The position numbers were made by a program, and so were the translations under genes. This document shows, piece after piece, positions 1 to 40,294 of a DNA stretch of 40,294 nt (the stretch's first letter is position 1; every line of letters starts with the position of its first letter). This DNA comes from Hadesarchaea archaeon (GTDB lineage: Archaea; Hadarchaeota; Hadarchaeia; Hadarchaeales; Hadarchaeaceae), in contig JAUWBN010000010.1 in assembly GCA_030601675.1 (NCBI GenBank), positions 1 through 40,294 of the forward strand, written 5' to 3'. The notes under the pieces were generated by a model. It was not told the origin of the DNA and ran no database searches. It saw only the letters and a list, made by a program, of their open reading frames with translations.

Positions 1-1038
1 ACCGCGGTACACCTTCGGTGAACGGGTCACGGCATAGACGAACTCCGGCCTCAGGATTTGGCGTAAGCCGTTCTCGATGTCTGCTACCCCAATTGGCCGT
101 AGGCCGGCGGTGGGTGGGGCCATGAGTTTCACCTGCTTGAAAGCCGAGACGATGTGCTCCGCCTCCTCCCAGGTCAATTCGGCCGGTTTCTTGTTCACGT
201 CGACCCCTGAGAGCTTCAAGACCTCCCCCGCCTTTCGCTTTGAGACGCGCGAGAGTTCGGCCGCTAGGAAGCTCGCCACGGTTCGACCCTTTGTGCGCTT
301 CGCCAGCACGAGTAAGTCGTCGGACATTATCCCCCAGGGGTGCAGGGGCATGGGCTTTGGACATTCGGGCACCTCGTCGGTAGCGTGTTCGAAAATGGTG
401 AGCGTCCCATCGGGTTCGACGAAGGTTATGTGGACGTGGGGGTTAGCAATCGCGGTCATTCGGAGGTAATTGAACGGGCCGTAGCGGGAGCGCATGTAAG
501 CGACGTCCTTCACCTCGATCTCGACCCGCGTGCCGCGCCACTTCCCCTTGAGCTTCTCGACGTTCGTCATCTTGCCCTCATTTCGGTCGACATCGATCAT
601 CACATCTGCGCGGATGGTTTCCCCCTTGCCCATCGAGGTGATCACCGTTGCCGGCCTGCCGCTCGTGATCTGCCCGAACATCACGCTGCCCGAAACGCCG
701 ATCCCCTGCTGCCCCCGCGACTGCATGTGGCGATGTAACTTGGTGCCCGCGAGCATCTTGCCGAACACGTCGGGGATGAACTCCTCAGGGATGCCGGAGG
801 CGTTGTCCTCGATCGCCACCCTGAAGTGCTCGGGTTCCTCGTTGACCCGCTTGATCGCGACGAAAATCTTCGGTAGCACGCCGGCCTCCTCCGCGGCGTC
901 GATGGCGTTGGTGACGCCCTCGTGGATGACCGTGGTGAGCGAGCGGATCTTGCCGGTGTAGCCGAGCATCGCCGCATTTTTCCGGAAAAACTCGCTAACG
1001 CTGTGCGCTCTGAACTCTTTGAAGAGTTCATCTGCCAT
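1..1038 (-). CDS. top6B: DNA topoisomerase VI subunit B (partial, N-terminal 346 residues)
   Basis: The open frame begins at an ATG at 1038 and runs off the left edge, so the C-terminal third (rest of the transducer domain) is missing. It encodes the ATPase subunit of the A2B2 type IIB topoisomerase that relaxes and decatenates DNA. GHKL motifs seen: the N-box around E40 and N44 (TNAIDAAEEA), the G1 box DNASGIP at 78-84 and the G2 box GQQGIGVSG at 109-117. An H2TH-like segment (AKRTKGRTVASFLAAELSR) follows at about residues 247-265. The G1 box has Ala80 where the GHKL consensus DxGxG has glycine. A GGTGA sequence lies about 14 nt upstream of the ATG. It is the last gene of a minus-strand cluster with the KH protein, RIO1-type kinase and aIF1A. 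Top6A may lie beyond the edge; this cannot be seen. Confidence 0.95.
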   Translation of the reverse strand, partial: MADELFKEFRAHSVSEFFRKNAAMLGYTGKIRSLTTVIHEGVTNAIDAAEEAGVLPKIFVAIKRVNEEPEHFRVAIEDNASGIPEEFIPDVFGKMLAGTKLHRHMQSRGQQGIGVSGSVMFGQITSGRPATVITSMGKGETIRADVMIDVDRNEGKMTNVEKLKGKWRGTRVEIEVKDVAYMRSRYGPFNYLRMTAIANPHVHITFVEPDGTLTIFEHATDEVPECPKPMPLHPWGIMSDDLLVLAKRTKGRTVASFLAAELSRVSKRKAGEVLKLSGVDVNKKPAELTWEEAEHIVSAFKQVKLMAPPTAGLRPIGVADIENGLRQILRPEFVYAVTRSPKVYRG

Positions 1039-1077
1039 AGTTTTCAATTAGGTCACCTGATAACCTTTATTTTATTG

Positions 1078-1085
1078 TCTTATAG
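1078..1085 (-). promoter_or_regulatory. Possible TATA box for top6B
   Basis: Read on the minus strand, CTATAAGA lies about 40 nt before the top6B ATG in an AT-rich 117 nt gap. It would place transcription start near 1055, ahead of the GGTGA ribosome site. A second AT-rich run (GATAAATAAG, about 1094-1103) is an alternative. Inferred from composition and spacing only. Confidence 0.35.
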
Positions 1086-1155
1086 TTTTCTGGCTTATTT
1101 ATCTCAAAAGTCCCCCTTTCGGTCTAAAAGGCTTCGCTGCTTCACTTTAAGGGAT

Positions 1156-1689
1156 TCACCTCTGCATGATGAATCTCCTCTTCATCTCCCTCCGCCTTCG
1201 CTCGAGAAATCGATAGACCGATGAATGTTTGGCTCCTCCCAGCAACCGCTCGACGGCCTCCCGAGCGACTGCGAGCTGCTCGGCCGTCCCGATGAGCGCG
1301 ATGGTCTTGCCGTAAATCGACACATAGGCATCCGTTGTCTCCTCCAGAATTTGCCGGGTCTTCCCCCGTTCTCCTATTGCCCGCCCCTTGAGTCGGGCGA
1401 GAGCGCGCTCCGAGCGCCTGGCGAAGTCTCGGATGTTGATCACCTCGAGGAGCTGATCGTCCTCAAACAACCGGAAAGCCCGCTCGGAGCTGAAGCCGCG
1501 AGCGATGGCATGGAGCACTTCCCTCGCCATGAGCGCCCCTAGCGGGTCCTCTCCGGGCTCGATTCGCACCTCCCCTGTCTCGCTGTCGAGCGTGAGCCTC
1601 GTGCCCGTGCGGCGCTCAATCTCTTCCTTCACCCCGCCTCCCGGGCCTATCGCCACCCCTATGCGCTCCTTCGGCAATCGGGCATACAT
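1156..1689 (-). CDS. KH-domain RNA-binding protein, Dim2/Pno1 (Krr1-like) family
   Basis: Archaeal relative of eukaryotic Pno1/Dim2, a small-subunit ribosome biogenesis factor that binds near the 3' end of 16S/18S rRNA. Two KH-like units are visible: an N-terminal one with IGVAIGPGGGVKEEIERRTG and a central one with LKGRAIGERGKTRQILEETT, the second carrying a clear GxxG-type loop. The basic C-terminus (ERRRREMKRRF) fits RNA binding. Start choice: the ATG at 1689 follows GGGTG by 6 nt. A GTG nine nucleotides further up (1698) would add three residues but would overlap that ribosome site. The neighbouring RIO1-type kinase and aIF1A fit a role in small-subunit maturation. Confidence 0.88.
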   Translation of the reverse strand: MYARLPKERIGVAIGPGGGVKEEIERRTGTRLTLDSETGEVRIEPGEDPLGALMAREVLHAIARGFSSERAFRLFEDDQLLEVINIRDFARRSERALARLKGRAIGERGKTRQILEETTDAYVSIYGKTIALIGTAEQLAVAREAVERLLGGAKHSSVYRFLERRRREMKRRFIMQR

Positions 1690-1703
1690 TAGCAGCACCC
1701 TAA

Positions 1704-1826
1704 CTAACGCTCGACGAGTTCATTTTCTTTGAAAACTCTGAATTTGTTCCCGGAGAGAATGACCACGCCAACCCCAAGACCTTTTTCGCACCCTCGCAAA
1801 AACATTATGATCTGTTCCAATCTCAT
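1704..1826 (-). CDS. Small hypothetical protein, 40 residues
   Basis: A short open frame fills the gap between the RIO1-type kinase and the KH protein. Its ATG at 1826 comes 3 nt after the kinase TAA codon and 8 nt after GGGTGAG, a good ribosome site that overlaps the kinase's last codons. Its TAG at 1704-1706 lies a few bases before the KH gene's GTG/ATG. The product begins MRLEQIIMFLRGCEKGLGVG and continues with a short beta-like stretch (VVILSGNKFRVFKENELVER). I do not recognise the family. Tight spacing on both sides suggests a translated gene in the same operon rather than chance, but no homologue was checked. Confidence 0.6.
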   Translation of the reverse strand: MRLEQIIMFLRGCEKGLGVGVVILSGNKFRVFKENELVER

Positions 1827-1829
1827 ATT

Positions 1830-2597
1830 TTACTCACCCTTGACATCTGAAAAAAGCTCGGCTGATTCGGATGTTTTTAAACCCAACTTGCGGAAATAGT
1901 GCACGAGCTTGCTCAGGTCGCGCATCAAGAGTTCATCGCACATCGGGTTCGCGATATCCGTGGCCATCGAAAAATCGATGAGCACGGGCTCGGGCGTCAG
2001 CATCACGTTGTACTCGCTGAAGTCGGCGTGAACGAGTTCAGCCTTGCGGTAGAGCACTTTAATAGCTCCAAACAGCCTCTCGAACGCCCGCCTCGGCGCC
2101 TTCGGTGGGACATTCTTCATGCGGGGGTATGGGACACCCTCCTCCCCTATGAATTCCATCGCTAGAACATTTTTCTCGCAGTCGATTGGCCTAGGCACCG
2201 CGACACCAGCTTCGTAAGCACGTTGCAAATTCTTGAACTCCCGCGAGGCCCAGGAGTAAATGATGCGTCTTCGCTCGCGCTGGATGCGGCGAAATCGCGG
2301 GTCCCCAGCCAGGTAGCGGTACATATTTTTGAAGTTGGAGGTGGCGATCCGATAAATCTTGGCCGCGACGTAGTTGCCTCGCTTGTCGAGCGCGCAAAAA
2401 ATGTTTGCCTCCTTGCCCGTTGAGACAGCGCCGTAAAAGACATCGAAGACGCCCCGATTTATCATGTGGTAGAGGGTGAGCAGTGTCGAGCTATCGAAGA
2501 CGCTCGCCATTATCTTGTAGGTTTCGGAGTCCTTCTCGAGGCGCTCGGGTCTGCGACGCTCGAGCTTGCTGAGGAGTGCTTCAAAATCGGCCGACAA
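1830..2597 (-). CDS. rio1: RIO1-type serine protein kinase/ATPase
   Basis: Atypical kinase/ATPase of the RIO family, which acts in late small-subunit (pre-16S) maturation. The 255-residue length is usual for archaeal RIO1. Seen: an N-terminal helical region; the nucleotide loop STGKEANIF at 59-67; the ATP-anchoring lysine in VAAKIY (K80); a basic flexible loop around 100-115; the catalytic loop LVHADFSEYN with D192; and the metal-binding aspartate D208 in LIDFSMA, which corresponds to the site of the aspartyl-phosphate in RIO proteins. The start is a TTG at 2597, 8 nt after a G-rich stretch (AGGGGG), overlapping the end of the aIF1A leader. It sits between aIF1A and a small ORF in one minus-strand operon. 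Confidence 0.92.
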   Translation of the reverse strand: MSADFEALLSKLERRRPERLEKDSETYKIMASVFDSSTLLTLYHMINRGVFDVFYGAVSTGKEANIFCALDKRGNYVAAKIYRIATSNFKNMYRYLAGDPRFRRIQRERRRIIYSWASREFKNLQRAYEAGVAVPRPIDCEKNVLAMEFIGEEGVPYPRMKNVPPKAPRRAFERLFGAIKVLYRKAELVHADFSEYNVMLTPEPVLIDFSMATDIANPMCDELLMRDLSKLVHYFRKLGLKTSESAELFSDVKGE

Positions 2598-2607
2598 ACG
2601 ATGCCCC

Positions 2608-2913
2608 CTATTCCCAGATGCCTTTTTTCCTCAGCCACGCGACTTGCGTTCTGGTGTAGCGGTAGATGACGTCTCCCTTCTTCTCAGTTTGTACCACCCA
2701 GGGACGGACGATCACCACGTCGTTCTCCCGAACCCAGAGCCGCTTGCGAATCTTGCCCCGGATGCGACATGTGCGCACGTACCCATCCTTACACCTGACG
2801 CGCAGGCGATCAAAGCCAAACATCTGCTCGGCGACACCTAAAACTTCGTCCGTGCGAGGCATCCGAATTCGCTCGATCTCTTCACTTGGTGTCAGCTTCT
2901 TGCGCTTGGGCAT
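2608..2913 (-). CDS. eif1A: Translation initiation factor aIF1A
   Basis: Archaeal counterpart of eIF1A/IF1, which binds the ribosomal A site during initiation. The 101-residue protein has the basic N-terminal tail (MPKRKKLTPSEEIERIRMPR), an OB-fold core with the family pattern LRVRCKDGYVRTCRIRGKIRK, and WVRENDVVIVRPWVVQ. Its ATG overlaps the stop codon of the upstream citramalate-synthase-like gene by one base (TGATG), so the two are probably translationally coupled. Confidence 0.95.
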   Translation of the reverse strand: MPKRKKLTPSEEIERIRMPRTDEVLGVAEQMFGFDRLRVRCKDGYVRTCRIRGKIRKRLWVRENDVVIVRPWVVQTEKKGDVIYRYTRTQVAWLRKKGIWE

Positions 2914-4412
2914 CAGGCACCCCCGAGTTTACGATCCCAGAGCAATCGGTTTACCCCATTCAACATCGCTTGGACGCTCGCCATGATGATGTCCCCATTC
3001 GTGCCCCGGGCTGTTACTATGCGCCGTCCGTCCGTTAGCTTGACTACGACATCTACAACCGCATCGCTCCCCCCCGAGATCGCGTCGACGTGGTATTCCT
3101 GCAGGCGGATATTCGACATACCTTCAACGACCTTGCGGATAGCGTTCATCGCCGCGTCCACCGGTCCGACACCCAATCCCGATTCCACCACTTCTTTCTC
3201 GCCGAACTTAACCCGAACGGAGGAAGTAGGGGTAACACGGTTGCCGCTGACCACAGTGAGCTCTTCCAACTTGACAATCTCCTTCAGTTCGCGTCCCATT
3301 ACCGCATCGACGATCGCGCGCAGCTCTGTATCGGTGACCAGCTTGCCCCGATCACCCAATTGCTTGACCTGTCCGAAGATCTCTTGGACCTGTCCCTTCG
3401 TGGGCTTTAGGCCCATTCGCTTGAGTTCGTTCTCAATGGCATGAGAGCCGACGTGCTTTCCGAAGACAAGTTTTCGGTGATGCCCCACCACTTCAGGTGA
3501 AATAGGCTCGTAGGTTGGTGGATAGACGAGCACCCCGTGGGTGTGGATGCCCGCTTCGTGTGCGAAGGCGTTTTCACCGACCACGGCTTTCGTCGGCGAT
3601 ACCGGCAGCCCCGTCTGGCGCTCCACGAGCTTCGAGATGTCGTAAAGTTTGTTCAGCTTGACCCCAGTTTTGATTCCGTGAAAGTGCGTGAGCGCGAGCA
3701 CAACCTCTTCGAGCGCGGCATTCCCCCCACGCTCGCCCAAGCCGTTGACGCTCACGTGGACCTCTTGGGCCCCAGCTTGGACCGCAGCGAGCGTGTTCGC
3801 CGTCGCCATGCCGAAATCGTCGTGGCAGTGGGCAGCAACGGGCACTTTTACGGCCTTCGTGAGTTCGGAGAAAAGTTCACTTGCCTTCTCAGGGGTGAGC
3901 ACCCCAACGGTATCGCAGACGCAAATGCGCTGCACACCCTCCTTGACGGCCGCTGAGAGGAACTCGCGAAGGAAGGTGGGATCGGTGCGGGTAGCGTCCT
4001 CGGCGGAGAACTCCACCACCAGCCCGTGGTCGAGGGCATAGCGCGCGGCGTCGAGAGAAACCCGCTTTATCTCCTGTCTGCTTTTCTTCAGTTTGTGCTT
4101 TAGGTGAATGTCAGATGTGGGGACGACGAGGTGCACGCTGTCGACATCACATGCAAGCGCAGCATCCACATCGCTTCGAAGGGCCCGGACGAAGCTACAT
4201 ATCTCCGCGTCCAAACCTGCTTTTGAGATTTGCTTTATCGCCTTGCGTTCACCCTCAGAGGTTATCGCTGCCCCTGCTTCGATGATATCAACGCCGAGGT
4301 CATCAAGAGCTCTAGCTACTTCGAGCTTTTGTTCGGGGGCCAAAGCTACACCGGGCGTTTGCTCCCCGTCACGCAGGGTCGTATCGAGCACTTTTACGGC
4401 GCGCTTTTTCAT
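2913..4412 (-). CDS. 2-isopropylmalate synthase/citramalate synthase family, probable (R)-citramalate synthase
   Basis: Acyl-CoA-dependent aldol condensing enzyme of the LeuA/CimA/homocitrate synthase family. The TIM-barrel start VLDTTLRDGEQTPGV carries the metal ligand D10, and AHCHDDFG supplies H195 and H197. NGLGERGGN and the GENAFAHEAGIHTHG motif are present, and a full C-terminal regulatory domain (about 380-499) contains [12 protein letters not shown] and YHVDAISGGSDA. The substrate-side motif reads CDTVGVLTP, where the paralogue across the promoter reads PDTVGVITP. From memory the former resembles archaeal citramalate synthases (pyruvate plus acetyl-CoA, isoleucine route) and the latter LeuA. 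That assignment is inference; the family is certain. It is transcribed with aIF1A and the genes beyond. Confidence 0.85.
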   Translation of the reverse strand: MKKRAVKVLDTTLRDGEQTPGVALAPEQKLEVARALDDLGVDIIEAGAAITSEGERKAIKQISKAGLDAEICSFVRALRSDVDAALACDVDSVHLVVPTSDIHLKHKLKKSRQEIKRVSLDAARYALDHGLVVEFSAEDATRTDPTFLREFLSAAVKEGVQRICVCDTVGVLTPEKASELFSELTKAVKVPVAAHCHDDFGMATANTLAAVQAGAQEVHVSVNGLGERGGNAALEEVVLALTHFHGIKTGVKLNKLYDISKLVERQTGLPVSPTKAVVGENAFAHEAGIHTHGVLVYPPTYEPISPEVVGHHRKLVFGKHVGSHAIENELKRMGLKPTKGQVQEIFGQVKQLGDRGKLVTDTELRAIVDAVMGRELKEIVKLEELTVVSGNRVTPTSSVRVKFGEKEVVESGLGVGPVDAAMNAIRKVVEGMSNIRLQEYHVDAISGGSDAVVDVVVKLTDGRRIVTARGTNGDIIMASVQAMLNGVNRLLWDRKLGGA

Positions 4413-4482
4413 GGCCTCGCCTCGCTGCTAATATAAACAACGTTATTATTTAACCGCATACATTAGTTGTTGAGGGAACGGG
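4413..4482. promoter_or_regulatory. Divergent promoter between the two LeuA-family genes
   Basis: The 70 nt gap is AT-rich against a GC-rich background. On the minus strand, TTTATATTAG (about 4428-4438) lies about 20-25 nt from the ATG of the citramalate-synthase-like gene. On the plus strand, TTATTATTTAA (about 4443-4453) is about 30 nt before the leuA ATG, which follows GAGGG. The boxes are nearly back to back, so the two paralogues probably share regulation or compete for TBP. Confidence 0.55.
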
Positions 4483-6033
4483 ATGCGGAGAGAGGCTTTC
4501 GTAAGCGATTTCATCAAGCGGGTGAGCAAGGGGGTAAAGCTCCCGAGGCGTGTCAGGGTATTTGATACCACCCTCCGGGATGGCGACCAGACTCCAGGGG
4601 TATCATTTACCGTTGACCAGAAGCTGCTTATCGCGCGGCAGCTCGACAGGCTGGGGGTGGACACGATTGAAGCCGGCACACCGGTATCGTCCGAGGGTGA
4701 AAGGAAGGCTGTGACCGCGATAGCGAAAGCCGGCCTGAACGCGGAGATCTGTGGGCTAGCAAGGCCGGTCAAAGAAGATGTGGACGCGGCACTTGAGTGT
4801 GGGGTGGATTGTGTTCACGTATTCATCAGCACATCTGACTTGCACCTAAAACACATGCTCAAGATGACGCGCGAACAAGTGCTCCGACAAGCGGTCGAGC
4901 ACGTCGAGCACGCCAAGGACCACGGCGTCACCGTCGAGTTTTCTGCCATGGATGCCACGCGGACCGACTTGGGATATCTCAAAAAAATCTATCAAGCGAC
5001 CGTGCAGGCAGGGGCGGACCGCATCAACGTTCCAGATACTGTAGGCGTGATCACCCCGCGGGGCATGAATTACCTAATCAGCCAGCTGAAACCCGTCATA
5101 AAAGTGCCGATAAGCGTGCACTGTCACGATGACCTCGGGCTAGCGACGGCAAACTCGCTCGCTGCGGTCGAGGCTGGAGCCGAACAGGTCCATGTAGCGG
5201 TCAATGGGCTCGGTGAACGTGCGGGCAACGCATCCTTGGAGGAGGTCGTCATGGCTCTTCGGGCGCTTTACGGGGCAAAACTGAAGGTTCGAACCAAGTT
5301 GCTCGCTGAGACCTCCGACCTGGTTGAGCGTCTGACTGGGATACCGGTGCCGCCGAACAAGGCGATCGTGGGGGAGAACGCATTCGCCCATGTTTCGGGC
5401 ATCCACGCTCACGGTGTGCTTGAGTTCCCGGGCACTTATGAGCCTATCTCGCCAGAGCTGGTCGGGCACCATCGCCGTCTGTCATTGGGCAAGCTCACGG
5501 GAAGGCACTCGGTCGAAAAGCAGCTCAGGAGTATCGGGGTGAAGGCGAACAGGGCGCAACTGGCGGAGATCACGGAGCGAGTCAAAAACCTCGGGGACAA
5601 GGGCAAGCGCGTGACCGATGTCGATCTTCGGGCGATAGCCGAGAGCGTGATCGGGGCGCTCCCCAAAGAAGAAAAAGTTGTCGAGCTTAAGGAGGTCACC
5701 GTGACTACTGGGATCACGATAACACCAACGGCTTCCGTGCGGCTTGAGATTCGAGGCGAGGAGCGCATCGGTTCTGCAACAGGAGTTGGCCCCGTCGATG
5801 CCGCGATAAGCGCGATCCGAAACGTCATGAAAGAGATCTCGGCGCTCAGGCTCAAGGAGTACCACCTCGATGCCATCACCGGGGGAAGCGATGCCTTGGC
5901 CGAGGTCACGGTGAAGCTAGAGGACGAGAAGGGCAACCTCTACATCGCGAAGGGCGTGCGGGAGGATGTTGTCATAGCTAGTGTAGACGCGATGATCAAC
6001 GGGATAAATCGATATTTTGCAGGTAGGAAATAG
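4483..6033 (+). CDS. leuA: Probable 2-isopropylmalate synthase (LeuA)
   Basis: Catalyses condensation of 2-oxoisovalerate with acetyl-CoA in leucine synthesis. The 516-residue protein has an extra basic N-terminus of about 20 residues before the barrel. Motifs: [15 protein letters not shown] (metal ligand D28), [40 protein letters not shown] (two metal-binding histidines), [14 protein letters not shown] and [15 protein letters not shown]. It also has a C-terminal allosteric domain with [13 protein letters not shown] and [12 protein letters not shown]. The start is the ATG at 4483 after GAGGGAACGG; an in-frame GTG 13 codons in is a weaker alternative. It is paralogous and divergent to the gene at 2913-4412. 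Leucine versus citramalate (or homocitrate) specificity cannot be fixed from sequence reading alone. Confidence 0.85.
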
Positions 6034-6074
6034 GAAGCTTGAAAAGATTTGCGGATCAAGCGTAGGGTTGGTGC

Positions 6075-6476
6075 TCACATCATTTGTGTTTCCATCAATC
6101 CCTCGAAGTGCCTGTCCGAAGTCAACACCCTCGCTCTATGACGCCTCGCCGCAGCGAGCACAATCCCATCCGTTAGACTAGGCCCCCGCAGTTTTCTCTT
6201 CCTCGCGTTGACCACAAGTTCTTGCCACGCTTGGGCGGCGTTCAGGCCCAGTTCCACGTCGATGATTTCGATTTCACTCCGCGATGCGATGTAGTAGAGT
6301 CTTTTTTTCACTTCGCTCGCGCTGATATTTTCGCGCAGATATTTCCTAGCGATTTCCGCAAGTACGATGTCGGGGGTTACAATCCCCTCTCCGCTCTCTA
6401 TGTACCCACTCGCGGTCGCGCCCCGTTTGCTGCCGATGAAGTACTCTATCCAAGCGTAGGTGTCGAAGACGATCAC
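6075..6476 (-). CDS. vapC: VapC-type PIN-domain ribonuclease toxin
   Basis: A 133-residue PIN-domain endoribonuclease. The acidic metal-binding residues are in the expected places: D5 (IVFDTYAWIEYF), E41 (LAEIARKY), D103 (SLTDGIVLAAA) and D121 (LTSDRHFEG). Toxins of this family cleave tRNA or rRNA when freed from the antitoxin. Its start overlaps the end of the upstream vapB by 4 nt (ATGA), so the pair is coupled. It is convergent with leuA, with about 40 nt between the stops. Confidence 0.92.
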   Translation of the reverse strand: MIVFDTYAWIEYFIGSKRGATASGYIESGEGIVTPDIVLAEIARKYLRENISASEVKKRLYYIASRSEIEIIDVELGLNAAQAWQELVVNARKRKLRGPSLTDGIVLAAARRHRARVLTSDRHFEGLMETQMM

Positions 6477-6682
6477 TCACGAGCCTCCAACCTATCGACC
6501 TCGGTGAACGGGGTGAGCTTGCCACGGTCCACACCGAACATGCTTTCGGGAACCTTCAGCTTTTCCTCTAGAAGCTTGCCCAGAACCTCGTCGTAACTTC
6601 TGGCGCCCGTCGTTTTCTTCAGTTCTTCCAAGAGCTTCAGATTCCTTTCTTTCACCTGAATCGTAGTTGCCACCTCTCCCAC
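6473..6682 (-). CDS. vapB: VapB-type antitoxin
   Basis: A 69-residue partner of the adjacent PIN toxin. The N-terminal region (TTIQVKERNLKLLEELKKTT) has a ribbon-helix-helix/AbrB-like look and should dimerise and bind DNA. The helical middle (YDEVLGKLLEEKL) and charged tail (PFTEVDRLEARE) would wrap the toxin. The start is taken as the GTG at 6682. A second in-frame GTG at 6673 follows GGGAGAG and lies nearer the expected transcription start, so it could be the true start. An overlapping ATG at 6686 is in another frame. The promoter just upstream carries a perfect 14 bp palindrome. Confidence 0.85.
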   Translation of the reverse strand: MGEVATTIQVKERNLKLLEELKKTTGARSYDEVLGKLLEEKLKVPESMFGVDRGKLTPFTEVDRLEARE

Positions 6683-6692
6683 CCATAAACTA

Positions 6693-6706
6693 TAACTTAT
6701 AAGTTA
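6693..6706 (-). promoter_or_regulatory. vapBC promoter with 14 bp palindromic operator
   Basis: TAACTTATAAGTTA is a perfect palindrome centred 17 nt before the vapB GTG. Its core CTTATAAG is also a good archaeal TATA box. Binding of a VapB dimer or VapBC complex here would block TBP, the usual autoregulation of type II toxin-antitoxin loci. The autoregulation is inferred; the palindrome is seen. Confidence 0.6.
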
Positions 6707-6797
6707 CATTAATACTTTGTGTCCCTCCAATGCTTCATTTGAGGAAAATTGTAACGCTGAACCTTCATAGGAAATACCTCAGGCTCAACGCCACTAT

Positions 6798-7094
6798 TTA
6801 CTCCTGCTTCCTAGCCTCGCCGATCCTCAACGAGGTATAGAAGCCGTGCTCCTTCGAAACGCCGAAGTTCACCCACAGGCTCCTCGTCTCGTCGATCGTC
6901 ACCCTGATCGAGTCGGGGTGGGGTTTGCCATCCGGCCAGTTGACGTACCCGCTCGGGAGGACCAACGAAAACGTGTCCCCCTTCACAGGGATCTTGGCCG
7001 TGTAGGGCTCCTTGCCCCCCTGCCTCTTCGCGACGATCCTCAGGGTCGAGAGCTTTCGCGTTTCGGCTTGGGTTCCCTCGATTTCTTCTGTCAT
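6798..7094 (-). CDS. Hypothetical protein, about 98 residues
   Basis: I do not recognise this protein. It begins MTEEIEGTQAETRKLS, has a probable beta-rich core (TLRIVAKRQGG; YTAKIPVKGDTFSLVLPSGY; SIRVTIDETRSLWVNFGV), and ends with a short charged tail. No membrane segment, signal peptide or cysteine is present, so it is probably cytoplasmic. The start is the ATG at 7094, which follows a strong GGAGGTGAG ribosome site by 4 nt; the GTG three codons earlier lies inside that site. A CTTATAAAG sequence at about 7158-7166 on the same strand could be its TATA box. It is divergent from the trp operon and could be a regulator or an unrelated gene; nothing in the sequence decides this. Confidence 0.65.
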   Translation of the reverse strand: MTEEIEGTQAETRKLSTLRIVAKRQGGKEPYTAKIPVKGDTFSLVLPSGYVNWPDGKPHPDSIRVTIDETRSLWVNFGVSKEHGFYTSLRIGEARKQE

Positions 7095-7193
7095 GGTTCT
7101 CACCTCCAGCTTTTTGATTAATCATAACCTTTTCCCGCCGAGGTTTGCGAGGAGGTTCTTTATAAGCAGGAAAAAATCCACCATGCTTTGGGG

Positions 7194-7232
7194 TTTGTAC
7201 AAAATTGAACACTAAAGCCTTAAATAGTACAT
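7194..7232 (+). promoter_or_regulatory. trp operon promoter with two TGTACA-like boxes
   Basis: TTTGTACAAA (7194-7203) is a perfect 10 bp palindrome containing TGTACA. A second copy, AGTACA (7226-7231, TGTACT on the other strand), is centred 30 bp downstream. A TATA-like CTTAAATAG lies between them and abuts the second box. Methanogen TrpY represses trp genes through TGTACA 'TRP boxes', so a TrpY-like repressor is a reasonable inference. No trpY gene is seen in the window. The trpE start follows about 40 nt downstream. Confidence 0.5.
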
Positions 7233-7272
7233 AGGACAGAAAATAGGGTGGACCATAGCTGAGGGTGAAAGC

Positions 7273-8748
7273 TTGAGGGTTTCAAACATCCGAGAGATCG
7301 AGAAGATCACCGATGGTCTTGATAGGCCATGCCTTACCCCGGTAGTGTCGACTATCGAAGGATGCGCCGATCCCGCGAAGCTGTATTTTAGCCTGAGGGT
7401 CTCCCACAGGCCATCTTACTTGCTCGAGTCAGCGGAGGGGCCCGGCGAGGCGGCACGCTATTCGATCATCGGCTGCGACCCGCTGCTTTACGTGAGGGTT
7501 CACGGTGCAGGGTGTGACATCAAGGGAAGGCGCGATCTGGTGAGGCTGGCGGGGAAAAATGTCGGGGCGGCGGGAAGCGATGCGCTCAAGGTGCTTAAAG
7601 AGGCAATGTTCTTGGAGAGTATGAGTGTGTCCGCGGTCGGCCCGCGCTACATGCTCGGTGCGGTTGGCTACATCGGCTACGATTTCGTGCGATCGCTCGT
7701 CGACATCGGTAGCCACACGATCGACGACCTCCGCCAGCCAGAGCTCGAGTTCATGCTGCCCGAGCGGATGATAATCTTCGACCACCTAGCGCGCAAAACC
7801 CACTACTGCTCGTTGATGTTGCTCACCGATGACTTCGACACCCAAGAGGCTTACGGGCGAGCCCTGTCCAACCTGAAGGCACTCAGAAAGGTGAAAAAAG
7901 GCACCTCCCCGGGCAAGCGGCGGACTAGGATGGTCACGAGCTCAAACGTCGAGCGAAGCGAGTTCGAGCGCCACGTTGAGCGGGCGAAGCACTACATCCG
8001 CGCGGGCGACGTGATTCAGGTCGTGCTCTCCCGACGAATCGAACTCAAGCCTGCACCCCCACTTGGGCAGTTCTACCTCAACCTCAGGCGAATCAACCCC
8101 TCACCTTACATGTTCTTCCTCGACTTCCCCGAGCGGAGCGTGGTGGGGTCCAGTCCCGAGATCCTGGTCAAGGTCGATGGGCGGAAGGTGGCGACTCGCC
8201 CAATAGCTGGGACGAGGCGGCGAGGTGGGAGCAAAGCGGACGACGCGGCGATGGAGCGCGAGCTCCGCGAAGACGAGAAGGAGCGCGCCGAACATGTGAT
8301 GCTCGTGGACTTGGGACGGAACGACATCGGGCGGGTCTCGGAGTTCGGTTCAGTCGAGGTGACCGAGTTCATGAATGTAGAGAAGTACAGCCACGTTCAG
8401 CACCTCGTGACAAATGTGGTCGGGCGGATGCGCAAGGATAGAGACGCTTTCGATGCCCTCCGGGCGACCTTTCCCGCCGGCACCGTCACGGGGGCGCCCA
8501 AGGTGCGTGCGATGGAGATCATCGATGAGCTCGAGCCGACCCGAAGGGGCATCTACGCGGGGGCGGTGGGCTCCTTCAGCTATACCGGCGATGTGGACCT
8601 AGCGATAACCATCCGCACCTTAATTGCCGAACGAGGGAAGGGCTACGTGCAGGTGGGAGCGGGGATCGTAGCGGACTCGGTCCCTTGGAAGGAGCACTAT
8701 GAGACCGAGAACAAGGCGCGGGCGTTGCTCGCAGCGGCAGGGGTTTGA
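7273..8748 (+). CDS. trpE: Anthranilate synthase component I
   Basis: Chorismate-utilising subunit that makes anthranilate using ammonia supplied by TrpG, the first committed step of tryptophan synthesis. Seen: an N-terminal LLESAE motif, which in this family is part of the tryptophan feedback site, followed by ARYSIIGCDP. The C-terminal chorismate-binding half has PIAGTRRRG, ERAEHVMLVDLGRNDIGRV, TFPAGTVTGAPKVRAMEII and YAGAVGSFSYTGDVDLAI. At 491 residues it is normal length. The start is a TTG at 7273, 4 nt after GAGGGTGA. Its stop is directly followed by the trpG ATG. LLESAE suggests the enzyme is feedback-inhibited by tryptophan. Confidence 0.97.
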   Translation: MRVSNIREIEKITDGLDRPCLTPVVSTIEGCADPAKLYFSLRVSHRPSYLLESAEGPGEAARYSIIGCDPLLYVRVHGAGCDIKGRRDLVRLAGKNVGAAGSDALKVLKEAMFLESMSVSAVGPRYMLGAVGYIGYDFVRSLVDIGSHTIDDLRQPELEFMLPERMIIFDHLARKTHYCSLMLLTDDFDTQEAYGRALSNLKALRKVKKGTSPGKRRTRMVTSSNVERSEFERHVERAKHYIRAGDVIQVVLSRRIELKPAPPLGQFYLNLRRINPSPYMFFLDFPERSVVGSSPEILVKVDGRKVATRPIAGTRRRGGSKADDAAMERELREDEKERAEHVMLVDLGRNDIGRVSEFGSVEVTEFMNVEKYSHVQHLVTNVVGRMRKDRDAFDALRATFPAGTVTGAPKVRAMEIIDELEPTRRGIYAGAVGSFSYTGDVDLAITIRTLIAERGKGYVQVGAGIVADSVPWKEHYETENKARALLAAAGV

Positions 8749-9318
8749 ATGCGCGTGGTCGTGATAGATAACGTAGACTCCTTCGTGTACAACCTCGTGC
8801 AGTATATAGGCGAGCTCGGGGCGGAGCCGGTTGTTTTCACGAACAGCGCCTCGCTTAGGGAGGTCGAACGCGCCGAACCGGAAAAAATAGTTATCTCACC
8901 CGGCCCGAAGACGCCGAAGGATGCAGGCATTTCAGTCGAGGTAGTTCAGAAGTTCGGCAAAAAAGTCCCAACCTTGGGCGTTTGTTTGGGGCATCAGGTG
9001 GTCGCGTACGCTTTCGGCGGTCGAATTGTACAAGCGAAGCGGCTTATGCATGGGAAGGTTTCCCGCATCAGGCACAACGGGAGCGAGCTCTTCGAGGGGA
9101 TACCCAACCCCTTCGAGGCGACGCGGTATCATTCGCTGGCTGTTGACCGAGCGACCCTACCCAAATGCTTGAATATCACGGCCGAGACAGTCGACGAGCA
9201 CCTGGAAATAATGGGGCTCCGACACGAGCGATACCCTATTTTCGGCGTCCAGTTTCACCCCGAGTCCATCCTCACGCGCCACGGCAAGTTGATGATAAAA
9301 AATTTCTTGGAGTTGTGA
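8749..9318 (+). CDS. trpG: Anthranilate synthase component II (glutamine amidotransferase)
   Basis: Class I glutamine amidotransferase that releases ammonia from glutamine for TrpE. Catalytic triad seen: Cys79 in LGVCLGHQ, and His170 and Glu172 in GVQFHPES. The oxyanion motif SPGPKTPKDAG is at 50-60, and YHSLAV is present. It is 189 residues, free-standing (not fused to trpD or trpE). Its ATG adjoins the trpE stop with no gap. Confidence 0.97.
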   Translation: MRVVVIDNVDSFVYNLVQYIGELGAEPVVFTNSASLREVERAEPEKIVISPGPKTPKDAGISVEVVQKFGKKVPTLGVCLGHQVVAYAFGGRIVQAKRLMHGKVSRIRHNGSELFEGIPNPFEATRYHSLAVDRATLPKCLNITAETVDEHLEIMGLRHERYPIFGVQFHPESILTRHGKLMIKNFLEL

Positions 9319-9328
9319 GGTGAGTTGA

Positions 9329-10384
9329 ATGAATCCCCTGCAGGCTGCGATAAAAAAACTAGTCGGCGGGCAAGACCTGACTGAGGTGGATGCCGAGGGA
9401 GCGATGAAGTGCCTGATGTCTGGTGAGGCGACCCAAGCGCAGATAGGCTCATTCCTGACCGCGCTCCGAATGAAGGGCGAGACAATCGAGGAGATCACGG
9501 CGTTCGCTCGGGTGATGCGCGAGTTCGCCGCCCGGATAACCCCGAAGGTGGACGACATCATGGTCGACACCTGCGGCACGGGAGGCGATAGAGTTAAAAC
9601 ATTCAACATAAGCACGGCCGCGATGTTCGTGGCTGCGGGAGCTGGGATTCGGATTGCGAAGCACGGCAACCGCTCGGTAACCAGCAGGGCGGGGAGTGCC
9701 GATGTCGTCGAAGCAATGGGGGTGCGGATCGACCTTCCGCCGGATGAGGTCAAGCGATGCATCGAGACGATTGGGATAGGCTTCATGTTTGCCCCCCGCT
9801 TCCACGGTGCCATGAAGTATGCGACCCCCGTACGACGGGAGATGGGTATCCGCACCGTTTTCAATATCTTGGGCCCCCTGACGAACCCTGCGAACGCCCA
9901 GGCGCAGGTGATGGGGGTATTCGACGGGGCGCTGACCGAGAAACTCGCCCGCGTGCTCGGTAGGCTCGGGTGCAAACGGGCGATGGTTGTACACGGTTTG
10001 GATGGGCTAGATGAGATCTCCACGTTAGGTGAGACGCAAATTTCGGAGTTGAAAAATGGAGAAGTGAGGACATACAAACTTAAACCTGAGGATGTGGGAA
10101 TCGGACGGACGAGCACCGAGGCAATAGCGGGCAAGGATTTGGCGGAGAACGTGCGGATGTCGATTCGCGTGCTGCGGGGCGAGCAAGGGCCAAGGCGAGA
10201 CATCGTGCTTTTGAATGCCGCGGCAGCCATGGTCGTGGGGGGGAAAGCTCGTGACCTGCGCGGTGGCTTGGCGGTGGCTGCCGACGCAATAGATTCAGGC
10301 CGCGCATACGAGAAGGTGGTCCAACTCGTTGAAGCTTCGGGTGGTGACATTCAAAAGTTGAGGGATTGGGAGGCGAGCATTTGA
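9329..10384 (+). CDS. trpD: Anthranilate phosphoribosyltransferase
   Basis: Transfers phosphoribose from PRPP to anthranilate. Family motifs: VDTCGTGGD (PRPP-binding glycine loop), NISTAAMFVAAGAG, KHGNRSVTSRAGSADVVEAMG, and MFAPRFHGAMKYATPVRRE at the anthranilate site. At 351 residues it is usual length. A GAGGTGAG ribosome site precedes the ATG. The stop overlaps the trpC TTG in TTGA. Confidence 0.96.
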   Translation: MNPLQAAIKKLVGGQDLTEVDAEGAMKCLMSGEATQAQIGSFLTALRMKGETIEEITAFARVMREFAARITPKVDDIMVDTCGTGGDRVKTFNISTAAMFVAAGAGIRIAKHGNRSVTSRAGSADVVEAMGVRIDLPPDEVKRCIETIGIGFMFAPRFHGAMKYATPVRREMGIRTVFNILGPLTNPANAQAQVMGVFDGALTEKLARVLGRLGCKRAMVVHGLDGLDEISTLGETQISELKNGEVRTYKLKPEDVGIGRTSTEAIAGKDLAENVRMSIRVLRGEQGPRRDIVLLNAAAAMVVGGKARDLRGGLAVAADAIDSGRAYEKVVQLVEASGGDIQKLRDWEASI

Positions 10385-11151
10385 GCGTTTTGGCAAAGAT
10401 AGTCAAAAGTGTCCGGGCGAGCGTGAAGCGGCAAGCTCGCTCGAGGCCAATTGAAGCGATGGAGATAGATCGCTCTTCAAAACGAAGTTTGGTTGCAGCG
10501 ATAGAGCGGGCACCGAGGGCTCCCTTGATAGCTGAAGTCAAGCGGGCCTCACCCTCGGCCGGAGACATCAGGCCCGATGCGGATGTGTCCAAGGTAGCAC
10601 GCGCTATGCTCAGGGGGGGAGCTATAGCACTCTCCGTGCTCACCGAACCCAAGTATTTCAAGGGCGACCCGAGTTTTCTGCGTGAAATTCGAGACGTCGT
10701 CGAGGTACCAGTTCTCCGCAAGGACTTCATCGTGGACGAGTACCAGCTCCACGAGTCGGCCGAGCTCGGGGCCGATGCTGTCTTGCTCATAGCGAAGGTG
10801 CTGGAACAAGAGCTGCCTAGATTTGTGCGCTTAGCGGGAGAGCTGGGGATGGAATGCTTGGTGGAAGTTACGAGTGTGGATGAAGTAAGGCTCGCCGTTT
10901 CGGCCGAGGTAAGACTTATCGGGATAAACAACCGCGATTTGGAGACGCTCGATGTCGATCTCGACCGCACGAGAGAGCTAGCCCCCATAGTCCCCGAGGA
11001 TGTGGTGTTGGTGAGCGAGAGCGGCATCCATTCACCCGAGGATGTCAAGGCGATGCTGGAGGCCGGGGCCGATGCGGTGCTCGTGGGCACAGCTTTGATG
11101 CAAGCGGACGATATAGAGGGAAAAGTTAAATCGTTGGTGGGCGTGAGGTGA
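10381..11151 (+). CDS. trpC: Indole-3-glycerol phosphate synthase
   Basis: TIM-barrel enzyme that closes the indole ring from CdRP. Seen: LIAEVKRASPSAGDI (catalytic Lys region), VLTEPKYFKGDPSFL, VLRKDFIVDEYQLHES (second catalytic Lys), IGINNRDLETL, and VSESGIHS at the phosphate site. The start chosen is the TTG at 10381, which follows GGAGGCGAG and overlaps the trpD TGA as TTGA. An in-frame TTG at 10366 lies before that ribosome site and is less likely. The short N-terminal arm, SVLAKIVKSVRASVKRQ, is typical of the family. Confidence 0.95.
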   Translation: MSVLAKIVKSVRASVKRQARSRPIEAMEIDRSSKRSLVAAIERAPRAPLIAEVKRASPSAGDIRPDADVSKVARAMLRGGAIALSVLTEPKYFKGDPSFLREIRDVVEVPVLRKDFIVDEYQLHESAELGADAVLLIAKVLEQELPRFVRLAGELGMECLVEVTSVDEVRLAVSAEVRLIGINNRDLETLDVDLDRTRELAPIVPEDVVLVSESGIHSPEDVKAMLEAGADAVLVGTALMQADDIEGKVKSLVGVR

Positions 11152-11155
11152 GCCC

Positions 11156-11803
11156 GTGGTCAAGGTCAAGATATGTGGTTTTACGAATGTCGAGGATGTC
11201 GAAGTCGCGTGCGAACTCGGCATCGACATGGTCGGAGCGATTCTGGTTCCAAAATCCTCCCGTTACGTGACAGTGGAGCAAGCGAGGCAAATTTTAGCTG
11301 CAGCTTCTGGAGACATCGCTAAAGTCGCGGTAATCATGCCGAAGGATTTAAGCGAGGTCGAAAAAATGGCGCGGGAACTGGAGCCGGATTACCTCCAAAT
11401 TCACCTCACCTTTCCAGCGGGAAAACTCCTAGAGCTGAAGGGTCGACTCGGTGCTGAACTGATCGTCGTCACCCCAATCCCTCGGGAAATCGAAAATCGC
11501 AAGAAAATCATCGATCGGGCCATCGAAGTGGCAGAGGTTGCTGATTACGTTTTGCTCGACACGAAGGGACCTAGTGGGGGTGGTACTGGCCTCACCCACG
11601 ATTGGAGCTTAAGCGGCGAAATTCGTGAGGCTGTGGAAAAACCGATTTTCCTCGCGGGTGGCCTTAATGCGTCAAACGTTGGACAGGCGATAAAAATCGT
11701 GCGGCCGTATGGTGTCGATGTCGCCACGGGGGTGGAATCCAGCCCGGGCAAGAAGGACGCGAGGCTCATGCGTGAGTTTATCGAGGCTGCGAGGGAAGCG
11801 TGA
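11156..11803 (+). CDS. trpF: Phosphoribosylanthranilate isomerase
   Basis: Amadori isomerisation of PRA to CdRP. Motifs: [12 protein letters not shown] with the catalytic cysteine at the start, [27 protein letters not shown] with the catalytic aspartate, and [11 protein letters not shown] plus [15 protein letters not shown] at the phosphate site. 215 residues, free-standing (not fused to trpC). The start is the GTG at 11156 after GAGGTGAG. The stop overlaps trpB as TGATG. Confidence 0.95.
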
Positions 11804-12990
11804 TGTACGTAGACAAGTTCCCGTCGAAAGGAAAGTTCGACCGCTTCGGCGGGCAGTTCGTGCCCGAGACGCTGATGCCCGCGCTCGAGGATTTGGAGAA
11901 AACTTACACAAAGCTCAAGGACGATCCAAAATTCAAGCGTGAGCTCGATTATTACCTGCGCGAGTACGCCGGTCGCCCGACGCCGCTTTACCTCGCGAAG
12001 AACTTGTCGAAGCGAGTTGGGATGAAGGTTTACCTCAAGCGCGAGGATCTTGCCCATACCGGTGCCCATAAAATCAACAACACGGTGGGTCAGGCCCTTC
12101 TCGCAAAATACATGGGAAAAACTCGCGTGATCGCAGAAACTGGGGCAGGACAACATGGAGTCGCCACGGCCACGGCTGCCGCGATGCTAGGGCTAAAGTG
12201 CGATGTTTACATGGGCACCAAGGACATGGAGCGCCAAAGGCTCAACGTATTCCGGATGCGGCTGCTTGGGGCAAGGGTAATCCCGGTCGAGAGTGGTTCG
12301 TGCACGTTGAAGGACGCCATCAACGAGGCCCTCCGCGACTGGACGACCAACGTTCGGACAACTCATTACCTGTTGGGCTCAGTGGTTGGGCCTCACCCCT
12401 ACCCCATGATCGTGCGCGATTTCCAGCGGGTGATCGGGCGGGAGGCCAAGGAACAAATTTTGAAAGCAGAGGAGCGCTTGCCGGACGCGATTATCGCCTG
12501 CGTGGGCGGCGGAAGCAACGCGATCGGAATCTTCTATGATTTCCTTGACGATTCCGTCGAGCTCTACGGCATCGAAGCGGGGGGCAAGGGACTCAAAACC
12601 GGCAGGCACGCAGCACCGCTCTGCGATGGGTCCGAGGGCGTACTTCACGGATCCTATAGCTTCGTGATGCAGGATAAATTCGGGCAGATCTTACCAACCC
12701 ACAGCATCTCCGCTGGCCTCGATTATCCGGGGGTGGGCCCTGAACATGCGCTAATGAAACTCCGTGGTCGCGTCCACTACGATAGTGTGACGGATGATGA
12801 GGCAATGGCCGCGTTTAAATTGCTTTCCGAAACCGAGGGAATCCTCCCAGCTCTTGAACCGGCTCATGCCATCGCCTACCTCAAAAAAATGCCACCGAAG
12901 TTCAAAAGCAAGCTAATCGTGGTCAACCTCTCGGGGCGCGGGGACAAGGATGCAGAGGTGGCTGCGGAAGCGATGGGGGTCAAAGTTTGA
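11803..12990 (+). CDS. trpB: Tryptophan synthase beta chain (TrpB1 type)
   Basis: PLP enzyme joining indole and serine. The PLP lysine is in HTGAHKINN; also seen are [25 protein letters not shown] (PLP phosphate loop), [26 protein letters not shown], and a late NLSGRGDKD. The N-terminus ([20 protein letters not shown]) is that of the TrpA-associated TrpB1 class rather than the stand-alone TrpB2. The ATG at 11803 shares its A with the trpF TGA; a GTG one codon earlier is possible. About 395 residues. Confidence 0.97.
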
Positions 12991-13793
12991 GCCGAATCGG
13001 TGCAAAGTTTGAGGAGCTCAGGAGCAAGGGTGAGGGCGCGCTGATCGCGTTCGTGACCGCTGGGGACCCAAAGCCAAAGCTAACGCTGCAAATAGTTCAG
13101 ACACTCGCCAAGCACGCGGACATCATTGAGCTTGGAATTCCTTTTTCTGACCCAATCGCAGACGGTCCCACAATTCAAGGGGCGACCGGCCGAGCACTAA
13201 AGGCAGGCACGACTCCCGAGACCGTGCGTGAGATAATCAGACAAATTCGTCGCACGAGTGAGGTTCCGTTAGTGGTGCTGACCTATTACAACATAGTGTT
13301 CAAGCCGGGCGTCGATAAGTTCGTGCGAGATTTCACGGTCGCGGGGATGGACGGCATCGTAATTCCAGACCTACCAGTAGAGGAGGCAGGTAAAGTTCTG
13401 AAGGAGACTAAAAAGCAGGGCGCCGATTTGATTCTCTTGGTCGCACCTACAACGACCCCCGAGCGCCTCAAGCGCATATGTAATACATCAAGTGGTTTTC
13501 TTTACGTTGTTTCCCTGCTCGGGGTAACGGGGGCTCGAGAGCGACTTTCTGGATTAGTAAAACCGCTGATCGCCGATGTTCGAAAGACCTCACGAGTGCC
13601 GGTCGCTGTTGGGTTCGGGATATCAAAGCCTGAGCATGTTAAAGAGGTCATAAGGGCCGGGGCGGATGGTGTAATAGTCGGCAGCGCGTTCGTTAATTTG
13701 ATCGCCAAAAATCTGAAGAATCGACAAAAAATGTTGCGGGAACTCGACCGCTTTGGAAAAACTTTAAAAGCGGCTGCACGTTTAGTTCATTAA
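12987..13793 (+). CDS. trpA: Tryptophan synthase alpha chain
   Basis: Retro-aldol cleavage of indole-3-glycerol phosphate, with indole channelled to TrpB. Seen: [24 protein letters not shown] (catalytic Glu and the dimer loop), [21 protein letters not shown] (catalytic Asp), [10 protein letters not shown] (mobile loop), VGFGIS, and [10 protein letters not shown]. 268 residues. The start is a TTG at 12987 overlapping the trpB TGA by TTGA, the second such overlap in the operon. It is the last trp gene; the next gene begins 43 nt later. Confidence 0.96.
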
Positions 13794-13836
13794 TCTTGAC
13801 GCCTTACACACCCAAGTTGGTGAATGTTTAAATCAG

Positions 13837-15399
13837 ATGAACTATAAAATAAAGTTTCCTGATAGCATGAGATCCATAAGTTTGAAGGCGAAGTCGCTCG
13901 ACATGGAAACCGGGCGGAACATCGTTGTGCTCCATGAACAGGATGCGGAGGAACTCGGACACTTCGTGGGCGATCGGGTGAAGCTGGTGGCGCCGAAAGC
14001 CACGCTGGTCGCGATCGCCAACACGACGAAGCGAATGGTGCAACGAGGCGAGATAGGTGCTTTCATCGAGGTAACGGAAGCTCTTGGCCTCAAACCAGGT
14101 GATATCCTATCCGTCACACTTGTTTCCAGGCCTCGATCGGTCGATTTCATCAAGAAGAAGATGGCGGGGCAACAGCTATCGACCGAGGAAGTCAACGCGA
14201 TAGTTGATGACATCGTCGCGAGGAACTTGAGTTCCACGGAGATGACGGCTTTTGTCGTTTCAGAGTGCATTCGAGGGATGAGCACAAGTGAAATCGTCGC
14301 ATTGACACGGCGAATGGTCGACTCGGGCGACAAGCTCGAGCTGGGCATTAGCCCCGTACTAGATGTCCACAGCATAGGCGGTGTTCCGGGCAACAAGTAC
14401 TCCTTGGTCACAGTTCCGATCGTGGCAGCGGCCGGTTTAGCGGTGCCTAAGACGAGCAGCCGGGCGATAACGAGCGCGGCCGGAACCGCGGACGTGATGG
14501 AGGTCCTCGCAAACGTGACCCTCGGCATGGATGAAATCAAGCGGATCGTGCAGAAGGTCGGTGCTGTCTTGGCGTGGGGGGGTGCAGTCAAATTAGCTCC
14601 AGCGGATGATATCATCATCGGCGTCGAACGTACGCTCGGGGTAGACCCACGCTGTCAATTGCTCGCGAGCGTGATGTCAAAGAAGTTAGCGGTGGGCGCC
14701 GATCGTATTTTGATCGACATCCCGACGGGGCCCGGGGCGAAGGTTGAGACCACGGATCAAGCCCGGAGCTTTGCACATGATTTTATGGAGCTTGGGCGTA
14801 GGCTCGACGTGCAGGTCGAGGTAGCCATAACTTACGGTGGCCAGCCCGTGGGCTATGCGGTTGGCCCAGCTCTCGAAGCTAGGGAGGCGCTTGAGACCCT
14901 GCGCGGCAACGGGCCAGGGAGCTTGGTCGAGAAGGCGACGAGTTTGGCGGGCATAATGCTCGAGCTCGGTGGGGCCGCTAGCGCGGGGATGGGCAGGCAG
15001 ATGGCGCATGAAATACTGAATTCGGGCAAGGCCAACCAAAAGATGTGCGAAATCATCGAGGCACAGGGAGGTAACCCGGACGTGAAGCCGGAGGACATCC
15101 CAATTGGCGATAAAAAAGAGGTCATACTCGCGCTTCACGACGGATACGTGACGCATATCGATAATGGAAGCATCAATAAAATAGCCCGTGCTACAGGTGC
15201 CCCCCGCGGCAAGGGGGCCGGATTAAGGGTCATCCTCAAGGAGGGGCGGAAGATTAGTAAAGGTGAACCACTTCTCGAAATTTACGCGGAGCATGAGGCG
15301 AAACTCGATGATGCGCTAGCCATCGCCAAACGCAGCCCACCGATAACAATAGGGGGAATGTTGCTCGAAAAGATGACGCACCGTCCTCATATGGGGTGA
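13837..15399 (+). CDS. deoA: AMP phosphorylase (archaeal DeoA-family nucleoside phosphorylase)
   Basis: Converts AMP and phosphate to adenine and ribose-1,5-bisphosphate, the entry to the archaeal pentose bisphosphate pathway with R15P isomerase and form III RuBisCO (neither in this window). The N-terminal domain before residue 100 distinguishes it from bacterial thymidine phosphorylases. Seen: VLDVHSIGGVPGNKYSLVTV (phosphate-binding region), VPKTSSRAITSAAGTADVME (family signature) and LAWGGAVKLAPADD. At 520 residues it is slightly longer than the usual 500. The ATG at 13837 is taken; an ATG ten codons in (MRSISLKAK) would match the usual length better. A TTTAAAT box and GGTGA lie upstream. 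Confidence 0.93.
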   Translation: MNYKIKFPDSMRSISLKAKSLDMETGRNIVVLHEQDAEELGHFVGDRVKLVAPKATLVAIANTTKRMVQRGEIGAFIEVTEALGLKPGDILSVTLVSRPRSVDFIKKKMAGQQLSTEEVNAIVDDIVARNLSSTEMTAFVVSECIRGMSTSEIVALTRRMVDSGDKLELGISPVLDVHSIGGVPGNKYSLVTVPIVAAAGLAVPKTSSRAITSAAGTADVMEVLANVTLGMDEIKRIVQKVGAVLAWGGAVKLAPADDIIIGVERTLGVDPRCQLLASVMSKKLAVGADRILIDIPTGPGAKVETTDQARSFAHDFMELGRRLDVQVEVAITYGGQPVGYAVGPALEAREALETLRGNGPGSLVEKATSLAGIMLELGGAASAGMGRQMAHEILNSGKANQKMCEIIEAQGGNPDVKPEDIPIGDKKEVILALHDGYVTHIDNGSINKIARATGAPRGKGAGLRVILKEGRKISKGEPLLEIYAEHEAKLDDALAIAKRSPPITIGGMLLEKMTHRPHMG

Positions 15400-15403
15400 A
15401 ATC

Positions 15404-15865
15404 ATGTGGGATGTCCCGAAGGAGGCTGCTTTGGTCGCGGCCGATGCGGATGGGCCATTTGAGTTGGTGGCGTTTGACAATGCGCTCAGCAAGGCGGGCA
15501 TCGCAGAGCTCAACCTAGTATCAGTTTCGAGCATTTGGCCGATAGGGTGTAAAATCGTCAAGATGCCGAAGCTTGAGCCGGGCACCATCACCCCCATCAT
15601 CATGGCAAAAATCTCCAGTTCGACACCAGGTCAGCAGATCGCCGCCGCGGTTGGCATCGCGATAAGCGAGGCCTCACACGGGATAGTTTCAGAATATCAT
15701 GATATCGGCGTTACCCAAAAGACGGCTGGCATAACCGTCGAGACGATGGCAAAAAATATGATGGAGAGGCGGGGACTCGAGCCGACGAAAGTAACTTCTA
15801 TTTCAGCTGGACACATCGTCGAGAACCATGGAGCCGCGTTAGCAGCGGTCGTGTTCATCCGCTAG
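15404..15865 (+). CDS. pdaD: Pyruvoyl-dependent arginine decarboxylase
   Basis: Makes agmatine, the archaeal precursor of polyamines and of agmatidine in tRNA-Ile. The proenzyme self-cleaves between two serines; here the site is VSSIWPIGC with Ser42/Ser43, leaving a pyruvoyl group on the larger chain. Other family features: AKISSSTPGQQIAAAVG and ISEASHGIVSEYHD with the catalytic acid. 153 residues, usual length. The ATG follows GGGTGA and lies 4 nt after the AMP phosphorylase stop, so the two are probably cotranscribed. Its stop is 3 nt from the convergent thermosome gene. Confidence 0.94.
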   Translation: MWDVPKEAALVAADADGPFELVAFDNALSKAGIAELNLVSVSSIWPIGCKIVKMPKLEPGTITPIIMAKISSSTPGQQIAAAVGIAISEASHGIVSEYHDIGVTQKTAGITVETMAKNMMERRGLEPTKVTSISAGHIVENHGAALAAVVFIR

Positions 15866-15868
15866 CGG

Positions 15869-17506
15869 TTACTCCTCGCCCATCTCCTCTACTCCGGGAG
15901 GTCCTTTCGGCGAGATCTCCTTTTTGGAGGAAGATATAACATCATCGATTCGGAGGATCATTATCGCGGCTTCGCTCGCAGATTTTATCGCTTGGGTCTT
16001 TGTGCGCAGAGGTTCGATGATCCCAATTTTCATCATGTCCACGGTTTTACCTTTGTAAATATCAATCCCAAAGTTTTTGCTATCTGGCTTCTCGTGTTTG
16101 GCGCGAAGGTCAACTAGGACATCTATGCTGTCGAGCCCAGCGTTTTCCGCCAGAGTTCGCGGAACCGTTTCGATAGCGCTCGCAAAGTTGTTGACCGCAA
16201 GCGCTTCACGTCCGCCAACGGTCTCCGCGTACTCCCTCAATCGCTTGGTGAGCTCGATCTCAGGTGCCCCCCCACCCACGACGATCTTACCGTCCTCGAT
16301 TATCGCAGAGACCACGCTAATCGCATCGTGCATGGAGCGCTCAACCTCATCGATCACGTGTTCGGTTCCGCCTCGCACAAGTATGCTCACCGCCTTGGGG
16401 TCCTTGCACCCCTCCACAAAGGTCATCTTGTCATCGCCTATCTTTCGCTCCTCGATTAATCCAGCTTTGCCGAGGTCGGCGCTCGTCAAATCCTCGATGT
16501 TCGTGACGACTTTGCCCCCCGTGGCACGGGCTAACTTCTCCATATCCGATTTTTTCGCCCGCCGGATCGCGTAAATGTTTGCCTTCGTGAGGTAGTGTTG
16601 GACGATGTCGTCGACCCCTTTCTGGCATATGACGACATTTGCGCCGGTGGCGACGATCTGATCCACCATCTTTTTGAGCATACTTTCCTCTTCATCCAAG
16701 AACGCGCGAAGCTGCTCAGGCCTCGTGACCCTGATTTCGGCATCGGTCTCGGTCTTCTTTATCTCGAGGGCGCAGTCGAGGAGGGCGATTTTGGCATTTT
16801 TTACCCGCTTCGGCATTTCTGGGTGAACGCGCTCCTTGTCGATGATTACCCCCTGGATGAGCTGGGAATCGTCGGTACTTTCGCCGGGTTTCTTCTCGAT
16901 GCCGATATAATCTATGTCAGCGATGTACCCTCCATCCGTCTTGTCCGCTATTTGCTTCACCGCTTTTACGGCGAGGTCGGCGAGCTTCTCTCTCGCGCTC
17001 TCAGCTTTCTTCCCGGTCATCGCGGTCATCGCCGCTTGCTTGAGGAGTTCCTCTTGGTCGATTGTCGCTTTATCGGCGAGTCCGTTCAATATCTCTTGGG
17101 CTTTCTCGGCGGCCATCCGATAGCCGGAGGCGATCACCGTGGGGTGGATTGTTTGATCGAGTAGGCGTTCCGCTTCGTGCAGGAGTTCGCCGGCAATTAT
17201 CACGGCGGTAGTCGTTCCATCTCCGACTTCGTCGTCCTGCGTTTTCGCCACCTCGACCATCATTTTAGCCGCCGGGTGTTCGACCTCCATCTCCTTGAGA
17301 ATTGTAACGCCGTCGTTCGTGATCACGACATCCCCCAAACTGTCGACTAACATCTTATCCATACCGCGCGGCCCAAGGGTGGTGCGGACGGCCTCGCTGA
17401 TCACACGGGCTGCGAGGATGTTCATACGCTGGGCATCGCGGCCAACCAACCTTCGTGTGCCTTCGGGAAGCACGAGTACGGGTCTACCTCCCATCGTTGC
17501 GCTCAT
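15869..17506 (-). CDS. thsA: Thermosome subunit (group II chaperonin)
   Basis: ATP-driven folding chamber subunit. Seen: [11 protein letters not shown] (42-52), NDGVTIL (64-70), GDGTTT (95-100, ATP-binding with the catalytic Asp), the helical-protrusion apical domain around 210-370, and [17 protein letters not shown] in the second equatorial half. 545 residues. The C-terminus ends [14 protein letters not shown] and lacks the Gly-Gly-Met repeats seen in some homologues. The ATG at 17506 follows GAGGTGG. Only one subunit gene is in the window; others may exist elsewhere. Confidence 0.97.
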
Positions 17507-17625
17507 TCAACCACCTCATCGAACTGTTGAGATTACTCCTTTATTTATTTAAGCTTAACCCCTCCAAACGGTCAAATTAGATAATCTTTTATCGATTTTA
17601 AAGCTTAGTGTATAATGGTGTCCTC
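17507..17625. promoter_or_regulatory. Divergent promoter region, thermosome and pilus ATPase
   Basis: On the minus strand, CTTAAATAAATAAAG (about 17542-17556) is a strong TATA-like element about 40 nt upstream of the thermosome ATG. On the plus strand, TTTTATCG and TTTTAAAGC (about 17587-17603) are candidate boxes for the secretion ATPase gene, whose ATG at 17626 follows GGTGTCCTC. No clear heat-shock operator palindrome was found by eye. Confidence 0.45.
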
Positions 17626-19329
17626 ATGCCTAAGAAGAAAAAGGCTACTCGGCGGGGCAAAAAACTTGGAAAGCCTAGGAAGCCCCCGGCCTTGGGGTTT
17701 GAGCCCTTAGCGGATAAAGGAGAAGGATTCCTCTCGGAGCTTTTAGCGGAGGCACCGCGAAGAGCGTCCGAAGCCGTTGTAAAAAAACCGGTGCTCGAGC
17801 CCATGTTGCCCCCAGCGGTTGCCAAGGAGATAAAAGCCCCTGAAGCCGGAAAGGTGCTGGAGAGATATGGTCAAGTCGAGATCCTATCGGTGGAGGGCGA
17901 AGTTCTACCATTTTACAAGTTGAAAATGCCCGAGCTGACGAGTCGGGAACAAAAACTCCTCGATGCTGCGAAAGAAAAAGCTGTAGAGGAGATAAAAATA
18001 GATCCGGACAGGATTCCGGACCCGACCGAGCGTCAACACACTTTCATGCGCGAAGTCCTGAAGATAATCGAGCGTGAGAGCAAGGGCACACACCTCCCGC
18101 CCGGGCGCATAAAGCAGCTCGGCGAGGTGGCGGTGCGGGACATGCTGGGGTACGGCCCGCTCGACCCCATGATAGCCGACGACAAGCTCGAGGACATCAT
18201 GGTGACGGCCGTGGGCAAACCCGTTTACGTCTATCATCGAAAGTATGGGATGTGCTCTACAAACGTGGTTTTTGAAAACGAGGATTCGATCAAGTACCTC
18301 ATAGATAAGATGGCCCGCATTGTGGGCAGGCGAATAGACCAACAGACGCCCCTGCTCGATGCGCGGTTGCCCGATGGAAGCAGGGTAAATGCCACCATCC
18401 CGCCGGTCTCCCTCGAGGGACCGACGATCTCGATACGGAAGTTCCGCAAGGACCCGCTCACGATGATCGATATCTTGAACTTTGGCACCCTCTCGACGGA
18501 TGTCGCAGCTTTCATATGGTTGATCGTGGATGGTTTCGGCATCAAGCCCGCCAACATTCTCTTCGCGGGGGGAACAGGCTGCGGGAAGACCACCACCCTT
18601 AACGCCGCCACCACCTTCATTCCCGAGCGGGAGCGCCTCATCTCGATCGAGGACACAGCCGAACTCCAGCTGCCGCACAAGCACTGGATCAGACTCGAGA
18701 CCCGCCCCCCCAACGTTGAGGGACGGGGGGAGATTGTCATGGACGACCTCGTCAAGAACGCGCTCCGGATGAGGCCCGACCGGATGATTGTGGGGGAGGT
18801 CAGAGGTCCAGAGGCGCGGACGATGTTTACCGCGATGAATACTGGGCACGATGGCTGCATGGGCACCGTACACTCAAATAGTGCAGCCGAAACGGTCACC
18901 CGCTTGACCGAGTCCCCGATGGACGTGCCCGAGATAATGATCCCGGCGCTCGACGTGATCGTGATGCAGCAGCGCATGTATCATCGTCAGAAGGGACAGA
19001 TTCGAAGGATCACCGAGGTCGCCGAGGTGACGGGTCTGGAGGGGGGTAAGCCGCAGCTCAGCCGTATTTTCAAGTGGAACCCACGCACGGACGTGGTCGA
19101 GCCGACTGGGGTACCGAGCAGGATCAAGCGCATAATAGCGGAGTTCAGCGGGGTAAGCGGCAACGACATCGAGATCGAACTCGAGAAGCGCGCGACGGTG
19201 GTCGAGTGGATGAAACGCCAGGGCATTCGAAACATCTTCGAGGTGGGCAGGGTCATCCAAGAATATTACCGAGATCCAGAGGGGATGCTGAAACGCGTAC
19301 GGGCCGAGAAGGGTGCGAAGCGTCGTTAG
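17626..19329 (+). CDS. Type IV pilus assembly ATPase (GspE/TadA/PilB family)
   Basis: Cytoplasmic hexameric motor that powers pilin assembly. A basic N-terminal tail (MPKKKKATRRGKK) and a linker of about 100 residues precede the N-domain. Walker A GGTGCGKTT is at 315-323, the Asp box around IEDTAELQL, Walker B RPDRMIVGEVRG at 383-394 and the His box TGHDGCMGTVHSNSA at 406-420. 567 residues from the chosen ATG. A GTG six codons earlier (17608) sits close to or before the expected transcription start, so the ATG with GGTG is preferred. Two platform proteins follow at once and pilins and a prepilin peptidase lie downstream, so this is a pilus rather than an archaellum or DNA-transfer ATPase; no archaellum genes are seen. 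Confidence 0.93.
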   Translation: MPKKKKATRRGKKLGKPRKPPALGFEPLADKGEGFLSELLAEAPRRASEAVVKKPVLEPMLPPAVAKEIKAPEAGKVLERYGQVEILSVEGEVLPFYKLKMPELTSREQKLLDAAKEKAVEEIKIDPDRIPDPTERQHTFMREVLKIIERESKGTHLPPGRIKQLGEVAVRDMLGYGPLDPMIADDKLEDIMVTAVGKPVYVYHRKYGMCSTNVVFENEDSIKYLIDKMARIVGRRIDQQTPLLDARLPDGSRVNATIPPVSLEGPTISIRKFRKDPLTMIDILNFGTLSTDVAAFIWLIVDGFGIKPANILFAGGTGCGKTTTLNAATTFIPERERLISIEDTAELQLPHKHWIRLETRPPNVEGRGEIVMDDLVKNALRMRPDRMIVGEVRGPEARTMFTAMNTGHDGCMGTVHSNSAAETVTRLTESPMDVPEIMIPALDVIVMQQRMYHRQKGQIRRITEVAEVTGLEGGKPQLSRIFKWNPRTDVVEPTGVPSRIKRIIAEFSGVSGNDIEIELEKRATVVEWMKRQGIRNIFEVGRVIQEYYRDPEGMLKRVRAEKGAKRR

Positions 19330-19336
19330 TGGTTCC

Positions 19337-20455
19337 ATGCCGAAGAAAAAAGCTAGAAAGTCGGATCTAGCAAAAAGATTTTTCTACACGGTCGGCAGTG
19401 CCGTGGTAAAAATCGGCGGGGGGACAGCAAAGGCAACACAGCGTTTGAGTCGGACCGTCAAAGTTACAAAGGGTCCAAGACCCCCGGAGAAGGCCGATGA
19501 GGTCACGCGAAGGCTACACGATCTAAAGCGGCTTGAAACGCTGCGCGAGGAAGAGCTCAAAGCCGAGCGCAAGCTGAAAGAGGAGAAAACTTGGGAGGAG
19601 CGCATGGAGCTAAAGAGGCCGTTGTCCGAGCGCCTCTCCGATATCTTCTATTCTCCTCTCAAGCGCCCGGCGCAGCGATTGGCTAAATTCTTCAAGGGGC
19701 TAGATGAGGACCTCTACAAGGCCAACCTCAGGATTGCTCCAGAGCGTTACGTGGCGCTCATGATCGGGATGAGCCTCATCGTGGGGATCTCGGCGTTCAT
19801 CCCGATGCTCCTCTTCTTACCCATCCCAATCGCCTTGGTGGGCGGGATGTTCGCTTTTTTGCTCGCGTTGGCGTTCGGCAGGACCCAGCCGAGGCGCAGG
19901 GCTAGCGCGCGCGTAGTCGGGGTGAATCGCGTGATCCCATATGCTCTCAGACACATGGCGACGCAGCTTTCCTCGGGCATAGGTCTCCCCGAGACGATGA
20001 CCTCGGTCAGCCAGGCGGATTACGGTGCCCTTTCGGAGGAGTTCGGCAGGGTCATCCGTGACATGCACACGGGCATGAGCACGGAGGAGGCGCTGGCGAC
20101 AATGGACCGAAGGGTGGATTCAGAGCCGCTCCGCCGTGCGGTTCGTCAGATTCAGCGTACCCTACGGACTGGCGGCGATCTCGCAAATATCCTCAACGTG
20201 TTGGCAGACGAAACGGCTTTCGAGATGCGCATGAAACTCCGTGACTACACCCAGTCGCTCAACATGCTTACGATGATCTACATGTTCGCCTCCGCGGTCA
20301 TCCCAGCCATGCTTCTGGTCACGATAACGGTGGGGAGCAGGATGGGTGGGGCAATGTTGACCCCGGCAAGTGCGGCTGTTCTCTTTCTGATCCTCATACC
20401 GTTCATGTTGTTCTACTTCGTGATGACGATCAAACGCTTCGAGCCGAGGTTGTGA
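19337..20455 (+). CDS. Pilus assembly platform membrane protein 1 (TadB/TadC/GspF-like)
   Basis: Polytopic inner platform protein that couples the ATPase to pilin insertion. It has a basic N-terminus (MPKKKARKSD, echoing the ATPase start), a highly charged helical stretch at about 50-95 that could form a coiled coil, two adjacent membrane segments near 135-180, a cytoplasmic T2SSF domain (LRHMATQLSSGIGLPETM; LRTGGDLANILNVLADE), and two membrane segments near 305-360. The ATG at 19337 is used; a GTG at 19313 overlapping the ATPase gene would add eight residues. Confidence 0.88.
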   Translation: MPKKKARKSDLAKRFFYTVGSAVVKIGGGTAKATQRLSRTVKVTKGPRPPEKADEVTRRLHDLKRLETLREEELKAERKLKEEKTWEERMELKRPLSERLSDIFYSPLKRPAQRLAKFFKGLDEDLYKANLRIAPERYVALMIGMSLIVGISAFIPMLLFLPIPIALVGGMFAFLLALAFGRTQPRRRASARVVGVNRVIPYALRHMATQLSSGIGLPETMTSVSQADYGALSEEFGRVIRDMHTGMSTEEALATMDRRVDSEPLRRAVRQIQRTLRTGGDLANILNVLADETAFEMRMKLRDYTQSLNMLTMIYMFASAVIPAMLLVTITVGSRMGGAMLTPASAAVLFLILIPFMLFYFVMTIKRFEPRL

Positions 20456-20457
20456 AT

Positions 20458-21393
20458 ATGGGATTAGTCGGGCGAATGGCAAAGTTTTCAAAGCGCGTGT
20501 TCCCAGAAAAATTCCTGCGCAACCTCGACCGCAGGTTGGAGTCAACGAAGATTGCGCTCGCGGCGGAGGAATACGTGGGCGTGACGTTCTTGGTAACGAT
20601 AATCGTGGGCGTGGTGGTGGGTTTCGTTGGTGTGCTCCTACAGTTCCCAATTCCCGCACCCCTGCTTGCACCTCTCGCGGCTTTCGTCACCTTTCCAGTG
20701 CTGACGCTCGGGGTACCCTATTACTTGGCCCAGCGTAGGGCTGCCGAGCTGGAGCGCGCACTACCCGACACCCTCCGCCAGATAGCGAGCACCCTGCGGG
20801 CTGGAGTGGGGATAGATGCAGCGATGGACGATATCGTGAAATCGCAATACGGCGTGCTCTCGCAGGAGTTCGATCGGGTGGTGACGGAGATCCGCAGGGG
20901 AAGGACACTCGACAGCGCCCTCTTGGCCCTAGCGCGGAGGTCTAATTCACCCCTTTACGAGCGGGCTTTTCACCTGATCGTCGAGGGGATAGAGCGCGGC
21001 GCGGCACTCGCCAGCGTGCTCGACTCCGTCTCCAAGGACATCAAGGAGGTACACGCGATCCAGCGCGAGCGGCAGGCGGCGACGATGCAGCAGGTTCTTT
21101 TCTTGTTTGTCGTAGCGCTCTTCGCAGTTCCCTTTATAGTCGGCCTCACGGTGGCAGTGGGTGGGGTTCAAATAGGCAGTGGCCCGGCGGCAGGTGCGGG
21201 CCTGCCGGCGGAGATGAGCACGATCGCCATGGCGTACATCGTGATCCAGGCGCTCATCTGCTCGCTTGCGGTCGGGGTAATTCGTTACGGCAAAATGTTG
21301 AAGGGCCTGACCTTTGCTGTACCCTTCATGGTCGTCGCGGCGATCGTCTTCAAAGTGGCCCAGCTCATCGCCGGAAGCATAACACCGGTTTAG
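20458..21393 (+). CDS. Pilus assembly platform membrane protein 2 (TadC/GspF-like)
   Basis: Second T2SSF-family protein, about 311 residues, shorter than the first and lacking its charged N-terminal extension. Two membrane segments near 40-90, a T2SSF domain (LPDTLRQIASTLRAGVGID; ARRSNSPLYERAFHLIVEGI), and C-terminal membrane segments near 220-245, 260-285 and 290-310. Paired platform genes after one ATPase match the archaeal and Tad-type layout, where they may form a heteromeric platform. The ATG at 20458 lies 2 nt after the preceding stop; a GTG two codons earlier overlaps it. The 3' end overlaps the convergent regulator by 4 nt. Confidence 0.87.
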   Translation: MGLVGRMAKFSKRVFPEKFLRNLDRRLESTKIALAAEEYVGVTFLVTIIVGVVVGFVGVLLQFPIPAPLLAPLAAFVTFPVLTLGVPYYLAQRRAAELERALPDTLRQIASTLRAGVGIDAAMDDIVKSQYGVLSQEFDRVVTEIRRGRTLDSALLALARRSNSPLYERAFHLIVEGIERGAALASVLDSVSKDIKEVHAIQRERQAATMQQVLFLFVVALFAVPFIVGLTVAVGGVQIGSGPAAGAGLPAEMSTIAMAYIVIQALICSLAVGVIRYGKMLKGLTFAVPFMVVAAIVFKVAQLIAGSITPV

Positions 21394-21953
21394 CGTTCGA
21401 TGCCGAGCTCCTGGAGATCCTTGTAGATCGTGTCACGCGAGACGCCGAAGGTCTTGGCCACCTGTGCGAGGTTGATCGCTTTCGGGTCATTGCTGAGCAA
21501 TCGGAGCGCCGCCGCTAGACGTTCTCGGCGCTCATCCGAGCTGAGCTTCCCCACTTTCTCGGGTATCTCTTCGTTGATCGCGACGATGAGCGTAGCGTAG
21601 GCGCGTTTCGGGATGGGAGGGGTGATGAATTTCCAGTAAAAGCCGACGATTTCCCCACGGAGCTTCGCGAGCTGTGCATTTATCTTTTCTTGGGCGCGGC
21701 TGAGGGCCCTCTTTTCATTGCTGCCCGCCTCGTTTGCCCAGAGAACGCTTTTTGGTCTGATGTTGCTTTCGTCCACAACCGTGACTATCCGCACCGTTGC
21801 CCCCGCTATGCCCGAATCGACCCTCGCGTCCATCTTGGTAATGTATCCCCGCGTGCTCGCGAGTTTCTCGTTGAGTTCGGTCGCGGCTCGCTCGAGGGCT
21901 TTCCGCACGTTCGCAGCTCGCCGGATGCAGCTCAGAACCTGCAAGTTTATCAA
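21390..21953 (-). CDS. Putative HTH transcriptional regulator in the pilus locus
   Basis: The C-terminal 40 residues form a helix-turn-helix (INLAQVAKTFGVSRDTIYKDLQELGI) like those of HTH_11/DeoR-type regulators. The N-terminal 120 residues are an alpha/beta domain I do not recognise (LSCIRRAANVRKALERAATE; RVDSGIAGATVRIVTVVDES). The open frame reaches a GTG at 22025, but a TATA-like TTTAAAA centred near 21977 lies 24 nt before an in-frame TTG at 21953, the spacing of a leaderless archaeal mRNA, so I start there (187 residues). It lies between the platform genes and the first pilin, on the opposite strand to both, and may control the pilus genes. Function is inferred from position only. Confidence 0.7.
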   Translation of the reverse strand: MINLQVLSCIRRAANVRKALERAATELNEKLASTRGYITKMDARVDSGIAGATVRIVTVVDESNIRPKSVLWANEAGSNEKRALSRAQEKINAQLAKLRGEIVGFYWKFITPPIPKRAYATLIVAINEEIPEKVGKLSSDERRERLAAALRLLSNDPKAINLAQVAKTFGVSRDTIYKDLQELGIER

Positions 21954-21970
21954 GACAGGTTGGACATCAA

Positions 21971-21983
21971 ACGTTTTAAACGT
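21971..21983 (-). promoter_or_regulatory. Inverted repeat over the putative regulator promoter
   Basis: ACGTTT-T-AAACGT is an inverted repeat with a one-base centre. It covers the TATA-like element from which the HTH gene would be transcribed leaderlessly. A symmetric site overlapping its own promoter suggests autoregulation. Confidence 0.45.
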
Positions 21984-22026
21984 GTCTACAAAAATGTCGA
22001 CTTTTACCCAGGGATGTGGCGGCACC

Positions 22027-22035
22027 TTTATAATC
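22027..22035 (+). promoter_or_regulatory. TATA box of the first pilin gene
   Basis: TTTATAATC lies 38-46 nt before the pilin ATG. With the usual 25-30 nt spacing, transcription would start near 22056, just at the GGAGGT ribosome site (22058-22063). The element is about 50 nt from the regulator's inverted repeat on the other strand. Confidence 0.55.
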
Positions 22036-22072
22036 CCATATTCAAGAGGATTTTCACGGAGGTAAAAAACAA

Positions 22073-22462
22073 ATGAGGATGTTTAAGAAGGGTCAGGGCG
22101 CTACCGAGTACCTGTTGATGCTGGCCGCAGTGTTGGTTATCGTCGCCATAGCAGTTTACTACGTTACTACTACTGGTGCACCGACGATTATCGCCAGCGC
22201 GAAACTCAACTCGGCAGACAATACAGTTTCGATCAAGGGAGAAACTGGATGTTCTATTGATGCAAGCTGGAGCTTTAGCTACAAGGGGGGCACTGAAACT
22301 AGCTGGCAATCGGGATCAGGTACGATAGGTCCAGGCGATGAGATTCCGTTAACAAATTTAACCGACGATGTTTCGACGGGAGACACGGTAACAATAAGAT
22401 ACGACACTACAACTAAAAGCGCGGTTATCAATGCTGCCGATATATGGATAGGACTGACCTAG
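22073..22462 (+). CDS. Class III signal peptide pilin (probable major pilin)
   Basis: A 129-residue prepilin. The basic leader MRMFKKG is followed by QGATEYLLMLAAVLVIVAIA, the class III motif (Q..(S/T).E then a hydrophobic helix), with cleavage expected before the glutamine by an EppA-type peptidase. The head domain is short, rich in Ser, Thr, Asp and Gly (TVSIKGETGCSIDASWSF; TGDTVTIRYDTTTKS), beta-like, with one cysteine. Strong ribosome site GGAGGT; own promoter; T-tract terminator after it. A monocistronic, strongly signalled gene fits a major subunit; this is inference. Confidence 0.88.
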   Translation: MRMFKKGQGATEYLLMLAAVLVIVAIAVYYVTTTGAPTIIASAKLNSADNTVSIKGETGCSIDASWSFSYKGGTETSWQSGSGTIGPGDEIPLTNLTDDVSTGDTVTIRYDTTTKSAVINAADIWIGLT

Positions 22463-22512
22463 CCGAGAGTATGGTTGGCCCAAGACAGAACAGCGGAGCG
22501 ATGCTAGTATCA

Positions 22513-22545
22513 TTATTTTTTATTTTCTTTTATTTTATTTTTTGA
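22513..22545 (+). terminator. T-tract transcription terminator after the first pilin
   Basis: A 33 nt stretch made almost only of T with scattered A and one C lies 50 nt after the pilin stop. Runs of T on the non-template strand terminate archaeal RNA polymerase without a hairpin. A new promoter follows at once. Confidence 0.7.
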
Positions 22546-22580
22546 TTAGCGCAAAGGGGCCAGTATTCTATCGAAGGGGA

Positions 22581-22590
22581 GCATAAATAC
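22581..22590 (+). promoter_or_regulatory. TATA box of the second pilin gene
   Basis: GCATAAATAC is centred about 27 nt before the predicted transcription start near 22612 and about 35 nt before the GTG start. It lies directly after the T-tract terminator, so the second pilin is probably its own transcription unit. Confidence 0.55.
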
Positions 22591-22618
22591 GTAAACAACA
22601 CAAACATTCTAATGTGGG

Positions 22619-22810
22619 GTGGAAGTGGAAGAACGTTCGCAAGGTGCAACTGAATACTTACTAATGCTCGGCGCAGTGCTGATGCTCGTGGCTGGCATAG
22701 TCGCTTCTATCATCCTCACATCTCATACCTTGGGCTCAAACGTCAGCGGCCAGATCGATGATGTGATGGATAACGTCATCATCCCCTGCCTAGTCGGAAC
22801 GCTTTTGTAA
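22619..22810 (+). CDS. Small class III signal peptide pilin, 63 residues
   Basis: MEVEERS, then QGATEYLLMLGAVLMLVAGI, the same motif as the upstream pilin, followed by a very short head (SGQIDDVMDNVIIPCLVGTLL). The mature chain is little more than the N-terminal helix, as in the short pilins of some archaea. Its leader is acidic (EVEER) rather than basic, which is odd for a prepilin. The start is a GTG at 22619 or the next in-frame GTG at 22625; both follow G-rich sequence. Confidence 0.8.
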   Translation: MEVEERSQGATEYLLMLGAVLMLVAGIVASIILTSHTLGSNVSGQIDDVMDNVIIPCLVGTLL

Positions 22811-22856
22811 GTGGGGTTCGACACCAAGTTCTTATTAATCGAGCAAAAGTGAGTAG

Positions 22857-23624
22857 GGTGGTCGCGCGTCCGAGTTCGAGCTCCTCCTCCCAGCTGCAAT
22901 AGCTCTCGCAGCGGTCTGCATTGCCAACTACACAGATCTACGGAAGCGAATCATCCCCAACCGGCTCACATTTCCGCTCATCGTGGTCGGCGTCGCCTTT
23001 TACGTGCTCCTCGGCGTTTGGCGCTGGGACCTCTGGACGATGATATCCGGGGCGCTCGGGGCGGCGATAGCCTTCATCATCGGCTACGCGATGTGGTTAA
23101 CGGGTGGGTGGGCTGGAGGCGATGTGAAACTCTTCACGGCACTGGGGGCCCTGCTGCCATTTTATACCGCACCCTATGTTCTGAACGTGCCCTATCCATT
23201 CCCCATCACGATTTTATTTAACTCGGTCATCGCCATCCTGCCGATCCTGCTCATCTACGCCGTGATCTGCCGTGTTCGCGGGCGAGCCGTGCTTTACGAG
23301 CAGGTCAAAATTACCGAACTCAGGGAGGGCATGATCCCCGCTGAAACCATCTACGAGAAAGACGGCAGGGTCGAGCGGTGGAGTTCAAAATTTGGGCTGA
23401 AGCCGCGTTACGATCGTCTCTACACCAATCCCAGGCGGGCGGCGGGCCTCACGCGCTACCAGGTGGGGGCGCTCAAGCGCCTCGTTCGCGAGCGCAAGCT
23501 GAAAAACTACATGAAACTCAAGAAGGGCATACCATTCGCCCCCGCGCTCGGCCTAGGTGTCTTCATCGCGGTCTTCTACGGCGATCTGTATTGGGGCCTC
23601 ATCAAAGCGCTCGCAGGCGTGTAA
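22857..23624 (+). CDS. Prepilin peptidase (A24 family, EppA/PibD-like); start unresolved
   Basis: Membrane aspartic protease that trims prepilin leaders. The first catalytic Asp lies in NYTDLRKRIIPNRLTFP and the second in GGWAGGDVKLF (GxGD motif). At least six membrane segments; a C-terminal cytoplasmic insert (about 130-215) and a final membrane helix match archaeal EppA. The first ATG/GTG/TTG in this frame is the GTG at 22983, which would cut off the first helix and the first catalytic Asp. The frame is open from 22857 but has no standard start, although a TATA-like TTATTAAT (22832-22839) and GGGTGG (22856-22861) are in place. A GTG at 22858 in another frame is well placed, so a one-base frameshift (real or sequencing error) or a non-standard start is likely. 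The coordinates give the open frame. Confidence 0.85.
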   Translation, partial: GGRASEFELLLPAAIALAAVCIANYTDLRKRIIPNRLTFPLIVVGVAFYVLLGVWRWDLWTMISGALGAAIAFIIGYAMWLTGGWAGGDVKLFTALGALLPFYTAPYVLNVPYPFPITILFNSVIAILPILLIYAVICRVRGRAVLYEQVKITELREGMIPAETIYEKDGRVERWSSKFGLKPRYDRLYTNPRRAAGLTRYQVGALKRLVRERKLKNYMKLKKGIPFAPALGLGVFIAVFYGDLYWGLIKALAGV

Positions 23625-23663
23625 ACGCTCAAATCGCGGCGTTCATTCTCGCATTATCCCTAA

Positions 23664-24425
23664 TTATCTAACCCTTTCCAAAATCGCCTTAACCTTGGCC
23701 CCCCGCAACCCGAGCATCGGCCGCTCGACGCTGATCTTCGCGAGGTCTCCTTTTCCGACTTTGGCGAAGCTCTCGACCAAGTACAGGCCTGACTTCACGT
23801 TGCTGCAGATGTCATAGCTGACTCGAACCACCGCCCGGCGCCCCCGGACCTCCTCGACCCTGCCGTATGTGAAGCTTCGGCCGTACTTGAGCCTGAAGGC
23901 CGCGAATGCCACGAACACGGACCCTATCGCTATCAACGGGGGGATGAGTGCCAGGTGGAGTGCCTCGATCGAGAACTCGATTGGGGAGTGTCGGAGCGCG
24001 AGCACGAAGACCCAGGCGATGGCCACGCACATGCCCACGAAGCTCCGGTAGGCAGGGTAGTCCCGCTCGAATGCGCGCCTGAGCTGCCCCACCGCAAGGT
24101 AGATCAGGTAGGCGCTCAGCGCGAGCAGCAGGGGAATGAAGATGACGACTTCCGCGGGCAGCAACGCTATGTAGACCACCGCTGTCACGAAGAGGGCGAG
24201 GATCGCCAGCTGCGCCTTGAGCATGATGTATTCGGGCCACCCTGCATGGCGCCGCTCGAAGAAACCCTGTAGCGCGCGGGGGATTTCGGGCTTGGGTTTC
24301 GGCGGGGCTTTTTTCTTTACCTTCGGCGCCCTCCGTTTGAGCTTGCTCGGGATCTTCCCCACACCGAGGACTGCGTCACCAACCTTGCGGAAGAAATCGG
24401 TCACCTTGGAACCTTTTCTTGCCAT
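23664..24425 (-). CDS. Membrane protein of the pilin operon, possibly DUF2101 family
   Basis: 253 residues. A basic N-terminus rich in Lys/Pro (KLKRRAPKVKKKAPPKPKPE) precedes two close membrane segments (about 68-90 and 92-115), two more (about 128-148 and 155-178), and a C-terminal beta-rich cytoplasmic domain (VEEVRGRRAVVRVSYDI; KVGKGDLAKISVERPMLGLR). The architecture reminds me of the archaeal DUF2101 family, which I cannot confirm. The ATG follows GGTGGAAAA and lies about 30 nt after the last pilin-like gene, so it is the distal gene of that operon. A role as an accessory pilus membrane protein is inferred from position. Confidence 0.75.
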   Translation of the reverse strand: MARKGSKVTDFFRKVGDAVLGVGKIPSKLKRRAPKVKKKAPPKPKPEIPRALQGFFERRHAGWPEYIMLKAQLAILALFVTAVVYIALLPAEVVIFIPLLLALSAYLIYLAVGQLRRAFERDYPAYRSFVGMCVAIAWVFVLALRHSPIEFSIEALHLALIPPLIAIGSVFVAFAAFRLKYGRSFTYGRVEEVRGRRAVVRVSYDICSNVKSGLYLVESFAKVGKGDLAKISVERPMLGLRGAKVKAILERVR

Positions 24426-24456
24426 TTTTCCACCAAAAACATTGACCTCTTCTGCC

Positions 24457-25146
24457 TCACCCTAGCTCCACTGTCGACAAGTACTGCGCGGCACCTCGCG
24501 GGTCTCTGACGTTAATAAACACTCTAAGTTGTACTACCCCTTCCACCTCTGTGTTCTCCCCGACATGGGTCGGAGGAGGGCCACCGACTCCTTCCCAAAG
24601 TGGTGGGGGGTCTGAATAATAAACATCCGAGCCATTCGAGTCCAAGTCGCCACCGTATTCTTCGATAGTTATTCGCAGATTTTCACCGAGTTTTTCGACA
24701 AGCAGGATAGGTTCATCGTAGTCCCCATCCTCTGCGTCTTCGAAGTAATAGCGCCAGTTTTCCGGAGCGACGTGGTCAACCTTGCAGTAGGTGGCCCCCG
24801 CATAACGATTGTCCCCAGTATCTACATGGATCCACAGCATCCACGTGGGCGTGATATCCACCAGCAACCCCGTAGCTGCGCGATAATTGTCGGCAAGATC
24901 AGCAAACTTAGCGTTGGTATTAGGTTCGTTATCGGTCAATAGATCGTCATCCCACATTTTTTTAATCATGCGCTCGATATCATTCCCAGTATAAAACACC
25001 TTGTCAGCGGTGGTCTGCAGCGCGACCGCTTCTCCACCCATCTCGATTATTGCAAAGCAAGAGGTCGCAAGCAGCATAGCTGGAAGCACAAGCAGCAGCG
25101 CAACCCCGCTCAGCACGAATCCGCGTTGGTCCCGCCCCAGTTTCAT
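24457..25146 (-). CDS. Pilin-like protein, 229 residues
   Basis: The leader MKLGRDQRG is followed by FVLSGVALLLVLPAMLLATS, a pilin-like hydrophobic helix without the Asp/Glu at +5. The remaining 190 residues are acidic and predicted extracellular (WMLWIHVDTGDNRYAGATY; GDLDSNGSDVYYSDPPPLWE), ending in a beta-like segment (VVQLRVFINVRDPRG). I know no family for the head. The ATG at 25146 overlaps the preceding stop (ATGA), showing coupling. It could be a minor pilin or a tip subunit. Confidence 0.75.
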   Translation of the reverse strand: MKLGRDQRGFVLSGVALLLVLPAMLLATSCFAIIEMGGEAVALQTTADKVFYTGNDIERMIKKMWDDDLLTDNEPNTNAKFADLADNYRAATGLLVDITPTWMLWIHVDTGDNRYAGATYCKVDHVAPENWRYYFEDAEDGDYDEPILLVEKLGENLRITIEEYGGDLDSNGSDVYYSDPPPLWEGVGGPPPTHVGENTEVEGVVQLRVFINVRDPRGAAQYLSTVELG

Positions 25147-26102
25147 GTTCCCGCCCCCCGCCACACGTAGAGGGTGATGGAATCAAATATGTTCTCAGGT
25201 GGGACGCCCACATACGTCCTGAAGTAAAAGTCGTGGCGGCCGCCGCCGCCCTCCGACCAGCTCCCGCCGCTCTTGGTGATGAGCCAGACTTTCCCCCACG
25301 GATATATATCGCCATCACTTGGCCTGTACTCGGCCCACCAGTACGTGCCGCCGCCCTCCAGCTCGGGCAGGACGATGGAGTAATGGTCGCCAGCAGTTAC
25401 CTCTGCGGGCGAGGGGAAGGTAAACTCGTATTCCTCGCCGGTGGTGGAAGCGACGTCACTTGTGGTCGTGCTGGCCAGAACCGTGCTCCCCGGTTTGTTG
25501 TCCGCCGTGCAGTCCCTGACTTCAATAGTTAGCTCCCCCGGGCTCCCTTCCACCTTCAAATACAGGACAACCTTGGTGAGGTCTCCGGTGAGGCCGGCGA
25601 CAAAGCTCTGCGCGCACCACTTCCCGTTCTCGACCTCGTGCCACTTACCCTCCGTGCGGTTGGGGTTGTCTTGGTCGAGCCCACCCAACGCCACAACACG
25701 GGCTGCAACGGCGATTTCCTCGGCGCTTGCGAACGCGTTGCCCCAGTTTTTTCGTTCTCCCGCATCACTCGGGTAAACCACCAAGCGATTGTCACCAACC
25801 ACGAGCTTGAACTGCACTTCGTCCGGTAGGATTTTCTTGAGCTCCGCCCGCGCCAGAATTTCGGCTCCAGTGCTGTCTCCCACCATAACCAGATCCACGA
25901 CGTCATCTAACGTGCCCGTGAGCCGCATCACCTCGAGCGCATCATTTGCGTATCGCTCCAAGCGCAGGTAGCCGTGTTGCCCGTAGGTCAGCTCAGGTCC
26001 AGCCACGCGCGCCACCCCAGCCATCACGATTAGCACGACGAGCATCGCGAGCGTAGCGTCGAGGCTGAAGATGAATCCCCCTCGATCCCTTCGAAAACTC
26101 AT
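25143..26102 (-). CDS. Large pilin-like protein with C-terminal beta-sandwich domain
   Basis: 319 residues. MSFRRDRGGF then IFSLDATLAMLVVLIVMAGV, a pilin helix with Asp at the usual Glu position. The first 110 residues of the head form a pilin-like stalk (YANDALEVMRLTG). From about 150 there is a separate domain (WCAQSFVAGLTGDLTKVVLY; PGELTIEVRDCTADNKPGST; YWWAEYRPSD). Its QSF...L..V.LYL...G.PG.L pattern is that of extracellular beta-sandwich modules found in surface and phage proteins. Two or more cysteines may form a disulfide. The likely role is an adhesive or tip pilin (inferred). GGAGGT ribosome site before the ATG. Confidence 0.8.
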   Translation of the reverse strand: MSFRRDRGGFIFSLDATLAMLVVLIVMAGVARVAGPELTYGQHGYLRLERYANDALEVMRLTGTLDDVVDLVMVGDSTGAEILARAELKKILPDEVQFKLVVGDNRLVVYPSDAGERKNWGNAFASAEEIAVAARVVALGGLDQDNPNRTEGKWHEVENGKWCAQSFVAGLTGDLTKVVLYLKVEGSPGELTIEVRDCTADNKPGSTVLASTTTSDVASTTGEEYEFTFPSPAEVTAGDHYSIVLPELEGGGTYWWAEYRPSDGDIYPWGKVWLITKSGGSWSEGGGGRHDFYFRTYVGVPPENIFDSITLYVWRGAGT

Positions 26103-26106
26103 GGGC

Positions 26107-27099
26107 CTACCTCCATAGTTTCACCTCAAGCGTCGCGGGCAATGTTTCTAGCATGAGGGGCGCACTTTCCCAATCTGAGCACGCGGGGACCATGACCACG
26201 TAAATACGGACCCATTCACTCTTCTCCGGGCTGGCCTTAATCCAGGCACCTAGAAAGTTTGGGCCTTCCGTGAGTTGGTTGTCGATTCCAGAATCGTTCT
26301 CTATTCCCCCGTGTTGTTCTGGAAAGGTCTCCTGGAGGATTCTAGGGTCACTGGGGAAGGAGTAGTCGGGGTTTTGGTAAGGTGACTCTGCGTCTTTATT
26401 TACCCAGATTTTAGCCCTTGGATTATTGCCTCCACCCATCACGACGATGTAGAAGTCAAACGCATCAAGCTCTCCCGGATAAATCTCAAACTCCAAATGC
26501 ACATCTCTCTCCCAAGGTGACCATTCACCTACTAGCCGTTCAGAATCTACTCTAATGGCAGTTCCATATCTCATGGCGACTGAACGCCTGACGACCGCGA
26601 CCTCAAAGGAGTTCTCAGCCCCCGACTTCTCTCCAACATCTCCGGTGACCCACCCCGGAAAAGCGTGCCACAACTCATCCCCGTTCTCATCAAGTATTCT
26701 AATTTCAAAATTCTCGGACCCGCCAAAGAGCTTCTTTATTGCTTCTACCGCGTTGGCATTTACCGGAGCCACCCAATTATCGCTATTAGTTAGACGCCTG
26801 AGCTGCCCAAACTTTCTGATGCTCAAAGTATTTTGGACGGGGTTTCCCTCACTCTCCTCCGTAAATCCCGGGGTTTCTAGCATTTCGGCATTTTCCCCCC
26901 AGTTTGAAGGTCTGCCCAAGGTCTTCACGAGCACGTCCGCGGCATCGTTCGCCGTGCGCTCGAGCGAGTAACGGAGCGCATAGCTTTCGGCTTGCCTGCG
27001 CGCCCCTTCGAGCGCCAGCCCCGAGTAGCTCACCACGAGCACCGTCAGGGTCAGCGCGAAGAACATGTCGAGTGTGAAGACTTGGCCTCGCTCGTTCAC
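26107..27099 (-). CDS. Large pilin-like protein, 330 residues
   Basis: The leader MNERGQ is followed by VFTLDMFFALTLTVLVVSYS, with the FTLD motif that places Asp where pilins carry Glu+5. The long head has an acidic, beta-rich region (FEIRILDENGDELWHAF; LEFEIYPGELDAFDFYIVVM) and a C-terminal segment (WVRIYVVMVPACSDWE; LEVKLWR). The start is the GTG at 27099, which follows GAGGGTGAC and overlaps the upstream TGA as GTGA. The open frame continues 77 codons further up, but that part is antisense to nothing useful and overlaps the upstream gene in another frame, so it is left out. Confidence 0.8.
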   Translation of the reverse strand: MNERGQVFTLDMFFALTLTVLVVSYSGLALEGARRQAESYALRYSLERTANDAADVLVKTLGRPSNWGENAEMLETPGFTEESEGNPVQNTLSIRKFGQLRRLTNSDNWVAPVNANAVEAIKKLFGGSENFEIRILDENGDELWHAFPGWVTGDVGEKSGAENSFEVAVVRRSVAMRYGTAIRVDSERLVGEWSPWERDVHLEFEIYPGELDAFDFYIVVMGGGNNPRAKIWVNKDAESPYQNPDYSFPSDPRILQETFPEQHGGIENDSGIDNQLTEGPNFLGAWIKASPEKSEWVRIYVVMVPACSDWESAPLMLETLPATLEVKLWR

Positions 27100-27497
27100 T
27101 TCGTCACCCTCCTTATCTCCACGTTCACGTCGTAGGTGTAGTATCCCGTCTTGACAGGTTCCGCATTCTCGGGGAAGAAACCAACCACCGCTTGGTAGAT
27201 GTACTTGAGCGCGCTCGCCCTGATGTTGTCCCGTATCGTTTGGTCGTCCGGCGGGGGTCCACCCCTGACGTTCACGTAAATTGTTATGGTGCCGGCGTCT
27301 ACGCCGACCTCCTCGATAATGATTTCGCACCCGTATTCGGCGTCGATGTCGGCGATCGCGTTCTCGGCCCCAGCGCGCGCAGCCGACTTGACGGTTTCCA
27401 TTTCGTTGCCCCCAGCACCCAGATAGAGGAGCGACGCCACCGCCACTAGGATCGCCCCAACGAGGATCATCATCTCTGCGCTGGATTGGCCCCTCAT
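27096..27497 (-). CDS. Class III signal peptide pilin, 133 residues
   Basis: MRG then QSSAEMMILVGAILVAVASL: the canonical Q.S.E class III motif with the glutamate kept. The head has helix-like ETVKSAARAGAENAIADIDA and beta segments (CEIIIEEVGVDAGTITIYVN), ending in YDVNVEIRRVTK. The ATG at 27497 overlaps the preceding TGA (ATGA). An in-frame start 11 codons earlier would lie inside the previous gene and would give an unusually long leader. Confidence 0.82.
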   Translation of the reverse strand: MRGQSSAEMMILVGAILVAVASLLYLGAGGNEMETVKSAARAGAENAIADIDAEYGCEIIIEEVGVDAGTITIYVNVRGGPPPDDQTIRDNIRASALKYIYQAVVGFFPENAEPVKTGYYTYDVNVEIRRVTK

Positions 27498-27919
27498 GCG
27501 TTCACGACCATCACGGTGTTTTCCACCCAATACACCCGAATAGTATTTTCCAAATTTTCCCGTTCCAGCACGAAGTTCTCGACGTTTTTGCAGACGACTC
27601 CAGCACCAACAGTTCCCCAGGCTGAATTTTCCACGAGGACCTGCCGCGCGGTATTGTCGAATTTGATCCGGTAAAAGTAGCTTCCTATTTTTGGGAGGAG
27701 GTCGACGTCGAGTTCGAAGCCCGGACCGTTCGCGTAGACGATGTTTATCGCCGCCGCGAGCTTCTCACCGACGATTTGGGCTTCCAACCTAGCACCCATC
27801 AGCTCGGCCGCCCCCTTCCGCGCATCGTAAACATGCAAAAATGACGTTGAAACCATGATAAGGAGCGTTACCGCGAACAACGCATCGATCGAGAAAAACC
27901 CCCGCTCGCGAAGTCCCAT
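27494..27919 (-). CDS. Pilin-like protein with FSID motif, 141 residues
   Basis: MGLRERG then FFSIDALFAVTLLIMVSTSF: a pilin helix with Asp at +5 in place of Glu. The conserved segment AINIVYANGPGFELDVDL is shared in part with the two pilins upstream (VYANGPG, VYAAGVG). The head is beta-rich with one cysteine. GAGGACTG precedes the ATG, which lies 2 nt after the preceding stop. Confidence 0.8.
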   Translation of the reverse strand: MGLRERGFFSIDALFAVTLLIMVSTSFLHVYDARKGAAELMGARLEAQIVGEKLAAAINIVYANGPGFELDVDLLPKIGSYFYRIKFDNTARQVLVENSAWGTVGAGVVCKNVENFVLERENLENTIRVYWVENTVMVVNA

Positions 27920-27921
27920 GG

Positions 27922-28386
27922 TCAGTCCTCCACCTCGATCTCCTCCGGCGGCTGGATGCGGATGTAAATATTATAGTTGGCCCTGACGATATTTTCTTGG
28001 TCACCCGGCCATTCCACGATTACCGTGTAGGTGCCGGTCGAAAGGTTTTGTAGATTACAGTTGAACCCGTACCTGAGGTTGCTCTCGACATTTTGGGTCC
28101 CGCTCGAAAGCTCGAGGCTTATCGTGAGCTTGTTCTCGGTGAGCTGCAGACTCCAGCTTTGGTCGATGGGAAAGCCCACGCTCTTCGTCGCCCCTGGGCC
28201 ATTCGCGTACACGGACTCCATCGCCCCGGCAATCGCATCGGCGGCGGACCTAGCTTGGGAAAGGTACAGCGCGTCCCTTCCGGCCTCCTGCGCGGGGTTT
28301 ATCATCTGCCCGAACGTGACCGCAGCGAAGATTACAAGCATTGTCGAAAAAATAAGCAGATATTCGACGGCCGATTGTCCCCGCAT
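27922..28386 (-). CDS. Class III signal peptide pilin, 154 residues
   Basis: MRG then QSAVEYLLIFSTMLVIFAAV, the canonical motif. The stalk contains AIAGAMESVYANGPGATKSV with the VYANGPG element, and the head is beta-rich (KLTISLELSSGTQNVESNLR; TYTVIVEWPGDQENIVRANY). The ATG at 28386 follows GGTGG and overlaps the region of the preceding stop (TGAGATG). An ATG seven codons earlier would lie inside the upstream gene. Confidence 0.83.
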   Translation of the reverse strand: MRGQSAVEYLLIFSTMLVIFAAVTFGQMINPAQEAGRDALYLSQARSAADAIAGAMESVYANGPGATKSVGFPIDQSWSLQLTENKLTISLELSSGTQNVESNLRYGFNCNLQNLSTGTYTVIVEWPGDQENIVRANYNIYIRIQPPEEIEVED

Positions 28387-28387
28387 C

Positions 28388-28849
28388 TCAAGCCACCTTG
28401 ATTTCAATGTACCTCAGATTACCGCTGAACTCGTATGTAAAGGTCATCCGATGGAGACCAGAGCCAACATCGAAGTTTTCGTTATCAACAATTACGCGAT
28501 TTTCATCGTTCCTGCTCGGCAGAATCGTGCTAACTTGCACCGCGTTATCGCTTTCTAGGTCCAATTCTATCTTAACATCCACACGATTTTCAGCTCCATC
28601 GACAAAGGAGACCGAAACGACACCTTCGGGGAGCCAGTACTCTGCCGTCTGCCGAGAGCCGACCCCCGCCGCGTAAACCATGTTGATGGCGTTTGTCAAT
28701 GTGTTTGCGGCCTCGCGCGCATCCGCAAGCTTTGAGACCCTCTCGGCGTCGGCACGCGCTTGGCTGTACATGGGCATCGTGATGGCGGCGATGATGATGA
28801 GCAAGCCCGATACGACGACGATGAACTCGATGCTAAGCTGGCCTCTCAA
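28388..28849 (-). CDS. Class III signal peptide pilin, first gene of the minus-strand pilin operon
   Basis: MRG then QLSIEFIVVVSGLLIIIAAI, with the class III motif. The stalk has TNAINMVYAAGVGSRQT, a variant of the shared VYANGPG element, and the head is beta-rich (VVSVSFVDGAENRVDVKIEL; FTYEFSGNLRYIEIKV). The start is a TTG at 28849 after AGGGGGT. It is the promoter-proximal gene of a series of eight tightly packed genes ending at 23664. Confidence 0.82.
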   Translation of the reverse strand: MRGQLSIEFIVVVSGLLIIIAAITMPMYSQARADAERVSKLADAREAANTLTNAINMVYAAGVGSRQTAEYWLPEGVVSVSFVDGAENRVDVKIELDLESDNAVQVSTILPSRNDENRVIVDNENFDVGSGLHRMTFTYEFSGNLRYIEIKVA

Positions 28850-28879
28850 TCTACCCCCTGCTAAGCTATCGGTTCGAAA

Positions 28880-28892
28880 GTTTAAAGTTTCC
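28880..28892 (-). promoter_or_regulatory. TATA box of the pilin operon
   Basis: On the minus strand, AACTTTAAACTTT lies about 37 nt before the TTG start of the first pilin, just after the stop of the EPSPS-like gene. Transcription would begin near 28860, with a leader just long enough for the AGGGGGT ribosome site. The pilin operon can therefore be expressed apart from the upstream genes. Confidence 0.5.
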
Positions 28893-28895
28893 CCG

Positions 28896-30173
28896 CTAAA
28901 CCGCGTAGCTGATGTCCGCTCCCAGCCCTTGGAACGTGGAGATGAAGCGGGAGCACGAGGTTCTGAGCGCCGTGGCCCCGTTTTTTACTTTTGTTTCACC
29001 TTCGGCAAGCAGCCCCGCCACGATTAAGGCTGTGACAACTGCGTAGTCCTCGTGCCCGTCGACCTCGCACCCCTTGAGCTTGGCTGGCCCTTGGATGAGC
29101 AATCCGTCGTGGCGTTCGAGCACTTTCGCTCCCATCCGGCGCAGTTCTCGGGCCGTGGCTGAAACACGATCTGATTTCATGGTCCTCGCCTCACCGGCGT
29201 TCCCGATCAGCGTTTTGCCCTTGGCCCTACATGCGAGCACAGAGATCATCGGCAAAAGTTCAGGCACCCGGGAAAGGTCCAGTTTGGCGGCGCGGGGATT
29301 CTGTTTGCCCTCCGCGACGAAACTTTTTTTGGACACCCGCACCCTGAGGCCGGCCATTTTCAGGACATCTAAAAATGCAACGTCTCGACCGGCCACACCT
29401 TTCACTCCGCGAAGTTTGAGTTTAGAATTCGTCAGGGTCGCGGCAATGATAAAGGGCGCCGCTGCCGCGAGCTCCTGTGGCACCCTAAAATTGAACGCAC
29501 GGTAGGGCTGGTTCGGTATCAGGAGCTTCTTCCCCCTTGAGCTCACCTCCACACCGGCCCTCTTTGTAAGTTCGAGAATTGCCCTAAGCTGGGGATCCCC
29601 CTGTTTTCGTTTGAAAGAGAGTTCAACCCGCTTTCCCGCATATGGGCATGGGAGAAGGATGGCAGGCAGGCAATGCGCACTTACCTCGCCGAGCCGCACC
29701 TTCCCACCCACGAGTCCCCCGCCGAAAATGACGAAGGGTGGGCTGTCATCCGGTTTCGTCGAATGGACATCTGCGCCAAGGCGGTGAAGGGATCTCAGCA
29801 GCACGGGCATCGGGCGGGAGCGCAGCTGGGTGTCGCCATTGAGCACTGTTAGCGTGGACGCCAAAGCCGCAATCGATGTGAGCAAGCTTAGCGCGGTCCC
29901 CGAGTTTCTCGCGTCGATGACATTTTGGGTGGGTTTGGGGCTACCGCCAGCTCCCCAGATGGACCAACGGTCTTGGGTTCGCTTTACTGTGACACCCAAC
30001 GTCTCGGCGGCTTGGAGCATCACGTTTGTATCCTTTACACGGAGTGGATTCTCGATCACGCTCTTGCCCCCCGCGAGCAGTGCCAACGCGCTTGCGAATT
30101 GGGTGTGCAGTTTCGACGCTTGCGGCTCGAGCTCCCCGGAGAGCCCCGCTGCGGGTCGAACTATCAGGTCCAC
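28896..30173 (-). CDS. EPSP-synthase-family protein lacking key catalytic residues
   Basis: The fold is that of 3-phosphoshikimate 1-carboxyvinyltransferase: two inside-out alpha/beta domains, 425 residues, with SGTALSLLTSIAAL, LRSRPMPVLLRSLHRLGADV and DLSRVPELLPMISVLA. Of the residues that bind shikimate-3-phosphate and PEP in E. coli AroA, K21, R120, D299 and R336 (SDR) appear kept. The following are changed: Ser to L22 (SKL), Arg to Q25, Arg to S96, Lys-Glu to M332-K333 (TMKSDR), Arg of DHR to D376 (GHEDYA), and Lys of KSYP to T405. This is unlikely to be an ordinary EPSPS; it may be a neofunctional paralogue. The GTG start at 30173 overlaps the ThiI-like gene by 10 nt. Confidence 0.85.
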   Translation of the reverse strand: MDLIVRPAAGLSGELEPQASKLHTQFASALALLAGGKSVIENPLRVKDTNVMLQAAETLGVTVKRTQDRWSIWGAGGSPKPTQNVIDARNSGTALSLLTSIAALASTLTVLNGDTQLRSRPMPVLLRSLHRLGADVHSTKPDDSPPFVIFGGGLVGGKVRLGEVSAHCLPAILLPCPYAGKRVELSFKRKQGDPQLRAILELTKRAGVEVSSRGKKLLIPNQPYRAFNFRVPQELAAAAPFIIAATLTNSKLKLRGVKGVAGRDVAFLDVLKMAGLRVRVSKKSFVAEGKQNPRAAKLDLSRVPELLPMISVLACRAKGKTLIGNAGEARTMKSDRVSATARELRRMGAKVLERHDGLLIQGPAKLKGCEVDGHEDYAVVTALIVAGLLAEGETKVKNGATALRTSCSRFISTFQGLGADISYAV

Positions 30174-31321
30174 GCACTTCGCCTCAGCTTGATGATTTTA
30201 GTCCTAGGGAGTGCTGACTCGATAAGGGTATCGATATTCAGGCCCTCCTCGATTTCACGCACCTCCTCGAGCTTGGGGGTGGTGGGATAAGATGGTGAAG
30301 GATACGTATTCGTCGCGCTCGCGGATGGGTCAAAAATTCCCATTTGATGGGCGATTTTTTCGATATCGTCTTTGACCATCCCCGCGAGGGGCCTGAGGAC
30401 CGGCAACTCGCAGGCATCGTCGATCACGCGGAGGTTTTCCAATCCTCCTTCGGCAATTTGTTTCAGGTCTTCATCCCCCACGATCGCCGCTCCCCCCACT
30501 TGCCCTGCGATAACCCCGGCCGCTCGAACCATCGCCCGTTTGCAGAGCAAGTTCGCTAGGCCCTGCTTCGTTCTTTCGGTTATGGTGCGGAGTATTTTGC
30601 CATAGGGGAAGATCCGCAGCTCGAGCTTCGGGTAAAAACTCGCAAGCATCCTCGCCGCGCCGACCGCAAGTTTTCGTGTTCGACCGTTGGCGTGAGGTCG
30701 AGGGTCAAAAAATATAGGGTGGAGCATGCAGCCGCGCTTCATCATGAGGTAGGAGGAAACGGAGCCGTTCAGACCCCCCGAAAAAGGTGCGACGACACTA
30801 CCTTGGGTGCCCAGGGGCAGTCCGCCGGCCCCACCCACGATTTTCGTGAACACGTAAGCATCCCCCCCTCGAACCTCGACGAATATCTCACGCTCGGGGG
30901 CCGAGAGGTTCACACGGACACCCTTCACCTCAGCCAAGACCGCGGAGCCAACGCTCACATTTACATCCATGCTGGAGAACGGGTGTTCCCCAACCCTTGA
31001 GGTCCGAATGGCAAAGGTCATGCCCGGAGAGAGGATCTTCTTCGCTTCCCCCACCACCGCTGAGGTGATCGAAGCGATGCTCGCGTCTGTCATGAGTGAT
31101 GGACTGGCGGAAACTATGCCCGGGATCTTGGCCAGGCGTTCCGTCGCGGCGCTTGGTCTGCGGGTGTCGATGAAGATTCTGCCCCGTTCTCTTCGGAGTT
31201 TGTAGTCCAGCCCTTTAAGGGACAATTTGATGTTCTCGATTAGCCGCCATTCGAATCGCCTGCGGACCGGCTCGCTCTTCAGCGCTATCTCTCCGTAGCG
31301 CACGATGATGGTCTTCGGCAT
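30164..31321 (-). CDS. thiI: ThiI-like protein (THUMP + PP-loop), altered PP-loop
   Basis: Family of tRNA 4-thiouridine synthetases. The N-terminal ferredoxin-like and THUMP region (about 1-165; ILSPGMTFAIRTSRVGEH; VRVNLSAPEREIFVEVRGGD) and a C-terminal PP-loop ATPase domain are present. The PP-loop reads SGGLNGSVSSYLMMKRG (181-197), where the family has SGGxDS: N185 replaces the conserved Asp. The usual TGES-type motif is VGDED. A cysteine before PVLRPL (DDACELPVLRPLAG) is present. Thiolation activity is therefore doubtful. 385 residues. The gene lies 40 nt after TBP and is translationally coupled to the EPSPS-like gene. A TATA-like AAATTTTTAA lies near 31353. Confidence 0.85.
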   Translation of the reverse strand: MPKTIIVRYGEIALKSEPVRRRFEWRLIENIKLSLKGLDYKLRRERGRIFIDTRRPSAATERLAKIPGIVSASPSLMTDASIASITSAVVGEAKKILSPGMTFAIRTSRVGEHPFSSMDVNVSVGSAVLAEVKGVRVNLSAPEREIFVEVRGGDAYVFTKIVGGAGGLPLGTQGSVVAPFSGGLNGSVSSYLMMKRGCMLHPIFFDPRPHANGRTRKLAVGAARMLASFYPKLELRIFPYGKILRTITERTKQGLANLLCKRAMVRAAGVIAGQVGGAAIVGDEDLKQIAEGGLENLRVIDDACELPVLRPLAGMVKDDIEKIAHQMGIFDPSASATNTYPSPSYPTTPKLEEVREIEEGLNIDTLIESALPRTKIIKLRRSAWT

Positions 31322-31361
31322 AGCATCTGGTAGTCTTATGGGTGGCGCAAGTTAAAAATTT

Positions 31362-31925
31362 CTAGTGGCGCCGCTCGTCCCTACCGTATCGCCGCTTGAG
31401 AATTTTGGTTATTTTTATGGCAGCCTTTTTTATATCGCCCATGCTTTTCGCGCCAGCGCAGACGCCCTTTCCCGAGACAAAGAGTAGCACCACGACCTTG
31501 GGTTCGTCGAGCCTGAATACAAGCCCGGGAAAGACCTCTGGCTCGTACTCCGTGTTTTCGAAGTCCCGTGCGATCCGCTCGAGGTCGAACTCACGCTCAA
31601 AATCGAAGGACGCGACGATATTTTGAACTTTGACCTTCGGCTCGGATTTTACCTTGATGCCAGCCTTCCCGAGCTTTCTCGTCAGCTTCTTTATCGCAAG
31701 CTTCGCGTCACGCATGCTCTTGGCGCCGACGCAGTTCATCTTTCCCGACGCGAATATTAGGAAGGATGCCGGGGGTTCATACGACTTATAAGCTATCCCT
31801 GGGAAAACCTCCGGGTCATAGCGTGCCCCCTCCAGCGATCGGGCCAATTTCTCAAGGTCGAACTCGACGCCCTCATAGGTTACCGAAAGCACGATATTTT
31901 GAATTTGTTGTTTCACCTTACCCAT
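31362..31925 (-). CDS. tbp: TATA-box-binding protein
   Basis: General archaeal transcription factor that binds TATA boxes and recruits TFB. Two direct repeats of about 90 residues: the first with VQ/IQNIVLSVTYEGVEFDLEKLARS, YDPEVFPGIAYKS and SGKMNCVGAKS; the second with VQNIVASFDFEREFDLERIA, YEPEVFPGLVFR and SGKGVCAGAKS. The C-terminus is basic (KRRYGRDERRH) rather than the acidic tail seen in many archaeal TBPs. The ATG at 31925 is preferred over a TTG one codon earlier. Confidence 0.97.
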   Translation of the reverse strand: MGKVKQQIQNIVLSVTYEGVEFDLEKLARSLEGARYDPEVFPGIAYKSYEPPASFLIFASGKMNCVGAKSMRDAKLAIKKLTRKLGKAGIKVKSEPKVKVQNIVASFDFEREFDLERIARDFENTEYEPEVFPGLVFRLDEPKVVVLLFVSGKGVCAGAKSMGDIKKAAIKITKILKRRYGRDERRH

Positions 31926-32033
31926 CAAATCGGCCTCAGGCTAACTCCGCCACCCCGCATAAAAAGCTTGAGCCCCAAACTTTTATGCTCGGAGGAAAAC
32001 CCTTGATGGTATTAGTCATCTTATGGTGCACTT
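31926..32033. promoter_or_regulatory. Divergent promoter between tbp and moaE
   Basis: Minus strand: GCTTTTTATG (about 31959-31968), about 38 nt before the TBP ATG. Plus strand: AACTTTTATG (about 31977-31986), about 50 nt before moaE, whose ATG follows GGTG. The two boxes are close to being mirror copies about 18 bp apart. TBP may therefore compete for both, allowing self-control, though this is inference. Confidence 0.45.
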
Positions 32034-32471
32034 ATGCCGGACGTGGGTATTCATCTCAAGGGCGAAGTAAGCCTGCCCGATTTGTTTCAGAAGTTGAAGC
32101 AGGATATCGGAGAGAACGTAGGGGCAGTCGGCTGCTTTGTAGGCGTAGTGCGAGGCCTTTCGGAAGATGGGGAGCGAGTCAAGTTCCTTCGTTATCAATC
32201 CTCCGAGGACGCTGTCAAAAAACTCGAACAAATAGCGGCGGACATCGAGAAACGCCCGGACATTTGGCGCGTGATGATCCACCACGTCGTCGACCAGATC
32301 GCCCCCGGGGAGGATGCCATCTATGTCTTGGTGGCGGGCAGGAGGCGCGACGATGTCTTCAGAGCCCTCCCCGAGTTAATGAACCGGGTCAAGGCAGAGG
32401 TCCCGATCTGGAAGAAAGAAGTGACCGAGCAAAGAGAATATTGGGTTCATGAGCTCGCAGAAAGGAAATAA
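32034..32471 (+). CDS. moaE: Molybdopterin synthase catalytic subunit
   Basis: Large subunit of molybdopterin synthase, which converts precursor Z to molybdopterin with sulfur from MoaD. Residues match E. coli MoaE: R40 in GVVRG, and the active-site lysines K120 (RVKAEVPIW) and K127 (WKKE). VMIHHVVDQIAPGEDAIYVL replaces the common HRxG segment. 145 residues, usual length. The ATG follows GGTGCACTT. No other molybdopterin genes are in the window. Confidence 0.92.
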   Translation: MPDVGIHLKGEVSLPDLFQKLKQDIGENVGAVGCFVGVVRGLSEDGERVKFLRYQSSEDAVKKLEQIAADIEKRPDIWRVMIHHVVDQIAPGEDAIYVLVAGRRRDDVFRALPELMNRVKAEVPIWKKEVTEQREYWVHELAERK

Positions 32472-32545
32472 CTGGCAGAAGCTCATCCCACCCTAGAGCC
32501 AACGATGACATTTTAACCTCCTTTTACAAAGTAATATGGGCTTCC

Positions 32546-33052
32546 ATGAAGGTACTGATCCAGGGTCTGGGTGAGATCCCCGCGACCATCGAGCTGGCTC
32601 TGAAGAGGGAAAAGCCCAAAGTCACCTACGTCATTTGCTCCGATTATCAACTAAATTACATCGCACGCGCGAGGAAGTACTCGAAACCCAACAAGCAGGT
32701 GATAACGGAAGCCGCGCGGAAAGTGGGCGCGAAAGTAATTTTTCAGCGGTGCAACGTTTTCGACCCGGCATCGATCAACGAGGCACTCCGGGAGGTTCTG
32801 GAGCGGATCGACCCGTACAAGGATGAAGTGATCATAAACTACGCGGGCGGTTCGGCCCCCGTCAGGCTCTTCCTAGGGGTACTAGGGGTCGAGCTCGCCA
32901 GGATCACCACTAAGACCAAAATCCTCTACGCGATACATTACCCAAAAGGGATGAAGATCGCAGAAAATCAAACCGAAAAGCTTCAGGAATTCCTCCCGGG
33001 CGACCTCAATCTCTTGCTGGGGTTCATGAAAAAGCGCGGCCCCAGCGCATAG
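32546..33052 (+). CDS. Stand-alone CARF-like Rossmann protein
   Basis: 168 residues, not firmly recognised. The pattern fits CARF domains: a first strand with glycine turn (VLIQGLGEIPATIELAL), a strand ending in serine (VTYVICSD), and the diagnostic segment EVIINYAGGSAPVRLFLGVL (94-113), which matches the N.TGGTK motif of CARF domains with TK changed to SA. No effector (HEPN, PD-D/ExK, HTH or membrane segment) follows; the chain ends at LLLGFMKKRGPSA. CARF domains bind cyclic oligoadenylates made in type III CRISPR systems, but no CRISPR array or cas gene is in view. It could be a ring nuclease-like or regulatory protein, or an unrelated Rossmann protein. A TATA-like TTTTACAAAG lies upstream. 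Confidence 0.7.
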   Translation: MKVLIQGLGEIPATIELALKREKPKVTYVICSDYQLNYIARARKYSKPNKQVITEAARKVGAKVIFQRCNVFDPASINEALREVLERIDPYKDEVIINYAGGSAPVRLFLGVLGVELARITTKTKILYAIHYPKGMKIAENQTEKLQEFLPGDLNLLLGFMKKRGPSA

Positions 33053-33060
33053 GGCCCCCA

Positions 33061-33585
33061 TCATCGATATTTTTTCGCGAGCTTGACGTAATCTTCAGCT
33101 CGCATGCGGATACTTTTGAACTCCTCATCCGTAAGTGCGCGCAGCGGCCTGGCCGGAATGCCCACCACTATCGTTTGTGAGGGTACCTCCACATCGTGGG
33201 GCACGACCGCGCCCAAGCCGACCAGTGAGCCCCTTCTGACCCTTGCGCCGTTGAAAACAATCGATCCTCCCCCCACGATGCAGTTATCTTCGACGGTGCA
33301 CCCGTGCAACAGCGCGTTATGTCCGACGATGACATAGTTCCCGATCTTGACAGGCAGATATCTCGTTTTCTTCCCATCATAGAGGTCGCCCGAGTGCACG
33401 ACGGCGTTATCTTGGATGCACGTGCATCGGCCGATCCTGATGCTTTCGAAATCCCCCCGCACGACAGCTCCAGGCCAAACGCTTGAGTGCTCGCCGATTG
33501 TAACGTCACCTATCACCGTGGCGGTCGGGTGGACGAAAGCGGTTTTGTGGATGCGGGGTCTTTTTCCACCAAATTCAACCAGCAT
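33061..33585 (-). CDS. Gamma-carbonic-anhydrase-like left-handed beta-helix protein
   Basis: Hexapeptide-repeat trimer of the gamma-CA/PaaY family. The zinc-binding histidines are at H64 (VVHS), H89 and H94 (VGHNALLHGC). Supporting residues R43 and D45 (VVRGD) and Q58 are present. 174 residues with a C-terminal helix (EEFKSIRMRAEDYVKLAKKY). The start overlaps the region of the PRC-barrel stop, so the two are coupled. Many members show weak carbonic anhydrase activity or act as carnitine/ferripyochelin-related proteins, so the substrate is uncertain. Confidence 0.9.
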   Translation of the reverse strand: MLVEFGGKRPRIHKTAFVHPTATVIGDVTIGEHSSVWPGAVVRGDFESIRIGRCTCIQDNAVVHSGDLYDGKKTRYLPVKIGNYVIVGHNALLHGCTVEDNCIVGGGSIVFNGARVRRGSLVGLGAVVPHDVEVPSQTIVVGIPARPLRALTDEEFKSIRMRAEDYVKLAKKYR

Positions 33586-33587
33586 GC

Positions 33588-33812
33588 CTACGCGCCAGCT
33601 TGCTCGGCCTTCTTGCTGTACACGAGCACGATGTCGCCGATCGCCATGATGCCGTTGTAGGGGATGGATATCGCCTTGCCTTCCCTATGCCCGAAGACAA
33701 ATCCCACCACCGTGCCCTCCTTATCATCGATTACCGCGTCTTCAATCGTTCCAACCAAGTGCGCCCGATCGCTGTAGATGCGCGTACCGTAGAGTTCGGA
33801 CAATCTCCTCAT
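33588..33812 (-). CDS. PRC-barrel domain protein
   Basis: 74 residues forming one PRC-barrel (LYGTRIYSDRAHLVGTIEDA; VVGFVFGHREGKAISIPYNG; IGDIVLVYSK), the small beta-barrel found in RimM and in photosynthetic reaction centre H subunits. Archaeal stand-alone versions are common; their role is unknown, possibly RNA- or division-related. The ATG follows GAGGTGACCTG. It is upstream of, and probably cotranscribed with, the gamma-CA-like gene. Confidence 0.88.
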   Translation of the reverse strand: MRRLSELYGTRIYSDRAHLVGTIEDAVIDDKEGTVVGFVFGHREGKAISIPYNGIMAIGDIVLVYSKKAEQAGA

Positions 33813-33935
33813 CAGGTCACCTCGCCATTAACTTGCGCGTGAGGTTTTTAGTCCTTTCGATGGCAAAAAACACGCGTTTGGGACGCAAGTTCCACTTCGA
33901 GAGTTAAAAATCGCTTGAGGAAGTTAAGGAATAAA

Positions 33936-33980
33936 GTTTTAAGTAAGAATAATGTAAATAGTATTGTCCACACCGGTGTG
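33936..33980 (+). promoter_or_regulatory. 16S rRNA promoter with a 12 bp palindrome at the start site
   Basis: GTTTTAAGTA (33936-33945) is a TATA-like element in an AT-rich run. Transcription would start around 33966. Immediately downstream, CACACCGGTGTG (33969-33980) is a perfect 12 bp palindrome without a spacer, so it is more like a protein-binding site than a hairpin. The rest of 33813-34149 (337 nt) is the rRNA leader; I see no gene in it. Confidence 0.5.
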
Positions 33981-34106
33981 AACGGCGTCGATCCGAGTAC
34001 GGGGCAAGCGCGCATAGCCCCGCGATGAGAGATTGTACTCTTGGTGTGGATTCAGAAATGTGGATCCGAACAAACCAGGCTACTGGAAGAGCTCGGGTCC
34101 GAGATA

Positions 34107-34118
34107 GGTCTGGTACCC
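34107..34118 (+). other. Left arm of the 16S rRNA processing stem
   Basis: GGTCTGGTACCC pairs with GGGTACCGGACC at 35644-35655 over 12 bp (one G-U). Weaker pairing extends outward: AGATA at 34102-34106 with TTTCT at 35656-35660, one mismatch. The arms enclose 16S, as in archaeal pre-rRNA cut at bulge-helix-bulge motifs. CCAA/TTGG just inside could be the central helix of such a motif, but the bulges are not perfectly canonical. Confidence 0.7.
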
Positions 34119-34149
34119 AAGCCAATTTCGATGCTTTGTGGTTGCTTTA

Positions 34150-35630
<1,481 letters not shown>

Positions 35631-35643
35631 CGATGCAATTTTG

Positions 35644-35667
35644 GGGTACCGGACCTTTCTTATTTTT
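35644..35667 (+). other. Right arm of the 16S processing stem and T-rich tail
   Basis: GGGTACCGGACC (35644-35655) is the partner of 34107-34118. It is followed by TTTCTTATTTTT (35656-35667), a T-rich run that could terminate transcription. Termination here would separate 16S from the tRNA-Ala and 23S downstream. Confidence 0.55.
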
Positions 35668-35759
35668 GGGCTTTAAAGAAGGAAGAATTATCAATTAAAA
35701 TGCCCATTAACTTTCGGGATACGGGGCGAACTTTAATAGCTTGTGCGTGGAAAAAAGGA

Positions 35760-36149
35760 ATGAAGGTGAGGCTGTTGGACGAGCGGTTTCTCGGGGTTGC
35801 CTTCCTCGGCGGAATTCTAATTTTGATTTCGACCTTCGTCACTTGGAATCCGTCGGCAAATGCTTCAGCGTGGGACGTATACGATGTGACCATTATAGCT
35901 AGTGCCGTCATGGTGATACTCGGCGTTATCTTAGTAAAAGAGCTCGAAATAACGAGCGTTGGCGCGATGATTCCAGTAGGTGGACTCTTGGCTTTGTTTA
36001 CTGGCATACAGACCTATCGAGTATATACTGATATTGGGTTTAATGTAGGGCTCGGCGCGTGGTTAGCCATCCTTGGAGGCATTCTGGCAATCATCGGTGC
36101 CTTAGGTCTAGGGGAAAAGACCCTGAGCTGGGTTCGGAGTAAAAAATAA
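35760..36149 (+). CDS. Four-helix membrane protein of unknown function, inside the rRNA spacer
   Basis: 129 residues with four predicted membrane helices (about 9-28, 44-60, 66-84, 97-116), a WNPSANASAWDVYD loop after the first, and a basic C-terminus (TLSWVRSKK). I do not recognise a family. The frame opens at 35700, but CTTTAATAG (about 35731-35739) is a TATA box 25 nt before the in-frame ATG at 35760, which also follows AAAGGA, so I start there. It lies between 16S and 23S on the same strand, with its own promoter, and converges on the next ORF with 26 nt between the stops. Confidence 0.75.
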   Translation: MKVRLLDERFLGVAFLGGILILISTFVTWNPSANASAWDVYDVTIIASAVMVILGVILVKELEITSVGAMIPVGGLLALFTGIQTYRVYTDIGFNVGLGAWLAILGGILAIIGALGLGEKTLSWVRSKK

Positions 36150-36175
36150 CTGTTGTAGAGTCACTGTCCGATGTC

Positions 36176-36787
36176 TCAACTGTATATTCTTTGTTCCACC
36201 AGCGAGCAATAGTTCCCAGTTTCCGATTTTGATACTTGAGTGGCAATCACTGATACCACGACATTCTGCATTCTGAAGTTGATTATGTAACCGATACCAC
36301 CAGGGATGGTTACTTTGAAGCTCTCCCTTTCTTCCCCGTATAAAGGAAAACTTGTGTGGGATATACTGCCCCCATCGGCTTGCCAGTATGTTTCCCAATA
36401 TTCACCTATCAGTGGAAGCAAATCTCTAGCGTCCGCTTCGGTCGGGCACACAAAGCCCATAACCCCAACGGCTACTTCTCCAAGGGAATCCATCCAATAT
36501 CTAGCAGCCGCGTTATCGAACGGGATACCATACCAATAATTGTCAGAAAACTCCCACTCAAATTGAGTTTGCTCTGAAAGATTACTTGGGATATCTGCTG
36601 CTGTGAGCAAATCATTCCAAGGATCTACAGATATGTAAGAGGGCAATCCTGGTATCTCTTGTCTTTCTAGTTGTCCGCCTTCCCCTCCGCCCCTAAGAAC
36701 CACAATAGCAGCCACAATAGCCACGGCGCAAATGGTGAGGACGACCATATAATAACGAAATGTTAATTTTTTAGTTTTCTTTTTCAT
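36176..36787 (-). CDS. Membrane-anchored extracytoplasmic protein, antisense inside the rRNA spacer
   Basis: About 203 residues. The basic start MKKKTKKLTFRYYM is followed by a hydrophobic helix (about 12-32, VVLTICAVAIVAAIVVL) and a Gly-rich linker (RGGGEGGQ). The domain of about 165 residues has two cysteines (GFVCPTEADA; GNYCSLVEQ) that could pair outside the cell. It resembles no family I know. The ATG at 36787 follows GAAGGGCC; a TTG six codons earlier is possible. AAATATTTATG (about 36836-36846) could be its TATA box. It is transcribed against the rRNA direction and its DNA is visibly AT-richer than the rest of the window. Confidence 0.75.
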   Translation of the reverse strand: MKKKTKKLTFRYYMVVLTICAVAIVAAIVVLRGGGEGGQLERQEIPGLPSYISVDPWNDLLTAADIPSNLSEQTQFEWEFSDNYWYGIPFDNAAARYWMDSLGEVAVGVMGFVCPTEADARDLLPLIGEYWETYWQADGGSISHTSFPLYGEERESFKVTIPGGIGYIINFRMQNVVVSVIATQVSKSETGNYCSLVEQRIYS

Positions 36788-36805
36788 AGATTGGCCCTTC
36801 AACAC

Positions 36806-37303
36806 TCTACCTATTCGACCATCCGCGTGTAAGCATAAATATTTTAAGATGGTTTGAAAAACTCGGGTTCTGAAACGGGTCTAGAGGTTCCTTCAAATAA
36901 CCTGCCTCATGCGCCAGTCCTTGAAAAATCCAAATAGGTTCATAAACCAATTAAGGTTCCCATTTTCCAAGCTAAAATTGACTTAACAGAACCATCAAGA
37001 GGTCTCATCCCCTAAGTCATAGACGCATAAAGTTTGTAAAGCTTAGTGTAAAGTTTAGAGAGCGAGTATCATAAAACTTAGTAAAGGATAAAAGACCTGA
37101 AAAGGCCCCAATGTGGGTGGTCCTGTAGTGAATGCTAACCGGGAAATTGATTGTTTAATCGATATTTCCAAGAATAAACCGCCATTTTCATTGTTTTGGT
37201 CCTTCTGATTGAGATTGTAATGGTGGCTCAGTAGAGACAGAAGAAGGAAAAATGAAGTTCAACGGAAAGAATTTAGATGTGAATAGACCGACTTTAACCT
37301 TGA
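36806..37303. other. AT-rich intergenic spacer upstream of tRNA-Ala
   Basis: About 500 nt without a supported gene. It contains TAAAG(T/C)TT-type repeats at 37028-37094 (TAAAGTTTG, TAAAGCTTAG, TAAAGTTTAG, TAAAACTTAG), which could include TATA boxes for an independent tRNA-Ala/23S transcript. AATTTAGATG (about 37269-37278) sits about 28 nt before the tRNA and is another candidate. I see no other RNA gene here. Confidence 0.5.
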
Positions 37304-37391
37304 GGGCCTGTAGCTCAGTGGTAGAGCGTCGGCTTTGCAAGCATTTAGCCAAAAAAGCCGAAGGTCCCGGGTTCGAGTCCCGGCAGGTCCA
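37304..37391 (+). tRNA. tRNA-Ala (anticodon UGC) with a 16 nt intron
   Basis: The acceptor stem GGGCCTG/CAGGTCC includes the G3-U70 pair that marks alanine tRNA; discriminator A; no encoded CCA. D-arm GCTC..GAGC; anticodon stem TCGGC/GCCGA (37329-37333, 37357-37361); T-arm CCGGGTTCGAGTCCCGG. The anticodon loop holds TTTGCA, then 16 extra bases (37340-37355) at the canonical 37/38 site. They fold as bulge-helix-bulge: TTTG (37334-37337) pairs with CAAA (37350-37353), with 3 nt bulges CAA (37338-37340) and AAA (37354-37356), and an inner GC/GC stem closes the ATTTA loop. It sits in the usual archaeal position between 16S and 23S. Confidence 0.97.
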
Positions 37392-37460
37392 CTCTCGTTT
37401 GACGCTCAAAAATTGCAAAGGGTTTTTAACCTACTTGGCACAATATTATGTTTAGATGCG

Positions 37461-37517
37461 ACTGGCGAAGACGTCTCGTCAGTTAAGGGCGAAAGCTGAC
37501 AAATATTTTTTTGTCAG
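37461..37517 (+). promoter_or_regulatory. Alternating hairpins in the tRNA-Ala/23S spacer
   Basis: Four segments can pair in alternative ways: 1 (ACTGGCG, 37461-37467) with 2 (CGTCAGT, 37477-37483); 2 (GTCAG, 37478-37482) with 3 (CTGAC, 37496-37500); 3 (CTGACAAA, 37496-37503) with 4 (TTTGTCAG, 37510-37517). So 1:2 plus 3:4 excludes 2:3. The pairing is seen by eye; any function in attenuation or processing is inferred. Confidence 0.5.
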
Positions 37518-37569
37518 TGATGATTGTCATGCATAGGTCGCGCCCATAGTGCTAGCTGGGTTCGAAAGG

Positions 37570-40294
<2,725 letters not shown>

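What the first reader, a model, noticed from the sequence alone, without database searches (positions are those of the whole stretch)
23664..28849. Pilin operon with two classes of N-terminal motif
Three of the seven pilin-like proteins have the class III motif Q..(S/A).E (28388, 27922, 27096 genes). Three others have F(S/T)(L/I)D, with Asp where pilins keep Glu+5 (27494, 26107, 25143 genes). One has no acidic residue there (24457). Glu+5 normally pairs with the N-terminus of the neighbouring subunit, so the mix suggests a defined order of subunits, with the Asp class perhaps as minor pilins or tip proteins. Gene sizes increase in the distal part of the operon.
Basis: partly seen in the sequence, partly recalled or inferred. 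Interest (0 to 1): 0.5.

Follow-up and report, generated by a model that had tools for sequence, protein, structure and literature searches.

The report
Archaeal pilus tip-subunit operon
A subsurface archaeon carries a conserved row of seven pilin-like genes whose start motifs fall into two spacing classes, with one subunit lacking the usual acidic residue, which suggests but does not prove that part of the set builds the sticky tip of a type IV pilus.

Summary
The seven pilin-like genes are real: a tight operon in a Hadarchaeota genome, followed by a DUF2101 gene. Converging on it are a T4P ATPase, two TadC proteins, two further pilins and the only A24 peptidase found in the genome. Other Hadarchaeota have the same operon, and Thermococcales have it without gene 2. 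It resembles the 'Clade 1' T4P loci of Makarova 2016.

Counted from the Gly/Ala processing site, genes 1, 2 and 4 have Glu+5. Gene 3 has Asp+5 and is a paralogue of gene 1. Genes 5 and 6, paralogues of each other, have Asp at +6, not +5. Gene 7 has no acid at +1 to +12, and Pro at +13. In 211 unique sequences there was one departure (a Glu in gene 3). Loci from other lineages agree for genes 5-7, with one Glu+6.

Genes 6 and 7 carry exchangeable modules (choice-of-anchor R, LamG; DUF2341 in Thermococcales). Best explanation: genes 5-7 form a pilus-tip complex capped by gene 7, like bacterial HIJK or PilABC. Processing, order and tip position are inferred. Against it: many archaeal pilins lack an acid at +5, and a published model places these pilins at the base.

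The parts
28388..28849 (-). P1, pilin-like, 153 aa, G|QLSIEF, Glu+5
   Evidence: below the PF04021 cut-off
27922..28386 (-). P2, pilin-like, 154 aa, G|QSAVEY, Glu+5; not found in the Thermococcales operons
   Evidence: below the PF04021 cut-off
27494..27919 (-). P3, pilin-like, 141 aa, G|FFSIDA, Asp+5; paralogue of P1
   Evidence: no Pfam match
27096..27497 (-). P4, pilin-like, 133 aa, G|QSSAEM, Glu+5
   Evidence: below the PF04021 cut-off
26107..27099 (-). P5, large pilin-like, 330 aa from the GTG at 27099, G|QVFTLD, Asp+6; paralogue of P6
   Evidence: no Pfam match
25143..26102 (-). P6, large pilin-like, 319 aa, G|FIFSLD, Asp+6; choice-of-anchor R domain at residues 149-287
24457..25146 (-). 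P7, pilin-like, 229 aa, G|FVLSG, no acid at +1 to +12, Pro+13; proposed tip cap or initiator
   Evidence: no Pfam match
23664..24425 (-). P8, membrane protein DUF2101, last gene of the operon
   Evidence: PF09874, 108.3 bits against a cut-off of 22
17608..19329 (+). T4P assembly ATPase (T2SSE)
   Evidence: PF00437; 57% identical to a Thermococcales ATPase
19313..20455 (+). TadC-like platform protein 1 (T2SSF)
   Evidence: PF00482
20452..21393 (+). TadC-like platform protein 2 (T2SSF)
   Evidence: PF00482
21390..22025 (-). HTH protein between machinery and pilins
   Evidence: PF08279
22073..22462 (+). Class III pilin, 129 aa, G|QGATEY, Glu+5; likely major pilin (inferred)
   Evidence: PF04021 over its cut-off
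22619..22810 (+). Small class III-like pilin, 63 aa, QGATEY
   Evidence: below the PF04021 cut-off
22857..23624 (+). Prepilin peptidase (A24 plus Arc_PepC domain), start unclear; only A24 match in the genome

Best explanation
The operon encodes the minor-pilin set of a Clade 1-like archaeal type IV pilus. P1-P4 (acid at +5) share the register of the likely major pilin. P5-P7 have a mature N-terminus one residue longer: Asp+6 in P5 and P6, no acid in P7. Proposed mechanism: after cleavage by the single A24 peptidase, P7 assembles first. Having no acid, it cannot neutralise the N-terminus of a subunit above it, so nothing is added above it. P6 and P5 dock beneath it through Asp+6, P1-P4 join this complex to the Glu+5 shaft, and the ATPase and TadC proteins push the whole out. 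The exchangeable modules of P6 and P7 would then sit at the tip and bind a surface, a glycan or possibly DNA. Shown by sequence: operon, registers, missing acid, paralogy, modularity, machinery. Inferred: processing, docking order, tip position, ligand.
For: Acid pattern in 211 unique sequences: P1, P2, P4 Glu+5 in 81 of 81; P3 Asp+5 in 29 of 30; P5 and P6 Asp+6 in 65 of 65; P7 none in 35 of 35, with Pro+13 in 35 of 35. In 20 stretches of other lineages not used to build the models: P5 Asp+6 in 18 of 19, P6 13 of 13, P7 without acid and with Pro+13 in 7 of 7. Leader: Gly or Ala at -1 in 211 of 211, charged residue at -2 in 199 of 211. P6 and P7 carry exchangeable modules: choice-of-anchor R in the window, LamG in both P6 and P7 of L063, DUF2341 in 3 of 3 Thermococcales P7 scanned, and none in 7 of 15 Hadarchaeota P6. 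[quoted passage not shown] PilABC with grafted adhesive modules (PMC9934059, passages). DUF2341 proteins of Clade 1 loci were already proposed as tip adhesins (PMC4858521, section 9).
Against: [quoted passage not shown] PMC4858521 places the minor pilins near the base. EppA of M. maripaludis is reported to need Gln+1, which P3, P6 and P7 lack. The P7 and P5 models found no convincing pilin or GspK relative, which is inconclusive. In 8 of the 20 other-lineage stretches with P5 that are not evidently cut there (L136, L137, L140, L141, L143, L145, L146, L147) no P7 was recognised.
Confidence: 0.58

Rival explanations
1. Base model: the unusual pilins stay in the membrane or at the filament base, uncleaved or as part of the assembly machine. 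The acid at +6, or its absence, then reflects a membrane rather than a filament environment.
For: PMC4858521 section 9 draws the minor pilins of Clade 1 near the base, by analogy with the archaellum. P3, P6 and P7 have Phe+1 in the window, whereas EppA is reported to need Gln+1 (PMC4371748, passage). DUF2101, a membrane protein, is encoded with them.
Against: Gly or Ala at -1 is kept in all 211 sequences and a charged -2 residue in 199 of 211, as expected of processed prepilins. Exchangeable lectin-like modules make more sense when exposed. The peptidase here matches neither FlaK nor EppA above cut-off, so the Gln+1 rule may not apply.
Confidence: 0.22
2. No ordering code: P5-P7 are ordinary minor pilins scattered along the filament, and the register shift and missing acid are inherited quirks without effect on order.
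For: Many archaeal pilins lack an acid at +5 (PMC4371748, passage). The Asp/Glu choice in P3 varies between lineages.
Against: The +6 Asp and the acid-less P7 with Pro+13 hardly vary over very diverged sequences, and each keeps its place in the Hadarchaeota and Thermococcales operons.
Confidence: 0.15
3. The complex is a DNA-capture tip for natural transformation rather than an adhesin. This concerns the ligand and is compatible with the tip model, so its probability is not to be added to the others.
For: In M. maripaludis, insertions in epd pilin genes, eppA, a DUF2341 gene, an OB-fold gene and a TctA-family gene were found in a screen for transformation defects (PMC10133366, passages). A TctA gene lies near DUF2101 and pilins in L054 and near the ATPase in L169. 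TctA matches occur in 29 of 41 genomes searched.
Against: The window's genome (86% complete) has only a partial TctA match below cut-off, 24.6 bits. The recognised modules are adhesion or carbohydrate types.
Confidence: 0.3

Closest known systems
Clade 1 archaeal type IV pili of methanococci, methanobacteria and Thermococci (Makarova, Koonin, Albers 2016, PMC4858521; abstract, sections 9 and 15 and passages seen)
   Same: Closest ATPases, two TadC proteins, at least five minor pilins in the locus, the same operon order in Thermococcales
   Different: In Hadarchaeota: an extra pilin (P2), no DUF2341 found in window P5-P7, a single A24 peptidase below the EppA cut-off, and LamG or choice-of-anchor R modules; the present reading puts P5-P7 at the tip, the paper puts minor pilins at the base
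Bacterial minor-pilin tip complexes HIJK (T2SS, T4aP) and PilABC of Streptococcus sanguinis (PMC10191384, PMC9934059; passages seen)
   Same: Minor pilins in one operon, one subunit without Glu5, grafted adhesive modules on others (PilB, PilC)
   Different: No sequence or structural homology shown here; acids at +6 rather than +5 in two subunits; in PilABC the modules are on subunits with Glu5, here also on the acid-less one
Methanococcus maripaludis epd/eppA locus (PMC10133366, PMC4371748; passages seen)
   Same: Multi-pilin locus with a DUF2341 gene, needed for piliation and transformation
   Different: Gene-by-gene correspondence to P1-P7 was not tested here

Membership tests
Clade 1 archaeal T4P | Assembly ATPase of clade 1, not the archaellum ATPase | tested here: met
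   57% identical to a Thermococcales ATPase that is next to two TadC-like genes, 32% to the ATPase in that genome's archaellum-like locus (neighbours named by reading). By best match only; no tree with named clade references was built
Clade 1 archaeal T4P | Two TadC-like proteins | tested here: met
   two PF00482 proteins, 73.2 and 76.9 bits
Clade 1 archaeal T4P | At least five minor pilins in the locus | tested here: met
   seven pilin-like genes plus two class III pilins
Clade 1 archaeal T4P | Dedicated 9-TM peptidase EppA (often present) | tested here: not met
   EppA model 46.1 bits against 450, FlaK model 56.6 against 330; 255-aa frame. An Arc_PepC domain is present, so it may be an intermediate form. 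The feature is described as frequent, not obligatory
Clade 1 archaeal T4P | Large DUF2341 proteins in the locus | tested here: not met
   no DUF2341 match in window P5-P7; present in 3 of 3 Thermococcales P7 scanned
Clade 1 archaeal T4P | FleN/MinD-type regulatory ATPase | not tested
   not searched
HIJK-type tip complex | Several minor pilins encoded in one operon | tested here: met
   conserved order
HIJK-type tip complex | One subunit lacks the acid at +5 | tested here: met
   P7: no acid at +1 to +12 in 35 of 35 and 7 of 7 more
HIJK-type tip complex | Structural homology of the subunits to GspH, I, J, K | tested here: inconclusive
   AlphaFold2 models of P7 and P5 found no convincing match
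HIJK-type tip complex | Located at the pilus tip and needed to start assembly | not testable with these tools
   needs labelling or cryo-tomography and mutants
Class III signal peptide prepilins | Charged -2, Gly/Ala/Ser -1, then a hydrophobic helix | tested here: met
   -1 Gly or Ala 211 of 211; charged -2 199 of 211; the window's P6 has Gly at -2
Class III signal peptide prepilins | PF04021 match over the curated cut-off | tested here: not met
   P1, P2, P4 match below cut-off (19.8, 13.5, 18.5 against 23.7); P3, P5, P6, P7 no match; only the 22073 pilin is over it (35.6)

The most novel reading that the evidence does not exclude
P5-P7 are an ancient tip-initiation complex spread over several archaeal lineages: three subunits with a shared +6 register, the last of which has lost the acid and carries Pro+13, found as an ordered gene triad in Hadarchaeota, Thermococcales and further lineages. 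The register shift would be a code that fixes the order of subunits at the tip, and the heads of P6 and P7 are slots in which adhesive modules are exchanged.
Probability: 0.42. Interest if true: 0.75.

Novelty: new member of a known kind. Interest (0 to 1): 0.5.

Why it matters
Where archaeal minor pilins sit and how an archaeal pilus is started is unsettled in the papers seen (base in PMC4858521; cap or membrane for AapA in PMC11178815, passages). A conserved acid-less subunit beside two Asp+6 subunits gives a specific, testable candidate for the initiator and tip, in organisms whose relatives (Thermococcus, Methanococcus) can be manipulated genetically. The modular heads of P6 and P7 also give a sequence handle on what these pili bind.

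Tried and rejected
Rejected: a single Asp class. P3 is a P1 paralogue and aligns with P6 only over 23 hydrophobic columns, with a one-residue offset. Rejected: unrelated membrane proteins (shared leader, operon, register and two homologous pairs). Rejected: Asp as an invariant of P3; outside Hadarchaeota and Thermococcales 3 of 5 P3-class hits have Asp and 2 have Glu, and one more Glu is the single departure (L074).

Led nowhere: Foldseek for P7 gave viral spike proteins at E 0.044 or worse, and VIA-align 2 gave no Z of 5 or more; no pilin is among the rows shown, which does not exclude one. Foldseek for P5 gave weak jelly-roll and carbohydrate-module matches (best E 5.3e-4 with TM-score 0.15) from a model of pLDDT 71. 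The likely major pilin has no convincing solved relative by sequence (best E 0.24). DUF2101 is in no paper of the library. A search for Hadesarchaea and pili listed nine papers, none recognised from title or abstract start as treating their pili. Searches for archaeal tip complexes, modular archaeal pilins, Asp5 and DUF2341 listed no paper that, from title and abstract start, describes +5 and +6 registers; most of these papers were not opened, so this is weak evidence of absence.

Weak points of the counts: the training sets were chosen by motifs that include the acid, and only afterwards masked at +5/+6. L032-L049 and L059-L073 partly come from the same genomes; identical sequences were counted once, near-identical ones were not. 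The sequences are related, so counts are not independent events. Twenty hits whose N-terminus could not be mapped were dropped. The 20 other-lineage stretches were fetched for their P5 matches, found with an unmasked profile, so the P5 count there is conditioned on the motif; the P6 and P7 counts are not. In one search one L141 hit with Asp+5, sorted under P1, may be a P3; one P3 hit (L144) has Glu at the extrapolated -1 place; and a P7-like gene of L138 visible was not recognised by the model and is not counted. The listings did not ask for an acid and show the same pattern by eye.

Left out: similar motifs in haloarchaeal DUF7284-7288 proteins are recalled and were not tested.
Full report
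What is there. The window is a contig of a 0.94 Mb archaeal genome, 86% complete. The nearest named records with the same operon, up to 91% identical in the DUF2101 protein, are Hadesarchaea/Hadarchaeum MAGs. On the minus strand, from 28849 to 24457, seven pilin-like genes (P1-P7) follow each other with gaps of +1, +2, -4, -4, +4 and -4 bases; a DUF2101 gene (P8) follows after 31 bases. Converging on it, on the plus strand, are the T4P ATPase, two TadC-like proteins, a class III pilin, a small class III-like pilin and an A24 peptidase. The peptidase is the only A24 match in the genome.

Conservation. DUF2101 was found in 27 of 61 genomes, and I fetched stretches around the 27 matches outside the window. 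Of 18 Hadarchaeota stretches including the window, 12 hold motifs for all seven genes in order. Of the remaining six, five are cut inside the operon and one has a variant P1 motif. Of 17 Thermococcales-type named loci, 10 hold P1, P3, P4, P5, P6, P7 in that order before DUF2101; P2 was not sought by motif there and does not appear in the listing. An unmasked P5 profile finds matches in 80 of 297 genomes.

Register. With +1 as the residue after the Gly or Ala, class models masked at +5 and +6 assigned ORFs of the fetched stretches. In 211 unique sequences P1, P2 and P4 have Glu+5 in 81 of 81; P3 has Asp+5 in 29 and Glu+5 in 1 of 30; P5 and P6 have Asp+6 in 65 of 65; P7 has no acid at +1 to +12 in 35 of 35. 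P5-P7 have Ser, Thr or Asn at +4, while P1-P4 have Ser, Thr or Ala, rarely Gly or Val, at +3. That is what one expects if P5-P7 have one more residue before the same small motif. P7 has Pro+13 in 35 of 35. In 20 stretches from other lineages that were not used to build the models, P5 has Asp+6 in 18 of 19 and Glu+6 in one, P6 has Asp+6 in 13 of 13, and P7 has no acid and Pro+13 in 7 of 7; P3 is Asp+5 in 3 and Glu+5 in 2 of 5. The limits of these counts are listed under Tried and rejected.

Descent. Profile comparison links P5 and P6 over 126 columns (94.8%, E 5.2e-8) and P3 and P1 over 78 columns (97.0%, E 7.9e-11). P7 and P6 are not linked beyond a 26-residue N-terminal match of 3% probability.

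Modules. P6 keeps an N-terminal frame and a last conserved segment. Between them 7 of 15 Hadarchaeota proteins have no insert, the window a choice-of-anchor R domain (two near relatives align along it), L063 a LamG domain, and four others (L066, L067, L070, L073) a longer insert without a Pfam match. P7 has a LamG domain in L063 and is reduced to 113-123 aa in three of 15. In Thermococcales P7 is 362-1199 aa long and has DUF2341 in the three proteins scanned; the two Thermococcales P6 proteins scanned had no Pfam match.

Structure. AlphaFold2 gives P7 a 56-residue N-terminal helix, a second helix and a beta-rich head (pLDDT 86), and P5 a long helix with a mixed, mostly beta head (pLDDT 71). 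Neither found a convincing solved relative. Long helix plus beta head fits a pilin-like shape but does not prove it.

What it most likely does. In bacteria the minor-pilin complex at the tip is capped by a subunit lacking Glu5 (PMC10191384, passages), and PilB and PilC of S. sanguinis carry grafted modules beside the Glu5-less PilA (PMC9934059, passages). The anatomy here is alike: one acid-less subunit, the last pilin of the Hadarchaeota and Thermococcales operons where both P7 and DUF2101 are seen, beside subunits with exchangeable modules; in the window its gene overlaps that of P6 by 4 bases. DUF2341 proteins of Clade 1 loci were already proposed as tip adhesins (PMC4858521, section 9 read in full). 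Here the three Thermococcales P7 proteins scanned carry that domain, so two lines of argument meet on one gene. I therefore favour a tip complex of P7, P6 and P5 (0.58). [quoted passage not shown] the same 2016 paper places minor pilins at the base.

Membership. The ATPase is 57% identical to a Thermococcales ATPase next to two TadC-like genes and 32% to the ATPase of that genome's archaellum-like locus. This is by best match, without a tree. I call the system Clade 1-like: EppA and DUF2341, which often go with that clade, are not met in the window.

Function. In M. maripaludis a transposon screen for transformation defects hit epd pilin genes, eppA and a DUF2341 gene (PMC10133366, passages), so DNA uptake is possible. 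TctA, the candidate DNA transporter there, is matched in 29 of 41 genomes searched but only partially and below cut-off in this one.

Novelty. The kind of locus is known; its occurrence in Hadarchaeota, the two-register rule and the acid-less P7 as a candidate cap were not seen in the papers opened or listed, most of which I saw only as listings.

Noticed in passing
22857-22983: The prepilin peptidase frame has no ATG, GTG or TTG ahead of its first conserved Asp motif; the first usual start (GTG 22983) would cut that motif off. Either an unusual start codon or a frame error.
   Followed up: partly
28896-30173: A gene that looks like EPSP synthase (aroA, named by reading) ends 46 bases upstream of P1 on the same strand and a similar gene stands upstream in several relatives (L034, L039, L046, L048), so the operon may be co-transcribed with it.
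   Followed up: no
37304-37391: Rfam finds an 88-base tRNA between the 16S and 23S rRNA genes that ARAGORN did not report; perhaps it holds an intron.
   Followed up: no
L054, L169 (also L055, L056, L170 by reading): TctA-family genes, candidate DNA transporter of M. maripaludis, stand near DUF2101 and pilins or near the T4P ATPase in other lineages, which hints at a link between these pili and DNA uptake.
   Followed up: partly
window 24460-25146 and 27497-27919 compared with 26110-27099: P3, P6 and P7 have Phe+1 while P1, P2, P4 and P5 have Gln+1, yet the genome shows one A24 peptidase; in M. maripaludis Gln+1 is reported as a requirement of EppA. In Thermococcales P3 has Gln+1 but P6 keeps Phe+1 and P7 Phe or Tyr.
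   Followed up: partly
2913-4412 and 4483-6033: Two divergently oriented paralogues that look like isopropylmalate or citramalate synthases (named by reading).
   Followed up: no
23664-24425: DUF2101 has a conserved C-terminal soluble-looking segment (KYGRNFTYG...YDI.SNVK.G) in all lineages aligned and no paper in the library names it; its role beside the pilins is open.
   Followed up: no
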